Positions 1 to 64,000 of a DNA stretch of 64,000 nt are shown one piece after another (within the stretch, counting starts at the first letter, position 1; each line of letters starts with the position of its first letter). The stretch spans positions 7,269,001 through 7,333,000 of the forward strand of contig NZ_CP025394.1 in the NCBI RefSeq assembly GCF_002943525.1. The letters run 5' to 3'. Position numbers and translations under genes: made by a program. Source of the stretch: Kitasatospora sp. MMS16-BH015 (lineage in GTDB: Bacteria > Actinomycetota > Actinomycetes > Streptomycetales > Streptomycetaceae). Under the pieces are notes generated by a model. The model saw only the letters and a list, made by a program, of their open reading frames with translations. It searched no databases and had not been told where the DNA came from.

Positions 1-959
1 GCGACGGTGCGGTTGGTGCAGCCGGTGTCCTTCTGCCAGCTCGGCTTGGCGTCGTACGTGGAGCAGCCGGAGCCCGCGCCGTTGCCGCCGGCGCTGGAGC
101 CCCAGACCGACTCGGACCAGCCGCGGCTGTTGGAGGCCCGGCTCAGGCTGGTGCCGCCGACGGCCGTCACGTACTTGGAGGCGGCCGGGTACTCGACGCC
201 GTAGCCGGAGTCGCCGGAGGAGACGGTGATCGCCACGCCCGGGTGGTTGAAGTACGAGCTGTCGGAGGTGGGGTCGGTGGAGTCCTCCGAACCGCCGTAG
301 CTGTTGGAGACGTACTTCGCCCCGAGCGAGACGGCGGTGTTGACCGCTGCGCCGAGGTTGTCCATGGTCGCGCTGTCGGCCTCGACCAGCAGGATGTGGC
401 AGGCCGGGCAGACGGCGCTCACCATGTCGACGTCCAGCGAGATCTCACCGGCCCAGCCGGTGTCCCCGGCGGGGTAGCTGGTGCCGCCGCGCTGGTCCAC
501 CTTCTTGAAGCAGCCGTTCGCCGTGGTGCAGGCGGGCAGGCCGTAGGTGGACCGGTAGGTCGCCAGGTCGGATTCGGCGTTCGGGTCGTCGTTGGAGTCG
601 ACGATCGCCACGGTCTGGCCGGAGCCGCCGGCGGGCAGCTTGTACGCGCCGGTCAGATCGCTCGGGCCGTAGCCGGAGGGGGTGGCGTTCGGGGCCAGCG
701 AGTGCTGCGGGGCGAGGTCGGTGCGGGCCAGCGCCAGACAGGCCATCTGGCCGGGGTGCGTGGGCGCCGCGCAGACCCGCTTGGTGGTCACGGGGTGGCC
801 GGCCGCGGGGCCGGTGGCGGGGGTAGGGGCGGCGAAGGCCGTGGTGGCCATCAGCCCGGTGGCCGCCATCGCCAGGGCGGGCAGCGTCGCGAGGGTGCGG
901 CGCAGACGGGTGGAGCGACGCGGCGTCGGTGCGCCGGGGGCAGGGGTGCGGGTGCGCAA
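1..959 (-). CDS. S53 (sedolisin) secreted serine-carboxyl peptidase, C-terminus beyond window
   Basis: Predicted extracellular protease of the sedolisin family. Translation from a TTG with GGAGG seven bases upstream gives an Arg-rich start and a hydrophobic stretch ending AFA-A near residue 43, a plausible Sec signal. The family Glu-Asp pair is seen in GEISLDVD (Glu172, Asp176) and the oxyanion Asp in SSGDSG (Asp250), followed by VTAVGGTSL. The catalytic Ser, normally in a GTS motif, lies outside the window, so integrity cannot be judged. The stretch between signal and catalytic core is shorter than the usual pro-domain of about 180 residues. No other gene shares its operon; a repeat-rich upstream region separates it from the next gene. 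Confidence 0.85.
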   Translation of the reverse strand, partial: MRTRTPAPGAPTPRRSTRLRRTLATLPALAMAATGLMATTAFAAPTPATGPAAGHPVTTKRVCAAPTHPGQMACLALARTDLAPQHSLAPNATPSGYGPSDLTGAYKLPAGGSGQTVAIVDSNDDPNAESDLATYRSTYGLPACTTANGCFKKVDQRGGTSYPAGDTGWAGEISLDVDMVSAVCPACHILLVEADSATMDNLGAAVNTAVSLGAKYVSNSYGGSEDSTDPTSDSSYFNHPGVAITVSSGDSGYGVEYPAASKYVTAVGGTSLSRASNSRGWSESVWGSSAGGNGAGSGCSTYDAKPSWQKDTGCTNRTV

Positions 960-1424
960 GGGTCAACCTCCGTGGGGGTGTTGGGGGCTGTCGCTCGGGT
1001 GCACGGGCTCTCGCCGGCGGGGGGTTCGGGTCAGGGGTGCCGGTGGTGCGGCCTGCTGGGGCCGGTGCGGTGGCCAGGGGTGCGGCCCATCGGTACGGCT
1101 TTCGGCAGGACTGGCTGGTACGGCTGTTGGTACGGCTCTCGGTAACAGCCGTTGGTACAGCCGTCGGTACGGCTGTTGTTACAGCTGTCGGTACAGCCGT
1201 CGGTACGGATATCGGTGTGGGCATGACAGAACCGCCCGCAGGACCGTCCGCTGCTGGGGCGGCCGGGGTGCGGGCATGACGCTACTGGCGGGTTCGGGCG
1301 GGCGACAAGGGTGTCCTCGGTAGGCTTTGCCAGCCCTTGCCCGTCCAACTCCATTGACTTGACTGTGAGTTGTGGCTGGTGCGGCTGCTGTGGCGCGGGG
1401 GGTGCGGACGACCCGGCGGCCCGG
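960..1424. other. 465-bp gene-free region upstream of the S53 peptidase gene
   Basis: Open frames here are repeat-derived on both strands and none has coding character. Apart from the 12-bp tandem array described separately, it holds an inverted repeat CAACTC (1346-1351) / GAGTTG (1367-1372) just after the stop of the minus-strand gene at 1425-2327, possibly a weak terminator. The S53 promoter must lie in this interval. Confidence 0.6.
1117..1213. repeat. 12-bp degenerate tandem array, about eight copies
   Basis: Units of consensus GGTACRGCYGTY run head to tail: 1117-1128, 1129-1140, 1141-1153 (13 nt), 1154-1165, 1166-1177, 1178-1189, 1190-1201 and 1202-1213. Because ACAGCCG and CGGCTGT alternate, neighbouring units also form inverted repeats, for example ACAGCCG at 1157-1163 and CGGCTGT at 1170-1176. 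It lies about 160-250 bp upstream of the S53 start codon. Whether it binds a protein, forms RNA structure or is just slippage product cannot be told from sequence. Confidence 0.8.
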
Positions 1425-2327
1425 TCAGGTGCGGCGCCGCTGCCACCAACGCCGGGGTGTGGCAGGGGTGGTGGCCGCTGCCGCCTTCCCAGCTGGTTCG
1501 GTACCGGCTGGTTCGGTCTTCACTGCTTCGATGCCCACTGCTTCGATGCCTGCTGCTTGGGCTGCCCCGCTGTGCGCTTCGGCTGCGAGAGCTTCGGCGA
1601 CGGCGGTGCGGATGCGGTCGAAGGTGGCGATCTCGGCCGGGCCCTCGCCGGGCAGTACGAGGCCGACGCAGATCAGTTGGAACCGGCCGCCGCCGAGCGG
1701 GCGTGCGATGAACACCGGCGCTCCGGCGCAGCCCTCGGGCAGTGGGGCGCTCCAGCGGACTACGCCGTCCGAGGTCCGGGCGACCGCGCCGACCAGGACG
1801 GCCTGCAGTCGCTCGTCCCGTCCCCTGCCCACCCCGCCGGGGTGGTCGACCTCGCCGACGTCATGGCCCAGGACGTAGGCGGATATCGGCTCGGGCCCGA
1901 TGGCGGCGATGTCCTCCGCCGTGGCCGCGAGGCCGTCGGTGATCTCGTCGGTGGTCCACCGCCAGCCCTTGCGCTCGGCGTGGGCGTCGAGGACGGCGGT
2001 CGGCAGCACCGCCACCCCGAGCCCGTCGAAGCGGGTCCAACCGGCGGCGAACTCGGTCATCAGGAGCAGCTCGGCGCTCATCGCCGGCTCGCAGAGCGCG
2101 GTGCGCAGCGTCCACTGGGCGAGGTCGTACCTCGTGAGCGCCTCGGCGGTCACCAGGTACTGCCGGACGATGTCCTCGTCCGGGGTGCTCTCGACGAGGT
2201 GGTTGTACCAGAACGCCGTCCCGCGGTGCCGGTCCGTGTGCGCCTGCTGGAAGGGCAGGGTCGCGCGGGCGGCGCTGGCGAGGACGGCGTTCACGACGTC
2301 GTTCTGGGGTGCGGAGTTCTCGGACAC
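1425..2327 (-). CDS. Hypothetical protein with repetitive C-terminal tail
   Basis: I do not recognise this 300-residue protein. It looks soluble: no signal peptide and no membrane helix. A segment reading EGCAGAPVF (about residues 211-219) faintly recalls the nucleophile loop of trypsin-fold proteins, but the Ser is absent, so I do not assign protease activity. The last 50 residues are low complexity, with AGIEAVGIEAV and TEPAGTEPAG, encoded by 15-nt tandem repeats at about 1490-1560, then a basic WWQRRR end. It lies 114 bp downstream of the TetR gene on the same strand and could be cotranscribed with it. Confidence 0.7.
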   Translation of the reverse strand: MSENSAPQNDVVNAVLASAARATLPFQQAHTDRHRGTAFWYNHLVESTPDEDIVRQYLVTAEALTRYDLAQWTLRTALCEPAMSAELLLMTEFAAGWTRFDGLGVAVLPTAVLDAHAERKGWRWTTDEITDGLAATAEDIAAIGPEPISAYVLGHDVGEVDHPGGVGRGRDERLQAVLVGAVARTSDGVVRWSAPLPEGCAGAPVFIARPLGGGRFQLICVGLVLPGEGPAEIATFDRIRTAVAEALAAEAHSGAAQAAGIEAVGIEAVKTEPAGTEPAGKAAAATTPATPRRWWQRRRT

Positions 2328-2441
2328 GGGACGGGACCCTACCGAGGAGGTGCTCGGCGGTCACGAGCTTTTCGGCCGCCCCGCTGGCGCCCGCTGGTGC
2401 GTGGTGGTGTCGCGCGCGATGCGGGCCGGCCTGGGCGGGGG

Positions 2442-3029
2442 TCAGTGCGTGCGCAGGCCGGTGAGCAGCAGGGACCAGACGGCCTCGAAGTCGGCCTCGG
2501 CGGTGGGGGAGGACCACTCGGAGGAGTGCACCGGGTCGTGGAAGTGCGCCGTCGCCTGGAAGACGGCCCGGGCGGTGGTCCGGGCGTGGGTGGGGCGGAA
2601 CTCGCCCTGGTGGATGCCGGCCTGGATGATCTCGGCGATCTGGTCGATCAGGGTCTCGATGTGCTGCTCGACGGTGCTGCTCAGTTCGTCCACCAGGGTC
2701 AGGTAGGTGGCGAACAGCTCGGGATCCTCGAGCGCCTTGCGCCGCTTGGCGGCGAACAGCGTGGCCAGCCAGCGGTGCAGGCGCTCGACGGCGGGGCCCC
2801 GGTCGGCGGTGATGTCGTTCAGCTGGTGGTGGGCCTGGTCCAGCCACCGCTGGGTGACGGCCGCGCGCAGGGCGGCCTTGCTGGGGAAGTGGCGGTACAC
2901 GCTGCCGTGGCTCACGCCGAGGGTGCGCGCGATGTCTACGACGGTGGCCTTGGCGGGGCCGAACCGCCGCAGGACGTCCTCGGCCGCGCCGAGGATCTGC
3001 TCGGGGGTGAGGCTGCTCTCCGTGGTCAC
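2442..3029 (-). CDS. TetR/AcrR family transcriptional regulator
   Basis: One-component DNA-binding repressor. The N-terminus carries the typical TetR helix-turn-helix: VVDIARTLGVSHGSVYRHF followed by PSKAALRAAV, then a variable ligand domain (about 195 residues in all). A GTG at 3029 is chosen because the protein then begins a few residues before the HTH; a longer frame to 3119 adds a Pro-rich extension atypical of the family. It lies downstream of an aldo/keto reductase gene on the same strand, a likely target. The 236-bp gap between them holds a 17-bp direct repeat (3128-3144 and 3201-3217) beginning CCGGTGGCC. Ligand unknown. Confidence 0.88.
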   Translation of the reverse strand: MTTESSLTPEQILGAAEDVLRRFGPAKATVVDIARTLGVSHGSVYRHFPSKAALRAAVTQRWLDQAHHQLNDITADRGPAVERLHRWLATLFAAKRRKALEDPELFATYLTLVDELSSTVEQHIETLIDQIAEIIQAGIHQGEFRPTHARTTARAVFQATAHFHDPVHSSEWSSPTAEADFEAVWSLLLTGLRTH

Positions 3030-3265
3030 GGTGCGGTACGTCCTTAGGTGCGGCGGCTCGGTGGGACCGGGGCTGGTGCCGGGGTTGCCGGGCCTGGGGC
3101 GGTGCGGGCGGACGGTCACCTCGGGTGCCGGTGGCCGCCGACGGCGTCGGCGGTCCGACGTTGCCGGTGGTCACCGGGCTGCGCCGGGGGGCCGACGTGG
3201 CCGGTGGCCGCCGACGGTGCGGGTGGCGGCGGTCGCCGGCCGGCGGGTGGGGGTGCCCGCTGGGG

Positions 3266-4282
3266 TTACGCGCCGTGCTCGCTGTCGAGGTGGGCCATCT
3301 GAGCAGCAGCGTAGCGGTCTCCGGCGGCCGCTCCGGCCGGGACGGCCTGCTCGATCGCGGCCAGGTCGGCCGGGGTGAGGGTCACCTCGAGCGCGCCGAG
3401 CGCCTCGGCCAGACGGTCGCGGCGGCGGGCACCGACCAGCGGCACGATGTCCTCACCGCGCGAGGCCACCCAGGCGATGGCCACCTGGGCCACGCTCACG
3501 CCCTTCGCCTCGGCGATGGCGCGGAGCGCCTCGACCAGGCTCAGGTTGTGGGTGAGGTTGTCGCCCTGGAAGCGCGGGCTGAAGCCGCGGAAGTCGGTGG
3601 CGGCCATCTCGCGGTCGTTGGACCAGTGGCCGCTCAGCAGGCCGCGGGAGAGCACGCCGTACGCGGTGATGCCGATGCCCAGCTCGCGGGCGGCGGGCAG
3701 CACGGCGGCCTCCAGGGTGCGCGAGATCAACGAGTACTCGATCTGGAGGTCGCTGATCGGGTGCACGGCGGCGGCGCGGCGCAGCGTGTCGGCGCCGACC
3801 TCGGAGAGCCCGATGTGCCGCACGTAACCGGCCTTGACCAGGTCGGCGATGGCGCCGACGGTCTCCTCGATCGGGACGTTCGGGTCGAGGCGGGCCGGGC
3901 GGTACACGTCGATGTAGTCGGTGCGCAGGCGGCGCAGGGTGTAGGCGAGGGCCGACTTGGTGGCGGCGGGGCTGGCGTCGTAGCCGAGCCAGGAGTTGTC
4001 CGGGCCGCGCTGGGCGCCGAACTTGACGCTGATCTGGACGGACTCGCGGTCGCGGCCGCGCAGTGCCTCGTGGATCAGCAGCTCGTTGTGGCCCATGCCG
4101 TAGAAGTCGCCGGTGTCGAGCAGGGTGACGCCCGCGTCTAGGGCGGCGTGGATGGTGGCGATGCTCTCGGTCTCGTCGGCGGGGCCGTAGAGGTCTGACA
4201 TGCCCATGCAGCCTAGGCCGAGGGCGGAGGTGGGGAGGCCGTTGCGGCCGAGGGTGGTGCGGGCGGGGCGGGTGCTGCTCAT
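3266..4282 (-). CDS. Aldo/keto reductase
   Basis: NADPH-dependent (beta/alpha)8 oxidoreductase of 338 residues. Landmarks are LGLGCMGMSDLYG near the N-terminus, the catalytic Asp/Tyr region LLDTGDFYGMGHNEL, the Lys in QISVKFGAQ, the segment VYRPARLDP where many family members have the active-site His, IEETVGAIADLVKAGYVRHIGLSE, and a C-terminal cofactor segment IVPLVGARRRDRLAEALG. The ATG at 4282 has AGGAG upstream and begins right before the family core; longer frames run into repetitive DNA. Substrate is unknown. Its promoter region contains an 11-bp-arm palindrome and direct repeats, and a TetR gene follows, suggesting inducible expression. Confidence 0.9.
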   Translation of the reverse strand: MSSTRPARTTLGRNGLPTSALGLGCMGMSDLYGPADETESIATIHAALDAGVTLLDTGDFYGMGHNELLIHEALRGRDRESVQISVKFGAQRGPDNSWLGYDASPAATKSALAYTLRRLRTDYIDVYRPARLDPNVPIEETVGAIADLVKAGYVRHIGLSEVGADTLRRAAAVHPISDLQIEYSLISRTLEAAVLPAARELGIGITAYGVLSRGLLSGHWSNDREMAATDFRGFSPRFQGDNLTHNLSLVEALRAIAEAKGVSVAQVAIAWVASRGEDIVPLVGARRRDRLAEALGALEVTLTPADLAAIEQAVPAGAAAGDRYAAAQMAHLDSEHGA

Positions 4283-4328
4283 GGCGGGGTGCTCCTGGGG
4301 AGGGTGCGGCGGTGCGATGGCGACTTCG

Positions 4329-4545
4329 CGTCGACGGATGTGTGCCGACGGGTGTGCATCGACGGACGTGTGTTGACAGAGGGGTGTCGACAGGGACGCG
4401 TCGACAGAGTCGCACTGACAGGTATTGACTATGGCATGTCGGATGACAGATTTCAATATCTGTCATCCCATACCCGTCAGTCGTCACCTGCTACCCGTCG
4501 CCTGTCGCCCGTCACCCGTTACGTGCCATCTGCCCTCTGCCATCT
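4329..4545. repeat. Two clusters of degenerate short repeats flanking a palindrome
   Basis: Left cluster, about 4329-4435: a TCGACGG or TCGACAG core recurs every 13-17 bp (for example TCGACGGATGTGT, TCGACGGACGTGT, TCGACAGGGACG, TCGACAGAG). Right cluster, about 4478-4545: recurring CCCGTCACC, CCTGTCGCC, CCATCTGCC and CCATCTGTC words. The arrangement lies between the CDGSH-type gene and the aldo/keto reductase. It is neither CRISPR-like (units too short, no unique spacers) nor coding. Confidence 0.6.
4441..4468. promoter_or_regulatory. Perfect 11-bp-arm palindrome upstream of aldo/keto reductase
   Basis: GGATGACAGAT (4441-4451) and ATCTGTCATCC (4458-4468) are exact inverted copies around TTCAAT. 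It lies about 160 bp upstream of the reductase ATG and about 80 bp after the stop of the preceding minus-strand gene. The stem is only moderately GC-rich and no T-run follows, so an operator is at least as likely as a terminator. The adjacent word TGACAG also recurs just outside the palindrome, in CACTGACAGG. Confidence 0.6.
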
Positions 4546-4546
4546 G

Positions 4547-4987
4547 TCACCCGCAGGTGCCGCTCCGGTCGCAGTACGGCGGCTCCGCCGTGGCCCCGCA
4601 GCCGCAGAGCATCGCCCGGTTCGTCTCCCGCGCCGCCTCCCCGACCCCGATCCGCAGCTCACCCCGCACCAGAAGCCGCCCGTCGGGCTCCGCCACCACG
4701 CTCGTCGGCCGCTCCGGCTCCTCGCCCCGCCCGTCCGAGAAGCGGTAGGTCAACGCCCCGGTCGGACACCGCCGCACCACCTCCGCCACCCGCTCCGGGT
4801 CCGCCGCCCCCGGGGTGATCCACGGCCGCCGCCCGGTGTCGAACACCTCCGGCAACCCCCGCACGCACTCCGCCGCGTGCCGGCAGACCGCCGAGTCGAA
4901 GCTGACCGCCACCCCGACCCCGCCGTCCTCGGCCGCCCCCGACTCGTACGTCTTCACCGTCGTCTTCACCGTCGACTTCTCGCTCAT
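4547..4987 (-). CDS. YjdI-type (4Fe-4S) mono-cluster protein fused to a CDGSH-like domain
   Basis: Small predicted iron-sulfur protein (146 residues), probably cytosolic, electron-transfer or sensing role not established. Residues about 27-78 match the divergent 4Fe-4S domain of YjdI: VCRHAAECVRGLPEVF, then RPWI and RRCPTGAL. The C-terminus has a CDGSH-like motif CGCGATAEPPYCDRSG. In a canonical CDGSH domain the fourth ligand is His (CDGxH); here that position is Gly, followed by TCG and the stop. The neighbour 82 bp downstream of its start is a YjdJ-type acetyltransferase on the same strand; E. coli has the same pair yjdI-yjdJ. The ligand replacement could be real or the motif could be decayed. 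Confidence 0.8.
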   Translation of the reverse strand: MSEKSTVKTTVKTYESGAAEDGGVGVAVSFDSAVCRHAAECVRGLPEVFDTGRRPWITPGAADPERVAEVVRRCPTGALTYRFSDGRGEEPERPTSVVAEPDGRLLVRGELRIGVGEAARETNRAMLCGCGATAEPPYCDRSGTCG

Positions 4988-5069
4988 CTGCGTCGCTCCT
5001 CCTCCTGCGCCTGTCCTGATCGCCGACCCCTCCCGCCCCGGGAGGGCGGTCGGGGGATCGGTCGGGGGA

Positions 5070-5375
5070 TCAGTCGGTCACCTGGCTGCGGTTCTCGTAC
5101 GCGAGGTCCGCGTACTCGGGGTGGCGGATCATCCAGGCCTTGATGAACGGGCAGGTGGCCAGGACGGGAAGGCCGCGCCGACGGGCGTCGTCGAGGGCGG
5201 TGCGGGCGAGGGCGGCGCCGATGCCCTGGCCCTCGTAGGCACGTTCGACGATGGTGTGCGGGTAGACGACCAGGGCGGCGCTGCGGATGTACTCGGCGAA
5301 ACCGGCGAGTTCGCCGTCGGCGCTGCGGGCCTCGAAGCGGTTCTGCGCCGGCACGTCCGCGATGGTGACCGTCAT
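5070..5375 (-). CDS. YjdJ-like GNAT N-acetyltransferase
   Basis: Compact acetyltransferase of the COG2388 type (101 residues). Visible hallmarks are FEARSADGELAGFAEY near the start, the acyl-CoA pyrophosphate-binding loop VERAYEGQGIGAALARTAL, and the C-terminal core LPVLATCPFIKAWMIRHPEY. The Cys in TCPFI is the residue typical of this subfamily. ATG at 5375 has GGAGAT six bases upstream. It lies just upstream of the YjdI/CDGSH gene on the same strand, an arrangement also known from E. coli, so the two probably act together. The natural acyl acceptor is unknown. Confidence 0.88.
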   Translation of the reverse strand: MTVTIADVPAQNRFEARSADGELAGFAEYIRSAALVVYPHTIVERAYEGQGIGAALARTALDDARRRGLPVLATCPFIKAWMIRHPEYADLAYENRSQVTD

Positions 5376-5849
5376 GTCGATCTCCGAATCTCTCGTCGGG
5401 CGTCCGTCAGGTGACCCGAGCAGGTCGTACCCGGTCGGACCGGGGCGAATCGGGATGGATCGCCGCCCGGGCTCATCATCGGGGGAGGGGGCTCCGCGGC
5501 CGGTCCGCGCCACGCCAGCCGGGCCGCCCGGTTGAGGGTGTGTCACCTGAGGGAGGCAGTTCGGCGGGGTATTGCCGGTTCATGGTGCCGATGCTGGGAC
5601 GCGGGTTCATGGTGGGAGGAAGCGCACCCTCAGCCGGGCCGCCGCCACGGACGATGCCCGGGTGGACAGCCGACCCGGCTGTTCGCCAAGGCGACGTAGT
5701 ATCGGGCCACCTCGCAGGGGAACGAACGAATCTTCTAGGCTCGCCTCGGCTTCCCTGCACCCGTGCCCCCCAGCATCGACGCACCGAGGCCACCGTCCCG
5801 GAGCCCCCGGGACGAAGCCGGGGTCACCGGACCGAGCGAGGAGGACGCA
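5376..5849. other. 474-bp gene-free divergent intergenic region
   Basis: Lies between the minus-strand acetyltransferase and the plus-strand leader ORF. No frame looks coding. GGTTCATGGTG occurs twice, at 5577-5587 and 5604-5614, 27 bp apart. The stretch 5690-5745 is less GC-rich and is the likeliest place for the promoter of the downstream peptidase, but I cannot assign -35 and -10 boxes with confidence. Confidence 0.45.
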
Positions 5850-5960
5850 GTGTTTCTCAGCCCGAGGTACCCCAGCCCGGGGATTCCCGGTACGAGGTCG
5901 TACGGCAGTGCAGGGTCGGCCGGAGTACCCGCCCCCGAAACCCGGGGAGGTGCGCGTTGA
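5850..5960 (+). CDS. Candidate 36-residue leader ORF overlapping the M20 peptidase start
   Basis: GTG at 5850 has GAGGAGG close upstream, one of the best Shine-Dalgarno sequences in the area. The product begins MFLSPRYPSPGIPG and is Gly/Pro/Ser rich. Its TGA (5958-5960) overlaps the TTG start of the peptidase (5957-5959) in the string TTGA, so ribosomes finishing the leader could restart. No homologue is known to me. It may be a genuine coupling leader or merely a translated artefact. Confidence 0.4.
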   Translation: MFLSPRYPSPGIPGTRSYGSAGSAGVPAPETRGGAR

Positions 5961-7339
5961 GCTCTCATACAGCGGGTTCCCGTCCGGTGGAGTCCCATCC
6001 GGCTGCTGCCGAAGCCGCGGACCAGCAGCCCGCACCCCGATCGGCCCCCGGTGCGGCCGGTGCGGCCGGTGCGGCCGGTGGGGAGCAGGGCAGTGCGGAA
6101 CGGGGCGGTGCGGAGCAGGGCGGTGGGCCGGCCCCCGAGGCCAAGGCGACGGTGGCGCCCGAGACCGCCGCGCTGCCGGGTGTCCCGGCCGCGATGACCA
6201 GCCGGGCGCGGGCGTTGGCGGCGGCCGTGCGGAGCCGGTGCACCGATCTGGTGGCGCTGGAGTCGCCCACCGGGGACGTCGAACGGTTGAACGCGCTGGC
6301 CGAGGAGCTGTCGGCCGGGTTCCGGGCCACCGGGGCCACCGCTCGGCGGGAGCCCGGTCCGGCCGGTGACCACCTGGTGCTGGAGTGGGCCGGGCAGGAG
6401 GAGCACCTGCCGCACCTGCTGATGGTCGGCCACCACGACACCGTCTGGCCCGCCGGCACGCTGACCGACTGGCCGGTGGAGGAGCAGGCCGGGCTGCTGA
6501 GCGGGCCCGGGGTGCTCGATATGAAGGCGGGGCTGGCCCTGCTGGAGGGCGCGATGGCGCTGCTCGCCGATCTCGGGCAGCGGCCGCACCGCTCGGTGCG
6601 CCTGGTGGTCGTCGCGGACGAGGAGGTCGGCAGCCCGGACGGCCGTCGGCTGGTCGAGCGCCAACTCCCGGGCGCCGCAGCGGTGATCGGCCTGGAGCCG
6701 CCGCACCCCGACGGCCGGGTGAAGACCGCCCGCCGGGGCAGCACCCGGGTCAGGCTGACCGTCACCGGACGCGAGGCGCACTCCGGCAACGCGGCCGGTC
6801 AGGGCATCTCCGCCGTGGACGAGCTGGTCGACCAGCTGGTCGCCGTCCGGGGCCTGGCCGGGGTGCCCGGCACCGAGCTGAACGCCGGCTGCATCACCGG
6901 TGGCAGCCGGGCGAACGTGGTCGCAGGCCGTGCGGAGGCGGAGCTGGGGCTGCGGTTCGCGACCGCCGAGGCGCAACGCCGCACCCTCGACAACCTCGCG
7001 CACCTGACCGCGCTGCGGCCGGGGGCGCGGGTGCGGACCGAGGTGCTCTCCAGCCGTCCCGCCTGGCCCGAGCGTTCGGGCAACCCGCTGCTGCGGCACG
7101 TCCGTTCGCTCGCGGCGGTGCTCGGTCAGCAGCTGGACGGTGCCCCGGCCGGCGGCGCGGGTGACACCAACCTGGCCGGCGCCCGCGGCCTCCCCACCCT
7201 CGACGGCCTCGGCGCCGTCGGCTCCGGCGCCCACGCCCGCACCGAGCACATCGACACCACCCAGCTGGCCCCGCGGATCGCCCTGCTGGCCACCCTGCTC
7301 GCCGTCCCGCTGCCGCGCCTGCGCGGCACCGGCAGCTGA
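5957..7339 (+). CDS. M20 family metallopeptidase (carboxypeptidase G2-like)
   Basis: Two-zinc exopeptidase or amidase, probably cytosolic. Metal and catalytic residues are recognisable in order: GHHDTVWPAGT (His, Asp), GVLDMKAG (bridging Asp), ADEEVGS (catalytic Glu and ligand Glu), LEPP (ligand Glu), the dimerisation-domain motif GREAHSGNAAGQGISAV, and near the C-terminus GSGAHARTEHI (ligand His). Start is TTG with GGGGAGG six bases upstream; it overlaps the stop of a leader ORF. The first 75 residues before the peptidase core are low complexity (GAAGAAGAAGG, then EQGSAERGGAEQGGG) and encoded by 9-nt and about 21-nt repeats. An internal ATG just before TSRARALAAAV would remove this tail. Substrate unknown. 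Confidence 0.88.
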   Translation: MSSHTAGSRPVESHPAAAEAADQQPAPRSAPGAAGAAGAAGGEQGSAERGGAEQGGGPAPEAKATVAPETAALPGVPAAMTSRARALAAAVRSRCTDLVALESPTGDVERLNALAEELSAGFRATGATARREPGPAGDHLVLEWAGQEEHLPHLLMVGHHDTVWPAGTLTDWPVEEQAGLLSGPGVLDMKAGLALLEGAMALLADLGQRPHRSVRLVVVADEEVGSPDGRRLVERQLPGAAAVIGLEPPHPDGRVKTARRGSTRVRLTVTGREAHSGNAAGQGISAVDELVDQLVAVRGLAGVPGTELNAGCITGGSRANVVAGRAEAELGLRFATAEAQRRTLDNLAHLTALRPGARVRTEVLSSRPAWPERSGNPLLRHVRSLAAVLGQQLDGAPAGGAGDTNLAGARGLPTLDGLGAVGSGAHARTEHIDTTQLAPRIALLATLLAVPLPRLRGTGS

Positions 7340-7388
7340 GCGCAGTACGGACGGCTGAGGGCACGACCGGCAGCTGAGTGCAAGCACC

Positions 7389-7423
7389 GGCCCGCCCGCG
7401 GGGAGCGCCCCTGCGGGCGGGCC
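7389..7423. terminator. Bidirectional hairpin terminator
   Basis: GGCCCGCCCGC (7389-7399) pairs perfectly with GCGGGCGGGCC (7413-7423); the stem continues as GGGG/CCCC with one bulged T and a 4-nt loop AGCG. It lies between the convergent M20 peptidase and DUF4328 genes. There is no T-run, as is usual in such GC-rich genomes. Confidence 0.75.
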
Positions 7424-7441
7424 GCGGTCATGACCGCACGC

Positions 7442-8035
7442 TCACCGCGCCGTGAGGCGGGTGCGCTGCGCCGTGGTGAGCCGCTGGATCACCAGGACGG
7501 CCAGGACTGCCGCGAGGCCGTTGGCAAGGGAGAAGGGCAGGGCGTTGGGGTTGCCGAGCGGGTCGAGCAGCACGTAGACCCCGAACGCGAACTGCTTGCC
7601 GATCCAGGCCAGCCACCAGGCGTTGACCAGCTGCGCCCCGCCGGGCCAGTCGGTCGCCCGGCGGATGTCCTGGACGACCCGGTACGGCCGCCACCACATG
7701 ATCACCGGTATCAGCCAGACCCAGACCGCCTGGCCGACGCCGTACTTGTGCGTTCCCGGCGCGAAGGTCTCGGCGTTGACGCGGCAGCACTGCACCCAGC
7801 AGAGGAAGAGCACCGCCGCGCCCAGGAACACCGGCAGCGTGACCAGGGTGAGCGGCCGGACCAGCCCCGAGCCGGTCCAGGAGGCCACGCCCAAGGCGAT
7901 CTGCAGCGCCGCCTGTAGGGCCACCCCGATCTGGGCGGCGACGGCCAGCGGCCGGGGGTCGTCCAGCCTCCCCTGGCGGGCGGCGGCGCGCAGCAGCGGC
8001 GAGAGCCGGGCTTCGCGGGCGGGTACGGACTCCAC
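7442..8035 (-). CDS. DUF4328 family membrane protein
   Basis: Integral membrane protein of unknown function (197 residues). Hydrophobic segments include VAAQIGVALQAALQIALGV, LTLVTLPVFLGAAVLFLCWV, a YGVGQAVWVWLIPVIMW segment, and further helices toward the C-terminus. The motif MWWRPYRVVQDIRRAT after the third helix and VNAWWLAWI are characteristic of the DUF4328 group. It stands alone, convergent with the M20 peptidase across a strong hairpin, with the phosphoribosyltransferase about 95 bp upstream on the same strand. Confidence 0.8.
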   Translation of the reverse strand: MESVPAREARLSPLLRAAARQGRLDDPRPLAVAAQIGVALQAALQIALGVASWTGSGLVRPLTLVTLPVFLGAAVLFLCWVQCCRVNAETFAPGTHKYGVGQAVWVWLIPVIMWWRPYRVVQDIRRATDWPGGAQLVNAWWLAWIGKQFAFGVYVLLDPLGNPNALPFSLANGLAAVLAVLVIQRLTTAQRTRLTAR

Positions 8036-8129
8036 CGGACGGTTCCTCCTCGGATGGGGCTCGCGGCGCTGGGCGCCGCAGAAGATCGTCCGGATTGTAG
8101 AGATCGTGTGAACAGATGTCCATGGGAGT

Positions 8130-8678
8130 TCAGATGGTGGCCGGTGCGGCCTCCCAAGCGGGGAGGTCTGCCATGGTGACCAGGCCGTGCACGTTCAGCG
8201 CCCGGCGGTGTGCTTCGTCCGTCTGGTCGACGATCACGCTGCTGCCGGCCCAGTTGCTGCCGCCGGCCTCGACGAGGGAGCGGACGGCGGTGGCCTGGCT
8301 GCCGGTCTCGATCCAGTCGTCGACCAGGAGGACGCGGTCGGCCGGAGTGAGGGCGGCGCGCTGGAGCCGGAGCTCGTGGCGCAGGCCCCGGTAGTCGGGC
8401 GCGGCGCGGTGGGTGAGCTTCTCGCCGGGGAAGAGGCCACCCGGCTTGCGGACGGGGACGAAGCCGACGCCGAGCTGGATCGCGGTGGCAGCGCCGAGCA
8501 GGAAGCCCCGGGATTCGACACCGCAGACGGCGGTGACCCCGAGGCCCGCGAAGGGTGCGGCCAGGCCGGCCACCACAGCGGCCAAGGCGGTCGGGTCGCG
8601 GAAGATTCGCCAGACGTCGGCGTGGCCGTCGATCCAGCGGAAGTGTTCGAGGACGAGGGTGCGGGCGTCACGGGGCAC
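8130..8678 (-). CDS. Adenine phosphoribosyltransferase-like protein
   Basis: Type I phosphoribosyltransferase fold (182 residues from GTG 8678). The PRPP-binding loop reads [14 protein letters not shown], close to the DDxxxTGGT consensus but with Gly-Ser in place of Gly-Gly/Thr. Upstream [15 protein letters not shown] and [15 protein letters not shown] match the flexible hood and base-binding parts of adenine phosphoribosyltransferases. Many actinomycetes have a separate canonical apt next to relA, so this is probably a paralogue with unassigned substrate. A longer start at 8714 is possible; the weak GAGAAG upstream of 8678 does not decide. Confidence 0.8.
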
Positions 8679-8789
8679 GGCTACGAGTCTTCTCGGCGCC
8701 GGGTCGCGGGGCAACGCGATTTCGGGGTGCTGCCCGCTGGGGCAGAGCCGCGACGGGGCCGCGACGGTGGCCGCGGGCCGAGGTGGGCG

Positions 8790-9015
8790 AATCCGGTGGG
8801 CGGGGCCGAGTGGTCCCGCAGCCGACCCGACGGGCAGCTGCCGGTCACCGGCGGTGCCCCCGAGCGGGTCTCCTGCGACCGGGGCGCCAGGTACGCGGCG
8901 GTGGCCGACGCCGGCCGCCCGGTGGTCTGGCTGGACGCCACCGCCGGGCAGGTGGGACCTGGTGGCCCGGGACGAGCCGACCGGTCGCCGCTGGGTGGCG
9001 ACCGGCCACTGCTGA
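8790..9015 (+). pseudogene. Candidate frameshifted small gene upstream of the paa operon
   Basis: One frame reads [22 protein letters not shown] up to about 8950 and then becomes Gly/Pro noise. The next frame picks up with [21 protein letters not shown] and a TGA at 9013-9015. Joining them by a single-base shift gives a natural-looking protein end, and a perfect hairpin terminator follows 23 bp later. The start is not clear. Either a single-base indel inactivated a small gene, or the coding look is accidental. Confidence 0.3.
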
Positions 9016-9037
9016 GCCGCGACCTGCCGTGCCCCGG

Positions 9038-9065
9038 GCGGGGCCCCTTGTCATCGGGGCCCCGC
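9038..9065 (+). terminator. Perfect 10-bp hairpin before the paa operon
   Basis: GCGGGGCCCC (9038-9047) and GGGGCCCCGC (9056-9065) enclose the 8-nt loop TTGTCATC. The only plus-strand coding candidate it could terminate is the putative frameshifted gene ending at 9015. It separates that area from the paa promoter. Confidence 0.65.
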
Positions 9066-9081
9066 TCTGCACACAATGGAC

Positions 9082-9101
9082 CCGACCGAACGGTCAGTCG
9101 G
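9082..9101. promoter_or_regulatory. Imperfect palindrome just upstream of paaA, candidate TetR-type operator
   Basis: CCGAC (9082-9086) and GTCGG (9097-9101) frame the inner inverted repeat GACCG-AA-CGGTC (9084-9095). It ends at the ribosome binding site of paaA, so a protein bound here would block the operon. Actinobacterial paa genes are known to be controlled by the TetR-family regulator PaaR; the half-site CGGTCAGT agrees with the CGGTNAGT half-site I recall for PaaR, but the spacing between halves is shorter here. Confidence 0.5.
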
Positions 9102-9110
9102 GAGGCGGGT

Positions 9111-10136
9111 GTGGTGGAGACAGTGGCGGCGGCGGAGTCGACGGAGTTCGATCCCGAGTCCTATTTCGTGAGCGTCGTCGAGGCCGAGCAGCGCATCGAG
9201 CCGCGCGACTGGATGCCCGACGCCTACCGGGCGACCCTCGTGCGCCAGATCGCCCAGCACGCGCACTCCGAGATCATCGGCATGCAGCCCGAGGGCAACT
9301 GGCTCACCCGGGCCCCCTCGCTGCGCCGCAAGGCGATCCTGCTGGCCAAGGCCCAGGACGAGGCCGGCCACGGCCTCTACCTGTACGCCGCCGCCGAGAC
9401 GCTGGGCGTCGACCGGGCCGAGCTCACCGAGAAGCTGATCTCCGGCCGGCAGAAGTACTCCTCGATCTTCAACTACCCCACGCTGACCTTCGCCGACGTG
9501 GGCGTGATCGGCTGGCTGGTGGACGGCGCGGCGATCTGCAACCAGGTGCCGCTCTGCCGGTGCAGCTACGGGCCGTACGCCCGCGCCATGGTGCGGATCT
9601 GCAAGGAGGAGTCCTTCCACCAGCGCCAGGGCTACGAGCTGCTGATGACGCTGATGCGCGGCACCGAGGCCCAGCGCCGGATGGTGCAGGACGCGGTGGA
9701 CCGCTGGTGGTGGCCCTCGCTGATGATGTTCGGCCCCTCCGACGAGCACTCGCCGAACACCGCGCAGTCGATGGCCTGGCGGATCAAGCGCCACACCAAC
9801 GACGAGCTGCGCCAGCGCTTCGTCGACATGACGGTGCCGCAGGCCGAGCACCTGGGCGTCACTCTCCCCGACCCGGCGCTGAGCTGGAACGAGGAGCGCG
9901 GCAGCTGGGACTTCGGCGAGCCCGACTGGTCGGAGCTCCAGCAGGTGATCAAGGGTCAGGGCCCGTGCAACGCCCAGCGGATCGACCGCCGCAAGGCCGC
10001 CCACGAGGAGGGCGCGTGGGTCCGCGAAGCGGCCCTCGCCTACGCGGCCAAGCACAGCGGGCAGCACGGCTACGACCGGCAGCGGGCGCACGACCGGCAG
10101 CACGCGCACGACCAGCAGCAGGGGAGCGACCAGTGA
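9111..10136 (+). CDS. paaA: 1,2-phenylacetyl-CoA epoxidase, catalytic subunit PaaA
   Basis: Di-iron oxygenase subunit that, within the PaaABCE complex, epoxidises the ring of phenylacetyl-CoA in aerobic phenylacetate degradation. The di-iron signatures [10 protein letters not shown] and [10 protein letters not shown] are intact, and the conserved core [21 protein letters not shown] opens the protein (341 residues). GTG 9111 follows GGAGG by five bases. The C-terminus ends in a His/Gln/Asp-rich tail made by three 18-nt units (10071-10124: TACGACCGGCAGCGGGCG and variants), absent from the family core. Its TGA overlaps the start of paaB. Confidence 0.97.
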
Positions 10137-10438
10137 ACGAGACCGAGCAGACCCGCAAGGCCGACTGGCCGCTGTACGAGGTGTTCGTCCGCCCCCGGCG
10201 CGGGCTGAACCACGTGCACGTCGGCTCGCTGCACGCCGCCGACGACCGGATGGCGCTGCTCGCCGCGCGCGACCTCTACACCCGCCGCAACGAGGGCGTC
10301 AGCCTCTGGGTGGTGCCCTCCGCCGCGATCACCGCCTCGGCCCCCGACGAGCGCGACGCGTTCTTCGAGCCCAGCGGCGACAAGGTCTACCGGCACCCGA
10401 CCTTCTACGACATCCCCGAGAGCGTCCCGCACATCTGA
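10133..10438 (+). CDS. paaB: 1,2-phenylacetyl-CoA epoxidase subunit PaaB
   Basis: Small subunit of the epoxidase (101 residues), needed for assembly or activity. The family core is seen in [25 protein letters not shown] and, further on, [19 protein letters not shown]. The GTG (10133-10135) overlaps the paaA stop as GTGA, so translation is coupled. A 37-bp gap with GGGGA follows before paaC. Confidence 0.96.
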
Positions 10439-10475
10439 CCACCCTCCCGCCGCCACTCCGCTTTTGGGGAACCGC

Positions 10476-11357
10476 ATGTCCGACGATCACGTGTACCTGA
10501 CCCTCGCCGAGGCCGGCCACGGCCCCGAGGGCGAGGACCGCTGGGCCTACGGCACCGGCTTCGCCGACCCGCTGCTCGGCGTGGACACCGCCGTGCCCGC
10601 CGGGCTCGACGGCGCCGACCTCGCCGCGTACTGCCAGATGCTCGGCGACGACGCCCTGGTGCTCTCCCAGCGCCTGATCGAGTGGTGCACCCGGGCCCCC
10701 GAGCTGGAGGAGGAGGTCGCGCTCAGCAACATCGGCCTCGACCTGCTCGGCCAGGCCCGCCAGCTGCTCACCCGGGCCGGTCAGGCCGACGGCAGCGGGC
10801 GTGGCGAGGACGAGTTCGCGTACTGGCGCGAGGAGCACGACTTCCGCAATGTCCGCCTGGTCGAGACCCCGAACGGGGACTTCGCGTACTCGATCGCCCG
10901 GCTGCTGCTCTTCGGCACGGCCCGGCACGCGCTGTACGAGCGACTGGCCGGCTTCGCCGACCCGGTGGTGGCGGCCGTGGCCGCGCGCGGGGTCAAGGAG
11001 CTGGCCTACCACCGCGAGTACGCCACCGCCTGGCTGCTGCGGCTCGGCGACGGCACGGCGTACTCCTCGGCGCGGATGCAGGCCGGTCTGGTGGCGGTCT
11101 GGCCGCTGCTGGAGGAGCTGTTCACCGCGCACGCCGTGGAGCTGCGGCTGGGCGTCGACCCGGGCGAGCTGCGCGAGCCGGTGCTGCGCGAGCTGGCCGC
11201 CGTGATCGGCGAGGCCGGGTTGACCGTCCCCGAGCTGCCGGGCCTGGCCCGGATCGGCGGCCGGGCCGGCCGGGACGGCGTGCACACCGAGCACCTGGGC
11301 CCGCTGCTGGCCGAGTTCCAGGTGGTGGCCCGCGCCCACCCGGGGGCGACGTGGTGA
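10476..11357 (+). CDS. paaC: 1,2-phenylacetyl-CoA epoxidase structural subunit PaaC
   Basis: Ferritin-like structural subunit that pairs with PaaA (293 residues). Family features include LGDDALVLSQRLIEWCTRAP, EEVALSNIGLDLLGQARQLL, EEHDFRNVRLVE, NGDFAYSIARLLL and KELAYHREYA. The ATG at 10476 with GGGGA upstream is preferred over a TTG twelve bases earlier. Its stop overlaps the GTG of paaD. Confidence 0.95.
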   Translation: MSDDHVYLTLAEAGHGPEGEDRWAYGTGFADPLLGVDTAVPAGLDGADLAAYCQMLGDDALVLSQRLIEWCTRAPELEEEVALSNIGLDLLGQARQLLTRAGQADGSGRGEDEFAYWREEHDFRNVRLVETPNGDFAYSIARLLLFGTARHALYERLAGFADPVVAAVAARGVKELAYHREYATAWLLRLGDGTAYSSARMQAGLVAVWPLLEELFTAHAVELRLGVDPGELREPVLRELAAVIGEAGLTVPELPGLARIGGRAGRDGVHTEHLGPLLAEFQVVARAHPGATW

Positions 11358-11935
11358 CCGCCGTCCGTGACGCGTCCGCCCTGGTCGGCTCGCCCGCCCT
11401 GGCTGGCTCACCCGCCCCGGTCGGCGGGGCCGCCGGGGCGGTCCGGGCAGCGGCCTGGGAGGTCGCGGCCGCCGTGCCCGACCCCGAGCTGCCGATGCTG
11501 ACCCTGGCCGAGCTGGGCGTGCTGGCGGAGGTGGCCGAGGAGGAGGGACTGGTCACCGCCTGGCTGACCCCGACCTACTCCGGCTGCCCCGCGATCGCCG
11601 AGATGGCCGCCGACGTGGACCGCCGGCTGCGCGCCGCCGGCTACCCGGACGTGCGGGTGCGGCTGCGGCTCGATCCGCCGTGGAGCACCGACCTGATCAG
11701 CGCGGAGGGCCGCCGCAAGCTGGCCGAGGCGGGCATCGCGCCCCCGCACCCGGGCGGCGCCCGCCCGGCGGGCCCGACCCGGCTCTCGCTCGGCCCCACC
11801 CGGCACGCGGTCGACTGCCCGCAGTGCGGCAGCCAGGACACCGAGGAGCTCTCCCGGTTCGGCTCCACCGCCTGCAAGGCGCTCTGGCGCTGCCGCGCCT
11901 GCCGGGAACCCTTCGAACGGATCAAGGAGATCTGA
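11354..11935 (+). CDS. paaD: Phenylacetate-CoA oxygenase maturation protein PaaD
   Basis: MIP18/DUF59-family protein (193 residues) thought to help assemble iron-sulfur or di-iron sites of the epoxidase system. The N-terminal module has VPDPELPMLTLAELGVL and TPTYSGCPA; the C-terminus is a probable zinc ribbon, CPQCG, then CRACREPFERIKEI. GTG at 11354 overlaps the paaC stop. The first 30 residues contain an 18-nt tandem repeat (11378-11395, 11396-11413, then a partial copy) encoding repeats of the type ALVGSP, which lies outside the conserved domain. Confidence 0.93.
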   Translation: MTAVRDASALVGSPALAGSPAPVGGAAGAVRAAAWEVAAAVPDPELPMLTLAELGVLAEVAEEEGLVTAWLTPTYSGCPAIAEMAADVDRRLRAAGYPDVRVRLRLDPPWSTDLISAEGRRKLAEAGIAPPHPGGARPAGPTRLSLGPTRHAVDCPQCGSQDTEELSRFGSTACKALWRCRACREPFERIKEI

Positions 11936-13009
11936 GTGAGCGCCACCGCCGTCCGCCGGCCGACCTTCCACGCGCTGCCGATCGCGGGCATCGAGCCGCT
12001 CTGCGAGGACGCCGTGGCCGTCACCTTCGAGGTGCCGCCCGCGCTCGCGGCCGAGTTCGCCTTCCGCCCCGGCCAGACGCTGACCCTGCGCAAGGTGGTC
12101 GACGGAGTCGACGAACGGCGCTCGTACTCGATCTGCTCGGCGGTCGGCGAGCCGCTGCGGATCGGCGTCCGCGAGGTGCCGGGCGGGCTCTTCTCGCGCT
12201 GGCTGGTCCGGGACGCCCGGGTCGGCGAGACGGTCGAAGTCCTGCCCCCCACCGGCCTGTTCAGCCCGCCGCTGGGCGACGGCGCCGAGCACGTGCTGGT
12301 CGCGGCCGGCTCCGGCATCACCCCGATGCTCTCCATCGCCGGCTCGGTGCTGGCCGCCGACCGCAGCTCCAAGGTCACCCTGGTCTACGGCAACCGCCGC
12401 AGCGACACCGTGATGTTCGCCGACGAGCTGGCCGACCTCAAGGACCGCTTCCTCGGCCGCTTCCAGCTGCTGCACGTGCTCTCCCGGGAGACCAGGGACG
12501 CCGAGCTGCTCTCCGGCCGGCTCGACCCCGAGCGGGTCCGCGCGCTGCTAGGCGCGCTGGTGGACGTGACCGCCGTCGACCACTGGTGGCTCTGCGGCCC
12601 GTACGGCATGGTGCTCGGCACCAAGGAGCTGCTGGCCGAGCTCGGCGTGCCCGGCGAGCGGGTGCACCAGGAGCTGTTCCACGCCGAGGACGAGCCGGTC
12701 GCCGAGCGCGCCGAGCAGCCGCTCAGCGGCGAGCTCAGCGAGGTCACCGTGGTGCTGGACGGCCGCTCGGCCACCCTCCCGCTCCCGCGCGACCGCTCGA
12801 TCCTGGACGGCGCCCAGCGCGCCCGCCCCGACCTGCCGTTCGCCTGCAAGGGCGGCGTCTGCGGCACCTGCCGCGCGCTGGTCACCTGTGGCGAGGTGGA
12901 GATGCGGCGCAACTTCGCCCTGGAGGAGAAGGAACTGGCCGCCGGCTACGTCCTCACCTGCCAGGCCCGCCCGGTGACGGACCAGGTCACGGTCGACTTC
13001 GACCGGTAG
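11936..13009 (+). CDS. paaE: Phenylacetate-CoA oxygenase reductase PaaE
   Basis: NADPH-dependent reductase that feeds electrons to PaaA (357 residues). Domains in order: FAD-binding barrel with RRSYSICS, NADP-binding domain with VAAGSGITPMLSIAGSV and CGPYGMV, and a C-terminal 2Fe-2S ferredoxin domain with CKGGVCGTCRA and the last ligand in LTCQA. GTG directly follows the paaD stop, with AAGGAGA upstream. It ends the operon; paaK, paaG, paaH, paaZ and others must lie elsewhere. Confidence 0.95.
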   Translation: MSATAVRRPTFHALPIAGIEPLCEDAVAVTFEVPPALAAEFAFRPGQTLTLRKVVDGVDERRSYSICSAVGEPLRIGVREVPGGLFSRWLVRDARVGETVEVLPPTGLFSPPLGDGAEHVLVAAGSGITPMLSIAGSVLAADRSSKVTLVYGNRRSDTVMFADELADLKDRFLGRFQLLHVLSRETRDAELLSGRLDPERVRALLGALVDVTAVDHWWLCGPYGMVLGTKELLAELGVPGERVHQELFHAEDEPVAERAEQPLSGELSEVTVVLDGRSATLPLPRDRSILDGAQRARPDLPFACKGGVCGTCRALVTCGEVEMRRNFALEEKELAAGYVLTCQARPVTDQVTVDFDR

Positions 13010-13033
13010 GCGGATGGACCGGTGGGCCGGGGC

Positions 13034-13813
13034 TCAGTCGGCCGCCGACATCAGGCCGGTGACCATTCGGTCGAGCAGGCGGTCGAAGGTCTCCTCCGGT
13101 GAGGCGGGCGCCGGGTGCGCGGCCGATTCGGCCGCCGCCCGGGCGAACAGCGGGTACCGGCCGCCCGCGAGCACGCCGGTGAGGTAGCGCGCGTGGGCCG
13201 CGGCCACTTCGTCCGCCGTCCGGCCGCCGGCCTCGGTCGCCCGCTCCTGGGCCAGCTCGTACGAGGTGTAGCTGGCCACGAAGCCGGTCAGCAGCGAGAA
13301 GGCCTCCAGCTTCGCCCTGCCGTCCAGCCCGGTCGGCTCCAGCGCGGCCAGCACGTGCTCGGTGACCGCCAGCGCGTTGGGGCCGATGGTCTGGCGCGCG
13401 GGCAGCGCCACCGGCAGCCAGGGGTGACGGCGCATCAGCGCGCGCTGCACCCGGGCCAGCGCCTTGAGGTCGGCCCGCCAGTCGCCGCTGGCCTCCGGCA
13501 GTGGCAGGTGGTCGCCGCTGACCGTGTCGATCATCAGCTCCACCAGCGTCTCCTTGTTGGGCACGTAGGTGTAGAGCGACATCACCCCCGCCCCGATCCG
13601 CTGCGCCACCGCCCGCATGGTGACGGCCGCCAGCCCCTCGCTGTCGGCGATCGCCACAGCCGCGGCGGCCACCTCCGCCCTGCTGTGCGCCGGGGGCCGC
13701 CCCAGCCTCGGCCGCTCGGGGGGCGACCAGAGCTGCTCGGGATCCACACCGGCCGGACGGTCGGCCGCGCCTGTACGAACCACTTCCACTCCCATCGAGG
13801 TGCTGCCGTCCAT
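13034..13813 (-). CDS. TetR family regulator, divergent from a CocE-type hydrolase
   Basis: Repressor-type regulator with the HTH RAVAQRIGAGVMSLYTYVPN in a TetR N-terminal domain preceded by about 50 residues including RPRLGRPPAHSRAEV, and a C-terminal domain of the TetR_C type common in actinomycetes. ATG 13813 is used; an ATG at 13795 is possible. It is divergent from the hydrolase gene at 13876, and a perfect palindrome lies between them, so autoregulation plus control of the hydrolase is the simple reading. It is convergent with paaE; whether it also affects paa is open. Confidence 0.88.
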   Translation of the reverse strand: MDGSTSMGVEVVRTGAADRPAGVDPEQLWSPPERPRLGRPPAHSRAEVAAAAVAIADSEGLAAVTMRAVAQRIGAGVMSLYTYVPNKETLVELMIDTVSGDHLPLPEASGDWRADLKALARVQRALMRRHPWLPVALPARQTIGPNALAVTEHVLAALEPTGLDGRAKLEAFSLLTGFVASYTSYELAQERATEAGGRTADEVAAAHARYLTGVLAGGRYPLFARAAAESAAHPAPASPEETFDRLLDRMVTGLMSAAD

Positions 13814-13827
13814 CCAACCATCCGCTA

Positions 13828-13848
13828 TTCTCGTACAACATACGAGAA
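13828..13848. promoter_or_regulatory. Operator palindrome between TetR and hydrolase genes
   Basis: TTCTCGTA (13828-13835) and TACGAGAA (13841-13848) are exact inverted copies around CAACA. It lies 15 bp upstream of the TetR ATG and 27 bp upstream of the hydrolase GTG, in locally AT-richer DNA, so bound repressor would cover both promoters. Confidence 0.8.
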
Positions 13849-13875
13849 GTAAGCGGGACTGAGAATCGAGGCATC

Positions 13876-15528
13876 GTGTCGACTGCGACCCTTCCCCGAT
13901 CCGTGCAACGGCCGCCCCTGGGGTTGCGGTTGATGCGCAGCACGCTGCGCGGTCTGCCGGCCCCGCGCCACGCGGTCGGTTTCGAACCGGACCTGGCGGT
14001 GCCGGCCGCCGACGGCAGCCTGCTGGTGACCGACCGTTACTTCCCGATCGGCGCCGGAGAGTTCCCGGCCGTGCTGATCCGCTCCCCGTACGGGCGCGGC
14101 TTCCCATGGGCCTCGATGTACGGCCTGCCGCTGGCCGAGCAGGGCTTCCACGTGGTGATCCAGAGCTGCCGGGGCACCGGCGGCTCCGAGGGCGAGTTCC
14201 ACCTCTGGCGGCACGAGACCGTCGACGGCCGGGCCACCGTCGAGTGGCTGCGCGAACAGTCATGGTTCACCGGGGTGTTGGGCATGGTCGGCCCGAGCTA
14301 CCTGTCCTACGTGCAGTGGGCGCTGGCGCTCGACCCGCCGCCGGAGCTGCGCGCGATGGTGACCCAGGTGCCGCTGCACGATCCGCACGGCTTCTATCAC
14401 TCGGGCGGGGCCTTCCACCTCGAGGCCGCCCTGATCGGGGCCGTCGGCATGCTGCACCAGGCCAAGGGCTTCGGCGCCTTCCTCCGCGGCAGCGCCCGGC
14501 TCCAGCGCCACTTCAAGCGGGCCGCCCGCACACTGCCGCTCGCCGACTCCTACCTCCCCGCCCTCGGCGGCCGGGTGCCCTTCCTGGACGGCGCCCTGGC
14601 TCACCCCGAGGCCGACGACCCGTACTGGGTCGGCGCCGATCTCGGTGCGGCGGCCGACAGTGCCCGCGTCCCGGTCGCGCTGGTCTCCGGCTGGTACGAC
14701 GTGACCCTGGACCAGACCCTGGCGCAGTACCACCGGTTGCGGCGCGCGGGTGTGCAGACCTCGCTGCTGCTCGGCCCCTGGACGCACAACTCCGCACTCC
14801 AGCAAGGCTGGCCGGAGGTCTTCCGGGAGACGCTGGCCTGGCTGCGGGCCCATCTCTGTGAGGACGGTGCCGGGCTGCGCGCCGATCCTGTCCGGGCCTG
14901 GATGGGCGGCAGTGAGGAGTGGTGCGAGCTGGCCGAGTGGCCGGAGGGCGCTCGCGATACGGGTGGCGCGCGGTGGTTTCCGGGGCCGGACGGCAGCCTC
15001 GGCGCCTCGCCCGAGACGGGTGCGGTCTCCTTCCGCTACGACCCGGCCGACCCCACACCCTCCGTCGGCGGCCAGCTGCTCTCGCCCAGGGGTGGCCGAC
15101 GCGACAACGCCGAGCTGGAGGCCCGGCCGGACGTGCTGGTCTTCACCTCCGAGCCGCTCGGCTCCCCGCTCACCGTGCTTGGGTCGGTCGCGGCCGAAGT
15201 CTCGGTCAGTACAAGGGGGTTGAGCGCCGACCTGTTCGTCCGGCTCTGTGACGTGGACCCCAAGGGCCGCTCCACCAACGTCTGCGACGGCCTGCTACGG
15301 CTGTCACCGGACGGCCGGGAGCCGGCCTCGGTCACCGTCCCGATGAGCGCGGTGGCGCACTGCTTCGGCCTCGGGCACCGGCTCCGCCTCCAGATCAGCG
15401 GCGGCGCGCACCCCCGGTACGCCCGCAACACCGGCACCGGCGAGCCGGAGGCTTCCGTCGTCCGGGCCGTACCGGTGGAGGTGACGGTGCACCTGCCGTC
15501 CGCGTTGGTGCTGCCGGTGACGGGTTGA
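13876..15528 (+). CDS. CocE/NonD family alpha/beta hydrolase (X-Pro dipeptidyl-peptidase S15 type)
   Basis: Serine hydrolase of 550 residues; relatives cleave esters such as cocaine or X-Pro dipeptides. The N-terminal alpha/beta domain has DRYFPIG, LIRSPYGRG, VVIQSCRGTGGSEGEF and the nucleophile elbow GPSYLSYVQWAL. The acid is likely the Asp in SGWYDVTLDQT and the His is in GPWTHN. The C-terminal jelly-roll domain includes PLTVLGSVAAEVSVST and ends with LRLQISGGAHPRYARN. GTG with GAGG five bases upstream. No signal peptide. Probably regulated by the divergent TetR. It ends one base before the stop of the convergent terpene-synthase-like gene. Confidence 0.9.
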   Translation: MSTATLPRSVQRPPLGLRLMRSTLRGLPAPRHAVGFEPDLAVPAADGSLLVTDRYFPIGAGEFPAVLIRSPYGRGFPWASMYGLPLAEQGFHVVIQSCRGTGGSEGEFHLWRHETVDGRATVEWLREQSWFTGVLGMVGPSYLSYVQWALALDPPPELRAMVTQVPLHDPHGFYHSGGAFHLEAALIGAVGMLHQAKGFGAFLRGSARLQRHFKRAARTLPLADSYLPALGGRVPFLDGALAHPEADDPYWVGADLGAAADSARVPVALVSGWYDVTLDQTLAQYHRLRRAGVQTSLLLGPWTHNSALQQGWPEVFRETLAWLRAHLCEDGAGLRADPVRAWMGGSEEWCELAEWPEGARDTGGARWFPGPDGSLGASPETGAVSFRYDPADPTPSVGGQLLSPRGGRRDNAELEARPDVLVFTSEPLGSPLTVLGSVAAEVSVSTRGLSADLFVRLCDVDPKGRSTNVCDGLLRLSPDGREPASVTVPMSAVAHCFGLGHRLRLQISGGAHPRYARNTGTGEPEASVVRAVPVEVTVHLPSALVLPVTG

Positions 15529-15529
15529 T

Positions 15530-16441
15530 TCACTCGGTCGGTGTGCGCACCCGCCTTAGCAGGGGAAGGAGTTCGAGCGGCGTGCCCGGGTAGCGGATGG
15601 CCGCGAGGTCGGCGTAGACGGTCAGGCGGCCGTCGGTGATCCGGGCCAACAGCTCGGCGTAGGGGTCGCCTTGGGCCTCGGTCAGCTGCTGCACCAGCCG
15701 GTTGTACCGGATCAGGGCGGACCGGCGGGCGCTCGCGTAGGGCTCGGCCCCGGCCAACAGGGTGTTGCCGGAGGCATGTTGCGGCCCGGCGTGCTGTTCG
15801 GCGGGGGTCGAGAGCAGGTCGTCGGCCAGGTAGGCCGCCTCCACCGCCAGATCGGTGAGCCGCCCGGCGGGCGTGCCCGGGTCGGCCGGAGGCAGGCCGC
15901 GCAGCAGGCGCCAGCACTCGACGTACGGGTAGGTGCCGATGGTGGCCATCCGGCGCAGGTGCAGGTGTTCGGGCGAGGCGGGTGGGGCGGTGGGGTCGGT
16001 GGCCGCCTCGGCGGCGATGGCGGAGCAGAGTTCGGCGAGGAGGGCGCACAGCCGCCCGGTGGGTAGCCCGCGATCGGTGAAGTCAGCGAGCAGGGAGTGG
16101 AGTTGGGCCGCTCCCTCGCCGTCGGCGGAGGTGGCGGGGGTGATCGGCCCGCGGAGCAGTTCGGCAAGGGTGCGGGCCTGCTCGGCGGGGGAGTCCTCGA
16201 CCAAGAGGAACAGCATGGCGTACCGGCCGGCTGTCAGCAGTTCAGCCGGGGTGGCCCTTGCTGGTGCGCACGGCTCGGTGAAGGCGGCAGCGTAGACCGA
16301 CTCCCTGGCGTGCCAGGCTGCGCCCCGGCGGCAGGTGCAGATGCCGAGTGCCTCATCGAGCAACTGTCGTGCGAGCGAACGGCGTCGGGGGTCGGCGAGG
16401 GTGCTCTCGTACGGGGCGAGCAGGTCGGTGGTGACGGTCAT
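15530..16441 (-). CDS. Divergent class I terpene synthase-like protein
   Basis: 303 residues, without signal or membrane segments, predicted all-helical. The Mg-binding NSE motif (N/D)Dxx(S/T)xxxE is seen exactly as DDLLSTPAE (Asp207-Glu215). An Arg pair (RRM, 163-164) lies about 43 residues before it, as the pyrophosphate sensor does in the family, and an RY pair (283-284) lies about 76 residues after it. The first acidic motif is weak: LLVEDSPAE (Glu82, Asp83) instead of DDxxD. This suggests a diverged terpene cyclase or a non-catalytic relative. ATG overlaps the stop of a 97-residue upstream gene (ATGA). No prenyltransferase or P450 lies adjacent. Confidence 0.6.
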   Translation of the reverse strand: MTVTTDLLAPYESTLADPRRRSLARQLLDEALGICTCRRGAAWHARESVYAAAFTEPCAPARATPAELLTAGRYAMLFLLVEDSPAEQARTLAELLRGPITPATSADGEGAAQLHSLLADFTDRGLPTGRLCALLAELCSAIAAEAATDPTAPPASPEHLHLRRMATIGTYPYVECWRLLRGLPPADPGTPAGRLTDLAVEAAYLADDLLSTPAEQHAGPQHASGNTLLAGAEPYASARRSALIRYNRLVQQLTEAQGDPYAELLARITDGRLTVYADLAAIRYPGTPLELLPLLRRVRTPTE

Positions 16442-16731
16442 CGGCCGCGCTCCTGCTCGGGCACCTGGGGTGGTTCGGGGTGCCGGGCGCGCAGGGCGAA
16501 GAGGGTGGTCGGATGCGGGGAGCCGAAGTGGAGCGGGGCGCGGCCGGTGCGGCAGTAGGTGCGGGCGGGCCGGGAGCCGTCCGGGAGTTGGGCCTCGATG
16601 GGCAGCCGTCGGCGCTCCGGCAGTTCCCGGCTGAGGGAGGCGAGTGCGCGGTGGACGGCCGCCCCGGTGGCGGTCTCGACGGTCTCGGCGGTGCGGCAGG
16701 GTGGAGCTATGGGCAGCTCGGCGGTGGGCAT
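16438..16731 (-). CDS. Hypothetical 97-residue protein coupled to the terpene synthase-like gene
   Basis: Not recognised. Starts MPTAELPIAPPCRTAETVE, is basic, soluble and contains HPTTLFALRARHPEPP near the end. Its TGA overlaps the ATG of the terpene-synthase-like gene (ATGA at 16438-16441), so the two are almost certainly one transcript. The ATG at 16731 is chosen; an upstream extension would add a Pro/Arg-rich stretch without a ribosome binding site. Confidence 0.55.
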   Translation of the reverse strand: MPTAELPIAPPCRTAETVETATGAAVHRALASLSRELPERRRLPIEAQLPDGSRPARTYCRTGRAPLHFGSPHPTTLFALRARHPEPPQVPEQERGR

Positions 16732-16867
16732 CCGGCCCCCTCTGGTTCGGCTACGGAGCAAGGCTAGGGCGGGGCCCGTCGGCCGGGGTAGGGGGAGCGG
16801 AGGCACAGCGCCGAGCAGGGGCGCGGCCCGCCGACCGCACGCCGGGCTGCCGTGGTGTGGCGCGGCC

Positions 16868-17734
16868 TCAGGCGGTGGTGATCGCGGCTGCGGCGACGGC
16901 GCGATGGCGCATGCCCAGGCTCCGGTAGAGCTGCCGGGCGGTGTGGTTCTCGCCGCCCACCATCAGGGCCGCCGTGCCGTGCCCGGCCAGGGCCTCGCCG
17001 AGCAGGAAGGAGCAGATCGCCCGCCCCAGCCCCCGCCCGCGCGCCGCCGGGTCGACGGCCACGCCGGAGATCAGCCCGACCGTCGGCGCGGACCAGGCGA
17101 GGGCCGCCACCGCGAGGAGCCGCCCGTCCTCGCCCCGCACCCCGGCCCACCGTTCGACCCCCTCGGCGCCCGGCTTCGCGTGTGAGCTGGGGAAGGCGTG
17201 CGCCATGAGCACGGCGACCTCGGGCAGCGCGGCCGCCCCGAGCCACCCGGGCCCGGGGCGGCCCAGGTCGGTGGCCCCGGGGTGCCAGGATGCGGCGGGC
17301 TGACCGGGCATGGCGGGCTGACCGGATGTGGTGGCCTTATCGGGCGTGGCGGGCCGACCGGGAATCGTGGCCGGCCCGCTCGCCGCAGGCTGCTCGGGAT
17401 TCGCCTGACAGTCCATCCAGCCGAAGGCGCCCACCGCTGCCAGCTCGGGGATCCCGTCCACCAGGGCCTCGATCAGGGCCCGGTCGCCCAACGGGCGGAA
17501 GGTCGGCCCGACTTCGGCCAGCACGGCGCGGACCAAGGGCACGGCGGCCTCGGGCGGGCCGCTGACCGCGAGGCGGTCGCGGCGGGAGAGGGCCGGGCGG
17601 GCGACGGCGACGGCGCGGCCGTCGGGGCTGTGCCAGGCCCGGCCGCGGCCGTCCGGGGCCTGGGCGACCCAGCGGCAGAGGGTGTCCTCGCCGTACCGGG
17701 CCAGCAGCTCCGCGTGGTCGGCGATCTCCCTCAT
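16868..17734 (-). CDS. GNAT family N-acetyltransferase with repeat-expanded linker
   Basis: 288 residues. The C-terminal half is a clear GNAT domain: VGLISGVAVDPAARGRGLG is the acetyl-CoA loop region, then ICSFLLGEAL, and NHTARQLYRSLGMRHR close to the end. The N-terminal part (RDRLAVSGPPEAA, VGPTFRPLGDRAL) resembles the partner domain of such proteins. Between them, about residues 117-152, is a Pro/Ala/Gly/Thr-rich linker (PGRPATPDKATTSGQPAMPG) encoded by imperfect 15-18-nt repeats at about 17284-17380. Substrate unknown. Divergent from the VOC gene across an AT-richer promoter region (17735-17852). Confidence 0.85.
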   Translation of the reverse strand: MREIADHAELLARYGEDTLCRWVAQAPDGRGRAWHSPDGRAVAVARPALSRRDRLAVSGPPEAAVPLVRAVLAEVGPTFRPLGDRALIEALVDGIPELAAVGAFGWMDCQANPEQPAASGPATIPGRPATPDKATTSGQPAMPGQPAASWHPGATDLGRPGPGWLGAAALPEVAVLMAHAFPSSHAKPGAEGVERWAGVRGEDGRLLAVAALAWSAPTVGLISGVAVDPAARGRGLGRAICSFLLGEALAGHGTAALMVGGENHTARQLYRSLGMRHRAVAAAAITTA

Positions 17735-17852
17735 GACGCCCCCTCGGCCGCCTTGACTTCCGGTCTTCGCAGAAGAATACGGTAGTCAGTATGAATATGC
17801 GCAATTGTGCGGCGGGTGGCGGTCGACCGGGCGATCGGCCAGGGTGGGGCCC

Positions 17853-18239
17853 ATGGTCTCAGTGGTGCAGAACGTGGCGATCGACTGTGCGGATGCCTAC
17901 GGGCTGGCCCGGTTCTGGAGCGAGGTGACCGGTCGGCCGCTGCACCCGGAGGACGCGCCGGGCGATTCGGAAGTCCAGGTGCTGCTCGCCGAGGGGCCGG
18001 TGCTCCACTTCAACCAGGTGCCCGAGCCCAAGACCGTCAAGAACCGTCTCCACCTCTGCCTCCGCCCCGAGACCTCCCGCGACGAGGAGGTGGCCCGCCT
18101 GCTGGCCCTCGGCGCCACCCTGGTCGCCGACCGCCGCAACCCCGACGGCACCGGCTGGGTCGTCCTGGCGGACCCTGAGCTCAACGAGTTCTGTGTCCTG
18201 CGCAGCGCGGCGGAGCGGGCTGCCGCTCCGCCCTCCTGA
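17853..18239 (+). CDS. VOC family (glyoxalase-like) protein
   Basis: 128-residue metal-binding vicinal-oxygen-chelate protein; reaction unknown. It shows the two-module beta-alpha-beta-beta-beta pattern: VQNVAIDCADAYGLARFWSEVTG, VLLAEGPVLHFNQVPEPKTVKNRLHLCL, and GWVVLADPELNEFCVL, whose last Glu is the usual metal ligand. This is the subtype often annotated glyoxalase_6, associated with resistance or detoxification. ATG 17853 with a purine-rich AGGGTGGGG upstream. Confidence 0.85.
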   Translation: MVSVVQNVAIDCADAYGLARFWSEVTGRPLHPEDAPGDSEVQVLLAEGPVLHFNQVPEPKTVKNRLHLCLRPETSRDEEVARLLALGATLVADRRNPDGTGWVVLADPELNEFCVLRSAAERAAAPPS

Positions 18240-18269
18240 CTCGGCGCCCTCACGGCCGGCTCAGTTGCT

Positions 18270-19187
18270 CTACTGCTCGGCCTGACCGGCCTGTTCCGTC
18301 TGCTCCGCCTGCTCCGTCAGGAAGGTGACGATCCGGCGGTTGAGCTCGGGGGTGCCGGTGAACGGCAGGGCGTGGTGGGAGAGGCCCGGGAGCAGTTCGG
18401 CCCGGAGGGTGGGGTGGGCCTGGAGTCGGGCGACGAGGCGTGGGCTGTGGTGGGTGCGGCTGCGTTCGGCGAACAGGGCGAGGGTCGGGGTGCGGAGCCG
18501 GTCGGTGCGCGGGCGCGGGCCGGTGACGATCCGACGGCCGGGCTGGACGGCGGCGAGGCCTTGGAGGGTGCGCCAGGCCGGGGTGCCGAGGCGAGCGCCG
18601 GTCTCCCAGTCGGCGAGGGCCAGGGCGCGCGCGGCGGTCGGGCGGGCCAGCAGGGGGAGGGCGCGCAGGAGGTAGCCCGGGCGGAAGCCGGCGAAGCACT
18701 GGGTCGGATCGAGGAGCACCAGCCGGCCGACGCGCTCCGGGTGCCGGACGGCGTAGCCGAGGGCGATCCAGCCGCCGTAGGAGTGTCCCAGCAGTGCCGG
18801 CCGGTCGAGCCCGAGGCCGTCGAGCACCTCGGTCAGCCAGCCGTGCAACTCGGCGGTGGTGCGGGGTGGTTGGTCGCCTACCGTGCTGCGGCCGGCCTCG
18901 CCGAAGCGGTCGACGGCGTACAGCCGGTGGGTGCGGCCGAGGTCGGCCACGTTGGCGTACCAGGCGGCGGCCGTGGCCTGGCCGCCGTGCAGCAGGACGA
19001 GCGGCGGTCCCTCGGGCGCGCCGGTGACGTTGACGTGGGTGCGGCCGAAGGCGGTGGGCAGCTCGCGGGTCTCCACCGGGGTGGGCCACTCGGCGAGGAC
19101 GGCGTCGTACGCGGCGAGGAACGCCGAGGCGGCGGGGGTGACGGGGGTGGCGGGGGCGCTGCGGGGAGTGCTGCCGCTGCTGGTCAT
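18270..19187 (-). CDS. Alpha/beta hydrolase with EQ-rich repeat tail
   Basis: 305-residue serine hydrolase. Key parts: oxyanion strand PPLVLLHGGQ, nucleophile elbow ALLGHSYGGWIAL, and catalytic His in LPGLSHHALPF. The C-terminus ends LTEQAEQTEQAGQAEQ, a tail made from short GC-rich repeats (18270-18315) beyond the folded domain. ATG 19187 has GGAG six bases upstream. It is divergent from a MarR gene with a double palindrome between them, so it is likely a MarR-controlled hydrolase. Substrate unknown. Confidence 0.88.
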   Translation of the reverse strand: MTSSGSTPRSAPATPVTPAASAFLAAYDAVLAEWPTPVETRELPTAFGRTHVNVTGAPEGPPLVLLHGGQATAAAWYANVADLGRTHRLYAVDRFGEAGRSTVGDQPPRTTAELHGWLTEVLDGLGLDRPALLGHSYGGWIALGYAVRHPERVGRLVLLDPTQCFAGFRPGYLLRALPLLARPTAARALALADWETGARLGTPAWRTLQGLAAVQPGRRIVTGPRPRTDRLRTPTLALFAERSRTHHSPRLVARLQAHPTLRAELLPGLSHHALPFTGTPELNRRIVTFLTEQAEQTEQAGQAEQ

Positions 19188-19317
19188 CCGAGGCTCCGAT
19201 CGGTGCTGCGCCGGGGTGGTGGCCCCCGGGCGGTGGTCGGCGGGCGAGGGTGGCCCGGCGTTGGCGATCGGGCGCCGCGTGGTGACTCGCTCGAGGGGCA
19301 TCCTGCCTCGGAAATAC

Positions 19318-19347
19318 CTTGCTCGGCAAGTGTCTCGCTCGGCGAGA
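19318..19347. promoter_or_regulatory. Two adjacent operator palindromes in the MarR/hydrolase intergenic region
   Basis: CTTGC-TCG-GCAAG (19318-19330) and TCTCGC-TCG-GCGAGA (19333-19347) share the centre TCG and are 16 bp apart centre to centre, about one and a half helical turns. A -10-like TATACT follows at 19351-19356, only 7 bp before the marR ATG. The pair would cover the marR promoter and probably that of the divergent hydrolase. Confidence 0.75.
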
Positions 19348-19362
19348 GAATATACTGGCACC

Positions 19363-19818
19363 ATGGATGCACCCGACCCGATGCTGCTGGTCCACCGCCT
19401 CCGGGGCGTCACCGTCGAACTGGACGCCCTGGCGGGCCGGTTCGCGCAGGCGAACGGGCTGCACCCGACCGATCTGCGGGCGCTGATCTGTCTGCTGGAC
19501 GCCGATCGGGCGGGTACGGCGGCCACTCCGGGCTACCTCGGCGGGCAGCTCGGCCTCAACTCGGCCGGCACCACGGCCCTGGTGGACCGGTTGGAGCGGC
19601 TCGGTCACGTCCGCCGCGAGCGGGACACCGCCGACCGGCGGCGGGTGCTGCTCTCCGTGACGCCGGAGGCGGTGGCCCTCGGCGAGTCCTTCTTCGGCCC
19701 GGTGATCCGGGGCCTGATCGACCAGGCCGCCGCCTACTCGCCAGCCGAACTCGCCGTTGTACACCGGTTCTTGACGGAGACTCAGAAACTCCTGTCCGAC
19801 CCGCCGACGGCGGGCTGA
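19363..19818 (+). CDS. MarR family transcriptional regulator
   Basis: 151-residue winged-helix dimer. DNA-binding part: HPTDLRALICLL, GGQLGLNSAGTTALVDRLE (recognition helix) and the wing GHVRRERDTADRRRVLLSVT. Terminal helices form the dimer interface. The ATG at 19363 is only a few bases after a -10-like TATACT, so the transcript would be leaderless or nearly so. Autoregulation through the two upstream palindromes is likely. Ligand unknown. Confidence 0.9.
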   Translation: MDAPDPMLLVHRLRGVTVELDALAGRFAQANGLHPTDLRALICLLDADRAGTAATPGYLGGQLGLNSAGTTALVDRLERLGHVRRERDTADRRRVLLSVTPEAVALGESFFGPVIRGLIDQAAAYSPAELAVVHRFLTETQKLLSDPPTAG

Positions 19819-19839
19819 ACAGGAGCGCCGGGGGTGCGG

Positions 19840-20937
19840 CTACGCGGTGACGGGCAGGCCGTCCGTCGCCTCGGCCGTGCTGGTGCCGGGGCCGCCGAGG
19901 AGGGCGAGGATCTCGTTGACCGCGGCGCGGCCGGCCCGGTTGGCGCCGATGGTGGAGGCGGAGGGGCCGTAGCCGACCAGGTGGATCCGGGGGTCGGCGG
20001 CGGCGCGGGTGCCGTCCATCCGGATGCCGCCGCCGGGCTCGCGCAGGCCCAGCGGGGCGAGGTGGCCGACCTCGGGACGGAAGCCGGTGGCCCAGGTGAC
20101 GGCGTCGACCGGGAGCTCCTCCTCGCCCCAGGCGATGCCGTGCTCGGTGAGGCGGTCGAACATCGGGCGGCGCTCCAGCGCGCCCAGCTCCCGGGCGCGG
20201 CGCAAGGCCACCGAGGGCCCGAGTCCGGTCACGCTCACCACGCTGCGCACCGGCAGCCCCTGCCGGACCCGCTCCTCGACCATCGCCACCGCCTCCCGCC
20301 CGGCCTCCGGGCTGAACGGCCCCTCGCGGAAGATCGGCGGCTTGCGGGTGACCCAGACCGTCTCGGCCAGGGCCGCGACCTCCGAGAGCACCTGGATCGC
20401 CGAGGCCCCGCCGCCCACCACGACCACCCGCAGGCCCGCGAACTCCTCGGGCCCCCGGTAGTCGGCGTAGTGCAGCTGCCGCCCGGCGAAGTGCCCGGGG
20501 TAGTGGGGGAGGAAGGGCCTGGTCCAGGTGCCGGTGGCGTTGATCAGCGCGCGGGCGATCCAGCTGTCGCCGTCCGTCTCGACCAGCAGCCGCCCGTCCG
20601 GGTGCGGGCTCACCGCGTGGACGTGGACCGGTCGCACCACCGGAAGCGCGTGCTTGGCCTCGTACGCGGCGAAGTACTCCGGCACCACCTCGCGCGCCGG
20701 GGCCTCCGGGCGCGGCGGCGGCAGCTCGAAGTCCGGCAGGTCGTGGAACCCGTGCACGGTGGCCATCCGCAGCGAGGGCGAGCGGTGCGCCCAGGCGCCG
20801 CCGGGCGTGGCGTCCGCGTCCAGGACCACGAAGCCCGCATGGGGCGCGAAACCGCGCCTGCGGAGGTGGTAGGCGGCGGAGAGGCCCGCCTGCCCGGCGC
20901 CCACCACGACGACATCTGTTTCACGCTCAACAGTCAC
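19840..20937 (-). CDS. FAD/NAD(P)-dependent oxidoreductase (flavin monooxygenase-like)
   Basis: 365 residues with two dinucleotide-binding motifs: VVVVGAGQAGLSAAYHLRRRG at the N-terminus for FAD and VVVVGGGASAIQVLSEVA for NADPH. Other family traits are GGAWAHRSPSLRM, NATGTWTRPFLPHYPG and WATGFRPEVGHL, then HLVGYGPSASTIGANRAGR near the end. This pattern fits putative flavoprotein monooxygenases of the CzcO type. No partner gene is adjacent. It stands convergent to marR and just downstream of the YbjQ-type gene. Confidence 0.88.
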   Translation of the reverse strand: MTVERETDVVVVGAGQAGLSAAYHLRRRGFAPHAGFVVLDADATPGGAWAHRSPSLRMATVHGFHDLPDFELPPPRPEAPAREVVPEYFAAYEAKHALPVVRPVHVHAVSPHPDGRLLVETDGDSWIARALINATGTWTRPFLPHYPGHFAGRQLHYADYRGPEEFAGLRVVVVGGGASAIQVLSEVAALAETVWVTRKPPIFREGPFSPEAGREAVAMVEERVRQGLPVRSVVSVTGLGPSVALRRARELGALERRPMFDRLTEHGIAWGEEELPVDAVTWATGFRPEVGHLAPLGLREPGGGIRMDGTRAAADPRIHLVGYGPSASTIGANRAGRAAVNEILALLGGPGTSTAEATDGLPVTA

Positions 20938-20990
20938 GCCCGTGAAACATCGCGGGCGCGACGCGTTGTTCCCCCGGCCGTGCGGCTGTG

Positions 20991-21365
20991 TCAGCTCGGG
21001 TTGGGGGAGATCACGGCGGCGGTGCCGTAGGCGCAGATCTCGGTGCCGAGGTCGGCCGCCTCGGTGACGTCGAAGCGCATCATCAGCACGGCGTTGCCGC
21101 CCCGGGCGACGGTCTGCTCGATCAGGCGTTCCATCGCCTGGTTGCGGCTCTCGACCAGGGTCTTGGTGAGGCCGCGGAGCTCGCCGCCGAGCATCGACTT
21201 CAGGGAGGCGCCGATCTGGGTGCCGATGTGGCGGCTGCGGACGGTCAGCCCGAACACCTCGCCGATGATCCGCTCCACCCGGTAACCGGGCACGTCGTTG
21301 GTGGTGACCACCAGAACCTGCGCGTTGGGGCCCGGGCCGCCGCCGTACTCATCCAAGTTGCTCAT
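20991..21365 (-). CDS. YbjQ/DUF74 family protein
   Basis: 124 residues. Recognisable by VLVVTTNDVPGYRVERIIGEVFGLTVRSR, IGASLKSMLGGELRGLTKTL, SRNQAMERLIEQTVARGGNAVLMMRFD and EICAYGTAAVI. The family forms pentamers of unknown function, related to heavy-metal-binding domain annotations. ATG 21365. Divergent from the 309-residue hypothetical gene with a 113-bp promoter region. Confidence 0.9.
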   Translation of the reverse strand: MSNLDEYGGGPGPNAQVLVVTTNDVPGYRVERIIGEVFGLTVRSRHIGTQIGASLKSMLGGELRGLTKTLVESRNQAMERLIEQTVARGGNAVLMMRFDVTEAADLGTEICAYGTAAVISPNPS

Positions 21366-21478
21366 ATCACCATCTTGTGCGGCGCCGGGTCCGCCCACGC
21401 GTGCGACGCGCCGGACCGGCCGCAACAACTCGGCCCGCACCGGTGCTGACGAGCCCCGAAAGGCCGTACCGTAGCCCC

Positions 21479-22408
21479 ATGGGCGAGCGAAGTGATCATC
21501 CGCAGGGGCCGGGCGCGGCGGAGGACTCCGGTGCGCAGGAGATCGAGGCGACGGTGGTGCTCGGCATTCGGATCACCGACTGGCCGGCCCTGCGGGCCGC
21601 CGCGCGGGCGGTCGTGGAGGAGCTCGACTTCGTCGGGATCGACGCCGCGGGCCAGCGCGAGGCGCTGCTGCGCGAGGTGGAGGAGGACCCGAACGCCGCG
21701 CTCGGCGCGCTGCTCCACCCGGACCGGCTGACCGCCGCCATCCCCGGCATCGAGGCCCTCGGCGGCACGCTGGAGATCAGCGTCACCGACGACTTCGCCC
21801 CGGACTTCGCCGAGCTCTTCCCGCTCGACGCCGAGCTGGAGGACGGCGGTGGGGTCGGCGACTGGATGCTCACCCCGCGCACCGCCTGCCTGCTGCACAC
21901 CCAGCTGATCACCCTGGCCGACTCCGCCTACGACGACCTGGAGGAGCACGAGGGCGATCCGGTCACCGACGAGGACGAGCCCGAGTGGGCGGTCTTCGCC
22001 CGGCTGCCGCGCCGCACCTGGGGCATGCACCGGGCCTGGCGCCGCGCCCTGGCCCGCACCTTCGACGACCTCGCCGACGACCTCGCCCTCGGCGAGTGGC
22101 CGCTGCCGCGCTGCCTGGCCGAGGAGGTCGCCCTGCGGCTCGCCCTGGCCGACGCCCGCCAACTGCTGGTCGCCCAGCCCCAGGCGGTGGCCGACATGAT
22201 GGGCGAACTGCCCGTCGACCTCTACGACTACGACTGGGACGGCTGCGCCGACGAGCTGTTCGGCGTCTTCGGCCCCGACGACGGCGACCCGGAGAACGAC
22301 GCGGCCGGCCGCACCGAGGACCTGCTCGGCGCCACGCACCCCGAGGGGTGGTTCCTGACGTACGAGGACGCGGAGGAACGGGACGCCGGGCGCGGCTACC
22401 GCCGCTGA
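21479..22408 (+). CDS. Hypothetical acidic protein
   Basis: 309 residues, strongly acidic, cytosolic. I do not recognise the family by name. Visible features: EIEATVVLGIRITDWPALRAA near the start, TPRTACLLHTQLITLADSAYDDLEEH in the middle, RRTWGMHRAWRRALARTFDDLADDL, and a C-terminal DWDGCADELFGVFGPDDG. The pattern looks like a conserved streptomycete protein under normal coding constraint. Starts at ATG 21479, divergent from the YbjQ gene. Confidence 0.75.
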   Translation: MGERSDHPQGPGAAEDSGAQEIEATVVLGIRITDWPALRAAARAVVEELDFVGIDAAGQREALLREVEEDPNAALGALLHPDRLTAAIPGIEALGGTLEISVTDDFAPDFAELFPLDAELEDGGGVGDWMLTPRTACLLHTQLITLADSAYDDLEEHEGDPVTDEDEPEWAVFARLPRRTWGMHRAWRRALARTFDDLADDLALGEWPLPRCLAEEVALRLALADARQLLVAQPQAVADMMGELPVDLYDYDWDGCADELFGVFGPDDGDPENDAAGRTEDLLGATHPEGWFLTYEDAEERDAGRGYRR

Positions 22409-22590
22409 CGGCGGCTCGCCGCCGGGGCATCCGCTGCGGTCCGGGCCGCCGGGGCCGCCGGGGCCATCGGGGGCCGGGCCCGGCGGAGGCCGGGGCTGGG
22501 CCGGGTGGATCGGGTGGGCCGGCCGCTGTCGGGGCTGGATCGGGTGGGCCGGGTGATCGTCGGGGGCGGTCCGGCTGGCATCCTGGTGGG

Positions 22591-23349
22591 GTGACTTCTC
22601 CGAGCCCTGCCGCCACCCCCGCCTCCGCTGCTCCCGCCTCCGCCGCTCCCTTCGGGGCGCCGAGCGGTGAGACCGTCGTGAACGAGCGGGACGCGAACCC
22701 GCAGTACGTGCTGCCGCTGGTGGTGCGGCTGGAGCGGGCGACGCCGCCCGCGCGGACGGACGCGCTGGAGACCTCGGCGCGGGCGGTGCTCACGCTGCTG
22801 GCCGACGCCCGGGTGACCGAGCCCGAGGGCGAGTGGGCGGAGCGGGTCGCGGCCTGGGAGGACGCGCGGATCCGCAAGGTGGTGCGGCGGGCCCGGGGCG
22901 GCGAGTGGCGGAAGACCGAGGAGCTGCCGGGCATCACCGTGCGGGGGCGCGAGGCGGAGGTGCGGGTCTTCCCGCCCGTCCCGCTGGACGGCTGGCCCAA
23001 GGAGCTCGCCAAGCTCCAGGTCTCCGGCACCGACCTGGACGACCCCGAGCCCCCGGCCGACCCCGAGCCCGGCACCCCCGTGCTCTGGCTCAACCCCGAG
23101 CTGGAGATGAGCGCGGGCAAGACCATGGCCCAGACCGGCCACGCGGCCCAGCTCGCCTGGTGGCGCCTGGACGACACCGCCCGCAAGACCTGGTCCGAGG
23201 CCGGCTTCCCCCTCGCCGTCCGCACCGCCACCCCCGCCGCCTGGGCCGAACTCACTACCTCCGGCCTCCCCTTGGTCCGCGACGCCGGCTTCACCGAGAT
23301 CGCCCCCGGCAGCTGCACCGTGATCGCCGACCACCCGGCCCTGCGCTGA
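22591..23349 (+). CDS. PTH2-type peptidyl-tRNA hydrolase family protein
   Basis: 252 residues. The C-terminal 95 form the PTH2 domain: LNPELEMSAGKTMAQTGHAAQLAW, AGFPLAVRTATPAAWAEL, LVRDAGFTEIAPGSCTVIADHP. The Lys in GKTMAQ and the QTGHA segment match the active-site region of archaeal/eukaryotic PTH2. The N-terminal half is an actinobacterial extension (YVLPLVVRLERATPP, then a helical segment) after an Ala/Pro-rich tail. GTG 22591. Its last 54 bases plus 17 downstream bases recur 2.8 kb away beyond the glycine-rich gene, marking it as a breakpoint of a rearrangement. Confidence 0.82.
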   Translation: MTSPSPAATPASAAPASAAPFGAPSGETVVNERDANPQYVLPLVVRLERATPPARTDALETSARAVLTLLADARVTEPEGEWAERVAAWEDARIRKVVRRARGGEWRKTEELPGITVRGREAEVRVFPPVPLDGWPKELAKLQVSGTDLDDPEPPADPEPGTPVLWLNPELEMSAGKTMAQTGHAAQLAWWRLDDTARKTWSEAGFPLAVRTATPAAWAELTTSGLPLVRDAGFTEIAPGSCTVIADHPALR

Positions 23350-23366
23350 CGGCGCCCGTGAGCGCA
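23296..23366. repeat. Direct repeat, left copy (3' end of the PTH2 gene)
   Basis: Runs from GAGATCGCCCCCGGC to CCGTGAGCGCA, including the PTH2 stop codon. The right copy at 26091-26160 differs by one missing G after GAGATC, a G-to-T change in AGCTGC/AGCTTC, and a C-to-T change in AGCGCA/AGTGCA. Outside these limits the flanks are unrelated. Confidence 0.9.
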
Positions 23367-23552
23367 ACTGGCTCTGTCGCCCGCCTGGCCCTCGGAGAAG
23401 CGGGAGACGACGGCGGCACGGAACCGCCCGGGACGCTTCCGGCCGGATACCGCGCGATCCTGACCACCATCGAGACAGCGGGAGAGGGACTCTGCGTCAA
23501 GGACGTCCGTCGGGCCCTCGGCCTCGGCACGGACCCACGGCAGATGGTCTGA
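23358..23552 (+). pseudogene. Short ORF fragment resembling the N-terminus of a lost gene
   Basis: GTG 23358 opens a 64-residue frame containing LPAGYRAILTTIETAGEGL and CVKDVRRALGLGTDPRQMV before a TGA. The helical, winged-helix-like end stops abruptly, as if the rest of the gene were missing. No ribosome binding site supports the GTG. It lies between the left repeat copy and the glycine-rich gene, inside the rearranged segment. I cannot name the parent family. Confidence 0.35.
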
Positions 23553-23658
23553 ACCGGTCTGTTGTCGTCGGCATGGGTGATCCGGCGATGTGCCGTGGAT
23601 ATGGCTTCCGGGAGTTCCGGTCCTGAGCGCTGTCCCTGCGTGCCGTCTAGGAGTGCCG

Positions 23659-31495: not shown

Positions 31496-31990
31496 TCAGA
31501 CCTCCAGATCGGCCTCGACCCGGGCCAGCTGGTGGCGGGCCATCGCAAGGTTGGCCCGGTTCTTGTCCAGGGCGAGGTAGAGGAAGAGGCCCTTGCCGCC
31601 GCGGCCGGTGATCGGGCGGATCAGGTGGTACTGGCTGGTCAGGGTGATCAGGATGTCCTCGATGCCGTCCTTGAGGCCGAGCATGTCCATGGTGCGCATC
31701 TTGGCCCGCACCACGTCGGTGTTGCCGGCGGCGGCCACCGTGAGGTCGAGGCCGCTGGCACTGTCGAGGGTGCCGAGGGCCATGCCGCTGTTGTAGTCGA
31801 CCAGCGCGGCGCCGATCGCGCCTTCGATGCTGCTGATCGCCATGCGGAGGGTCGCGTCCACGTCTGCCATGTCTGGTGCTCCTTCTGAGTGGGGGTCGGA
31901 ACCGGAGTCCGGTTCGGGTTCGGTTTCGAGGTCGGTTGCTGGTTCTTCGAGGTCGGGCTTGGGGGTTCGGGGGGCTCGGCGTCTGGTCAT
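31496..31990 (-). CDS. Roadblock/LC7 domain protein (last gene of four-gene operon)
   Basis: Roadblock proteins regulate small Ras-like GTPases in bacteria. The domain occupies the last 120 residues: LRMAISSIEGAIGAALVDYNSGMALG, AGNTDVVRAKM, IEDILITLTSQYHLIRPIT and GLFLYLALDKNRANLAMARHQL. Two starts are credible. ATG 31990 overlaps the upstream stop (ATGA) and adds a 40-residue acidic Pro-rich leader (TDLETEPEPDSG). ATG 31870 has a strong AAGGAG and gives just the domain. Both may be used. Confidence 0.85.
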   Translation of the reverse strand: MTRRRAPRTPKPDLEEPATDLETEPEPDSGSDPHSEGAPDMADVDATLRMAISSIEGAIGAALVDYNSGMALGTLDSASGLDLTVAAAGNTDVVRAKMRTMDMLGLKDGIEDILITLTSQYHLIRPITGRGGKGLFLYLALDKNRANLAMARHQLARVEADLEV

Positions 31991-32463
31991 TCGACGGCGG
32001 GGGAGTCGGGGCTCTCGCGGGAGGGCGCGGGCTCGCGGGCGTTGGGGTTGAGGGAGCGGTCGAGCAGCTGCCCGATCCGGGCGGCGGAGCGTCGGCCCTC
32101 CAGGTGGAGGCGGCCCACGTTCACGTCCGGGAAGGAGAGCAGGGTGAGCGCGCAGACGGTGCCGGCCGCGTAGGTGGCGACGTAGCCGTGCTCGCCCCGG
32201 ACCAGCGACTCGCGGAACTCGCCCTGGCCGGTGGCGTCCGCCAACCGCTGGGCCAACGAGAGGGAGGCGGCGGTCAGGGTGGCGAGGCTGCCGGGCTCGG
32301 TGTCATGGGAGTCGTGGGCGAGCAGCATGCCGTCCACGCTGGCGACCAGGCCCCCGGCCAGGTGCGGCACCCGGTGCCGCAGGGCGCGCAGCTCGGCCAT
32401 CAACTCGGCTTCCAGGGTGACCAGTTGCCTGCGTCCGACGCGCTGCTTGAGCGCCCGCCTCAT
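31987..32463 (-). CDS. Roadblock/LC7-like protein
   Basis: 158 residues. MAELRALRHRVPHLAGGLVASVDGMLLAHDS and ATLTAASLSLAQRLADATGQGEF are Roadblock-like, with GYVATYAAGTVCALTLLSFPDVNVGRL as the central strands. A C-terminal tail (NPNAREPAPSRESPDSPAVE) is disordered. Its stop overlaps the start of the next Roadblock gene. An in-frame GTG lies six bases upstream of the chosen ATG. Confidence 0.72.
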   Translation of the reverse strand: MRRALKQRVGRRQLVTLEAELMAELRALRHRVPHLAGGLVASVDGMLLAHDSHDTEPGSLATLTAASLSLAQRLADATGQGEFRESLVRGEHGYVATYAAGTVCALTLLSFPDVNVGRLHLEGRRSAARIGQLLDRSLNPNAREPAPSRESPDSPAVE

Positions 32464-32497
32464 GGCCACGCGGGTGGAGTGGCAGCGGGTGGTGCGG

Positions 32498-33778
32498 TCA
32501 CAGTCGGGCCTCCAGTGCGGTGAGGACTCGGGTCAGCAGGGCGATGTCCGGGTCGCGGTCGGACGGCGGCGGGGGAGCCGCCGGGCTGTTGCGGGGTCGG
32601 GTCGCGCCGGGGGAGCGCCTGGGGAGCGGGACCACCGGGTGAGCGGCGGCCCAGGTGTCCGGGGTGAGCCGGGCCTCGGGGGAGGGGTGGTACTGGGGAG
32701 AGGGAAGGAACTCGGGGGAGGGGTGGGACTCGGGGTCCGGCCGACCGCTCCGGGCGGGCGGCGGGTCAGGGGCGGATCGTGGCTCGGGGAGGGAACGGGG
32801 ATCCGGCGTGGGTCGGGGGTCGAGGACGGGTCGGGTGGTGCCGGTGAACGGGGTCTCGAGGTAGCCGGCGGCGGCCAGGCGGCGGACCTCGGCGGTGGTG
32901 GCGAAGGCGGAGCGGCCGAGCAGCAGGGCGAGGTCCGCCGGAGTCCGGCGGCAGTCGGCCAGGGCGAGCAACTCCCGGCCGTGCGGGCCGAGTCGGGGTC
33001 GGGCCCGGCGTTCGCAGCGGCCCGGCGGGGTGGCGGCGGGCACCAGTGGGGCGTTGTCCACCTGCGGCCAGGGCCAGATCCGGGCCAGCAGGCGCCGGCG
33101 GCGGAGCGTCTCGTGGTGCAGCGCGTGGGCGCCGACCCGGCGGACCGGGCCGAGCCAGTGGCGTACCCCCGGCTCGAAGTACGCGCCGTCCGCCCGGGCC
33201 GAGAGTACGAAGTACCCGGCGTCGTACAGCGCGGAGAGGTGGCAGAGCTCCAACTCGCCCTGGGACAAGTGCCCTTGCTCGACCAGCTGCCGGCCGACCC
33301 GGCGGGCCGGGCCGTGTGCGAGCAGCGTCTGCTGCCAGACGGCGGGCGGGAGCCGGCCGCCGGTGGTGAGCAGGACGGCGAGGCCGGGGGCGTGCGGGCT
33401 CTCGGCGTGCGTCACGGCGCCGTCGACCAGGTAGACCGAGCCGTGCTCGCCGTGCAGCACGCCGGTCGCGCCGGCGCCGGCGAGCTGCTCCACCAGGGCT
33501 CCGCAGTCGGGGAGTTCGGGTCGGTCGACGGCGGTGGCGAGGGCGGCTCGGAAGGAGTGGGCGGTCGCCAACGGGCGGTCGGGGAGCGGGGCTTCGGGGA
33601 GCGGGGCAGGGCCAGGTGGCTGGGGGCGCTCGGTGCGGGCCGGGCGGCCCAGGATCGGCGGGCGCAGTGCGGGCACCGGCCGGAGGTCCGGGCGGAGATC
33701 AGGATGCAGATCAGGATGGAGATCGGGGCGGGTGTCAGGGCGGAGATCGGGGGTCGGTGGCCGTTCGGTCCGGGTCAC
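32498..33778 (-). CDS. Large partner of the Roadblock operon, DUF4388-like with disordered ends
   Basis: 426 residues. The N-terminus is a 12-nt-repeat-encoded stretch (PDLRPDTRPDLHPDLHPD). A globular core follows: GVLHGEHGSVYLVDGAVTHAES, then a helical part GRQLVEQGHLSQGELELCHLSALYDAGYFVL, resembling PatA-like or DUF4388 modules that link to GTPase/Roadblock systems. HGRELLALADCRRTPADLALLLGRSAFATTAEVRRLAAAGYL looks like a winged-helix end. The C-terminal 110 residues are Pro/Ser/Arg repeats (PDPRSLPEPRSAPDPP). GTG overlaps the upstream stop (GTGA). Role unknown, probably signalling. Confidence 0.6.
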   Translation of the reverse strand: MTRTERPPTPDLRPDTRPDLHPDLHPDLRPDLRPVPALRPPILGRPARTERPQPPGPAPLPEAPLPDRPLATAHSFRAALATAVDRPELPDCGALVEQLAGAGATGVLHGEHGSVYLVDGAVTHAESPHAPGLAVLLTTGGRLPPAVWQQTLLAHGPARRVGRQLVEQGHLSQGELELCHLSALYDAGYFVLSARADGAYFEPGVRHWLGPVRRVGAHALHHETLRRRRLLARIWPWPQVDNAPLVPAATPPGRCERRARPRLGPHGRELLALADCRRTPADLALLLGRSAFATTAEVRRLAAAGYLETPFTGTTRPVLDPRPTPDPRSLPEPRSAPDPPPARSGRPDPESHPSPEFLPSPQYHPSPEARLTPDTWAAAHPVVPLPRRSPGATRPRNSPAAPPPPSDRDPDIALLTRVLTALEARL

Positions 33779-34158
33779 AGAAGAACCAACTCCTCGGCCA
33801 GGGACTGGAGTCGGATCCGGGCCACGGCGAGGTTGCCCTGCCGGCGGTCGAGCCAGAGGTGGAGGAGGAGCCTGCTGTCGAAGGTGGTGTCGACGAAGCG
33901 GATCAGGTGGTAGCTGCTGCCGGTGGTGAGGATCAGGTCCTGGAGTGGCATCCTGGGGTCCTCCTGGTCGGCGAAGGTGGGGCACTCGGCGGCGGCGCGG
34001 GCCAGGTCGGTGGCCTCGGCCGCGGTGGTCTCGTGGTCGCCGCTCGGGCTCTCCCCCTGGTGGCCGAGGGCCAGGCCGCTGCCCCAGTCGGTGAGGCTGA
34101 CTCCTCGGGCACCGGCGATCGTCATCGCCTGGGCCAGGCAGTCGTCGATTCCGGGCAC
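33775..34158 (-). CDS. Roadblock/LC7 domain protein (first gene of operon)
   Basis: 127 residues from GTG 34158, which has AAGGAG six bases upstream. MTIAGARGVSLTDWGSGLALG is the first helix-strand unit, then PLQDLILTTGSSYHLIRFVD and LLLHLWLDRRQGNLAVARIRL, closely parallel to the Roadblock protein at the other end of the operon. A frame to 34287 adds an unlikely basic leader. The two outer Roadblock genes share the YHLIR motif and look like diverged paralogues. Confidence 0.85.
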   Translation of the reverse strand: MPGIDDCLAQAMTIAGARGVSLTDWGSGLALGHQGESPSGDHETTAAEATDLARAAAECPTFADQEDPRMPLQDLILTTGSSYHLIRFVDTTFDSRLLLHLWLDRRQGNLAVARIRLQSLAEELVLL

Positions 34159-34518
34159 ACGGGCTCCTTCGGGCGGGCGGGGGCCGCTACGGCGGGTGGC
34201 CCCTCCGGCACGGAAGGCTACTGGGGGTGACGGTGTGATGAAAATGTCGTCGTCATATTCCGCTGGCCTTCGCCGGTTTCCGGCCACGCGTCCGAGGCCC
34301 GCCGACCCTGGCCCGAGCTGGTGGATTCCCGGCTGTCGAGGCCGATCGGGCCGCCGTCAGGTTGGCTTGAATGCGTCCGTGCTCCGGTGAATGATCGGCG
34401 CTCGAAGGGGCGTGCGAACCTCAACTGCTCGCACGCTGATACAAACTGACTGATCCTCAGTTATTTTCCCGCATCCGCCCGGTCACCCCGTCGGGTGGGC
34501 TGCGCAGGAGGTGGCGTG

Positions 34519-35255
34519 ATGTCGACCACGCGGATCCCGGGGCCGCCCGGCCTGCCCCTGATCGGCTCGGCGTTCGAGCTGGCTCGTCGGCCGCTCCAGG
34601 CCATGCTGGCCGCCCGGCGTGACCGCGGCGACGTGGTGCGGTTCAGCGTCGGCCCGCCCGGGCTGCGGCGCGAGCTGTACGCGGTGTTCTCCCCCGAGGG
34701 GGTGCAGCAGGTGCTGGCCGGGGAGGCCGCCAACTTCCGCAAGGAGAGCGAGCTCTACGAGGAGGTGCGGGAGAGCTTCGGCAACGGCCTGCTCACCGCG
34801 CAGGACACGGACTACCAGCGTCAACGCCGCCTGGTCCAGCCGCTGTTCACCAAGCGCCGGGTGGACGGCTATGCCGAGGCGGTGGGGGTGGAGGCGGCCG
34901 CGCTGGTCGATCGCTGGGCGGCGGTGCCGGACGGGGTGGTGGACACCGTCGGCGAGATGTCCCGGTTCGCCCTGCGGACGGTGGCCCGGATCCTGTTCGG
35001 CACCGACGTGGAGGCGGCGGCGGAGGTCGGTGGTGACCTGCTCGGGCTGCTCGCGGCGGCACGGACCGAGGACGGGGAGCGGCTGGACGCGGGCGAGCTG
35101 CGCGACCAGGTGCTGATCTTCCTGCTGGCCGGGCACGAGACCACGGCTACCTCGCTGACCTTCGCGCTGCACCTGCTGGGCCGGCACCCGCAGGAGCGAC
35201 GACGGGCCCGCGAGCAGGTCGAGCGGGTGCTCGGCAGGCGGCCGAGGGAGCGAAC
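34519..35255 (+). pseudogene. Cytochrome P450 remnant with internal deletion and lost C-terminal half
   Basis: AGGAGG precedes ATG 34519 and the protein starts as a normal bacterial P450 (IPGPPGLPLIGSAFELARRP; LTAQDTDYQRQRRLVQPLF). After the segment ARILFGTDVEAAAEV the frame jumps to GGDLLGLLAAARTEDGERL, omitting some 60 residues present in relatives, without losing frame. The I-helix LLAGHETTATSLTFALHLLG is intact, but the sequence dissolves after QVERVLG. ExxR and the heme Cys motif are absent. It cannot bind heme as a P450. The right breakpoint abuts a transposase remnant. Confidence 0.85.
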
Positions 35256-35259
35256 TCGA

Positions 35260-35525
35260 CCCGCCGGACGTTACGGAAGAAGCCCTGCCTGTGCACCACC
35301 AGGCGGGGGTGGACCCCCGGGGTCGTCTCCCGGCTTGGCCGCCGGGGTGGGCTGGTTTCGACGGCCAGGTCCACCAAGGTCCTCACCGGTCCGGGGGTGC
35401 ACAGCACCGCGTCAGTCAGCTCGAACAGTGCATCGCGTCGTCCGGTCGCGCAGTCCTGGAAGGCCTCGGAAGCGTGACGGCTCCGCGAACGGCTCGCCCT
35501 GAACACCCTGTTCCACCGCAGTCGC
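35260..35525 (-). pseudogene. N-terminal fragment of a transposase
   Basis: On the minus strand the words RHASEAFQDCATGRRDALFE, LTDAVLCTPGPVRTLVDLA match the N-terminus of a family of putative transposases frequent in streptomycetes, where the protein continues for several hundred residues. Here it ends after about 60 residues in unrelated Pro/Arg-rich sequence. The rest of the element is absent. A strong compound hairpin lies just upstream of its start. Confidence 0.6.
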
Positions 35526-35529
35526 CGGC

Positions 35530-35588
35530 ACGGCCCTCGCGTCAAGTCCTGTATTCCTTGGTCAAGTTCAGGATCACGCGAGGGCCGT
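35530..35588. repeat. 13-bp-arm inverted repeat with nested hairpin, likely part of the decayed mobile element
   Basis: ACGGCCCTCGCGT (35530-35542) and ACGCGAGGGCCGT (35576-35588) are exact inverted copies. The 33-bp loop holds TCCTG...CAGGA and, inside, CCTTG-GT-CAAG, so one strand can fold into a long three-tier stem. It lies at the 5' side of the transposase fragment, possibly the element's end or a leader that limits transposase expression. Confidence 0.65.
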
Positions 35589-35894
35589 AGCCACGTCCCG
35601 GAGGCGCCCGAACGAGTGATCGCCGGGCCCGCCTGTTCGAGGCCGGGCGTCAAACGGCAAGCTGAGGCGACCTAGCACATCAACTTCCCTCTGTGGGTAG
35701 CTTTTCAGATCTTCGGTCAGCCGTATCGGTGGGCTGGATAGCGTCCTGGCATCCGAGACCGAAGCGTTCCTCCGGCGGGCATCCAGCTGCTGGCATATGC
35801 CAGTGGCGGATGACCCGAGCCGGGTCGCCCGGTCGAAGACAGCTCGGGCGGCGGTGCCTCTCGGGCCCGACCGGTGACCTGGAGGCCACACACC
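35589..35894. other. Intergenic region upstream of the MHYT gene
   Basis: About 300 bp without a gene. It contains the perfect 14-bp palindrome CTGGCATATGCCAG (35790-35803), about 90 bp upstream of the MHYT start, and an AT-richer patch around 35698-35715 (TAGCTTTTCAGATCTTC). These are candidates for promoter and operator of the MHYT-conservon region. Confidence 0.45.
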
Positions 35895-36677
35895 ATGGGA
35901 ACCCTGAACCACTTCAGCTTCGGCCTGATCACGCCCGCGATCTCGTACCTGATGGCCTGCGTCGGCGCCGCGCTCGGCCTGCGCTGCACCCTGCGGGCGC
36001 TCGCCGCGACCGGCGCCTCGCGCCGCAACTGGCTGTTCACGGCGGCGGCCGCGATCGGCTCCGGCATCTGGACGATGCACTTCATCGCGATGTTCGGCTT
36101 CACGGTGGACGGCACCGAGGTGCGCTACGACGTGCCGATCACCCTGCTCAGCCTGGTGATGGCGATCGCCGTGGTCGGGGTCGGGGTGTTCCTGGTCGGC
36201 TACGGGCGCAACCGCAACCGGGCGCTGCTGCTCGGCGGGCTGGCCACCGGGATCGGGGTGGCCGCGATGCACTACACCGGGATGGCGGCCGTCCGGCTGC
36301 ACGGTGAAGTCCACTACGAGGTGGGCGCGGTGGTGCTCTCGGTGCTGATCGCGGTGGCCGCCGCCACCGCCGCGCTCTGGGCCGCCGTGACCATCCGCAA
36401 CGTCTGGGCGGCGGGCGCCGCCGCACTGCTGATGGGCGTCGCGGTGAGCAGCATGCACTACACCGGGATGGCCGCCGTTCAGGTGCACATGCACCCCGGC
36501 CGGGCCGAGCTCGGCGGCGCGACCCCGATGCAGTTCGTCTTCCCGCTCGCCGTGGCGCTCGGCTCCTTCCTCTTCCTGGCCTCCGCCTTCGTCGCACTCT
36601 CGCCCACCGCGCAGGAGAACGCCGCCTACCGCCAGGCGGGCGAGCTCACGGTCGAGGAATTCGACCGCGCGGCCTGA
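35895..36677 (+). CDS. MHYT domain integral membrane sensor
   Basis: 260 residues, about seven membrane helices. The three diagnostic motifs are present: MHFIAM, MHYTGMAAV and a second MHYTGMAAV, thought to coordinate copper and sense oxygen, CO or NO. No output domain (GGDEF, EAL or kinase) is attached, so it needs a partner. The gene lies 55 bp upstream of cvnA on the same strand, which suggests it feeds the conservon. GGAGG precedes the ATG by ten bases. Confidence 0.9.
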   Translation: MGTLNHFSFGLITPAISYLMACVGAALGLRCTLRALAATGASRRNWLFTAAAAIGSGIWTMHFIAMFGFTVDGTEVRYDVPITLLSLVMAIAVVGVGVFLVGYGRNRNRALLLGGLATGIGVAAMHYTGMAAVRLHGEVHYEVGAVVLSVLIAVAAATAALWAAVTIRNVWAAGAAALLMGVAVSSMHYTGMAAVQVHMHPGRAELGGATPMQFVFPLAVALGSFLFLASAFVALSPTAQENAAYRQAGELTVEEFDRAA

Positions 36678-36732
36678 GGGGCCCCGGGCCGGTCCACACG
36701 TCAACTCCGTTCCACCGAAAGGGCAAGCACCC

Positions 36733-39360
36733 ATGCGAGTACGCCGCGGTACCTCCCGCAGCGCACCGACGGCGGCACCGAGCGCCGGACGCGGCCCCGT
36801 CCGCCCCGGCGGCACCGGGCAGCGGCGGGGCGCGCACGCCGGGCCGCCGGCCCGGGAGAGCGTGGCCGAGCTGACCGGCGAGGTCAACCAGGCTGCCGGG
36901 CAAACCGGTTGGCAGCGGTTGCGGCCCCGGACGGTGCGGGCCAGGATCATCGCGCTGCTGATGGTGCCGGTGGTCTCGGTGCTCGCGCTCTGGGCCTTCG
37001 CCACCGTCACCACCGCGCAGGACGTGTGGAGCCTGATCCACCTCCAGGACACCGACCGCACCGTGCTCGCCCCGGTCCGGGCCACCCTGGCCGGCCTCCA
37101 GGAGGAACGGACTGCTGCCGGGCAGCTGTTGGCCGGCTCCGGCGCGGGCCGGGAGAGCGCGCTGCGCGAGGCGGGCACCGCCACCGACCGGGCGTTCGCC
37201 CCGCTCGCGCTGGCCGACCGGTACAACCGGGCCGACGCCGAGGGGTTGGGCCCGGAGACCGCCGCCCGGGTGGACGCGCTGGGCACCGCAGTCGCGGCGC
37301 TGCCCGCGCTGCGGGCCCGGCTGCTGGCCCGGACCGTCGGCTGGGACGAGGCGTACGCCGCGTACGCGGCCGCCACCGATCGGGCCTTCGAAGTGCTCGG
37401 CTCCACCACGCAGTTGCAGGACCACCGGGCCGCCTCGGACGCCCGGGTGCTGCTCGAACTCTCCCGCTCGCACGAGCAACTGGCCCGGGAGGACGCCCTG
37501 CTGCGGGCCGGGCAGGCGGTCGGCTCACTCACCACGCCCCAACTGCGCTCCTTCGCCGATGCGGTGGCCGCCCGGCGGCTGTTCGAGCAGACCGCCGCTC
37601 CCGATCTGCGGCCGGCCGACCGCACCGCGCTGGCCGTGCTCACCACCGGCACCGACCACCGTGACCTGACCCGGGCCGAGGACGCCGTGGCCGGCGCGAA
37701 CGACGGCGGCGCGGCGGTGGCCGCCATCGGCCCGGACCAGTGGCAGACCGCCGCCGACGCGGTCGGCCGGGGCCTGACCTCGGTGGAGGACCAGGCGGGC
37801 AGCGCCGCCGTCCAGCGGGTGCGGCCGTACGCCCTGGGCCTGTTCACCCCGGCGGGCACCGCCGTGCTGCTGGGGCTGATCGCGGTGCTCGCCTCGCTGC
37901 TGATCTCGGTGCAGATCGGCCGCGGGCTGGTCACCGAGCTGATCGCCCTGCGCAACAGCGCACTCGAGCTCGCGCTGCGCAAACTCCCCTCCACCATCCG
38001 GCGGTTGCGCGCGGGCGAGGAGATCGACGTGGCGGCGGAGGCGCCGTTGCGCGGCTACGGCGAGGACGAGATCGGGCAGGTGCACGGCGCGCTGGACACC
38101 GTGCAGCGGGCCGCCGTCACCGCCGCCGTGGAGCGGGCCGAGGTGCTCTCCGGGGTCTCCGGGGTGTTCGTCAACCTGGCCCGGCGCAGCCAGGTGCTGG
38201 TGCACCGCCAACTCACCCTGCTGGACGCGATGGAGCGGCGCACCGAGGACCCGGCCGAGCTGGAGGACCTGTTCCGGCTGGACCACCTGACCACCCGGAT
38301 GCGGCGGCACGCGGAGGGCCTGATCATCCTCTCCGGCGCGGTGCCCGGCCGGGCCTGGCGGCGGCCGGTGCCGCTGATGGACGTGGTGCGGGCGGCCGTG
38401 GCCGAGGTGGAGGAGTACGCCCGGGTCGAGGTGCACCGGCTGCCGTTCGCGGCGGTGGCCGGCCCGGCGGTGGCCGACCTCACCCACCTGGTGGCCGAAC
38501 TGGTCGAGAACGCCACGGGGTTCTCGCCCCCGCACACCAAGGTGCACATCCGGGGCGAGCAGGTGGGCAACGGCTACGCGCTGGAGATCGAGGACCGCGG
38601 GCTCGGCATGGGCCCCGAGGCGCTCTCCGACGCCAACCGCCGGATCGGCGCCACTGACCAGGTGGACCTCTTCGACAGCGACCGGCTCGGCCTCTTCGTG
38701 GTCAGCCGGCTGGCCCGCCGCCACGAGGTCAAGGTGGCCCTGCGGCCCTCCGCGTACGGCGGCACCACCGCCGTGGTCCTGCTGCCGACCACCCTGCTGG
38801 ACGGCAGCGAGACGGAGCCGCCCGCCGCCCCCCGCTCCCTGCCGGCGGCCGCGCCGCAGCCCGCACCGCCGGTGCCACAGCTCGCCCCTCCGGCGCCCGA
38901 GCCCGCACCGGCGTCCGAGCCCGCGTCCGCACCGGCGTCCGCGGCCGACACTCCCGATGTGCCCGAGGCGGCCACCCCGCCGTCACCGTCACCGGCCCAA
39001 CCACCCGCCACGGTGAACCCGTTCGGGATGCGGGACGGCAGCCCCGGGGTGCTCCGGCCGACTCCGTTCGGCGGGCCGCGGACTCCGGCCCGGCCGGATC
39101 TGGTGCCGCAGGCCTTGGTGCCAGGGCCAACGGCCGGTGCGAGCGGGCCCGCCGAGGGTGAACTGCCGCGCCGGGTACGGCAGGCGAGTCTGGCGCCGCA
39201 GCTGCGGGAGGCACCGCTGCTCGGCGGGAGTGGCACCGACCAGGGCCGACGGGATCCGGATCAGGCGCGGGCGGCGATGTCCGCGTATCAGCAGGGTTGG
39301 GCGCGCGGCAAGGGCCGCCGCGCCGGGCAGAGCGACTCCGAGGAGGGCAAGAACCGATGA
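36733..39360 (+). CDS. cvnA: Conservon sensor histidine kinase-like protein (CvnA)
   Basis: 875 residues, first component of a conservon, a membrane complex resembling a G-protein-coupled system. After a Pro-rich cytosolic leader, a membrane helix (ARIIALLMVPVVSVLALWAF), a nitrate/nitrite-sensor-type extracytoplasmic domain (about 100-375), a second helix (AVLLGLIAVLASLLISVQIG), HAMP, and an HATPase domain with LVENATGFSPPHTKV (N box), EDRGLGMG (G1) and DRLGLFVVSRLARRHEV. A normal His phosphoacceptor motif is not evident, as in other CvnA proteins. The last 190 residues are Pro/Ala-rich. Its stop overlaps the cvnB start. Confidence 0.92.
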   Translation: MRVRRGTSRSAPTAAPSAGRGPVRPGGTGQRRGAHAGPPARESVAELTGEVNQAAGQTGWQRLRPRTVRARIIALLMVPVVSVLALWAFATVTTAQDVWSLIHLQDTDRTVLAPVRATLAGLQEERTAAGQLLAGSGAGRESALREAGTATDRAFAPLALADRYNRADAEGLGPETAARVDALGTAVAALPALRARLLARTVGWDEAYAAYAAATDRAFEVLGSTTQLQDHRAASDARVLLELSRSHEQLAREDALLRAGQAVGSLTTPQLRSFADAVAARRLFEQTAAPDLRPADRTALAVLTTGTDHRDLTRAEDAVAGANDGGAAVAAIGPDQWQTAADAVGRGLTSVEDQAGSAAVQRVRPYALGLFTPAGTAVLLGLIAVLASLLISVQIGRGLVTELIALRNSALELALRKLPSTIRRLRAGEEIDVAAEAPLRGYGEDEIGQVHGALDTVQRAAVTAAVERAEVLSGVSGVFVNLARRSQVLVHRQLTLLDAMERRTEDPAELEDLFRLDHLTTRMRRHAEGLIILSGAVPGRAWRRPVPLMDVVRAAVAEVEEYARVEVHRLPFAAVAGPAVADLTHLVAELVENATGFSPPHTKVHIRGEQVGNGYALEIEDRGLGMGPEALSDANRRIGATDQVDLFDSDRLGLFVVSRLARRHEVKVALRPSAYGGTTAVVLLPTTLLDGSETEPPAAPRSLPAAAPQPAPPVPQLAPPAPEPAPASEPASAPASAADTPDVPEAATPPSPSPAQPPATVNPFGMRDGSPGVLRPTPFGGPRTPARPDLVPQALVPGPTAGASGPAEGELPRRVRQASLAPQLREAPLLGGSGTDQGRRDPDQARAAMSAYQQGWARGKGRRAGQSDSEEGKNR

Positions 39361-39848
39361 TCGGTACCACGCACCACGCAGGTGAGCTCAACTGGCTGCT
39401 GGACGAACTCGTTTCACGGGTGGCCCAGGTCAGGTTCGCGGTGATGCTCTCGGCCGACGGCCTGGCGATGGGCACCTCGGCCGGGATCGGCCGGGAGGAC
39501 GGCGAACACCTGGCGGCCGTGGCCTCCGGCTTCCACAGCCTGGCCAAGGGCGCCGGGCGGCACTTCGACGCCGGTGAAGTCCGCCAGACCATGGTGGAGT
39601 TGGAGCACGGATTCCTGTTCGTGGCGGCGGCCGGCGAGGGCACCTGCCTGGCGGTCTTCGCGGGGGCGGACGCCGATCTCGGGTTGATCGCCTACGAGAT
39701 GGCCCGGTTGGTCCGCCGGGTCGGCGAGCACCTGCACACCGCGCCGCGCCAGGCGGACGACCTCCTCGCGCCGCGCCGGGACGGCCACCCCGCACCGGGC
39801 GGGGCGGACGGCCTGCGGACCGCGCCGCGCGGCGCGGTCGGGGGGTGA
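39357..39848 (+). CDS. cvnB: Roadblock/LC7 protein (CvnB)
   Basis: 163 residues. Family start LNWLLDELVSRVAQVRFAVMLSADGLAMG, then EHLAAVASGFHSLAKGA, MVELEHGFLFVAAAGEGTCLAVF and DLGLIAYEMARLVRRVGEHL. CvnB is believed to stimulate the CvnD GTPase. ATG overlaps the cvnA stop (ATGA). A 30-residue Pro/Gly tail follows the domain. Confidence 0.95.
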   Translation: MIGTTHHAGELNWLLDELVSRVAQVRFAVMLSADGLAMGTSAGIGREDGEHLAAVASGFHSLAKGAGRHFDAGEVRQTMVELEHGFLFVAAAGEGTCLAVFAGADADLGLIAYEMARLVRRVGEHLHTAPRQADDLLAPRRDGHPAPGGADGLRTAPRGAVGG

Positions 39849-40282
39849 GCCCGGTGCCGTACCCGCCGCGCCACTACCTGCCGGGCTCCGACTTCGGCTA
39901 CCCGCCGCCGCCCGAGCAGCCCACCCGCTGGTACGACGACGCCGCCGGGCCGCTGGTCCGCCCCTACGCGATGACCAAGGGCCGGACCAGGCCCGCCGGG
40001 CAGGAGTTCGACCTGATCGCGCTGGTGGTGAGCGACTTCGCGGATGGCAGCGAGCCGGGGGTGGGCCCGGAGCAGGGCCTGATCCTGGACCTGTGCCGCA
40101 ACAACGCGCTCTCGGTGGCCGAGATCGCCGCCGAGACCGACCTACCGCTGGGCGTGGTGCGGGTGCTGCTCGGCGATCTGCTGGCCGCCGAGCACATCCG
40201 GGTCTCCCGCCCGGTGCCGCCCGCCCAGCTGCCCGACGAACACATCCTCCGTGAGGTGATCAATGGTCTCCGTGCGCTCTGA
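39845..40282 (+). CDS. cvnC: DUF742 protein (CvnC)
   Basis: 145 residues with the DUF742 winged-helix-like domain: VRPYAMTKGRTRPAGQEFDL, LILDLCRNNALSVAEIAAE, DLPLGVVRVLLGDLLAAEHI, and the terminal DEHILREVINGLRAL. GTG overlaps the end of cvnB by four bases, and its own end overlaps cvnD by 20 bases. Some homologues bind DNA or bridge the kinase to the GTPase. Confidence 0.95.
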   Translation: MSPVPYPPRHYLPGSDFGYPPPPEQPTRWYDDAAGPLVRPYAMTKGRTRPAGQEFDLIALVVSDFADGSEPGVGPEQGLILDLCRNNALSVAEIAAETDLPLGVVRVLLGDLLAAEHIRVSRPVPPAQLPDEHILREVINGLRAL

Positions 40283-40865
40283 GGCGCCCGCCGACACCCC
40301 CGTGCTCGCCCTGAAGATCCTGGTGGCCGGCGGCTTCGGAGTCGGCAAGACCACCCTGGTCGGCTCGGTCAGCGAGATCCGGCCGCTGCGGACGGAGGAG
40401 CAACTCTCCGCCGCCGGACAGTCGGTGGACGATCTGGACGGGGTCGAACAGAAGACCACCACCACGGTGGCGATGGACTTCGGTCGGATCACCATCCGGG
40501 ACGGGCTCTCGGTCTACCTGTTCGGGACACCGGGCCAGGACCGGTTCTGGTTCCTCTGGGACGAGTTGGCCCAGGGCGCGCTGGGCGCGGTGGTGCTGGC
40601 CGACACCCGGCGGCTGACCGACTGCTTCCCCGCCGTGGACTTCTTCGAGCACCGGGGGATCCCGTTCGTGGTCGCCGTGAACCACTTCCCCGGCTCGAAG
40701 GAGTACCGGCCCCAGGAGGTGTCCGCCGCGCTGGACCTCGACCCGCAGACTCCGGTGGTGGTCTGCGACGCCCGCAGCCGGGCCTCGGGCAAGGACGTGC
40801 TGGTCACGCTGGTCGAACATGCCGGCCGGGTGCACTCCGCGCGGCTGTTGGCGGAGGTCTCGTAG
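40263..40865 (+). CDS. cvnD: Small GTPase (CvnD)
   Basis: 200-residue Ras-like GTPase, ATP/GTP-binding protein of the conservon. P-loop GGFGVGKTT (residues 23-31), switch I Thr in EQKTTTTVAMDFG, switch II FGTPGQDRFWFLW with Gln replaced context GQD typical of the group, base-recognition VVAVNHFPG in place of NKxD, and CDARSRAS for G5. Closes the cvnABCD operon. Confidence 0.95.
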   Translation: MVSVRSEAPADTPVLALKILVAGGFGVGKTTLVGSVSEIRPLRTEEQLSAAGQSVDDLDGVEQKTTTTVAMDFGRITIRDGLSVYLFGTPGQDRFWFLWDELAQGALGAVVLADTRRLTDCFPAVDFFEHRGIPFVVAVNHFPGSKEYRPQEVSAALDLDPQTPVVVCDARSRASGKDVLVTLVEHAGRVHSARLLAEVS

Positions 40866-41081
40866 CAGTCGAGCTGACGAGCCGTCATCTCACGGACCGT
40901 CACAGTTGAGTTGCGGGACGCCTGCGATCCACCGGAGTGACCCCCTGCTGTTACCTGTCCGTCCGCCTGACGTTCGCATCGCGTCCCTCTGGCCTTGTGC
41001 TGAACCGGATTTGCTGTCCGCCGCATGATCGCGCCGGGGGCGACCGACCCGCGGCGGCACAGGTACGGGAGGGCACAGGAC

Positions 41082-42377
41082 ATGACCGTTAGGGGTAGGG
41101 CGGCGGAGCCGTCGAGACGGGGCGGGCGGCGGCGCGCGGTCAAGGGGGCCGCGCTGCTGCTGCCCGCGCTGCTGGCGCTCACCGCCTGCGACGGCGCCTC
41201 GGCCGGGGCGGCCGGCGGCGGTGCGGACACGAAGGACGCCTCGGGTGACGTGGTCGTGATGACCTGGGCCCCGGCCGGGACGGGCAGCGACGACCGGCCC
41301 GGCGTCACCGCGCTCGCCGCCGCGATCGGCACCGAGGTGAACGGCAAGGGCGGCCTGTACGGCCGCAAGCTGCGGGTGCTCACCTGCAACGAGCACGGCA
41401 CCGCGGACGGTGCGGCCGCCTGCGCCCACCAGGCCGTGGACGCCAAGGCGGTGGCCGTGGTCGGCGCCTACAGCCAGTACGGCGACACCTTCATGCCGCT
41501 GCTCGAGGCCGCCGGCATCCCCTACCTGGGCGGATACGGCCTCTCCGCACCGGAGTTCAGCAGCCCGTACTCCTACCCGGTCGGCGGCGGCACCCCCAGC
41601 CTGATCGCGGGCAGCGGGCGCCAGCTGGTCGCGGCCGGCTGCCGGAGCGTGGCGGTGCTGCGACCGGACAGCGGCGCGGGCGACACCCTGACCCGCTACC
41701 TCTCGGCCGCGCTCGCCCCCGACGGCGTGGCGCTCACCGACATCAAGGTGGGTGAGAAGAACGCCGACTACGCCGACGCCGTGCACCGCGCCGTCAACGG
41801 CGACAGGTCGGGCAACTGCGTGACCGACGCGCTCGGCCCGGAGCAGACCCTCAAGGTGCTCGACGCCTGGCGCAAGGCCGCCCCGCACCACACCCAGTTC
41901 GCCTCGGTGATCGGCTCGATCCAGCAGTCCGTGGTGGACGCGACCGGCGGCGCCAACGGCCCGCTGGACGGAGCCTTCGCCACCGGCTGGTACCCGCCGG
42001 AGAGCTCCCCGGTCTGGGACGGCCTGCGCTCCACGGCCGGCCCCGACAAGACGATCACCACCGCCGACCTGGCCGTGCAGACCACCTGGGTGGCCTACCA
42101 GGTGCTGCTGCAGGCCGCCGACCGGCTGAGCTCGGCGGGCACCCCGTTCACCACCCGCACCCTGCGGGCCGAGCTGGACGGCGACGACACGCTCGCCGAC
42201 GGCGGGGTGACGCCGCCGCTCACCTGGGGCCTCACCGACCTGCTGCCCAGCGCCGAGACGCCCCGGCTCACCGACACCTGGGTCACCTTCCAGCAGGTCA
42301 AGGACGGCAAGCTGACGCAGCAGCAGAGCGGGTTCGTGGACGTGCGGTGGGCGCTCACCGGGGGCAAGCCCTCCTGA
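41082..42377 (+). CDS. Lipoprotein with type-1 periplasmic binding fold (Leu/Ile/Val-receptor-like)
   Basis: 431 residues; lipobox LTAC with Cys36 after a twin-Arg-containing leader (RRGGRRRAV) and a Leu/Ala stretch. The binding-protein fold appears in ALAAAIGTEVNGKGGLYGRKL, AVVGAYSQYGDTFMPLLEAAGIPYLGG and ATGWYPPESSPVWDGL. No permease or ATPase is adjacent, so it may be a sensor rather than a transport component. It follows the conservon after 216 bp on the same strand; ligand delivery to the conservon receptor is conceivable but unproven. ATG 41082. Confidence 0.82.
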   Translation: MTVRGRAAEPSRRGGRRRAVKGAALLLPALLALTACDGASAGAAGGGADTKDASGDVVVMTWAPAGTGSDDRPGVTALAAAIGTEVNGKGGLYGRKLRVLTCNEHGTADGAAACAHQAVDAKAVAVVGAYSQYGDTFMPLLEAAGIPYLGGYGLSAPEFSSPYSYPVGGGTPSLIAGSGRQLVAAGCRSVAVLRPDSGAGDTLTRYLSAALAPDGVALTDIKVGEKNADYADAVHRAVNGDRSGNCVTDALGPEQTLKVLDAWRKAAPHHTQFASVIGSIQQSVVDATGGANGPLDGAFATGWYPPESSPVWDGLRSTAGPDKTITTADLAVQTTWVAYQVLLQAADRLSSAGTPFTTRTLRAELDGDDTLADGGVTPPLTWGLTDLLPSAETPRLTDTWVTFQQVKDGKLTQQQSGFVDVRWALTGGKPS

Positions 42378-42514
42378 GGCCGGGGCCGCCCGACGGCCAC
42401 CGAGGCCGCCGGCCCGGCCGGTGCGGCGGGCTCCGCTGGAGCGTCCGGCTGAGCGGCCCCTGGGTTCGGGTGTGCCGCGCTCTGCTGCGGCACCCCTCGC
42501 CGTACGCTGAAAAT

Positions 42515-43459
42515 GTGATCACTTATGAGGACCGCAGGCTGCGGACATTGGCCGACCAGGGGCGTTGGACGGAGCTGCTGGGGCGGCACCGGCAGGCCAG
42601 GGCCGCCGGGCGGCTGCGGGAGGCCGGGCAGCTCGGCCACCTGATCGCCTTCGGCGCGCCGCCCGAGCTGGCCGCCCGGCTGTTCGACGCCGAGGGCGGG
42701 CCGGGCAGCACGGCGGACGCCGGCGACCACGACGCCGGCCCGCTCTGGGAGGTCCTGGCCACCCGGCACTCCTGGCGGCGGCTGGCGCTGCTGCTGGGGC
42801 CGACGGAGGTGCGGCGGCTGGTGCTGCACACCCGGGCGCTGCTCGGCGAGGACCTCCGGGAGGGGGCCGAGCCGGATCCGGAGGGCGTGCCGCTGGCCCT
42901 GGAGCCCTGGGAGCTCGCGGGCTGGGAGGAGCGCAACCGGGTCCGCGAGTACCTGCGGACCGGCGGTGCCCGCCGGGCGCTGTTCGCGCTCCCCGGCAGC
43001 CTGGAGGGCCTCGGGCCGGTGGACCTGCCCGGCCGCGGCGAGACCGTCCCCGGCCTGGCCGCCACCCGGCTGCTCTCCGGGTACGCCCCCTGGCTGGACG
43101 CGGTCTGCGTCCGGGGCACCGCCCCCGACGCCATCGCCCACCTGACGACGGCGCGCCGGATCACCGGCGGCTACCTCCCGCTCGGCCACGCCTACCCGAC
43201 CCTGGTCCTCGCCGCCTCCGACACCCCCGCCCACGGCACCGCCCAGGGCCGGCTCGCCCTCTGGCGCGTCCTCACCGCGATGACCGGCGCCGCCGCCACC
43301 ACCCTGCCCGAGATTCGCGGCCTCGCCGCCCGCCTCCGCTGCTTCACCTGGAGCGAGCCGGACGACGAACTCCGCTACCTCCACCTCGCCCTGGAGGACC
43401 CGGCCACCGGCCTCACCTGGGCCCTCAGCGGCGCCCTCCCCGAACCGGCGTACGTCTAG
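42515..43459 (+). CDS. Hypothetical protein
   Basis: 314 residues from GTG 42515. Not recognised. Soluble, Arg/Leu/Ala-rich, with RLRTLADQGRWTELLGRHRQ at the start, AAGRLREAGQLGHLIAFG, WEVLATRHSWRRLALLLG and a C-terminal RLRCFTWSEPDDELRYLHLAL. No signal peptide. The gene is convergent with helR across a strong hairpin. Confidence 0.7.
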   Translation: MITYEDRRLRTLADQGRWTELLGRHRQARAAGRLREAGQLGHLIAFGAPPELAARLFDAEGGPGSTADAGDHDAGPLWEVLATRHSWRRLALLLGPTEVRRLVLHTRALLGEDLREGAEPDPEGVPLALEPWELAGWEERNRVREYLRTGGARRALFALPGSLEGLGPVDLPGRGETVPGLAATRLLSGYAPWLDAVCVRGTAPDAIAHLTTARRITGGYLPLGHAYPTLVLAASDTPAHGTAQGRLALWRVLTAMTGAAATTLPEIRGLAARLRCFTWSEPDDELRYLHLALEDPATGLTWALSGALPEPAYV

Positions 43460-43490
43460 GGCCGCTCCGGCCTGTCACACCGGGCGCTCG

Positions 43491-43517
43491 CCGTCGGGCC
43501 CGCAGCGGGCCCGACGG
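43491..43517. terminator. Bidirectional terminator between convergent genes
   Basis: CCGTCGGGCCCGC (43491-43503) and GCGGGCCCGACGG (43505-43517) are exact inverted copies separated by a single A. The hairpin ends right at the helR stop codon, so it serves both the helR transcript and the converging hypothetical gene. Confidence 0.8.
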
Positions 43518-45776
43518 TCAGCGAGGGGTGAGGGTGGTGAGGGTGGGCGGGAGGTCCTCGGTGTGCAGGACGCCGAGGTGTTTGGTGGCGCGGGTGAGGG
43601 CGACGTAGAGGTCGTTGTGGCCGCGGGGGTGGGCGGTGGTGATGGCGGTGGGGTCGAGGACGAGGACGGTGTCGAATTCGAGGCCCTTGGACTGGGCCGG
43701 GGTGAGCAGGAGGGCGGGGGAGTCGAGGGCGGTGGGGGAGTCGGGGGTGGTCATGCCGGGCAACTCGGCCAGGGCGGCGAGGAGTTCGGCGGGGTAGGTC
43801 GGGGGGTGGATGACGGCCAGGCGGCCCTCGGTGCGGGCGGCGAGCTGCTCGGTGACGGCGGCGAGCAGGGCGGGCAGCGGGTTGTCGGCGGGCAGGCGGC
43901 GGCTCCACGGGTGGGTGCCGCCGGTGCGGACCGCACGCGGGGCGGTGAGGGCGGGGTCGAGCCGGTGCAGGGTGGCCTCGGCGACCTGCATGATCTCGGC
44001 CGGGGTGCGGTAGTTGACGGAGAGCTCGACCGAGCGCCAGCGGCCGGCGGTGTAGGCGTCCAGCGCCTCGCCCCAGGAGTCGAGCCCGCCCGGGGTGCCG
44101 GTCTGGGCCAGGTCGCCCACGATGGTCATCGAGCGGCCCGGGCAGCGGCGGGCCAGCATCCGCCAGGCCATCGGCGAGAGGTCCTGGGCCTCGTCCACGA
44201 TGACGTGTCCGTAGGCCCAGAGCCAGTCCTCGGCCGCCCGTTCGGCCAGCGGCCGGAGCGCGGACTCGCCCTGGTACTGCTGCATCAGCTTCTGCGCGTC
44301 GATCTCCGCCAGTCCCTCGCCGAAGTCCGAGAGCACCCGCTCGGCCAGCGCCAACTCCTCGGCGTCGAAGGCCGGTTGCTTCGGCCGCGGGCGGGTGGAC
44401 GGGGTGCCGAGCAGCTCGGCCGCCTCGTCGAGCAGCGGGATGTCCGCCTCCGTCCAGGCCAGGTTGTCGGCCCGCAGCAGGGCCGCGCGCTCGGCGGGGG
44501 CGAGCTCGGGGGCGGCCTCGGCGAGCAGTTCGGGGGAGGTGTAGAGGGCGGTGAGCAGCTGCTCCGGGGTGAGGCGGGGCCACAACAGCTCGGCCACGCG
44601 CTGGACTTCGGGGTCCTCGACCAGCTCGTCGGCCAGGTCGGCGACCGCGTCCAGGTCGAGCTCCTCGGCCCGGTCGCGGGCGATCCGCAGGGCGAGCTCG
44701 GAGGTGAGCCGCTCGACCAGGGCGGGCCGGGCCCGCAGGTGCGGCTCGTTGGTACGGCGGGCGGCGGCCTGGGCCCGCTCGCCGAGCGCCCGGGACACGG
44801 CCATCTCCTCGCGGTGGGCGGAGCCCCGGCCGAGGGTGACCGTCCAGTGGTCGTCGGGGAGTCGGCAGAGCCCGGCGAGGGCGGCGGCGAGCACCCCGGC
44901 CATCCGGGCGCCGCCCTTGACGGCCGCGGCCTCGGGGGTGTCGGCGCCGGCGGCGGTGTGGCCGGGGTAGAGGGTGCCGATGCTGCTCAGCACCACCTCG
45001 CTCTCGCCGAGCGAGGGCAGCACCTGGTCGATGTAGCGCAGGAAGGTGGTGTTCGGCCCGATCACCAGGACCCCGCGCTTGGCCAGCCGGTCGCGGTGGG
45101 TGTAGAGCAGGTACGCGGCGCGGTGCAGCGCGACCACCGTCTTCCCGGTGCCCGGGCCGCCCTGGACGACCAGCACGCCGCCGAGTTCGGACCGGATCAC
45201 CCGGTCCTGCTCGGCCTGGATGGTGGAGACGATGTCGCCCATCCGGCCGGTGCGGGCCGCCGTCAGCGAGGCGAGCAGGGCGCCCTCGCCGCTCAGCGCG
45301 GCGCCGCTGCGGTGGTCGAGGTCGAAGGCGTCGTCGTCGAAGTCGACCACCGTGCGGCCCTTGCAGCGCAGGTGGCGGCGGGCGGCCACCGGGCCGGGGG
45401 CCGCCGGGGTGGCCCGGTAGAACGGCTCGGCGGCCGGGGCCCGCCAGTCGGTGAGCAGCGGCTCGTGGTCCTCGTCGGCGAGCGCGATGCGCCCGATGTA
45501 CTGCCGCGCGCCGTCGGTGCGGTCGATCCGGCCGAAGCAGAGCCCGTACTCGGCGGCGTGCAGCTCGGCCAGCCGGCGGGTGTGGTGGATCTCCAGGGTG
45601 TCGCGCTCGAGCCGGGACTGGAGGGTGCCGCCCTCGCTCTGCCGGTGGATCGCGCGCAGCCGGTCGGTGGCCAGTTCGCGCTCCGCCTCCAGGCGGTCGT
45701 AGAGCTCGCCGACGTACGCGTTCTCGGCGAGCAGTTCGCGCTCGTGCCGATCGGTGGACGGGGTGGTGCGGACCAA
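43518..45776 (-). CDS. helR: HelR-type RNA polymerase recycling ATPase, rifamycin resistance
   Basis: 752 residues, HelD/UvrD-like superfamily 1 ATPase that displaces rifamycins from RNA polymerase. N-terminal coiled coil (about 1-75: HERELLAENAYVGELYDRLE), then a small insertion domain, Walker A GGPGTGKT (206-213), SIGTLYPGHTAAG region, Walker B HVIVDEAQDLSPMAWRML, VGDLAQTG, SVNYRTPAEI and a final YVALTRATKHLGVLHTE. TTG 45776 has CAGGAG six bases upstream and gives the usual length; the longer frame to 45854 would start inside the leader palindrome. A rifamycin-associated-element-like inverted repeat lies upstream. Confidence 0.85.
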   Translation of the reverse strand: MVRTTPSTDRHERELLAENAYVGELYDRLEAERELATDRLRAIHRQSEGGTLQSRLERDTLEIHHTRRLAELHAAEYGLCFGRIDRTDGARQYIGRIALADEDHEPLLTDWRAPAAEPFYRATPAAPGPVAARRHLRCKGRTVVDFDDDAFDLDHRSGAALSGEGALLASLTAARTGRMGDIVSTIQAEQDRVIRSELGGVLVVQGGPGTGKTVVALHRAAYLLYTHRDRLAKRGVLVIGPNTTFLRYIDQVLPSLGESEVVLSSIGTLYPGHTAAGADTPEAAAVKGGARMAGVLAAALAGLCRLPDDHWTVTLGRGSAHREEMAVSRALGERAQAAARRTNEPHLRARPALVERLTSELALRIARDRAEELDLDAVADLADELVEDPEVQRVAELLWPRLTPEQLLTALYTSPELLAEAAPELAPAERAALLRADNLAWTEADIPLLDEAAELLGTPSTRPRPKQPAFDAEELALAERVLSDFGEGLAEIDAQKLMQQYQGESALRPLAERAAEDWLWAYGHVIVDEAQDLSPMAWRMLARRCPGRSMTIVGDLAQTGTPGGLDSWGEALDAYTAGRWRSVELSVNYRTPAEIMQVAEATLHRLDPALTAPRAVRTGGTHPWSRRLPADNPLPALLAAVTEQLAARTEGRLAVIHPPTYPAELLAALAELPGMTTPDSPTALDSPALLLTPAQSKGLEFDTVLVLDPTAITTAHPRGHNDLYVALTRATKHLGVLHTEDLPPTLTTLTPR

Positions 45777-45855
45777 AAGGAGCTCCTGGTGAATTGCGGC
45801 GGCCGAATGCGGAATTCCGTGGATATCCGGTTCAGGTCGGCAATTCTGCGGCACC

Positions 45856-45882
45856 CGGGGGGCCTTGCCGCAAGGCCCCCCG
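45856..45882 (-). promoter_or_regulatory. Rifamycin-associated element (RAE)-like palindrome upstream of helR
   Basis: CGGGGGGCCTTG (45856-45867) and CAAGGCCCCCCG (45871-45882) are exact inverted copies around 3 bases. Read on the helR strand the core is CTTGCGGCAAGGCCC, fitting the reported RAE pattern of a GGGGCTTG-type half-site facing CAAG(G/C)CCC. It lies 80 bp before the helR start. TATAAAT and TATACC (45883-45898 area) lie just upstream on the same strand as -10 candidates, so the element would sit at or just after the transcription start. Confidence 0.75.
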
Positions 45883-45894
45883 TACGGTATAGAT

Positions 45895-46548
45895 TTATAG
45901 TGCGGGAGGGTGTGATGACACCCTGCGCGAGGACATCCTGCGGGCCACGGCGAGGAAGCGATCCGCCTGGTCGTCGTAACCGGTGAGTTCCCATCCCGCG
46001 GTGGCCAGGGCGGCTCGGAGATTCGGTTCGGTGCGTACGTCCTCCGGGGTGAGGGTGCGGCCGTGCTTGGCGGCCAGCGCCGCGCGGCCGATCGGGTAGA
46101 AGAGGGCCAGCAGCCCGCCGGGGCGGGTGACGCGGGCCAGTTCGCGGAAGCCGGCCACCGGGTCGGTGAGGTGGGAGACCAGGCCCGAGCCGAAGACGGC
46201 GTCCACGGTGGCCTCCGCCAGCGGCAGCCGGAGCACGTCGGCGGCGGCCAGCTCGGCGAAATCGGCCTGCGCGGCGGCCTCCTGGAGCATCTCGGGGGTC
46301 AGGTCCACCCCGAGCACCCGACCCGTCGGCCCGACGGCCGCCCGGAGCAGCGGCAGGGCGCGGCCGGTGCCGCAGCCCGCGTCCAGCACGAACTGGCCCG
46401 GCCGGAGACCGAGTTCGGCGATGGCGGCGGCGAAGCGCGGGCCGTCCTCGGGGAAGCGCTCGTTCCAGGTGGCCGCGCGGGCGGCGAAGAAGGCGCGGAC
46501 GCCGGCCGGGTCGTCCCGGTAGCCCGGGCGAGGATTCTGGTAGGTCAT
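45895..46548 (-). CDS. Class I SAM-dependent methyltransferase
   Basis: 217 residues. Motif I is FVLDAGCGTGRALPLL, motif II region GRVLGVDLTPEMLQEA, then ELAAADVLRLPLAEATVDAVFGSGLVSHL and the post-motif ARVTRPGGLLALFYP. It resembles the UbiE/Methyltransf_11 group; acceptor unknown. ATG 46548. Its TAA overlaps the probable helR -10 region, so helR and this gene are closely packed on the same strand. Confidence 0.88.
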   Translation of the reverse strand: MTYQNPRPGYRDDPAGVRAFFAARAATWNERFPEDGPRFAAAIAELGLRPGQFVLDAGCGTGRALPLLRAAVGPTGRVLGVDLTPEMLQEAAAQADFAELAAADVLRLPLAEATVDAVFGSGLVSHLTDPVAGFRELARVTRPGGLLALFYPIGRAALAAKHGRTLTPEDVRTEPNLRAALATAGWELTGYDDQADRFLAVARRMSSRRVSSHPPAL

Positions 46549-46684
46549 GCGCGGAGCGTACGTGACCTTTTGCGGGCCCGGTCGTTGGAAGCCGAGAGCG
46601 CGGTTCTTCGAGGTCTTTTCCGAGGGGTCGTCACCCGGTCGGGTGAGGTTCGGTCCCAGAGGTGGGGCCACTCTGACCAGGCAC

Positions 46685-46703
46685 TAAGGTTAGGTTTACC
46701 TAA
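46685..46703. promoter_or_regulatory. Iron box (DtxR/IdeR/DmdR type)
   Basis: TAAGGTTAGGTTTACCTAA agrees with the DtxR-family consensus TWAGGTTAGSCTAACCTWA at 17 of 19 positions, and its centre is the perfect palindrome GTTAGGT-TT-ACCTAAC (46689-46704). It ends 14 bases before the aminotransferase GTG. Repression under iron-replete conditions is the expected effect. Confidence 0.88.
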
Positions 46704-46717
46704 CTACGGGAGCCGTT

Positions 46718-48109
46718 GTGACCCTCACTGCCGAGCCTGCCGCCGAGCCGGTCAACGCCGCCGAAGCCACCCCGGGCGGGGCCATCCTGCGCCGCCAGCG
46801 CGTCCGCGAGTCCGCCGCGCGGACGTACGCGCGGTCCTTCCCGATCGTGCCGGTGCGGGCCCACGGCATGACGGTGGAGGGCGCCGACGGCCGGCGGTAC
46901 CTGGACTGCCTCTCCGGCGCCGGCACGCTGGCCCTCGGCCACAACCACCCCGAGGTGCTCGCCGCCATCCGGCGCACCCTGGACAGCGGCGCCCCGCTGC
47001 ACCTGCTCGACCTCGCCACCGCCGAGAAGGACGACTTCACCAGCGCCCTCTTCGCCTCCCTGCCAGCGGAGTTCGCCACCGGCGCCAAGGTGCACTTCTG
47101 CGGCCCGGCCGGCACCGACGCGGTCGAGGCCGCGCTCAAGCTGATGCAGACCGCCACCGGCCGCCGGGGCGCGCTCGCCTTCACCGGGGCCTACCACGGC
47201 ATGACCGCCGGAGCCCTCGCCGTCACCGCCAACGTGGCCGTCAAGGCCCCCCTGCCCAGCGGTGGCGAGACCACCCGGCTGCCCTACCCCTACGCCTACC
47301 GCTGCCCGTTCGGGGTCGGCGGCGAGCGCGGCACCGAGCTGGCCGCGACCTACGTGCAGCGGCTGCTCGACGACCCTTCCGGCGGGGTGCTGCCGCCCGC
47401 CGCGATGATCCTGGAGGCGGTGCAGGGCGAGGGTGGGGTGGTGCCCGCGCCGGACGGCTGGCTGCGGGAGATGCGGCGGATCACGGCCGAGCGGGGGATC
47501 CCGCTGATCGTGGACGAGGTGCAGACCGGCGTGGGCCGGACCGGGGCGATGTGGGCCGTCGAGCACAGCGGGGTGGTGCCCGACGCGATGGTGCTCTCCA
47601 AGGCGATCGGCGGCAGCCTGCCGCTGGCCGTGGTGGTCTACCGCGAGGAGTACGACGGCTGGCTGCCCGGCGCGCACACCGGCACCTTCCGGGGCAACAC
47701 CCTGGCGATGGCGGCCGGCGCCGCCACCCTGCGGTACGTGGCCGCCCACGGCCTGGCCGAGCGGGCCGCCCGGCTCGGCGAGCGGATCACCGCCCGGCTC
47801 CGGGAGGCGCAGCACCGCCTCCCGGTGATCGGCGAGGTCCGCGGCCGGGGCCTGATGCTCGGCATCGAGCTGGTCGACCCGACCGGCGAGCCCGACAGCT
47901 GCGGTGCCCACCCGGTCGACCCGGCCCTGGCCGTCCGGGTCCGCGCGGCCTGCCTGAGCCGCGGCCTGATCGTGGAGCTCGGCGGGCGGCACGACGCCGT
48001 GCTGCGGCTGCTGCCGCCGCTGACCATCACGGACGAGCAGGTGGAGGCGGTGCTCGACCGCCTGACGGACGCGATCGAGGCGGCGAGCGCGGGCGAGGGT
48101 GCCCGGTGA
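46718..48109 (+). CDS. Diaminobutyrate--2-oxoglutarate aminotransferase
   Basis: 463-residue class III PLP aminotransferase converting aspartate semialdehyde to L-2,4-diaminobutyrate with glutamate. Landmarks: LDCLSGAGTLALGHNHPEVLAA, CGPAGTDAVEAALKL, FTGAYHGMTAGALAVT, LEAVQGEGGVVPAP, VDEVQTGVGRTG and PLP Lys295 in LSKAIGGSLP. The closest known uses are 1,3-diaminopropane or ectoine pathways; the adjacent decarboxylase indicates the former. GTG 46718 follows GGGAG; an iron box overlaps its promoter. Confidence 0.9.
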   Translation: MTLTAEPAAEPVNAAEATPGGAILRRQRVRESAARTYARSFPIVPVRAHGMTVEGADGRRYLDCLSGAGTLALGHNHPEVLAAIRRTLDSGAPLHLLDLATAEKDDFTSALFASLPAEFATGAKVHFCGPAGTDAVEAALKLMQTATGRRGALAFTGAYHGMTAGALAVTANVAVKAPLPSGGETTRLPYPYAYRCPFGVGGERGTELAATYVQRLLDDPSGGVLPPAAMILEAVQGEGGVVPAPDGWLREMRRITAERGIPLIVDEVQTGVGRTGAMWAVEHSGVVPDAMVLSKAIGGSLPLAVVVYREEYDGWLPGAHTGTFRGNTLAMAAGAATLRYVAAHGLAERAARLGERITARLREAQHRLPVIGEVRGRGLMLGIELVDPTGEPDSCGAHPVDPALAVRVRAACLSRGLIVELGGRHDAVLRLLPPLTITDEQVEAVLDRLTDAIEAASAGEGAR

Positions 48110-49689
48110 GCAGGCGTTCGACGGGAGGTCTCGGGGCGGGGACGGCGCTCTCGGGCGGGGTCGGTGGGGCGGCCGCGCTCGAGCCGCTGGTCGAGCAGGT
48201 GCTGGCCGGGCTGGCGGCCGGGGCGGCGCGCCGCGGCGGGCCGGTGCCGGCCGCCGACCCGGCGGAGCTCGCCGAGGTGGCGGCGGCGGTGTTCGGCCAC
48301 CGGGCCGACCTCCGGGCTGACCGGGGCGACCACCGGACTGATCACCAGGCCGACCTCCGGGCTGACCACCGGGTCGGCTACGAGGCTGTCGACCAGGCCG
48401 CCGGCGGTGAGCCGGACGCGTTACTGCGGCTGACCGAGTTCCTGGCCTACGGGAGCGCCGATCCGGCGGAGCCGGCCTGTGCGGCGCACCTGCACTGCCC
48501 GCCGCTGGCGGTCGCGGTGGCGGCGGATCTGGCGGTGAACGCGCTCAACCCCTCGCTCGACTCCTGGGACCAGGCGCCGGTGGCCACCACGCTGGAGACC
48601 ACGCTGGTGGGGGAGTTGGCCGCGCTGGTCGGGTTCCCGGCGGAGCAGGCGGCCGGGGTGCTGACCTCCGGGGGCACGGAGTCGAACCTGATGGGGCTGA
48701 TGCTGGCCCGGGACCAGATCCTGCCCACCGACGTGGAGTTGGACGGGCTGCCGAGCGGGCTGCGGCCGGTGATCGTGGCCTCGGAGGCGGCCCACTTCTC
48801 GGTGCAGCGGGCCGCTGCGCTGCTCGGGCTCGGCGAGCGAGCGGTGCGGCCGGTGCCGGTGGACCGGGAGCTGCGGATGGACCCGGCGGCGCTGGCGGAG
48901 GTCCTGGCCGAGACCACGGAGGAGGGCGGCACGCCGATCGCGGTGGTGGCCACGGCCGGGACGACCGACACCGGGGCCGTCGACCCGCTGCACCGGGCCG
49001 CCGATCTGGCCGCCGAGTACGGGACCTGGCTGCACGTGGACGCGGCGTACGGCGGCGGGGCGCTGCTCTCGCCCAAGCTCGCCCCGCTGCTGGCCGGGAT
49101 CGACCGGGCCGACTCGGTCTCGCTGGACTTCCACAAGCTGGGCTGGCAGCCCACCGCCGCCGGGGTGTTCCTGGTGCGGCGGGCCGCCTCGTACGCCTCG
49201 CTGACCCGCCGCGCGGTCTACCTCAACCCCGAGGACGACGAACTCGCCGGCTACCCGAGCCTGCTCGGCCGCTCGCTGCGCACTACCCGCCGGGCCGACG
49301 CCTTCAAACTCGCCGTCACCCTGCGGACCTTGGGCCACTCCGGCCTCGGCGAGCTGGTGGACACCTGCCACGGCCTGGCCCTGGCCGCCGCCGAGGCGGT
49401 GGCCGCCGAGCCCGCGCTGGAGCTGCACTGCCCGCCGATCCTCACCACCGTGGTGTTCCGCTACCGGCCCATGGGCGGCGACCCGGCCGAGGCCGACCGG
49501 TGCAACGCCGAACTGCGCCGGGTGCTGCTGCGCACCGGCCAGGCGGTGGTCGGCCGCACCGAGCTGCCCGGCCGGGGGCCGGGCCGGGTGCGGCTGAAGC
49601 TCACCCTGCTCAATCCGCACACCTCGCCCGCCGCCCTCGCCGGGCTGCTCGCGGCGGTGGTGGCGGCCGGCCGCGCGGTCGAGGCCTGA
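48106..49689 (+). CDS. L-2,4-diaminobutyrate decarboxylase
   Basis: 527-residue group II PLP decarboxylase giving 1,3-diaminopropane. Core: HLHCPPLAVAVAADLAVNALN, TSGGTESNLMGLMLARD, EAAHFSVQRAAALLGLG, VVATAGTTDTGAVDPL, WLHVDAAYGGGALLSP and Lys344 in LDFHKLGWQP. GTG overlaps the aminotransferase stop (GTGA). Near the N-terminus a His/Asp/Arg-rich insertion (HRADLRADRGDHRTDHQADL) is encoded by a repeat; the 19-mer GCCGACCTCCGGGCTGACC occurs at 48304 and 48349. Together with the aminotransferase it mirrors rhbA-rhbB of rhizobactin 1021 synthesis. Confidence 0.9.
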   Translation: MSRRSTGGLGAGTALSGGVGGAAALEPLVEQVLAGLAAGAARRGGPVPAADPAELAEVAAAVFGHRADLRADRGDHRTDHQADLRADHRVGYEAVDQAAGGEPDALLRLTEFLAYGSADPAEPACAAHLHCPPLAVAVAADLAVNALNPSLDSWDQAPVATTLETTLVGELAALVGFPAEQAAGVLTSGGTESNLMGLMLARDQILPTDVELDGLPSGLRPVIVASEAAHFSVQRAAALLGLGERAVRPVPVDRELRMDPAALAEVLAETTEEGGTPIAVVATAGTTDTGAVDPLHRAADLAAEYGTWLHVDAAYGGGALLSPKLAPLLAGIDRADSVSLDFHKLGWQPTAAGVFLVRRAASYASLTRRAVYLNPEDDELAGYPSLLGRSLRTTRRADAFKLAVTLRTLGHSGLGELVDTCHGLALAAAEAVAAEPALELHCPPILTTVVFRYRPMGGDPAEADRCNAELRRVLLRTGQAVVGRTELPGRGPGRVRLKLTLLNPHTSPAALAGLLAAVVAAGRAVEA

Positions 49690-50178
49690 CGGGGCCGAAG
49701 ACGTGGTCTCCAACCCGGGTGGCCGGAAAGGCGCCCGGGTCTGGAGGAAAGCACAGTGGCAGTCGACGGTGCCGCATGACTGGTCAACACCATGACTGAC
49801 CAGGGAAGTTGAGAGTCAGTGGACATACCGTCGGAGCTCTGTCCAGCCCCTTTCGGCCGACCTGACGAAGGTTTTCGGCCAACCGGAAGCAGGGGCTTGC
49901 GGATGTGGTGAACCCCGGCGGTAACTTCGGGTAGTCGCCGCCACACCAGGAGCACACGGCTCCTCGGGACTAGCGGCGCAAGGGAGACTTCGCCCGGGCG
50001 CGACCGCCGTCGCGCGGCGCCCGTGGCATCTCGTGTCACCTTCCGAGTCTCGAACACCACCGGCCCGACATCGGCGGCCCGACCGGCGCGGCACCCTGCC
50101 CCGGTCGCGCCGACGGCGGCGTGTGCGCGCGGCTCGGCCCCGTCCTGTGCTCGCCCTGCCCCGTGGAAGGCCCGCACC
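49690..50178. other. 489-bp gene-free region upstream of the CDPS gene
   Basis: Contains the inverted repeat CTGGTCA (49780-49786) / TGACCAG (49797-49803), with CATGACTG directly repeated inside and before it; a small hairpin AGGAGC-ACACG-GCTCCT (49948-49964); and TTTCGGCC repeated about 30 bp apart near 49852 and 49872. These are candidates for control of the CDPS-P450 pair. I see no second iron box here and no small gene. Confidence 0.5.
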
Positions 50179-50925
50179 ATGAGTGACCTGCTCCTGAGCA
50201 CCACCGCCCTCGACGTCACCGCCCCTCGCCCCGACCGCCTCGCCTTCGAGGCGCTGCCCTACTCCGGCGACTGCCGGCGGATCTGGCAGCGTGGTGACCA
50301 CCTCCTGATCGGCGTCAGCCCCGGCAACAGCTACTTCAGCCACCAGCGCATAGCCGAACTTCTCCTCTGGGCAGGCGAGTTGTTCGAGTCCATCGACATC
50401 GTCTACGCCGATCTCCAGGTGGAGGCCCAGTACGTCGCCGCCGGCTACGGCCCCGAGCACGCCCGGCGGCGGGCCGCCAAGGAGATCAAGACCACCCACC
50501 GCCGGATCCAGCGCGGGGTCGAGGCGGCCGGGCTGCCCGGGGTGGGGGTGCACGGGCTCTCCGCCTTCACCGGCGACCCGGCCTACCAGCGGCTGCACCG
50601 CAGCGTGCTGACCGCGCTGGAGGCCGACCGGGAGTTCCGCGAGGCCACCGAGGGGATGGCCCGGGCCTTCCTGGCCGCCCGGCTCGGCGCCGAGGTGACC
50701 CCGGCCGAACTCGCCGCCGGGGTCGCCTACATCGCCGCCGAGCTGCCGTTCTTCCTGGACACTCCGAGCCTGCTCGGCAAGCCCAGCTCCGTGGCCTGCT
50801 ACCACGTCCAACTCCCGCTCACTCCCGTCCTGTTCGGACGGGAAGAGGGCCTGCGGGCCGCCCCCGGCCAGGCGTACGCCGTGATCCGGCCGAAGGCGCA
50901 CCGGCCCCAGCCCGTAGCGGCCTGA
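50179..50925 (+). CDS. Cyclodipeptide synthase, probably cyclo(Tyr-Tyr)-type
   Basis: 248-residue tRNA-dependent enzyme that joins two aminoacyl-tRNAs into a diketopiperazine. The nucleophile Ser47 is in IGVSPGNSYFS, and the Tyr/Glu pair in GVAYIAAELPFFLDTPSLL matches the second family signature. The body includes DIVYADLQVEAQYVAAGYG and ARRRAAKEIKTTHRRI (basic helix for tRNA). Because the next gene is CYP121-like, the likely product is cyclo(L-Tyr-L-Tyr) as for mycobacterial Rv2275, though substrate choice cannot be read by eye. ATG 50179 with GGAAGG. Confidence 0.92.
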   Translation: MSDLLLSTTALDVTAPRPDRLAFEALPYSGDCRRIWQRGDHLLIGVSPGNSYFSHQRIAELLLWAGELFESIDIVYADLQVEAQYVAAGYGPEHARRRAAKEIKTTHRRIQRGVEAAGLPGVGVHGLSAFTGDPAYQRLHRSVLTALEADREFREATEGMARAFLAARLGAEVTPAELAAGVAYIAAELPFFLDTPSLLGKPSSVACYHVQLPLTPVLFGREEGLRAAPGQAYAVIRPKAHRPQPVAA

Positions 50926-50964
50926 ACCACCGAACGACCACCCCGATCAGGAGACGAACTCCCC

Positions 50965-52158
50965 ATGACCCAGGCCGAATTCACCTTCCCGCTGGACCGA
51001 CGCGGCGACGTGCTGCCGGCGGAGGCCGAACTGCTCCGCAGCAAGCACCCGGTGGCCAAGGTGACCACCCTGACCGGCGACCAAGCCTGGCTGGTCAGCA
51101 GCTACGCACTGGCCAAGCAGGTGCTGGAGGACGAGCGGTTCAGCCTCAAGGACACCGCCAACCCCGGCGTGCCGCGCCAGTACGCGCTGACCATCCCGCC
51201 CGAGGTGGTCAACAACATGGGCAACATCAACAGCGCCGGGCTGCGCGAGGCGGTGATGAAGACCCTCTCGCCGCGCGCCGACAAGGAGTTGGGCGGCTGG
51301 CTGGAGGCCGAGGCGCACCGACTGCTGGACGTGCTGGTGCGGCAGGGCCCGCCGGCCGACCTGCGGGACGGGTTCACCGAGCCGTACTCCGCCGCGCTGC
51401 ACTGCCGGCTGCTCGGCATCCCCACCGACGACTGGCGCCGGCTGATGTCCGGCATCGACCTGGCCTTCATCACCAGCCCGGCCGTGTTCGAGGGCTCGAC
51501 GCCCAACTGGTACCGCGATCTCGGCTACATGATGCGGCAGTTGAACGCCGACCCGGAGCCCACCGAGGGGCTGCTCGGGCGGTTCGCCGCGCTGCGCCGC
51601 TCGCCGGAGGCGGCCGACCGGGTGAGCGACGAGCTGCTCGCCACCGTGGCCCTGTCGCTGTTCGGCGCGGGCGCCGTCTCCACCTCCTCCTTCCTGCTGC
51701 ACGCGATCATCCACCTGGCCCAGCGGCCCGAGCTGGCCGAGCGGCTGCGCCGGGAGCCCGCCGTGATCGGGCGCGCGGTGGACGAGCTGCTGCGCTACAA
51801 CCTCTCGATCGGTGACGCGCTGCCCCGGCTGGCGATGGCCGACGTGCAGGTGGGGGAGGTGCTGGTGCGGGCGGGCGAGCTGGTGCTGGTGCTGATCGAG
51901 GGGGCCAACTACGACCCCGAGGTCTTCCCCGAGCCGGAGACGATCGACTTCGACCGGGCGAGCAACCCGCACCTGGCCTTCGGCGCGGGGCGCCACTTCT
52001 GCCCGGCCTCGGCGCTGGGCCGCACCCACGCCGAGATCGCCCTGGCCGCCCTGGTCGAGCGGCTGCCCGAGCTGCGGCTGGCCCTGCCGGTGGAGCAGCT
52101 GGCCTGGCGCCCCGGCTTCATCAAGCGCCTGCCGGAGCGGCTGCCCGTGCTCTGGTGA
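50965..52158 (+). CDS. Cytochrome P450 of the CYP121 (mycocyclosin synthase) type
   Basis: 397 residues, against 396 for CYP121A1 of M. tuberculosis, which couples the two rings of cyclo(Tyr-Tyr). From memory of that protein, very similar words include LVSSYALAKQVLEDERFSLK, ALTIPPEVVNNMGNINSAG, ADLRDGFTEPYSAALHC, LFGAGAVSTSSFLLHA (I-helix, Ser237 equivalent), PRLAMADVQVGEVLVRAGEL, LVLIEGANYDPEVFPEP and the end KRLPERLPVLW. Heme ligand Cys346 is in FGAGRHFCPASALG. The active-site Arg386 of CYP121 aligns with Lys here, a conservative change. Lies 39 bp after the CDPS gene. Confidence 0.9.
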   Translation: MTQAEFTFPLDRRGDVLPAEAELLRSKHPVAKVTTLTGDQAWLVSSYALAKQVLEDERFSLKDTANPGVPRQYALTIPPEVVNNMGNINSAGLREAVMKTLSPRADKELGGWLEAEAHRLLDVLVRQGPPADLRDGFTEPYSAALHCRLLGIPTDDWRRLMSGIDLAFITSPAVFEGSTPNWYRDLGYMMRQLNADPEPTEGLLGRFAALRRSPEAADRVSDELLATVALSLFGAGAVSTSSFLLHAIIHLAQRPELAERLRREPAVIGRAVDELLRYNLSIGDALPRLAMADVQVGEVLVRAGELVLVLIEGANYDPEVFPEPETIDFDRASNPHLAFGAGRHFCPASALGRTHAEIALAALVERLPELRLALPVEQLAWRPGFIKRLPERLPVLW

Positions 52159-52291
52159 GACGTCGCTGCGCGGCAGACCGGGGCCGGGTCGGCGCTCCGG
52201 CGCTGCCGCGGGTCCGTGTCGGACGAGGGCGAGGGTCGGCTGGGCGTACCCGGTCCGGCCGGGCGGGTCCGGTCGGTGCGACCGGACACGC

Positions 52292-53092
52292 TCAGCGGGC
52301 CAGGACGGCGCGGACGTGCTCCCAGGTGGCCTGGTCGGCGGCCACCAGCAGGCCGTCCGTGCCGCCCGGGGGCTCCGGCTGGTACGGCTCGCCGTCCAAT
52401 CGGGCGCAGACCCCGCCGGCCTCGGTGACCAGCAGGGTGCCGGGGGAGTGGTCCCAGGGCAGGGTGCGCCAGTAGAAGATGAAGTCCAGCTCGTCCGTGG
52501 CGATCAGCGGGTACTCGATGCCGGCGGCGCTGCGACCGCCGCAGATGTCGCCGAAGCTGCGGGCGTTGGTCTGGAACCGGTGGTGGGTGGCCGGGTCGAG
52601 GTAGCGGCTCTTCAGGATGCCGCGCCACTTCTCGGGCTGGTCGCCCGCCGCCGGGCGGGTGAGCCGGTGGCCGTCCCGCCAGGCGCCGGAGCCGAGCTCC
52701 GCCGCGTAGGCGACGCCGTGCGCGGGCTGCCAGATCCAGCTGGCCACGGTGCGGCCGGCGCGGACCAGGGAGGCCATCACGGCGTAGTCCGCCAGGCCGG
52801 CGACGAAGTTCGTGGTGCCGTCCACCGGGTCGACCAGCCAGGCGGCCTCCTCGGTCAGCAGCGCCCGGGCCAGCTCCGGATCGGCCGACACGGCTTCCTC
52901 GCCGACCACCGGCACCGGCAGCAGCTCGCGCAGCCGCCGGGAGATGATCGCTTCGGCCTCCCGGTCGGCGACGGTCACCACCTCACCGGGCGCCTTCTCC
53001 AGCACCTCCCCCGCCGCCAGGGCGCGGAACCGCGGCTCCACCGCCTCCGCCGACGCCTCGCGCAGGATCTGCGCGACCTTCTCCATCAGCAT
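52292..53092 (-). CDS. Inositol-monophosphatase family phosphatase
   Basis: 266 residues; Li-sensitive Mg-dependent phosphatase fold. Metal-binding motifs: VVGEEAVSADPE (Glu), WLVDPVDGTTNFVAGLADY (DPxDGT) and TLPWDHSPGTLLVTEAGG (WDxxxG). Substrate could be histidinol phosphate, inositol phosphate or another sugar phosphate. ATG 53092 has AAGGGAG. It lies 88 bp after the siderophore-operon decarboxylase on the same strand, so it may be the last gene of that transcript or independent. Confidence 0.88.
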   Translation of the reverse strand: MLMEKVAQILREASAEAVEPRFRALAAGEVLEKAPGEVVTVADREAEAIISRRLRELLPVPVVGEEAVSADPELARALLTEEAAWLVDPVDGTTNFVAGLADYAVMASLVRAGRTVASWIWQPAHGVAYAAELGSGAWRDGHRLTRPAAGDQPEKWRGILKSRYLDPATHHRFQTNARSFGDICGGRSAAGIEYPLIATDELDFIFYWRTLPWDHSPGTLLVTEAGGVCARLDGEPYQPEPPGGTDGLLVAADQATWEHVRAVLAR

Positions 53093-53180
53093 CTGCCCGC
53101 TCCCTTCGGTCACCCCCACTCTCCCACGGCGACCCGGCGCGGACCTGCACCGGGCCTGTACGGGTGCCGAAGGCGTCAGC

Positions 53181-54371
53181 TCACCCCAAGAAGTGGAAGT
53201 CCGGGCGCGGATGCATCAGGAATTCGTGGTGCGAGATGTTCCAGGCGTACGCCCCGGCCATCGCGAACAGCACCCGGTCACCCGCTCGGAGGGCGGTCAC
53301 CGGGGCGTCCTGGGCCAGGACGTCCTTCGGGGTGCAGAGCTGACCCGAGAGGGTGACCCGGCCGGTGCCGACGGCCGGCCGGGGCCAGGGGTGCGGCCAG
53401 CTCTCGACCGGGGTGACGGTGAAGGGCTGGGAGTGGCCCCGGGTGGCGGGGGTGCGCAGGTGGTGGGTGCCGCCGCGCACCACGGCGAAGTCCTCGCCGT
53501 GGCTGCGCTTCACGTCCAGCACCTCGGTCGCGTACCAGCCGCAGTACGCGGTGAGCGCCCGGCCCGGCTCGATCCGCAGGGTCAGTCCGGGGTGGGCGGC
53601 CAGCAGCTCGGCCAGGCCCGCGCCGAACGCCTTCCAGTCGAACCGGGCGGTGGGGTCGGCGTAGTCCACCGCCATGCCGCCGCCGACGTTGACCTCGGCG
53701 AGCTCGAAGCCGTGCCGCTCGGCGAGCGCCGCCGACCAGCCGACGATCCGCCTGGCCAGGGCCAGCTGCTCGGCCGCGTCCAGGCCGCTGGCCAGGTGGG
53801 CGTGCACCCCGCGCAGCCGCAGCCGCTCGAAGCCTGGCCCGGCGAGCAGCCGGACGCACCCCTCCACCTGCTCCGGGTCGAGCCCGAACGGGGTGGGCCG
53901 GCCGCCCATGGCCAGCGCCACCGAGCTGAGCTGGCCGGAGCCGACCGGCAGGTTGGCCCGCAGCAGCACGTCCACCGGCTCGGTGGCCAGCTGGGCCAGC
54001 AGCCGCAGCTCCTGCTCGCTCTCCACGTGCCAGCGGCGCACCCCGAGGGCGAGCGCGGCGGCGATCTCGGCCGGGGTCTTGCCCGGCCCGCCGAAGGCCA
54101 GCGGCGCCTGCGGCACGGTGGCCCGGACATGCGCCAACTCGCCGCCGGAGGAGACCTCGTAGCCGTCCACCAGCCCACTGAGCGCGGCCAGGATCGGCGC
54201 CTCGGGGTTGGCCTTGGCCGCGTAGTACAGCTCCACTCGCTCGGGCAGCGCGGCCCGGACGGCGCCGACGTGCTCCCGCAGATCGGCCAAGTCGTAGACG
54301 TAGCTGGGGAGTTGCTCGGAGCCAAGGGTGTCGAGCAGGGCGCGGACAGCGGGGGTGGCGGGGGCGCTCAT
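53181..54371 (-). CDS. PLP-dependent decarboxylase of fold III (PvsE/SbnH/LysA-like)
   Basis: 396 residues, alanine-racemase/ornithine-decarboxylase-type fold. PLP Lys53 in ELYYAAKANPEAPIL; phosphate loop FELAEVNVGGGMAVDYADP; LRIEPGRALTAYCGWYA; active-site Cys/Asp loop GQLCTPKDVLAQD; and C-terminal AMAGAYAWNISHHEFLMHP. In siderophore clusters such enzymes decarboxylate citryl-amino acid intermediates or amino acids (PvsE in vibrioferrin, SbnH in staphyloferrin B). ATG overlaps the stop of the NIS synthetase (ATGA). It stands in the last position of the five-gene operon, as pvsE does. Confidence 0.85.
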   Translation of the reverse strand: MSAPATPAVRALLDTLGSEQLPSYVYDLADLREHVGAVRAALPERVELYYAAKANPEAPILAALSGLVDGYEVSSGGELAHVRATVPQAPLAFGGPGKTPAEIAAALALGVRRWHVESEQELRLLAQLATEPVDVLLRANLPVGSGQLSSVALAMGGRPTPFGLDPEQVEGCVRLLAGPGFERLRLRGVHAHLASGLDAAEQLALARRIVGWSAALAERHGFELAEVNVGGGMAVDYADPTARFDWKAFGAGLAELLAAHPGLTLRIEPGRALTAYCGWYATEVLDVKRSHGEDFAVVRGGTHHLRTPATRGHSQPFTVTPVESWPHPWPRPAVGTGRVTLSGQLCTPKDVLAQDAPVTALRAGDRVLFAMAGAYAWNISHHEFLMHPRPDFHFLG

Positions 54372-56095
54372 CGGCCACCGCCCAGCGCGGCCTGGGCCAG
54401 CACCTCGGCGGCGAGCGGCGAGGGCAGCGGGACGTACCCGGCCTCCCGGTCGGCCTTGCGCTCCCAGCGGGTCATCAGATTGGCCTTCGCGGGCAGCGGC
54501 ACCCCGGCCAGCAGCGCGCTCAGCCGTGGCGGGCAGCCGTGCTGCTGCGCGTACTCCTCCAGCACGGCCCGCACGGCCGCCCAGAACTCCGGCTCCAGCT
54601 CCGGGTGCCGGTCGCTCAGCGCGGAGACCAGCTCGGAGAGGTGGTTGACCAGCAGGCAGTAGACCACCCGGTCCCAGCCGCGCTGCGCGTCGTAGCTCAT
54701 CGGGGCGGCCACCTCCGGCGGCAGCGCGGCCAGGGTGGCCGCGTTCTGCTCCGGCAGCAGCTTGGTGCCCTCCAGGTCGCGGAAGAGCACCTGGGCCGGG
54801 CGGCCCTCGGCGTCCACCCCCAGCACCACGTTCTGCAGGTGCGGCTCCAGCACCACGCCGTGGTCGAAGTAGGCCGCCAGCACCGGCGGCACCACCAGCT
54901 TCAGGTACGCCGCCCACCACTCGCCCGCCTGCTCGGGGCCGGCGTCGGCGAGCAGCACCGACAGGTGCGCCGAGCTGGTCGGGTACTCGTCGGCCACGGC
55001 CGCCGCCAGCAGCGGGGTGACGCCCGGGCGAAGCCGCCCGGCCAGGCCCTCGCGGACGATCAGGCCGAAGCCCTCGAACAGCGCCTGGTCCACCCGCCCG
55101 TCCGGGCCCGGCAGGGCCAGGGTGCGGAAGGCCGGCTCGCGCAGCATCGCCGCGTCGGGGAAGCGCTGCTCCAGGTCGGCCAGCGGCCCGGCCAGCACCC
55201 GGTCCAGTTCCACCGCGCCGGTCAGCTCGTACGCGGCGTTCTTGCGCAGACAGTTGGTGATCCGCACGTTCAGGCTGAACTTGAGGAAGGCGCCCGCACC
55301 GGCCAGGGTGCGCACCGAGGCGGTCGGGGTGAACGGCTCGCCGGCCTCGCCCAGGTCGAGCACGTCACCGCGCTCGATCGCGGCCAGCAGCAGCGGGTGG
55401 TCGCCGATCAGCTCGTACTGCCAGGGGTGGGCGGGCAGCAGCCGGTAGCCCGCCGGCACGGTGGCCAGACCGTCCAGCAGGGCCAGCGCGGCCGGGTCGG
55501 TGGCCCGCTCGGCGATCAGCTCGCTGCGCACCGCCAGGTGGCGCAGCCGGAACGAGGCGCGGGCCTCCGGCGCGTACGCCGACCAGGAACCGCGCTCGGC
55601 GGAGCGGGACTTGGGGGCCGGGTGGAAGCGGTGGCCGTAGAGCAGGGCCTGCTCCGACTCCAGGTACCGGTCCGGTCCGGGGGCCGGGCGGTCGGCCAGG
55701 GCGGCGGTGATCCCGGCGTGGCTGGAGGTGAGTTGGGGGAGGAACTCCTCGTTGCTGACGCCGCTGCGCAGGGTCAGCTCGGCCTGGACGTGCTCGGCCA
55801 GCTCGCGCCAGCTGAGCTCGCGCGGGCCCTGGGCGGTCTGCTCCTGCACCGGGCCGGTGAAGCGGTGGGCGCCGGAGAGCGAGGTGCGGCGCAGCCGGAC
55901 GCGCAGCTCGACGCCGCGGCGGGGCAGCCGCAGGCGGAGCCGGCCGTCGGCGACGGCGGTCTGGTGCTCGGGGGCGGAGACCTCGCGGAGCAGGCAGTTG
56001 AGCAGGGTGTGGGCCACGGCCTCGTCGGCGCCGGGGAGTTCGGGGGCGCCATGGAGAGCGGTGGCGGTGCGGTTCGCGGTGGCGGTGGTGGGCAT
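54368..56095 (-). CDS. IucA/IucC-type NRPS-independent siderophore synthetase (PvsD-like position)
   Basis: 575 residues. NIS synthetases adenylate a carboxylate (often citrate) and couple it to an amine or alcohol. Family elements: LYGHRFHPAPKSR (ATP-binding His), YRLLPAHPWQYELI, TPTASVRTLAG, FLKFSLNVRITNCLRKN, then the FhuF-like domain ARG/HGVVLEPHLQNVVLG and VLFRDLEGTKLL, with VYCLLVNHLSELVSAL near the end. The ATG at 56095 overlaps the MFS gene stop (TGATG). Acyl substrate cannot be read by eye. Confidence 0.92.
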   Translation of the reverse strand: MPTTATANRTATALHGAPELPGADEAVAHTLLNCLLREVSAPEHQTAVADGRLRLRLPRRGVELRVRLRRTSLSGAHRFTGPVQEQTAQGPRELSWRELAEHVQAELTLRSGVSNEEFLPQLTSSHAGITAALADRPAPGPDRYLESEQALLYGHRFHPAPKSRSAERGSWSAYAPEARASFRLRHLAVRSELIAERATDPAALALLDGLATVPAGYRLLPAHPWQYELIGDHPLLLAAIERGDVLDLGEAGEPFTPTASVRTLAGAGAFLKFSLNVRITNCLRKNAAYELTGAVELDRVLAGPLADLEQRFPDAAMLREPAFRTLALPGPDGRVDQALFEGFGLIVREGLAGRLRPGVTPLLAAAVADEYPTSSAHLSVLLADAGPEQAGEWWAAYLKLVVPPVLAAYFDHGVVLEPHLQNVVLGVDAEGRPAQVLFRDLEGTKLLPEQNAATLAALPPEVAAPMSYDAQRGWDRVVYCLLVNHLSELVSALSDRHPELEPEFWAAVRAVLEEYAQQHGCPPRLSALLAGVPLPAKANLMTRWERKADREAGYVPLPSPLAAEVLAQAALGGGR

Positions 56096-57333
56096 CAGGC
56101 GCTCCGTCGGGTGAGGCGGGCAGGCCGGGGGAGGAGGGTGAGGGCGAGGGCGGCGAGCGCGGTGGCGGCACCGGCCAGCACGGGAGCGGTCGGGCCGTAG
56201 CCGCTGTTGACCAGCGCGGCGACCACTCCGGCGGCCACGGCGCCGCCCTTGGAGACGAGTTCGAGGGTGCCGAACATCCGGCCGGGCGGGCGTCCGGCGG
56301 CGGCGGTGGCCGCGAGCACCGAGAGGCAGACCAGGCCGAGGGTCATCCCGGCGCCGAGCACCAGCCGGGCCAGCACGAAGGCGGGCAGCGAGTGGGCGTA
56401 CCAGTGGCCGGCCAGGCCCGCGGTGACCAGGGCGAAGCCGAAGGCCATGCCGGCCGTCGGACGGTGCAGGAAGAGGGTGTGCACCCGCCCGGCGAAGGCC
56501 AGGTAGCACAGGTGCGGCAGCGCGAAGAGCAGGCCGGAGAGGGTGCCGGAGACCCCGGGCAGCCGCTGTTCGACCAGGGCGATCAGGTACGGGTAGGAGA
56601 CGATCGTCGAGAAGACGAAGGCGAACTCCAGGGTGTACAGCAGCCGGAGCGGTCCGGGCTGCCGGGGCGCGGCGGTGGCGGCACCGGAGTCGGCCGGGCG
56701 GGCCGGCTCGGGCAGCCGGGCCAGCAGCAGGGCGGCGGCCAGCGGCAGCACCGCCATCACCAGGTACTGCCGGTGCGGGGAGATCCACGGCGAGAGCGCG
56801 CCGACCAGGATCGGTGCGGCCACCAGCGCGGCCCGGGCGCTGCCCTGCATCAGGGTGAGCGCCTTGGAGAGCTGCGGGCCCTCCAGGGCGGCGGCCAGGT
56901 AGCCGTTGGTGGCGGCGAAGGTGCCGCCGAGGAAGCCCTGGAGCACCAGGGCCACCGTGAAGGCGCGCAGGCTGTCGGCCGCCCCGGCGAGCAGGAAGGA
57001 GACGGCGAGCCCGAGTTGGGCCCGCAGCAGCAGCCGTTTGCGGCCGAACCGGTCGGCCAGATGGCCCCAGAGCGGGGCGCCGAGCGCGCTGAAGACGGTC
57101 GGCACGATGTACAGCACCCCGGCCCAGCTGCCGCTCGGGTCACCGAGCTTGGGGAGGATCGCGGTCAGGTAGGGCGGCAGGCCGAGGGCGGCGAAGGAGG
57201 CGACGAAGTAGCAGGCGGCCACGGCGTGCACCTGGCGGCGGCCGAGCCCGGCCGGGGCGGGCGGCGCGGCGGGTGCGGCGGCCGCACCGGGTTCGGTGGG
57301 CTCGGCGGGCCGCGCCGCCGGGGCGCTCAGCAC
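56095..57333 (-). CDS. MFS transporter, probable siderophore exporter (PvsC-like position)
   Basis: 412 residues, about 12 helices. Signature between helices 2 and 3: LWGHLADRFGRKRLLL; helix 1 AVAACYFVASFAALGLPPYL; other membrane segments include FVFSTIVSYPYLIALV and AGMAFGFALVTAGLAG. The Ala/Pro-rich cytosolic N-terminus (about 30 residues) is low complexity. GTG 57333 starts just inside the end of the preceding synthetase gene (stop 57327-57329). Sandwiched between two NIS synthetases, exactly as pvsC is. Confidence 0.88.
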   Translation of the reverse strand: MLSAPAARPAEPTEPGAAAAPAAPPAPAGLGRRQVHAVAACYFVASFAALGLPPYLTAILPKLGDPSGSWAGVLYIVPTVFSALGAPLWGHLADRFGRKRLLLRAQLGLAVSFLLAGAADSLRAFTVALVLQGFLGGTFAATNGYLAAALEGPQLSKALTLMQGSARAALVAAPILVGALSPWISPHRQYLVMAVLPLAAALLLARLPEPARPADSGAATAAPRQPGPLRLLYTLEFAFVFSTIVSYPYLIALVEQRLPGVSGTLSGLLFALPHLCYLAFAGRVHTLFLHRPTAGMAFGFALVTAGLAGHWYAHSLPAFVLARLVLGAGMTLGLVCLSVLAATAAAGRPPGRMFGTLELVSKGGAVAAGVVAALVNSGYGPTAPVLAGAATALAALALTLLPRPARLTRRSA

Positions 57334-59129
57334 TCCACCTGCTCGGTCGGAAGCTGCTCGGCCTGCTCGGCCTGCCCGGTCGGAGTGGCCTGCCCGTCCT
57401 GCCTGGCCTGCCCTTCCTGCTCGGTCGGGACCTGCTTGGTGGGTACCGCCAGGTAGTTGGGGCCGGTGGTGTAGTGCTTGTTGATGTCGGCGGCGCCGGA
57501 GCGCTCCTTGCTGAGCAGGCTGCCGGCCGTGACCATGGCCTTCACCGGGAGCTCCGCCGCGTCCAGCAGGGCGGTGCGCAGCGGCTGCCCGGCCGGGCCG
57601 AGCCGGTCCACGGCCTCGGTGAGGTGGGATCGGAGCAGGCCTAGGGTGCGGCCGAGCGGGGCGTGGCCGTGGGCGGCCAGGCCGAAGGCGAGTGAGGCCG
57701 CGCAGAGGTGGCCGGTGATGGTGGTGAACAGGTCGGTGAGCGGGCGGTCGCTCGGCGCGGCCACTCGGTGGTCGTCGAACTCGGCTGCGAAGTGGGCCAG
57801 TTCGCCCATCCGTTCGGGGTTGACCCGAGGGCCGTCGTTGTCCTTGTAGAGCAGCCGCAGCCGGGTGCGGCCCTCGTGGTGGTCGAGCACCAGCGAGGTG
57901 TTCTGCTGGTGGCTCTCCAGCGCGATGCCGTGGCCGAAGAGGGTGGTCTGCCAGTCGAGCAGCAGGGCCAGGAAGGCCTCGTACAGCGCGAGCGGCGAGC
58001 CGGCGTAGTACCGGTCGGCCAGGTGCTCGACCACCGGGCGCCCGTCGGGGGCGGTGGCGAGCAGCGCGGCCAGCGGCACGGTGACGGCCTGCTCCAGGCC
58101 GGCCGGGTAGCGGCGGGCCAGCACGGCGATCAGCTCGTGGTCGGCGTGGGCGTAGCACTGCTCGTCGGCCAGCAGGATCCGCCCGGCCAGCCGGGGCTCG
58201 CGGGCCAGCACGGCCTCCAGCATGCGCTGGCCCACCGCGCCGTCCACCAGTGTGCCGGGCTTGACGGTGCGTCGGTTGCGCAGGCCCAAGGTGGCGGTGG
58301 TGAGCGGCAGTTTGAGGTGGAGCGCCGGGTCCTGGACGACGGCGACGGTGCGCATCGACAGGGTGGGCAGCACCTCCAGATACGGCCGGTCGGCCAGTAC
58401 GGCCCCGGGCAGGGCGGCCGGCGCCGCCTCGGCGGTGAGCGGGTGCACCGGCACGGTCAGGTGCGGGCCGGTCAGCCCGGTGAGGCCCAGCTGCTCGGGG
58501 GAGGGCCACCAGCCGGGCAGCGGGGCGCGGCCCTCGACGGTGAGCTCGGCGGCCGGCACGGCCAGCCAACGGAGCAGGAAGGAGGAGTGGAACTCCGGCG
58601 CGTACGACGCCAGTTGCTCCTCGTCCAGGCCGGATCGGCCGCGCGCGGTCGGGTAGACCGGGTGGTCGAGGTAGGCCGCCAGGGTGTCGAAGGCCAGGCT
58701 CGGGCCCAGGCCGCGCCAGTCGGCCGGGTCGGCGCCGTACCGCTCGGCCAGGCCGGCCAGCACCTCGGGCTGCACCCGCTCGTGCAGCCGCATGGTGGCC
58801 AGGGTCTGCCCGCACTCCTCGGCGAAGGCCGCGTACCCGGGCCGGTCGCCGGGCTCGGCCAGCTCGGCCAACGCGGCGATCAGGGAGTCGAGTTCGCGGT
58901 GGGTGACGCCGTCCACCAGCAGCAGGGGCAGCCGGGCGGTGTACGTGCTCTGGAAGCCGTCCGCGGTGACCGGCAGGGCCAGCCGCTCGCCGGCCAGCCA
59001 GGGGCCGTCCGGGCGCTGCTCCAGGGTGGTGGCCGAGCGCAGGCCGGCCACGTCCTCGCGGAGCAGGGCGCCGAGCACGCGCAGGGTCAGCAGCTCCTCG
59101 ACGGCGGTCGTGGTGGTCGGGGTGGTCAC
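57327..59129 (-). CDS. IucA/IucC-type NRPS-independent siderophore synthetase (PvsB-like position)
   Basis: 600 residues. Landmarks: HPVYPTARGRSGLD (ATP-binding), LTVPVHPLTAEAAP, LPTLSMRTVAVVQDPALHLK, LPLTTATLGLRNRRTV, HGIALESHQQNTSLVLDH, RLLYKDNDGPRVNPERM and DLFTTITGHLCAASL. The domain ends near NYLAVPTKQ; beyond it is a 35-residue Gln/Glu/Ala/Pro tail (QARQDGQATPTGQAEQAEQ) built by short tandem repeats (57340-57440) and ending in Cys. GTG overlaps the ATP-grasp stop (GTGA). Confidence 0.92.
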   Translation of the reverse strand: MTTPTTTTAVEELLTLRVLGALLREDVAGLRSATTLEQRPDGPWLAGERLALPVTADGFQSTYTARLPLLLVDGVTHRELDSLIAALAELAEPGDRPGYAAFAEECGQTLATMRLHERVQPEVLAGLAERYGADPADWRGLGPSLAFDTLAAYLDHPVYPTARGRSGLDEEQLASYAPEFHSSFLLRWLAVPAAELTVEGRAPLPGWWPSPEQLGLTGLTGPHLTVPVHPLTAEAAPAALPGAVLADRPYLEVLPTLSMRTVAVVQDPALHLKLPLTTATLGLRNRRTVKPGTLVDGAVGQRMLEAVLAREPRLAGRILLADEQCYAHADHELIAVLARRYPAGLEQAVTVPLAALLATAPDGRPVVEHLADRYYAGSPLALYEAFLALLLDWQTTLFGHGIALESHQQNTSLVLDHHEGRTRLRLLYKDNDGPRVNPERMGELAHFAAEFDDHRVAAPSDRPLTDLFTTITGHLCAASLAFGLAAHGHAPLGRTLGLLRSHLTEAVDRLGPAGQPLRTALLDAAELPVKAMVTAGSLLSKERSGAADINKHYTTGPNYLAVPTKQVPTEQEGQARQDGQATPTGQAEQAEQLPTEQVEC

Positions 59130-60325
59130 GGGGTGATCTCCCAGGTGTTGGCGGCGATGAACTCGGCGACGGTGCGGTCGACTTCGCCCTGGTCCGGGCC
59201 GATGGCCCAGATCACGCCGAGGTAGTCGCGGTTGGTGCGGTAGTGCTCGTGGTGCTCGCCGATCGGGCGCAGCGGGCGGTAGGCCAGCCGGACGCCGTCG
59301 CGGACCAGGTCGGTCGGGCCGGGGGCGGCGGTGAGGGTGCCGGCGCGGTCGGCGCAGACCACCTCGTTGCGGGCCCGCTGGTCGGTGCGGGCACCCAGGT
59401 CGGCCGGGAGCGGGCGGCCCAGGTGGGCGCCGAGCACCAGCTCGAAGTACGGGACGGCCAGGATCTGCGCGAGCATCAGGTCGCACTGGTCGCCGATGGC
59501 CCGGTAGTTGACCTCGATCAGTCGTACCCGGCCGTCCGGCTGCACCACGAACTCGGTGTGGCAGGCGCCGAACGACACGCCCAGGGCGTCGAGTTGGTCG
59601 AGCACCTGGTCGGTGACCGGCTGCGGGTGGGCGGGCACGAAGGTGAGCACCTCCTCGACGAACTGCGGCGGCGGGGAGAGCCGGGTGTGGAAGCCGCCGA
59701 GTACGTGCCGGCGGCCGTGGCCGTCGCCCAGGGTCTCCAGGGTGTGCAGCTCGCCGTGCAGGAACTCCTCCACCACCAGCACCGCTCCGGGCCGGCGGTG
59801 CCGGATCGCCTTGCAGTGCAGGGCCAGCTCCTCGGCGTCGGCCGCCAGCGCCACGTCCTCGCTGGCCACGCCCTCGCGGGGCTTGACCACGCAGGGGAAC
59901 GGCGGGTCGAGCTCGGCGCTCTCCCGGCCCGGGGGCAGCTCGGCCGACCAGACCTCGTCCAGCCCGGCCAGCGCGAGGTGGCGGCGCAGCTCGGCCTTGT
60001 TCTTGGCCCGCAGGGTGGCCTGCCAGCTCTTGCCCGGCAGCCCGAAGTACTCGGCGGCCAGCGCGGTCTGGGTCTGCAGGTGGTCGCTGTTGCTGAACAC
60101 TGCGGCCGGGGCGTCCAGCCGGGAGATCAGGCTGATCACCTCCCAGTGGTCGCGCACCGGGCACTCCACCACCTCGGGGGCGAACTCCAGCCCTTGGTAG
60201 GCACGTTGGTGCTCGGCGACGGAGTCGGTGAGCACCGTGACGGAGAGGCCGAGTCTCGCGGCGGCGGGCAGGAAGCCCTGGGTGACGGAGTCGGTGGGGT
60301 TCAGGGCCAGCAGGTACAGCCGCAC
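59126..60325 (-). CDS. ATP-grasp ligase (PvsA-like position)
   Basis: 399 residues; carboxylate-amine ligase superfamily. Visible: N-terminal Rossmann-like start LYLLALNPTDSVTQGFLPAA, PCVVKPREGVASEDVALA (Lys for ATP), AVLVVEEFLHGELHTLETLG, and the Mg/ATP residues in VRLIEVNYRAIGDQCDLML. In the vibrioferrin operon the first gene, pvsA, is also an ATP-grasp enzyme adding an amino acid. GTG 60325 with GAGAGGA; the gene follows the Fe-siderophore binding protein after 72 bp containing a hairpin. First gene of the five-gene overlap chain. Confidence 0.87.
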   Translation of the reverse strand: MRLYLLALNPTDSVTQGFLPAAARLGLSVTVLTDSVAEHQRAYQGLEFAPEVVECPVRDHWEVISLISRLDAPAAVFSNSDHLQTQTALAAEYFGLPGKSWQATLRAKNKAELRRHLALAGLDEVWSAELPPGRESAELDPPFPCVVKPREGVASEDVALAADAEELALHCKAIRHRRPGAVLVVEEFLHGELHTLETLGDGHGRRHVLGGFHTRLSPPPQFVEEVLTFVPAHPQPVTDQVLDQLDALGVSFGACHTEFVVQPDGRVRLIEVNYRAIGDQCDLMLAQILAVPYFELVLGAHLGRPLPADLGARTDQRARNEVVCADRAGTLTAAPGPTDLVRDGVRLAYRPLRPIGEHHEHYRTNRDYLGVIWAIGPDQGEVDRTVAEFIAANTWEITP

Positions 60326-60357
60326 GACGAAGAGTCCTCTCGGTGGTTCGGGGGAGC

Positions 60358-60384
60358 GGGGGCGGGCGGGTTTCGCCCACCCCC
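60358..60384 (-). terminator. Stem-loop between the binding-protein gene and the ATP-grasp gene
   Basis: GGGGG-C-GGGCG (60358-60368) faces CGCCC-A-CCCCC (60374-60384) across a 5-nt loop with one mismatch. In this position a partial terminator would let the lipoprotein gene be expressed more highly than the biosynthetic operon, a common arrangement. Confidence 0.55.
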
Positions 60385-60397
60385 GAGGGGCAGCGGC

Positions 60398-61399
60398 CTA
60401 CTTGGGGGCGTCGACGCCCGCGGCCTTGGCGATGTCGCCGAGCATCGCGTCGGCGGCCTGCACGCCGATGCCCGACATCCAGGTCTCGTCCGGCACGGTG
60501 AAGACCTTGTTGTTCTGGACGGCCTTGAGGCCCTTCCAGACCGGGGTGCCCTGGATCTCGCTCTCCTTGGTCTTGGTCGGGTCGTCGGCGGTGGTGACGA
60601 AGACCAGGTCGGCGTCGGCCTGGTTGATCTGCTCGGCGCTGACCTCGCTCATCGCCTTCTCCAGGTCCGGGTTGGCCGGGCGGTTCAGGCCCACGTCGGT
60701 GAGCACGGTGCCGCTGAAGGAGGCCTTCTGGTAGAGCCGGGTCGGGCCGGCGACGAAGCGCACCACCGAGGCGGTCGGCATGGTGCCGTTGTACTTGGCC
60801 TTGATCTCGGCGCCCAGCTTGGCGGCCCGGGCCTGGTAGTCGGCCAGCGCCTGCTTGGCCTCGGCCTCCTTGCCCAGGGCCTTGGCGTAGAGGGCCAGGT
60901 TCTCCTTCCAGGGCTGGCCGGTGGTCTCGGCGAGCACGGTGGGCGCGATCGCGTTGAGCTTGGCGTAGACCTTCTCGTGGCGCACCTTGGAGGAGAGGAT
61001 CAGGTCGGGCTTGAGCGAGGCGATCAGCTCCAGGTTGGGCTCGGCCATCGGGCCGACGTCCTTGGTGCCGGAGATCTTCGACTTGAGGTAGTTGGGGAAG
61101 CCGCCCTCGGTCTTCATGTGCGGGGAGACGGCGCCCAGCGGGGTGATGCCCAGCAGGGTCACGTCGTCCAGCTCGCCGCTGTCGAGCACGACCACCCGCT
61201 TGGGCTGGGCCTTGAGCTCGGCGGTGCCCATCGCGTGCTTGACGCTGCGCGGGAAGGCGGCGGCGGCGTCGCCGGCCGGCTTGTCGGTGGCGGGGACGGA
61301 CTCCTTGTCCACGGTGTTGCCGCTGCTGCCGCAGGCGGTGAGCAGACCGGCGGAGACCGCGACGGAGAGGACGGCGAGCGGCAGACGGCGCTGGAGCAT
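60398..61399 (-). CDS. Iron-siderophore ABC transporter substrate-binding lipoprotein
   Basis: 333 residues, FecB/BtuF fold (class III binding protein with a single linking helix). Lipobox LLTAC, Cys23. Mature part: PKRVVVLDSGELDDVTLLGITPLGAV, VGPMAEPNLELIASLKPDLIL, YQKASFSGTVLTDVGL and DADLVFVTTADDPTKTKES. ATG 61399 with AAGGAAG. It captures the ferric siderophore for the permease pair encoded just upstream on the same strand; equivalent to PvuB. Confidence 0.93.
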   Translation of the reverse strand: MLQRRLPLAVLSVAVSAGLLTACGSSGNTVDKESVPATDKPAGDAAAAFPRSVKHAMGTAELKAQPKRVVVLDSGELDDVTLLGITPLGAVSPHMKTEGGFPNYLKSKISGTKDVGPMAEPNLELIASLKPDLILSSKVRHEKVYAKLNAIAPTVLAETTGQPWKENLALYAKALGKEAEAKQALADYQARAAKLGAEIKAKYNGTMPTASVVRFVAGPTRLYQKASFSGTVLTDVGLNRPANPDLEKAMSEVSAEQINQADADLVFVTTADDPTKTKESEIQGTPVWKGLKAVQNNKVFTVPDETWMSGIGVQAADAMLGDIAKAAGVDAPK

Positions 61400-61445
61400 G
61401 GTGGACTTCCTTGGTACGGGGGTGATTTCGGGCATGACGGGGGTG

Positions 61446-61468
61446 AGGCACGGCGAACGGCCGTGCCT
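61446..61468 (-). terminator. Hairpin after the siderophore permease/ATPase genes
   Basis: AGGCACGGC (61446-61454) and GCCGTGCCT (61460-61468) are exact inverted copies around GAACG. It lies 24 bp after the ATPase stop and 47 bp before the binding-protein start, so it either ends the permease transcript or modulates read-through. Confidence 0.65.
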
Positions 61469-61491
61469 GGAGCCTCGGTTGGTTCAGACGG

Positions 61492-62397
61492 TTACGCGGT
61501 GCGGGCGCGCCGCGCGAAGGGGACGACCAGCGGGGTGCCGGTCTCGGGGTCGGGGATGATCCGGCAGGGCACCTGGAAGACCCGCTCGACCAGCTCGGCC
61601 GTGAGCACCTCGGCGGGCGGCCCGGCGGCGGCCAGCCGGCCGCCGTCGAGCACTACCAGGTGGTCGGCGTAGCGGGCCGCCTGGCCGAGGTCGTGCAGCA
61701 CCATGACCACGGTGCGGCCGGCCTCGGCGTGCAGCTCGGAGACCAGGTCGAGCACCTCCAGTTGGTGGCGCAGGTCGAGGAAGGTGGTCGGCTCGTCCAG
61801 CAGCAGCAGCTCGGTCTCCTGGGCCAGGGCCAGGGCCAGCCAGGCGCGTTGACGCTGGCCGCCGGAGAGCTGGTCGACCTGGCGGTCGCGCAGCTCGGCG
61901 GTGCCGGTGCGCTCCAGCGCCCGCTCCACGGCGGCCTGGTCGGCGGCCGACCAGGGGCTGAGCATCCGCTGGTGCGGGTAGCGGCCCAGCCGCACCAGCG
62001 CCTCGACGGTGATCGCCTCCGGGGTGACCGGCTGCTGCGGCAGCAGGCCGAGTCGCTTGGCCAGCGCCCGGGCGGGCAGTCGGTGGATGTCCGCTCCGTC
62101 CAGGGTGACCTGGCCGGCGCTGGGGGCCAGCAGGCGGACCAGGCCGCGCAGCAGGGTGGACTTGCCGCAGGCGTTCGGGCCGACGATCGCGGTGACGGCG
62201 CCGCCGGGCAGCTCCAGGTCCAGGCCCTGGACGATCGCGCGGTCGCCGTAGCGCAGGTCGAGCCGGTGCGCGGCGAGTCGGTTGCCGGTCGGCCGGTCGC
62301 CGGTGCTCGTCCGGTCGGCGGCCTCGGTGGCAGCGGTGTCCGTACCGGCCAGGATGGTGGGGCTCACGGCGGGCTGGTTCCTCTCGGTGCGGTTCAC
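61492..62397 (-). CDS. Iron-siderophore ABC transporter ATPase
   Basis: 301 residues, FecE/FepC type. Walker [20 protein letters not shown] (with CGK as in FepC proteins), Q-loop [20 protein letters not shown], signature [18 protein letters not shown], Walker [13 protein letters not shown], switch [21 protein letters not shown] 62397 overlaps the permease stop (GTGA); a second GTG about 11 codons later, preceded by GAGAGGA, is also possible. The first 40 residues are not part of the ABC fold. Confidence 0.93.
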
Positions 62398-63458
62398 GAG
62401 GCGCTCCGGTGGGCCGGGCGGCGGATCATCAGGGCGAGCAGCCAGGGCGCGCCCAGGGTCGCGGTGACGGCACCGACCGGGAGGCCGCTGACCGGCAGCA
62501 CGTGCAGGGCGAGGTGGTCGGCCGCGAGCAGCAGCAGGGCGCCGGTGAGGGCGGTGAGCGCCAGGGTGGCCGGGGTCGGCGGGCCGGCCAGCAGGCGGAC
62601 CAGGTGCGGCACGGCCAGCGCGACGAAGGCGACCGGGCCGGTCAGCCCGGCGGCGAGCGAGGCGATCACCACGGCGAGCAGCAGCAGGCCGAGCCGGGCC
62701 CGGTCGGCGGTCAGGCCGAGGCCGCCGGCCGAGTCGTCGCCGAGGTCGAGCACGGCGAGCCGACGCTGGGCCAGGAAGGCGGCCAGGCAGGTGAGCAGGA
62801 TCGCCACCCCGCCGACCGAGACCTCCGTCCAGGTGCGGCCGTAGAGCGAGCCGGTGGTCCACTGCAGCGCGGAGGCGGCCAGTTCGGCCGGGAAGCGGAC
62901 GATCATCAGGTTGACCGCCGCCGCCAGCCCGGCCTGCACCGCGAGCCCGACCAGCACCAGCCGGGAGACGGCGACCTTGGCCCGCCAGGCGAAGCCGCCG
63001 AGCAGCACCGCGGCGAGCAGGCCGCCGCCGACCGCGCCCAGCGGGATGAGCGCCTGGCTGGCGCCGGTGGCCAGCAGCAGCACGGCGCCGAAGGAGGCGC
63101 CGCCGGTCACGCCCACCACGTCCGGGGAGGCCAGCGGGTTGCGGAACAGCCGCTGGAGCAGCGAACCGGAGACGGCCAGTCCGGCACCCGCGATCAGCGC
63201 CGAGACCACCCGGGGCGCGCGGAACTGCTGGACCACCAGCACGTCGCCGCCGTCGCCGGACCCGAACAGGGCGCGCAGCGCGGTGGCGAACGGGAGCTTC
63301 ACCTGACCGGTGCTCAGCGCGAGGCCGGTGAGCAGGACGAGCAGGGTGGCGGCCAGCGCGCAGAGCAGCAGGCTGCGGCGGCGGGCCCGCGCCAGGGCGG
63401 AGGGCTTGGTGGCGGCGGAGGCGTTCGGGGCGGCCGAGGTGTTCGGGGGAGGGTTCAT
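62394..63458 (-). CDS. FecCD family iron-siderophore permease
   Basis: 354 residues, about ten membrane helices. Family segments: [45 protein letters not shown], reported here in pieces as [20 protein letters not shown] and [36 protein letters not shown]; and [19 protein letters not shown]. Partner of the next permease, with which it forms a heterodimer; start overlaps that gene's end (ATGA). Confidence 0.93.
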
Positions 63459-64000
63459 CGGGCGGCCTTCTTCGCCAGCAGGGCGAGCAGCGGGGCGCCG
63501 AGGAAGGCGGTCACGATGCCGACCTCGATCTCGCTGGGGCGGGCCACCACCCGGCCGAGCACGTCGGCGCCGAGCAGCAGGACGGCGCCGGCCAGCAGGC
63601 AGCCGGGCACCAGCCAGCGGTGGTCGGCGCCGAGCAGCGGGCGGACCAGGTGCGGGGCGGCCAGGCCGATGAAGACGACCGGCCCGGCCACGGCCACCGC
63701 GCCCGCGGCGAGCAGCACCACGGCCAGCCCGCCGATCAGCCGCACCCGGGTGACCGGCACGCCGAGCGCCTGGGCGGTCTCGTCGCCGAGGGCGAGCGCG
63801 TTGAGCGCCGGGGAGACGGCCAGTGCGAGCACCAGGCCGACCAGGATCAACGGCAGTACGGGCCAGAGCACCTGGAGCCCGCGCCCGCTCAGCGAGCCGG
63901 CCAGCCAGAACCGGGCCTCGTCGAGGGTGCGGTGGCTGGCGAGCATCAGCGCGGAGGTCCAGGAGGCGAGCACCGCGGTGAGCACGGTGCCGCCGAGTGC
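63455..64000 (-). CDS. FecCD family iron-siderophore permease, N-terminus beyond window
   Basis: Only the C-terminal ~180 residues are inside. [58 protein letters not shown] and [21 protein letters not shown] are typical of this family. Its stop overlaps the start of the second permease. The promoter of the transport operon, and any iron box there, lies outside the window. Confidence 0.92.

Follow-up and report, generated by a model that had tools for sequence, protein, structure and literature searches.

A rifamycin-associated element upstream of a HelR-like gene in Kitasatospora resembles a palindromic -35 box shared by two divergent promoters

The window, a stretch of 64,000 nucleotides from the genome of Kitasatospora sp. 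MMS16-BH015, carries on its minus strand a gene for a HelD/HelR-like protein (here helR), preceded by a perfect palindrome and, further upstream, by a methyltransferase-like ORF. The palindrome contains the core of the rifamycin-associated element (RAE) known from actinobacterial rifamycin-resistance genes. The main features are:

43518..45776, minus strand: class II HelD / HelR-like gene, 752 aa, probable TTG start at 45776
45783-45787, minus strand: AGGAG before the helR start
45856..45882: perfect palindrome, centre 45869, arms 45856-45868 and 45870-45882
45860-45878: 19-bp RAE core, GGGCCTTGCGGCAAGGCCC on the minus strand
45895..46671, minus strand: methyltransferase-like ORF upstream of helR, stop codon inside the element

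Read on the helR (minus) strand, the palindrome is CTTGCGGCAAGGCCC. It is one of just two perfect repeats in the 64-kb window (arms of at least 12 bp, spacers of 0-10). The original prediction had described an RAE-like repeat with 12-bp arms lying 80 bp before helR; the palindrome is real and its edge does lie 80 bp from the probable TTG start, but the arms are 13 bp long and flank a single base. A second perfect palindrome, CCGTCGGGCCCGCAGCGGGCCCGACGG at 43491-43517, lies immediately past the stop codon of helR; no T tract comes after it, and it is probably the helR terminator.

The protein is by its alignments a class II HelD. Its best match is M. smegmatis HelD (PDB 6yxu), with which it aligns nearly end to end (residues 11-663 and 691-749, E 3.5e-155). 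It is called HelR-like because it falls below the NCBIfam HelR cut-offs (motor_HelR_2, 651.6 bits against 1100; motor_HelR, 467.2 against 750); it is also below the curated cut-off of HelD_MYCSM. A tree of 172 sequences, with sampling centred round this protein and low deep supports, places RAE-linked HelDs in at least three groups of 74, 5 and 13 members, L207 being labelled RAE-linked only via an apparent operon. The window's protein sits in the 13-member group, made up of two entries of itself (L003, L286) and 11 other RAE loci, which at the same low deep supports adjoins HelDs lacking an RAE and lies outside the main 74-member HelR clade. RAE-linked helD genes had already been reported in two sub-branches (PMC8655204). 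The same genome encodes two further HelD-like genes (G000:C1:3175088-3177004 and 5090623-5092449), with no exact RAE core near either. Among the 80 nearest HelD homologues in the genome_contigs collection, 10 have the core with up to two mismatches within 450 bp upstream; exact core and conserved flanks occur together in L206 only, and the other nine are taken as chance.

The letters GGGCCTTGCGGCAAGGCCC at 45860-45878 match the published RAE core. The element is described in the literature as a '19-bp palindrome' (PMC12802891, PMC10719064, PMC8655204, PMC10194278), and the same core can be seen in the oligonucleotides used for M. smegmatis arr (PMC7882622). A genome-wide scan, which the original prediction had proposed as a check, supports this identity. 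In the 8.96-Mb genome there are three copies of the exact 15-mer of the core and none of the reversed pattern. One copy precedes helR, a second precedes a rifampin monooxygenase gene (rox; rif_monoox 802 bits, cut-off 800) and the third a gene for an Rgt-like glycosyltransferase (rgt; 607 bits, below its cut-off of 800). Chance is thus an inadequate explanation for the 15-mer, since all three copies precede rifamycin-resistance genes and the reversed pattern is absent. By its letters and by what lies downstream of all three copies, the palindrome before helR is a rifamycin-associated element. Degenerate elements with three mismatches, sought in the same genome, were dismissed as noise (122+125 matches versus 164+169 in the control).

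Beyond this genome, the exact 15-mer was found in 65 of 70 same-genus genomes (reversed pattern, 7/70), a looser pattern, CTTGCSGCAAGRCCC, in 85 of 148 genomes of a mycobacterial-type genus (reversed control, 21/148), and CTTGCGGCAAGRCCC in 25 of the 396 genomes of a phylum sample. The core letters are fixed by these search patterns, and conservation of the core itself is therefore no evidence; the loci are mutually related, and the set names 'streptomycete-type' and 'mycobacterial-type' used below are inferred from the search groups. Sixty-six proteins encoded downstream of an RAE were scanned, namely those of 65 further loci (65/68; L303, L304 and L339 were excluded, their picked ORFs looking spurious) and the window's own, and 64 belong to rifamycin-resistance families: HelD/HelR (22), Arr (15), rifampin monooxygenase (13), PPDK_N (7, taken as Rph) and glycosyltransferase (7, taken as Rgt), counts treated as disjoint in view of the differing folds. 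Because 64 of 66 downstream proteins fall into these five families, the RAE is tied to rifamycin resistance. An RAE before a HelR-like gene, in a genome with RAE-rox and RAE-rgt pairs besides, makes induction of helR by rifamycins the likely role of the element. At L207 and L138 the RAE is followed by an rgt-like gene and, about 1.5 kb further on, by a helR-like gene, an arrangement suggestive of an RAE-rgt-helR operon in a close relative.

The layout around the element was compared across loci. The first 205 gave 188 distinct core hits, and with 31 set aside for want of a tblastn-assigned gene, 157 remained, oriented by tblastn to the genome's own helR (69), rox (60) or rgt (28). Ten of the 31 were later scored as real RAEs; L001 was outside this rescoring, and at L325 no core of the kind that was scored lies near the middle of the locus. 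The promoter features that the comparison assigns to the window are:

45868..45873, minus strand: sense -35 box TTGCGG, inside the RAE
45843..45848, minus strand: sense -10 box CAGAAT, 19-bp spacer to the -35 box
45834..45838, minus strand: predicted helR transcription start (45836 by layout, about +/-2)
45865..45870, plus strand: antisense -35 box TTGCCG, 3-bp overlap with the sense -35 box
45890..45895, plus strand: antisense -10 box TAGATT, 19-bp spacer
45902, plus strand: predicted antisense start, offset 33 from the centre
45907-45924, plus strand: hairpin stem AGGGTGT/ACACCCT, 7 bp, no T tract after it

On the helR side, comparison of the loci shows the palindrome to supply the predicted -35 box of the promoter, followed after a 19-bp spacer by a -10 box that begins with C. 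In the window this -10 (CAGAAT) lies 21-26 bp downstream of the RAE centre. A gap-tolerant scan from TTGCSGCAAGRCCC to CASAAT, in which nine spacings were allowed, gave matches in 74 of 246 class genomes and none in the reversed control; all of the 95 matches listed share one gap, the 19-bp spacer between TTGCSG and CASAAT. Among the loci oriented by their downstream gene alone, [CT]ANNNT stands at offset 21 from the centre on the sense side in 155 of 157, and C occupies position -12 in 155. The same layout agrees with experimental data from M. smegmatis. According to the arr oligonucleotides, the RAE there is centred on -64 and CACAAT spans -43 to -38; the start predicted from these, -31, is exactly the mapped one, reported 31 bp before the GTG (PMC7882622). 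CRISPRi against arr was most effective at the RAE site, which is not named as such there, and at the -10 (PMC7882622). For mycobacterial helD it has already been stated that the RAE overlaps the -35 of a proximal promoter (PMC10719064).

A further sense promoter (P1) at the TATA-rich block upstream of the palindrome, which the original prediction had read as the -10 of helR, was rejected, as no helR-strand TANNNT is consistently placed upstream of the RAE: position -27 holds one in 14 of 162 streptomycete-type and 13 of 29 class-wide loci, and no position reached 3 of the 34 mycobacterial-type loci. The AT-rich hexamers are there, but it is the opposite strand that carries a conserved TANNNT, and the block corresponds to the antisense -10 box at 45890..45895.

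This TANNNT occupies the mirror position of the helR -10. It stands at offset 21 in 154 of the 157 gene-oriented loci (any other offset, at most 10) and at the same place in 67 of 68 loci picked blind to the antisense side, and it is absent from all 20 core hits in which the sense -10 is missing. The outward box has T at -12 in 154/157 loci. Its letters vary in mycobacterial-type loci (TATAGT, TATGGT, TACAGT), but the first T, the A and the final T are constant, as expected of a -10 box. Set side by side, the two predicted promoters have equal spacing, and the one that points away from helR has the better -10 (TANNNT). The RAE thus looks like one palindromic -35 common to two divergent promoters, which would be mutually exclusive since their -35 boxes overlap by 3 bp and two polymerases could not sit there together. 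Upstream of a HelD gene in Actinokineospora auranticolor (L217), there is a decayed core, CTTGCCGCGCG, with gtgcgcTAGATTGAGG after it; the latter resembles the outward -10 block, and the whole could be a degenerate or reversed RAE.

In many relatives the predicted outward transcript begins with a hairpin. Among the 157 loci, 65 of 107 strong stems begin exactly at the predicted outward start (offset 33). Of 162 streptomycete-type loci, 101 have a stem (against a mean of 12 and a maximum of 16 in shuffles), and in 67 it is followed by at least four T in 8 nt (shuffles: mean 2.0, maximum 4), while the mirrored sense side of these loci yields 12 stems and none with T's. The 29 class-wide loci give 16 stems, 11 with T's, and the 34 mycobacterial-type loci 6 stems, 3 with T's. 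The rox copy in the same genome has a 10-bp stem within the 41 nt tested, followed by T's. At helR the hairpin region is also the end of the methyltransferase-like ORF, and the whole segment has a z-score of -1.98. Covariation gives the outward hairpin modest support: in tests that ignore kinship, a locus's own arm paired better than a swapped one in 80 of 133 cases (p 5e-4), and it outdid the consensus arm in 72 of 133, with 13 ties. These script tests were used instead of an alignment, MAFFT having left the loops of 71 antisense hairpin segments unaligned. Because the T tract is absent in the window and a terminator occurs in only 3 of 34 mycobacterial-type loci, termination is, on this comparison, not a universal part of the RAE layout. 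The mycobacterial-type RAEs (L291-L319) keep the outward -10 and mostly lack the terminator hairpin, and their outward transcripts may be longer. The window's own outward transcript would be antisense to the methyltransferase-like ORF 45895-46671.

At position 6 of the palindrome the two arms are complementary in only 92 of 225 loci, and the arms do not covary, while positions 7-9 are a nearly invariant CCC on both sides; the downstream side is partly fixed by the search patterns and the upstream side is free. Lack of covariation together with near invariance points to a symmetric DNA site. A promoter or polymerase has no need for GGG/CCC at +/-7 to 9, and since these letters are conserved on both sides of the centre, a dimer is likely bound there; we know of no protein that binds the RAE palindrome. 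That the palindrome should instead act in RNA form, as a hairpin (attenuator or pause) in the leader of helR, agrees with its perfect arms, with the original prediction, which had placed the RAE in transcribed DNA downstream of the helR -10, and with M. smegmatis helD, where an additional sense start (P1) is reported about 20 bp before the RAE (PMC10719064), which makes a longer, RAE-containing transcript possible in some species. That placement is contradicted by the conserved sense promoter, which has its -35 inside the RAE, its -10 downstream and its start beyond the palindrome, and with non-covarying arms and no Rfam family over the palindrome (45700-46100 scanned; one weak match, aspS, scores 21.3 bits where the gathering threshold is 42.5, and lies off the element) an RNA hairpin is very improbable. 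A terminator for the upstream methyltransferase gene would account for a strong GC-rich hairpin just past that gene's stop codon; with no T tract after the palindrome on the minus strand, and the same element preceding unrelated resistance genes in many genomes, its chances are close to nil. Both readings were rejected.

How rifamycins are sensed through the RAE in actinobacteria is described as unresolved in a 2022 review and a 2026 article (PMC12802891, PMC10719064). We propose, with about even confidence, that the RAE controls helR through the -35 shared by the mirror promoters, a block by a factor, by the outward promoter or by both being lifted by rifamycin. RNA polymerase could use only one side of the element at a time. 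Without inducer, a dimeric factor on the 19-bp palindrome would cover both -35 boxes, and/or the outward promoter would take the polymerase, and helR would stay low; rifamycin would lift the block and the helR promoter would fire. A factor covering both -35 boxes is our best guess. The outward transcript would, in many streptomycete-type relatives, consist of a hairpin with T's and end after about 30 nt, and in the window, where the stem is kept and the T tract is absent, it may extend further, in antisense to the methyltransferase gene. A bolder version, which we put forward tentatively and as a possibility only, makes the RAE a two-faced promoter device, in which firing of the futile outward side serves as a rifamycin gauge, yielding in many species a hairpin RNA that is terminated at about 30 nt, and its stop by rifamycin frees polymerase to the resistance-gene side.

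Two other accounts compete with this one. One needs no dedicated factor: the mirror promoters would compete through their common -35, the stronger outward one winning until sub-inhibitory rifamycin impairs it to a greater degree than the promoter of helR. Geometry already makes the two mutually exclusive, their -10 boxes are conservedly unlike (T against C at -12), and helD of B. subtilis senses rifampicin with two promoters (PMC12802891). The B. subtilis promoters, however, converge, and a position-swapped construct was active and not inducible (PMC12802891); moreover, a rifampicin-blocked polymerase on a common -35 would block both sides, and the GGG/CCC arms are left unexplained, which renders competition alone rather unlikely. 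In the other account, rifamycin or stalled polymerase is sensed by an activator; once on the RAE, this activator would bring polymerase to the weak CA(G/C)AAT promoter, and the outward promoter would be a product of the mirror symmetry. The weak C at -12, the 19-bp spacer and the two-fold symmetry would suit it. Deletion of half an RAE was reported to abolish induction (Hurst-Hess 2022, told in PMC10719064); an activator, or the loss of the -35, would explain this no less well, and the result cannot separate repressor from activator because the -35 box is damaged too. An activator is likewise rather unlikely, given that the -35 box lies under the palindrome instead of downstream from it and that the outward -10 is strongly conserved and not decaying.

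The layout changes what RAE sensing must explain. It leads one to expect initiation on the antisense strand and, for many species, a hairpin RNA some 30 nt long. The element shares with the RAE of actinobacterial rgt, rox, rph, arr and helR the 19-bp palindrome, its core and the kinds of gene downstream. The mirror antisense promoter and its hairpin, found here, are absent from the excerpts of PMC12802891, PMC10719064, PMC8655204 and PMC10194278 consulted for this comparison. The rifampicin alarm of B. subtilis helD/pps (PMC12802891) likewise joins a HelD-family gene to a sense and an opposing promoter, and there the promoters alone can give rifampicin induction. Its promoters converge and interfere, whereas those predicted at the window's helR locus diverge from overlapping -35 boxes; this convergence and the non-inducible swapped construct tell against carrying the B. 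subtilis model over directly.

Follow-up and report, generated by a model that had tools for sequence, protein, structure and literature searches.

The operon at the end of the analysed stretch of Kitasatospora DNA probably directs the synthesis and export of a polycarboxylate siderophore of the vibrioferrin type, the re-uptake of its ferric complex and the release of the metal, all under the control of iron. The stretch of 64,000 nucleotides (the window) covers positions 7269001-7333000 of the host genome of 8.96 Mb, which is a single contig. Comparison of related loci shows in addition that the family exists in two forms, one with transport genes and a four-gene form that lacks the exporter and the binding protein. 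This division is new here.

All genes of the operon lie on the minus strand, in the 5' to 3' order FecCD, FecCD, ATPase, substrate-binding lipoprotein (SBP), ATP-grasp, NIS1, MFS, NIS2 and PLP decarboxylase, where NIS1 and NIS2 are the two IucA/IucC synthetases (Table 1). The junctions from ATP-grasp to PLP decarboxylase overlap by 1-4 bases, and the start of the MFS gene (TTG) is uncertain. Pfam E-values run from 1e-12 (ATP-grasp) to 1e-45 (NIS2) and therefore exclude chance. A sequence-only reading had described the five overlapping biosynthetic and export genes, with the lipoprotein and then the ATPase and FecCD permeases ahead of them. Both parts of this description are borne out by the coordinates, the shared strand and the Pfam matches, and dozens of independent genomes show the identical arrangement of genes. 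The interval given in that reading spans the five genes and the SBP gene, and leaves out the ATPase and FecCD genes that it named. The FhuF reductase and the iron boxes lie beyond the window and so were outside its view. A Pvu-like uptake set (SBP, two permeases and ATPase) adjoins the biosynthetic genes. No TonB-dependent outer-membrane receptor of the PvuA type was seen among the genes flanking the operon, as expected since the host is Gram-positive. ARAGORN places a tRNA-Arg at window 62241-62325 (+), antisense within the ABC ATPase gene, which is most likely a false positive.

Table 1. Genes and predicted iron boxes of the siderophore locus. Positions are those of the window unless marked as genome positions.
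Feature	Position	Strand	Basis
FecCD-type iron-siderophore permease 1	63455..64000, running to genome 7333486 (486 bases past the window)	-	PF01032 4e-90 for the whole gene (L046:459-1487:-); syntenic in related loci
FecCD-type permease 2	62394..63458	-	PF01032 4.6e-74; 4-base overlap with permease 1
ABC ATPase (FecE/FepC type)	61492..~62367	-	PF00005; best NCBIfam match FecE 2e-93, under the curated cut-off
Ferric-siderophore-binding lipoprotein (SBP)	60398..61399	-	PF01497 9e-34; lipobox LTAC; nearest solved structures YfiY 3tny and SirA 3mwf
PvsA-type ATP-grasp ligase	59126..60325	-	PF13535; 33-50% to Pvs-type ATP-grasps; nearest solved structure L-amino-acid ligase 3vot
NIS1, PvsB-type IucA/IucC synthetase (probably type B)	57327..59129	-	PF04183/PF06276; 99/99 clade with Pvs-type NIS1, sister AcsA
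PvsC-type MFS exporter	56095..~57330	-	PF07690; 33-46% to MFS of Pvs-type clusters
NIS2, PvsD/AcsD-type IucA/IucC synthetase (type A, citrate)	54368..56095	-	AcsD 2w02 8e-70; AcsD active-site motifs kept; tree
PvsE-type fold-III PLP decarboxylase	53181..54371	-	PF02784/PF00278; SbnH 6knh 4e-84; PLP lysine and CTPKD kept
FhuF-type gene (locus L046)	genome 7333608-7334390	+	60% identity to FhuF-type proteins beside related clusters
Iron box TTAGGTGAGGCTTACCTAA	genome 7333498-7333516		sequence match
Iron box GTAGGCGAGCCTAACCTAA	genome 7333567-7333585		sequence match

Beyond the window edge a divergent gene encodes a FhuF-type protein. Its relatives beside related clusters carry the FhuF 2Fe-2S domain PF11575, and the host protein itself matches FhuF and siderophore-reductase models weakly, under their cut-offs. 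Two predicted DmdR/IdeR-type iron boxes (17/19 and 16/19 by sequence match) lie between this gene and the first permease. A box of at least 15/19 is found upstream of the operon at 69 of 85 related loci, compared with 38 of 1700 size-matched random segments. The two boxes, the divergent FhuF gene and the recurrence of boxes at related loci together place the operon and FhuF in one divergent unit that is predicted to be iron-regulated.

The proteins were compared with those of annotated reference clusters from plasmids of V. fortis (pLMG21557), Pantoea soli, C. necator (pHG1), Piscirickettsia salmonis and Rhodococcus sp. WAY2, with V. fortis and Pantoea standing in for the Pvs proteins of V. 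parahaemolyticus. All five reference clusters share the order ATP-grasp, NIS, MFS, NIS, PLP, and Fec-type uptake genes adjoin those of V. fortis, Piscirickettsia and Rhodococcus. The ATP-grasp of Pantoea soli is annotated as 'siderophore biosynthesis protein PvsA'. Each of the five Kitasatospora genes finds its match in these clusters, within a range of 31-54% identity: 33-50% for the ATP-grasp, which aligns over its full length to the Pvs-type proteins of all five genera, 32-41% for NIS1, 33-46% for the MFS, 31-46% for NIS2 and 42-54% for the PLP enzyme.

Trees agree with this assignment. Pvs-type ATP-grasps form a branch (99/99) separate from other ATP-grasps. In a tree of 39 NIS synthetases NIS1 joins its counterparts from Pvs-type clusters (99/99), and AcsA is sister to this group. 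NIS2 shares a branch (94/89) with AcsD and every Pvs-type NIS2, whereas the type C proteins and the host genome's other NIS pair lie elsewhere. Each synthetase thus falls in the PvsB-like or PvsD-like/AcsD clade that its gene position indicates, and not among unrelated pathways. The motifs point the same way. NIS2, whose closest solved relative is AcsD, keeps TxSxRT, KxSxxVRxTNCxRKN, EPHxQN and RDLEGTKL, and NIS1 carries other motifs, which are specific to the Pvs type (PTLSxRT, KxPL...RTxKP, QQN and KDND). The closest solved relative of the decarboxylase is SbnH, and its GGTHHxRTP is shared with all Pvs-type rows of the alignment, where AcsE has GGTHQFRLP and SbnH GGTQQFRLP. A siderophore pathway related to vibrioferrin, as the sequence-only reading proposed, is therefore supported by the ATP-grasp identity, the matching clades of the two synthetases and the decarboxylase motif. 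Judged by sequence the pathway is of the Pvs type, and this does not imply vibrioferrin as its product. Recent transfer from Vibrio is not supported: for both synthetases the actinobacterial proteins form clades of their own. In the ATP-grasp tree the deep branches are not separated.

A likely course of synthesis can be drawn from the achromobactin enzymes, of which AcsD joins citrate and serine and AcsE decarboxylates. NIS2 would adenylate citrate, probably drawn from central metabolism, and couple it to L-serine to give citryl-serine, which the PLP enzyme (PvsE/AcsE) would decarboxylate to citryl-ethanolamine. The ATP-grasp ligase (PvsA) would add an amino acid, probably alanine, and NIS1 (PvsB) would add 2-oxoglutarate, which would then cyclise. 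Export of the finished siderophore would fall to the MFS protein and uptake of the ferric complex to the lipoprotein SBP with the two FecCD proteins and the ATPase; the divergent FhuF-type protein would reduce the iron, and DmdR/IdeR would repress the intergenic promoters under iron-replete conditions. The proposed building blocks of vibrioferrin are one each of ethanolamine, alanine, 2-oxoglutarate and citrate (PMC5577590). The order of the steps, the substrates and the exact product are what we infer. Reviews assign the vibrioferrin steps otherwise, with PvsA as the ester-forming enzyme, and one of them describes the individual steps as untested (PMC5577590), so that the order above is tentative. 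Gene content, orthology to Pvs-type clusters, catalytic motifs and iron boxes are by comparison read directly from the sequence. Central metabolism is the presumed source of citrate because the window holds no dedicated citrate synthase (SbnG/AcsB-like). A citrate-synthase-like gene is present in the clusters of Rhodococcus, Cupriavidus, Pantoea and three Streptomyces; in the last (L103, L113 and L118, all of the full form) a citrate-synthase/aldolase-like gene lies downstream, as in Rhodococcus and Cupriavidus.

Whether the operon yields exactly the vibrioferrin of Vibrio is a narrower matter, for which we would put the chances at somewhat below even. The complete set of five Pvs genes in unchanged order, the conserved catalytic motifs and the lack of any extra tailoring gene in the operon favour identity. 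However, at identities of 31-54% the amino acid or the amine could differ, and the sequence does not reveal the specificity of the ATP-grasp. Since the actinobacterial synthetases form separate clades, the substrates may have drifted, alanine giving way to a different amino acid or serine to a different amine. A product like achromobactin or staphyloferrin B, built from citrate, diamine and 2-oxoglutarate units, is very unlikely. The resemblance of NIS2 to AcsD and of the PLP enzyme to SbnH, and the position of AcsA as sister to NIS1, are what such a product would lead one to expect. Yet NIS1 groups with the Pvs-type proteins and the PLP motif is that of the Pvs type rather than of AcsE or SbnH, and the operon contains neither an AcsC-type third synthetase nor a diamine-making gene. 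The achromobactin cluster examined (acs of Sodalis pSG1, L045) shares AcsD-type and AcsE-type enzymes, an SBP and Fec genes with the Kitasatospora operon, but has AcsC, AcsA, a citrate-synthase-like gene and a transaminase, and no ATP-grasp. The operon therefore lacks both marks of an achromobactin cluster, an AcsC-type third synthetase and the absence of an ATP-grasp.

A diamine might alternatively come from nearby. At window 46685-49689 (+) an iron box, TAAGGTTAGGTTTACCTAA, directly precedes genes for a diaminobutyrate aminotransferase and an RhbB-like diaminobutyrate decarboxylase. If this pair (46718-49689) fed 1,3-diaminopropane into the operon the result would be a diamine-containing hybrid siderophore. 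The pair is 3.5 kb from the operon with its own iron box, and the synteny is kept in many Kitasatospora loci; but the decarboxylase occurs in 69 of 70 genomes of the genus, including those that have no operon, and its distribution matches that of a second NIS cluster (68/70), which makes the hybrid very unlikely. That second cluster (L047, genome 6112000-6131000) lies 1.2 Mb from the pair and includes an amine N-monooxygenase, with no diamine-making genes in the stretch read. The pair and L047-type clusters are each present in nearly all genomes of the genus, and on this co-occurrence the pair is unlikely to belong to the vibrioferrin-type pathway. The L047 cluster is the likely user of the pair, in a split rhizobactin/schizokinen-like pathway. 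Two other neighbours were considered and rejected. The inositol monophosphatase gene (52292-53119) is not a sixth gene of the operon; it stands beside a P450 gene in Kitasatospora only, and other families do not have it adjoining the operon. The P450 (50965-52158) is not a tailoring enzyme of the pathway, as it is on the opposite strand to the operon and pairs with a cyclodipeptide synthase (PF16715, 3e-76). These two genes (window 50179-52158, +) are syntenic beside the siderophore operon in several Kitasatospora, and are likely a CDPS-P450 natural-product pair.

The vibrioferrin-type operon falls into a family whose two forms were compared at 92 loci, five of them the reference clusters from other groups. 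An MFS gene lies between NIS1 and NIS2 at 66 loci, the five reference clusters included, of which 56 also have SBP and FecCD; the four-gene form (ATP-grasp, NIS1, NIS2, PLP) accounts for 26 loci, 22 of them without SBP or FecCD, and contig ends may affect these SBP and FecCD counts. The call on the MFS is unaffected, because its position is flanked by two genes that are seen. FhuF is kept at 19 of the 26 four-gene loci (L053, L067, L069, L075 and L099 are examples without MFS or SBP/Fec, usually with FhuF). A FastTree tree of the four shared proteins shows at least 13 switches between the two forms, and in some Kitasatospora the four-gene form is at the same inositol monophosphatase/P450 site as the full form. 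In seven Kitasatospora genomes with the four-gene form, MFS and SBP orthologues are missing genome-wide, with only paralogues of 34-48% present; both orthologues are present, at 74-81%, in six genomes that have the MFS, and three genomes without the operon have neither.

Within Kitasatospora 53 of 70 genomes carry the ATP-grasp, leaving out one further match that is a 33% paralogue (G018). A scan of named genomes gave at least 593 stretches matching the ATP-grasp motifs, 566 of which were confirmed as ATP-grasp relatives. The best 80 of these 566 are almost all from Streptomyces and Kitasatospora, with Kribbella, Catenulispora and Actinacidiphila also represented, and the closest named loci among the matches listed are those of Kitasatospora xanthocidica and other Kitasatospora. 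Even sampling across the phylum gave few carriers, mostly of the same family, which is a lower bound as only four candidates were scored per genome.

The likeness to the pvsABCDE-pvuABCDE system of V. parahaemolyticus, compared through the colinear V. fortis plasmid cluster (L035, 32-44% identity), lies in five orthologous genes in order with FecBCD-type uptake alongside. The Kitasatospora operon differs in having no TonB-dependent receptor beside it, in uptake genes that head the same operon where those of Vibrio are divergent, and in its divergent FhuF reductase and DmdR/IdeR-type boxes. The closest annotated reference cluster (41-54%) is that of Rhodococcus sp. WAY2 pRWAY01 (L038), with the five genes in order, SBP and Fec; it has an extra citrate-synthase/aldolase-like gene, whereas the window has none. 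In S. avermitilis avsA-D (SAV_7320-7323) comprises three synthetase components and a diaminopimelate-decarboxylase-like gene (PMC9394381), and going by gene count would fit the four-gene form without MFS. It was named a vibrioferrin-like polyhydroxycarboxylate siderophore cluster in 2022 (PMC9394381), antiSMASH 'vibrioferrin' has been reported in S. tunisialbus (PMC7385001), and the announcement of Streptomyces sp. GQFP, which carries the full form (L105), cites a vibrioferrin paper for its siderophores (PMC9022529). The cluster type is thus already known by annotation and is wider than the sequence-only reading supposed. That reading knew of no characterised actinobacterial case; this agrees with the literature covered as far as an isolated product goes, but not for clusters named as vibrioferrin-like. 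Neither an isolated actinobacterial vibrioferrin-type product nor a paper naming both vibrioferrin and Kitasatospora was found in literature that mostly excludes subscription journals, and for that reason the absence of a product is weak evidence.

We suggest, speculatively, that actinobacteria may have an old, self-standing Pvs-type branch in which the ATP-grasp attaches a residue other than that of vibrioferrin. Many lineages would repeatedly have lost the exporter and binding protein dedicated to the product but retained its biosynthesis and the FhuF reductase; export and uptake might then have passed to other transporters, or the molecule been repurposed, for example as an intracellular or shared metal ligand. 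Pairs of close relatives with and without the transporter offer a natural means of studying how a siderophore of weak binding is retained or shared by its producers, and the operon a Gram-positive system for settling the order of vibrioferrin assembly. Pvs-type clusters are usually treated as a trait of marine proteobacteria, but Kitasatospora and Streptomyces commonly carry them, together with a complete uptake route of the Gram-positive kind. A carboxylate siderophore is therefore likely in soil actinomycetes that are best known for desferrioxamines.
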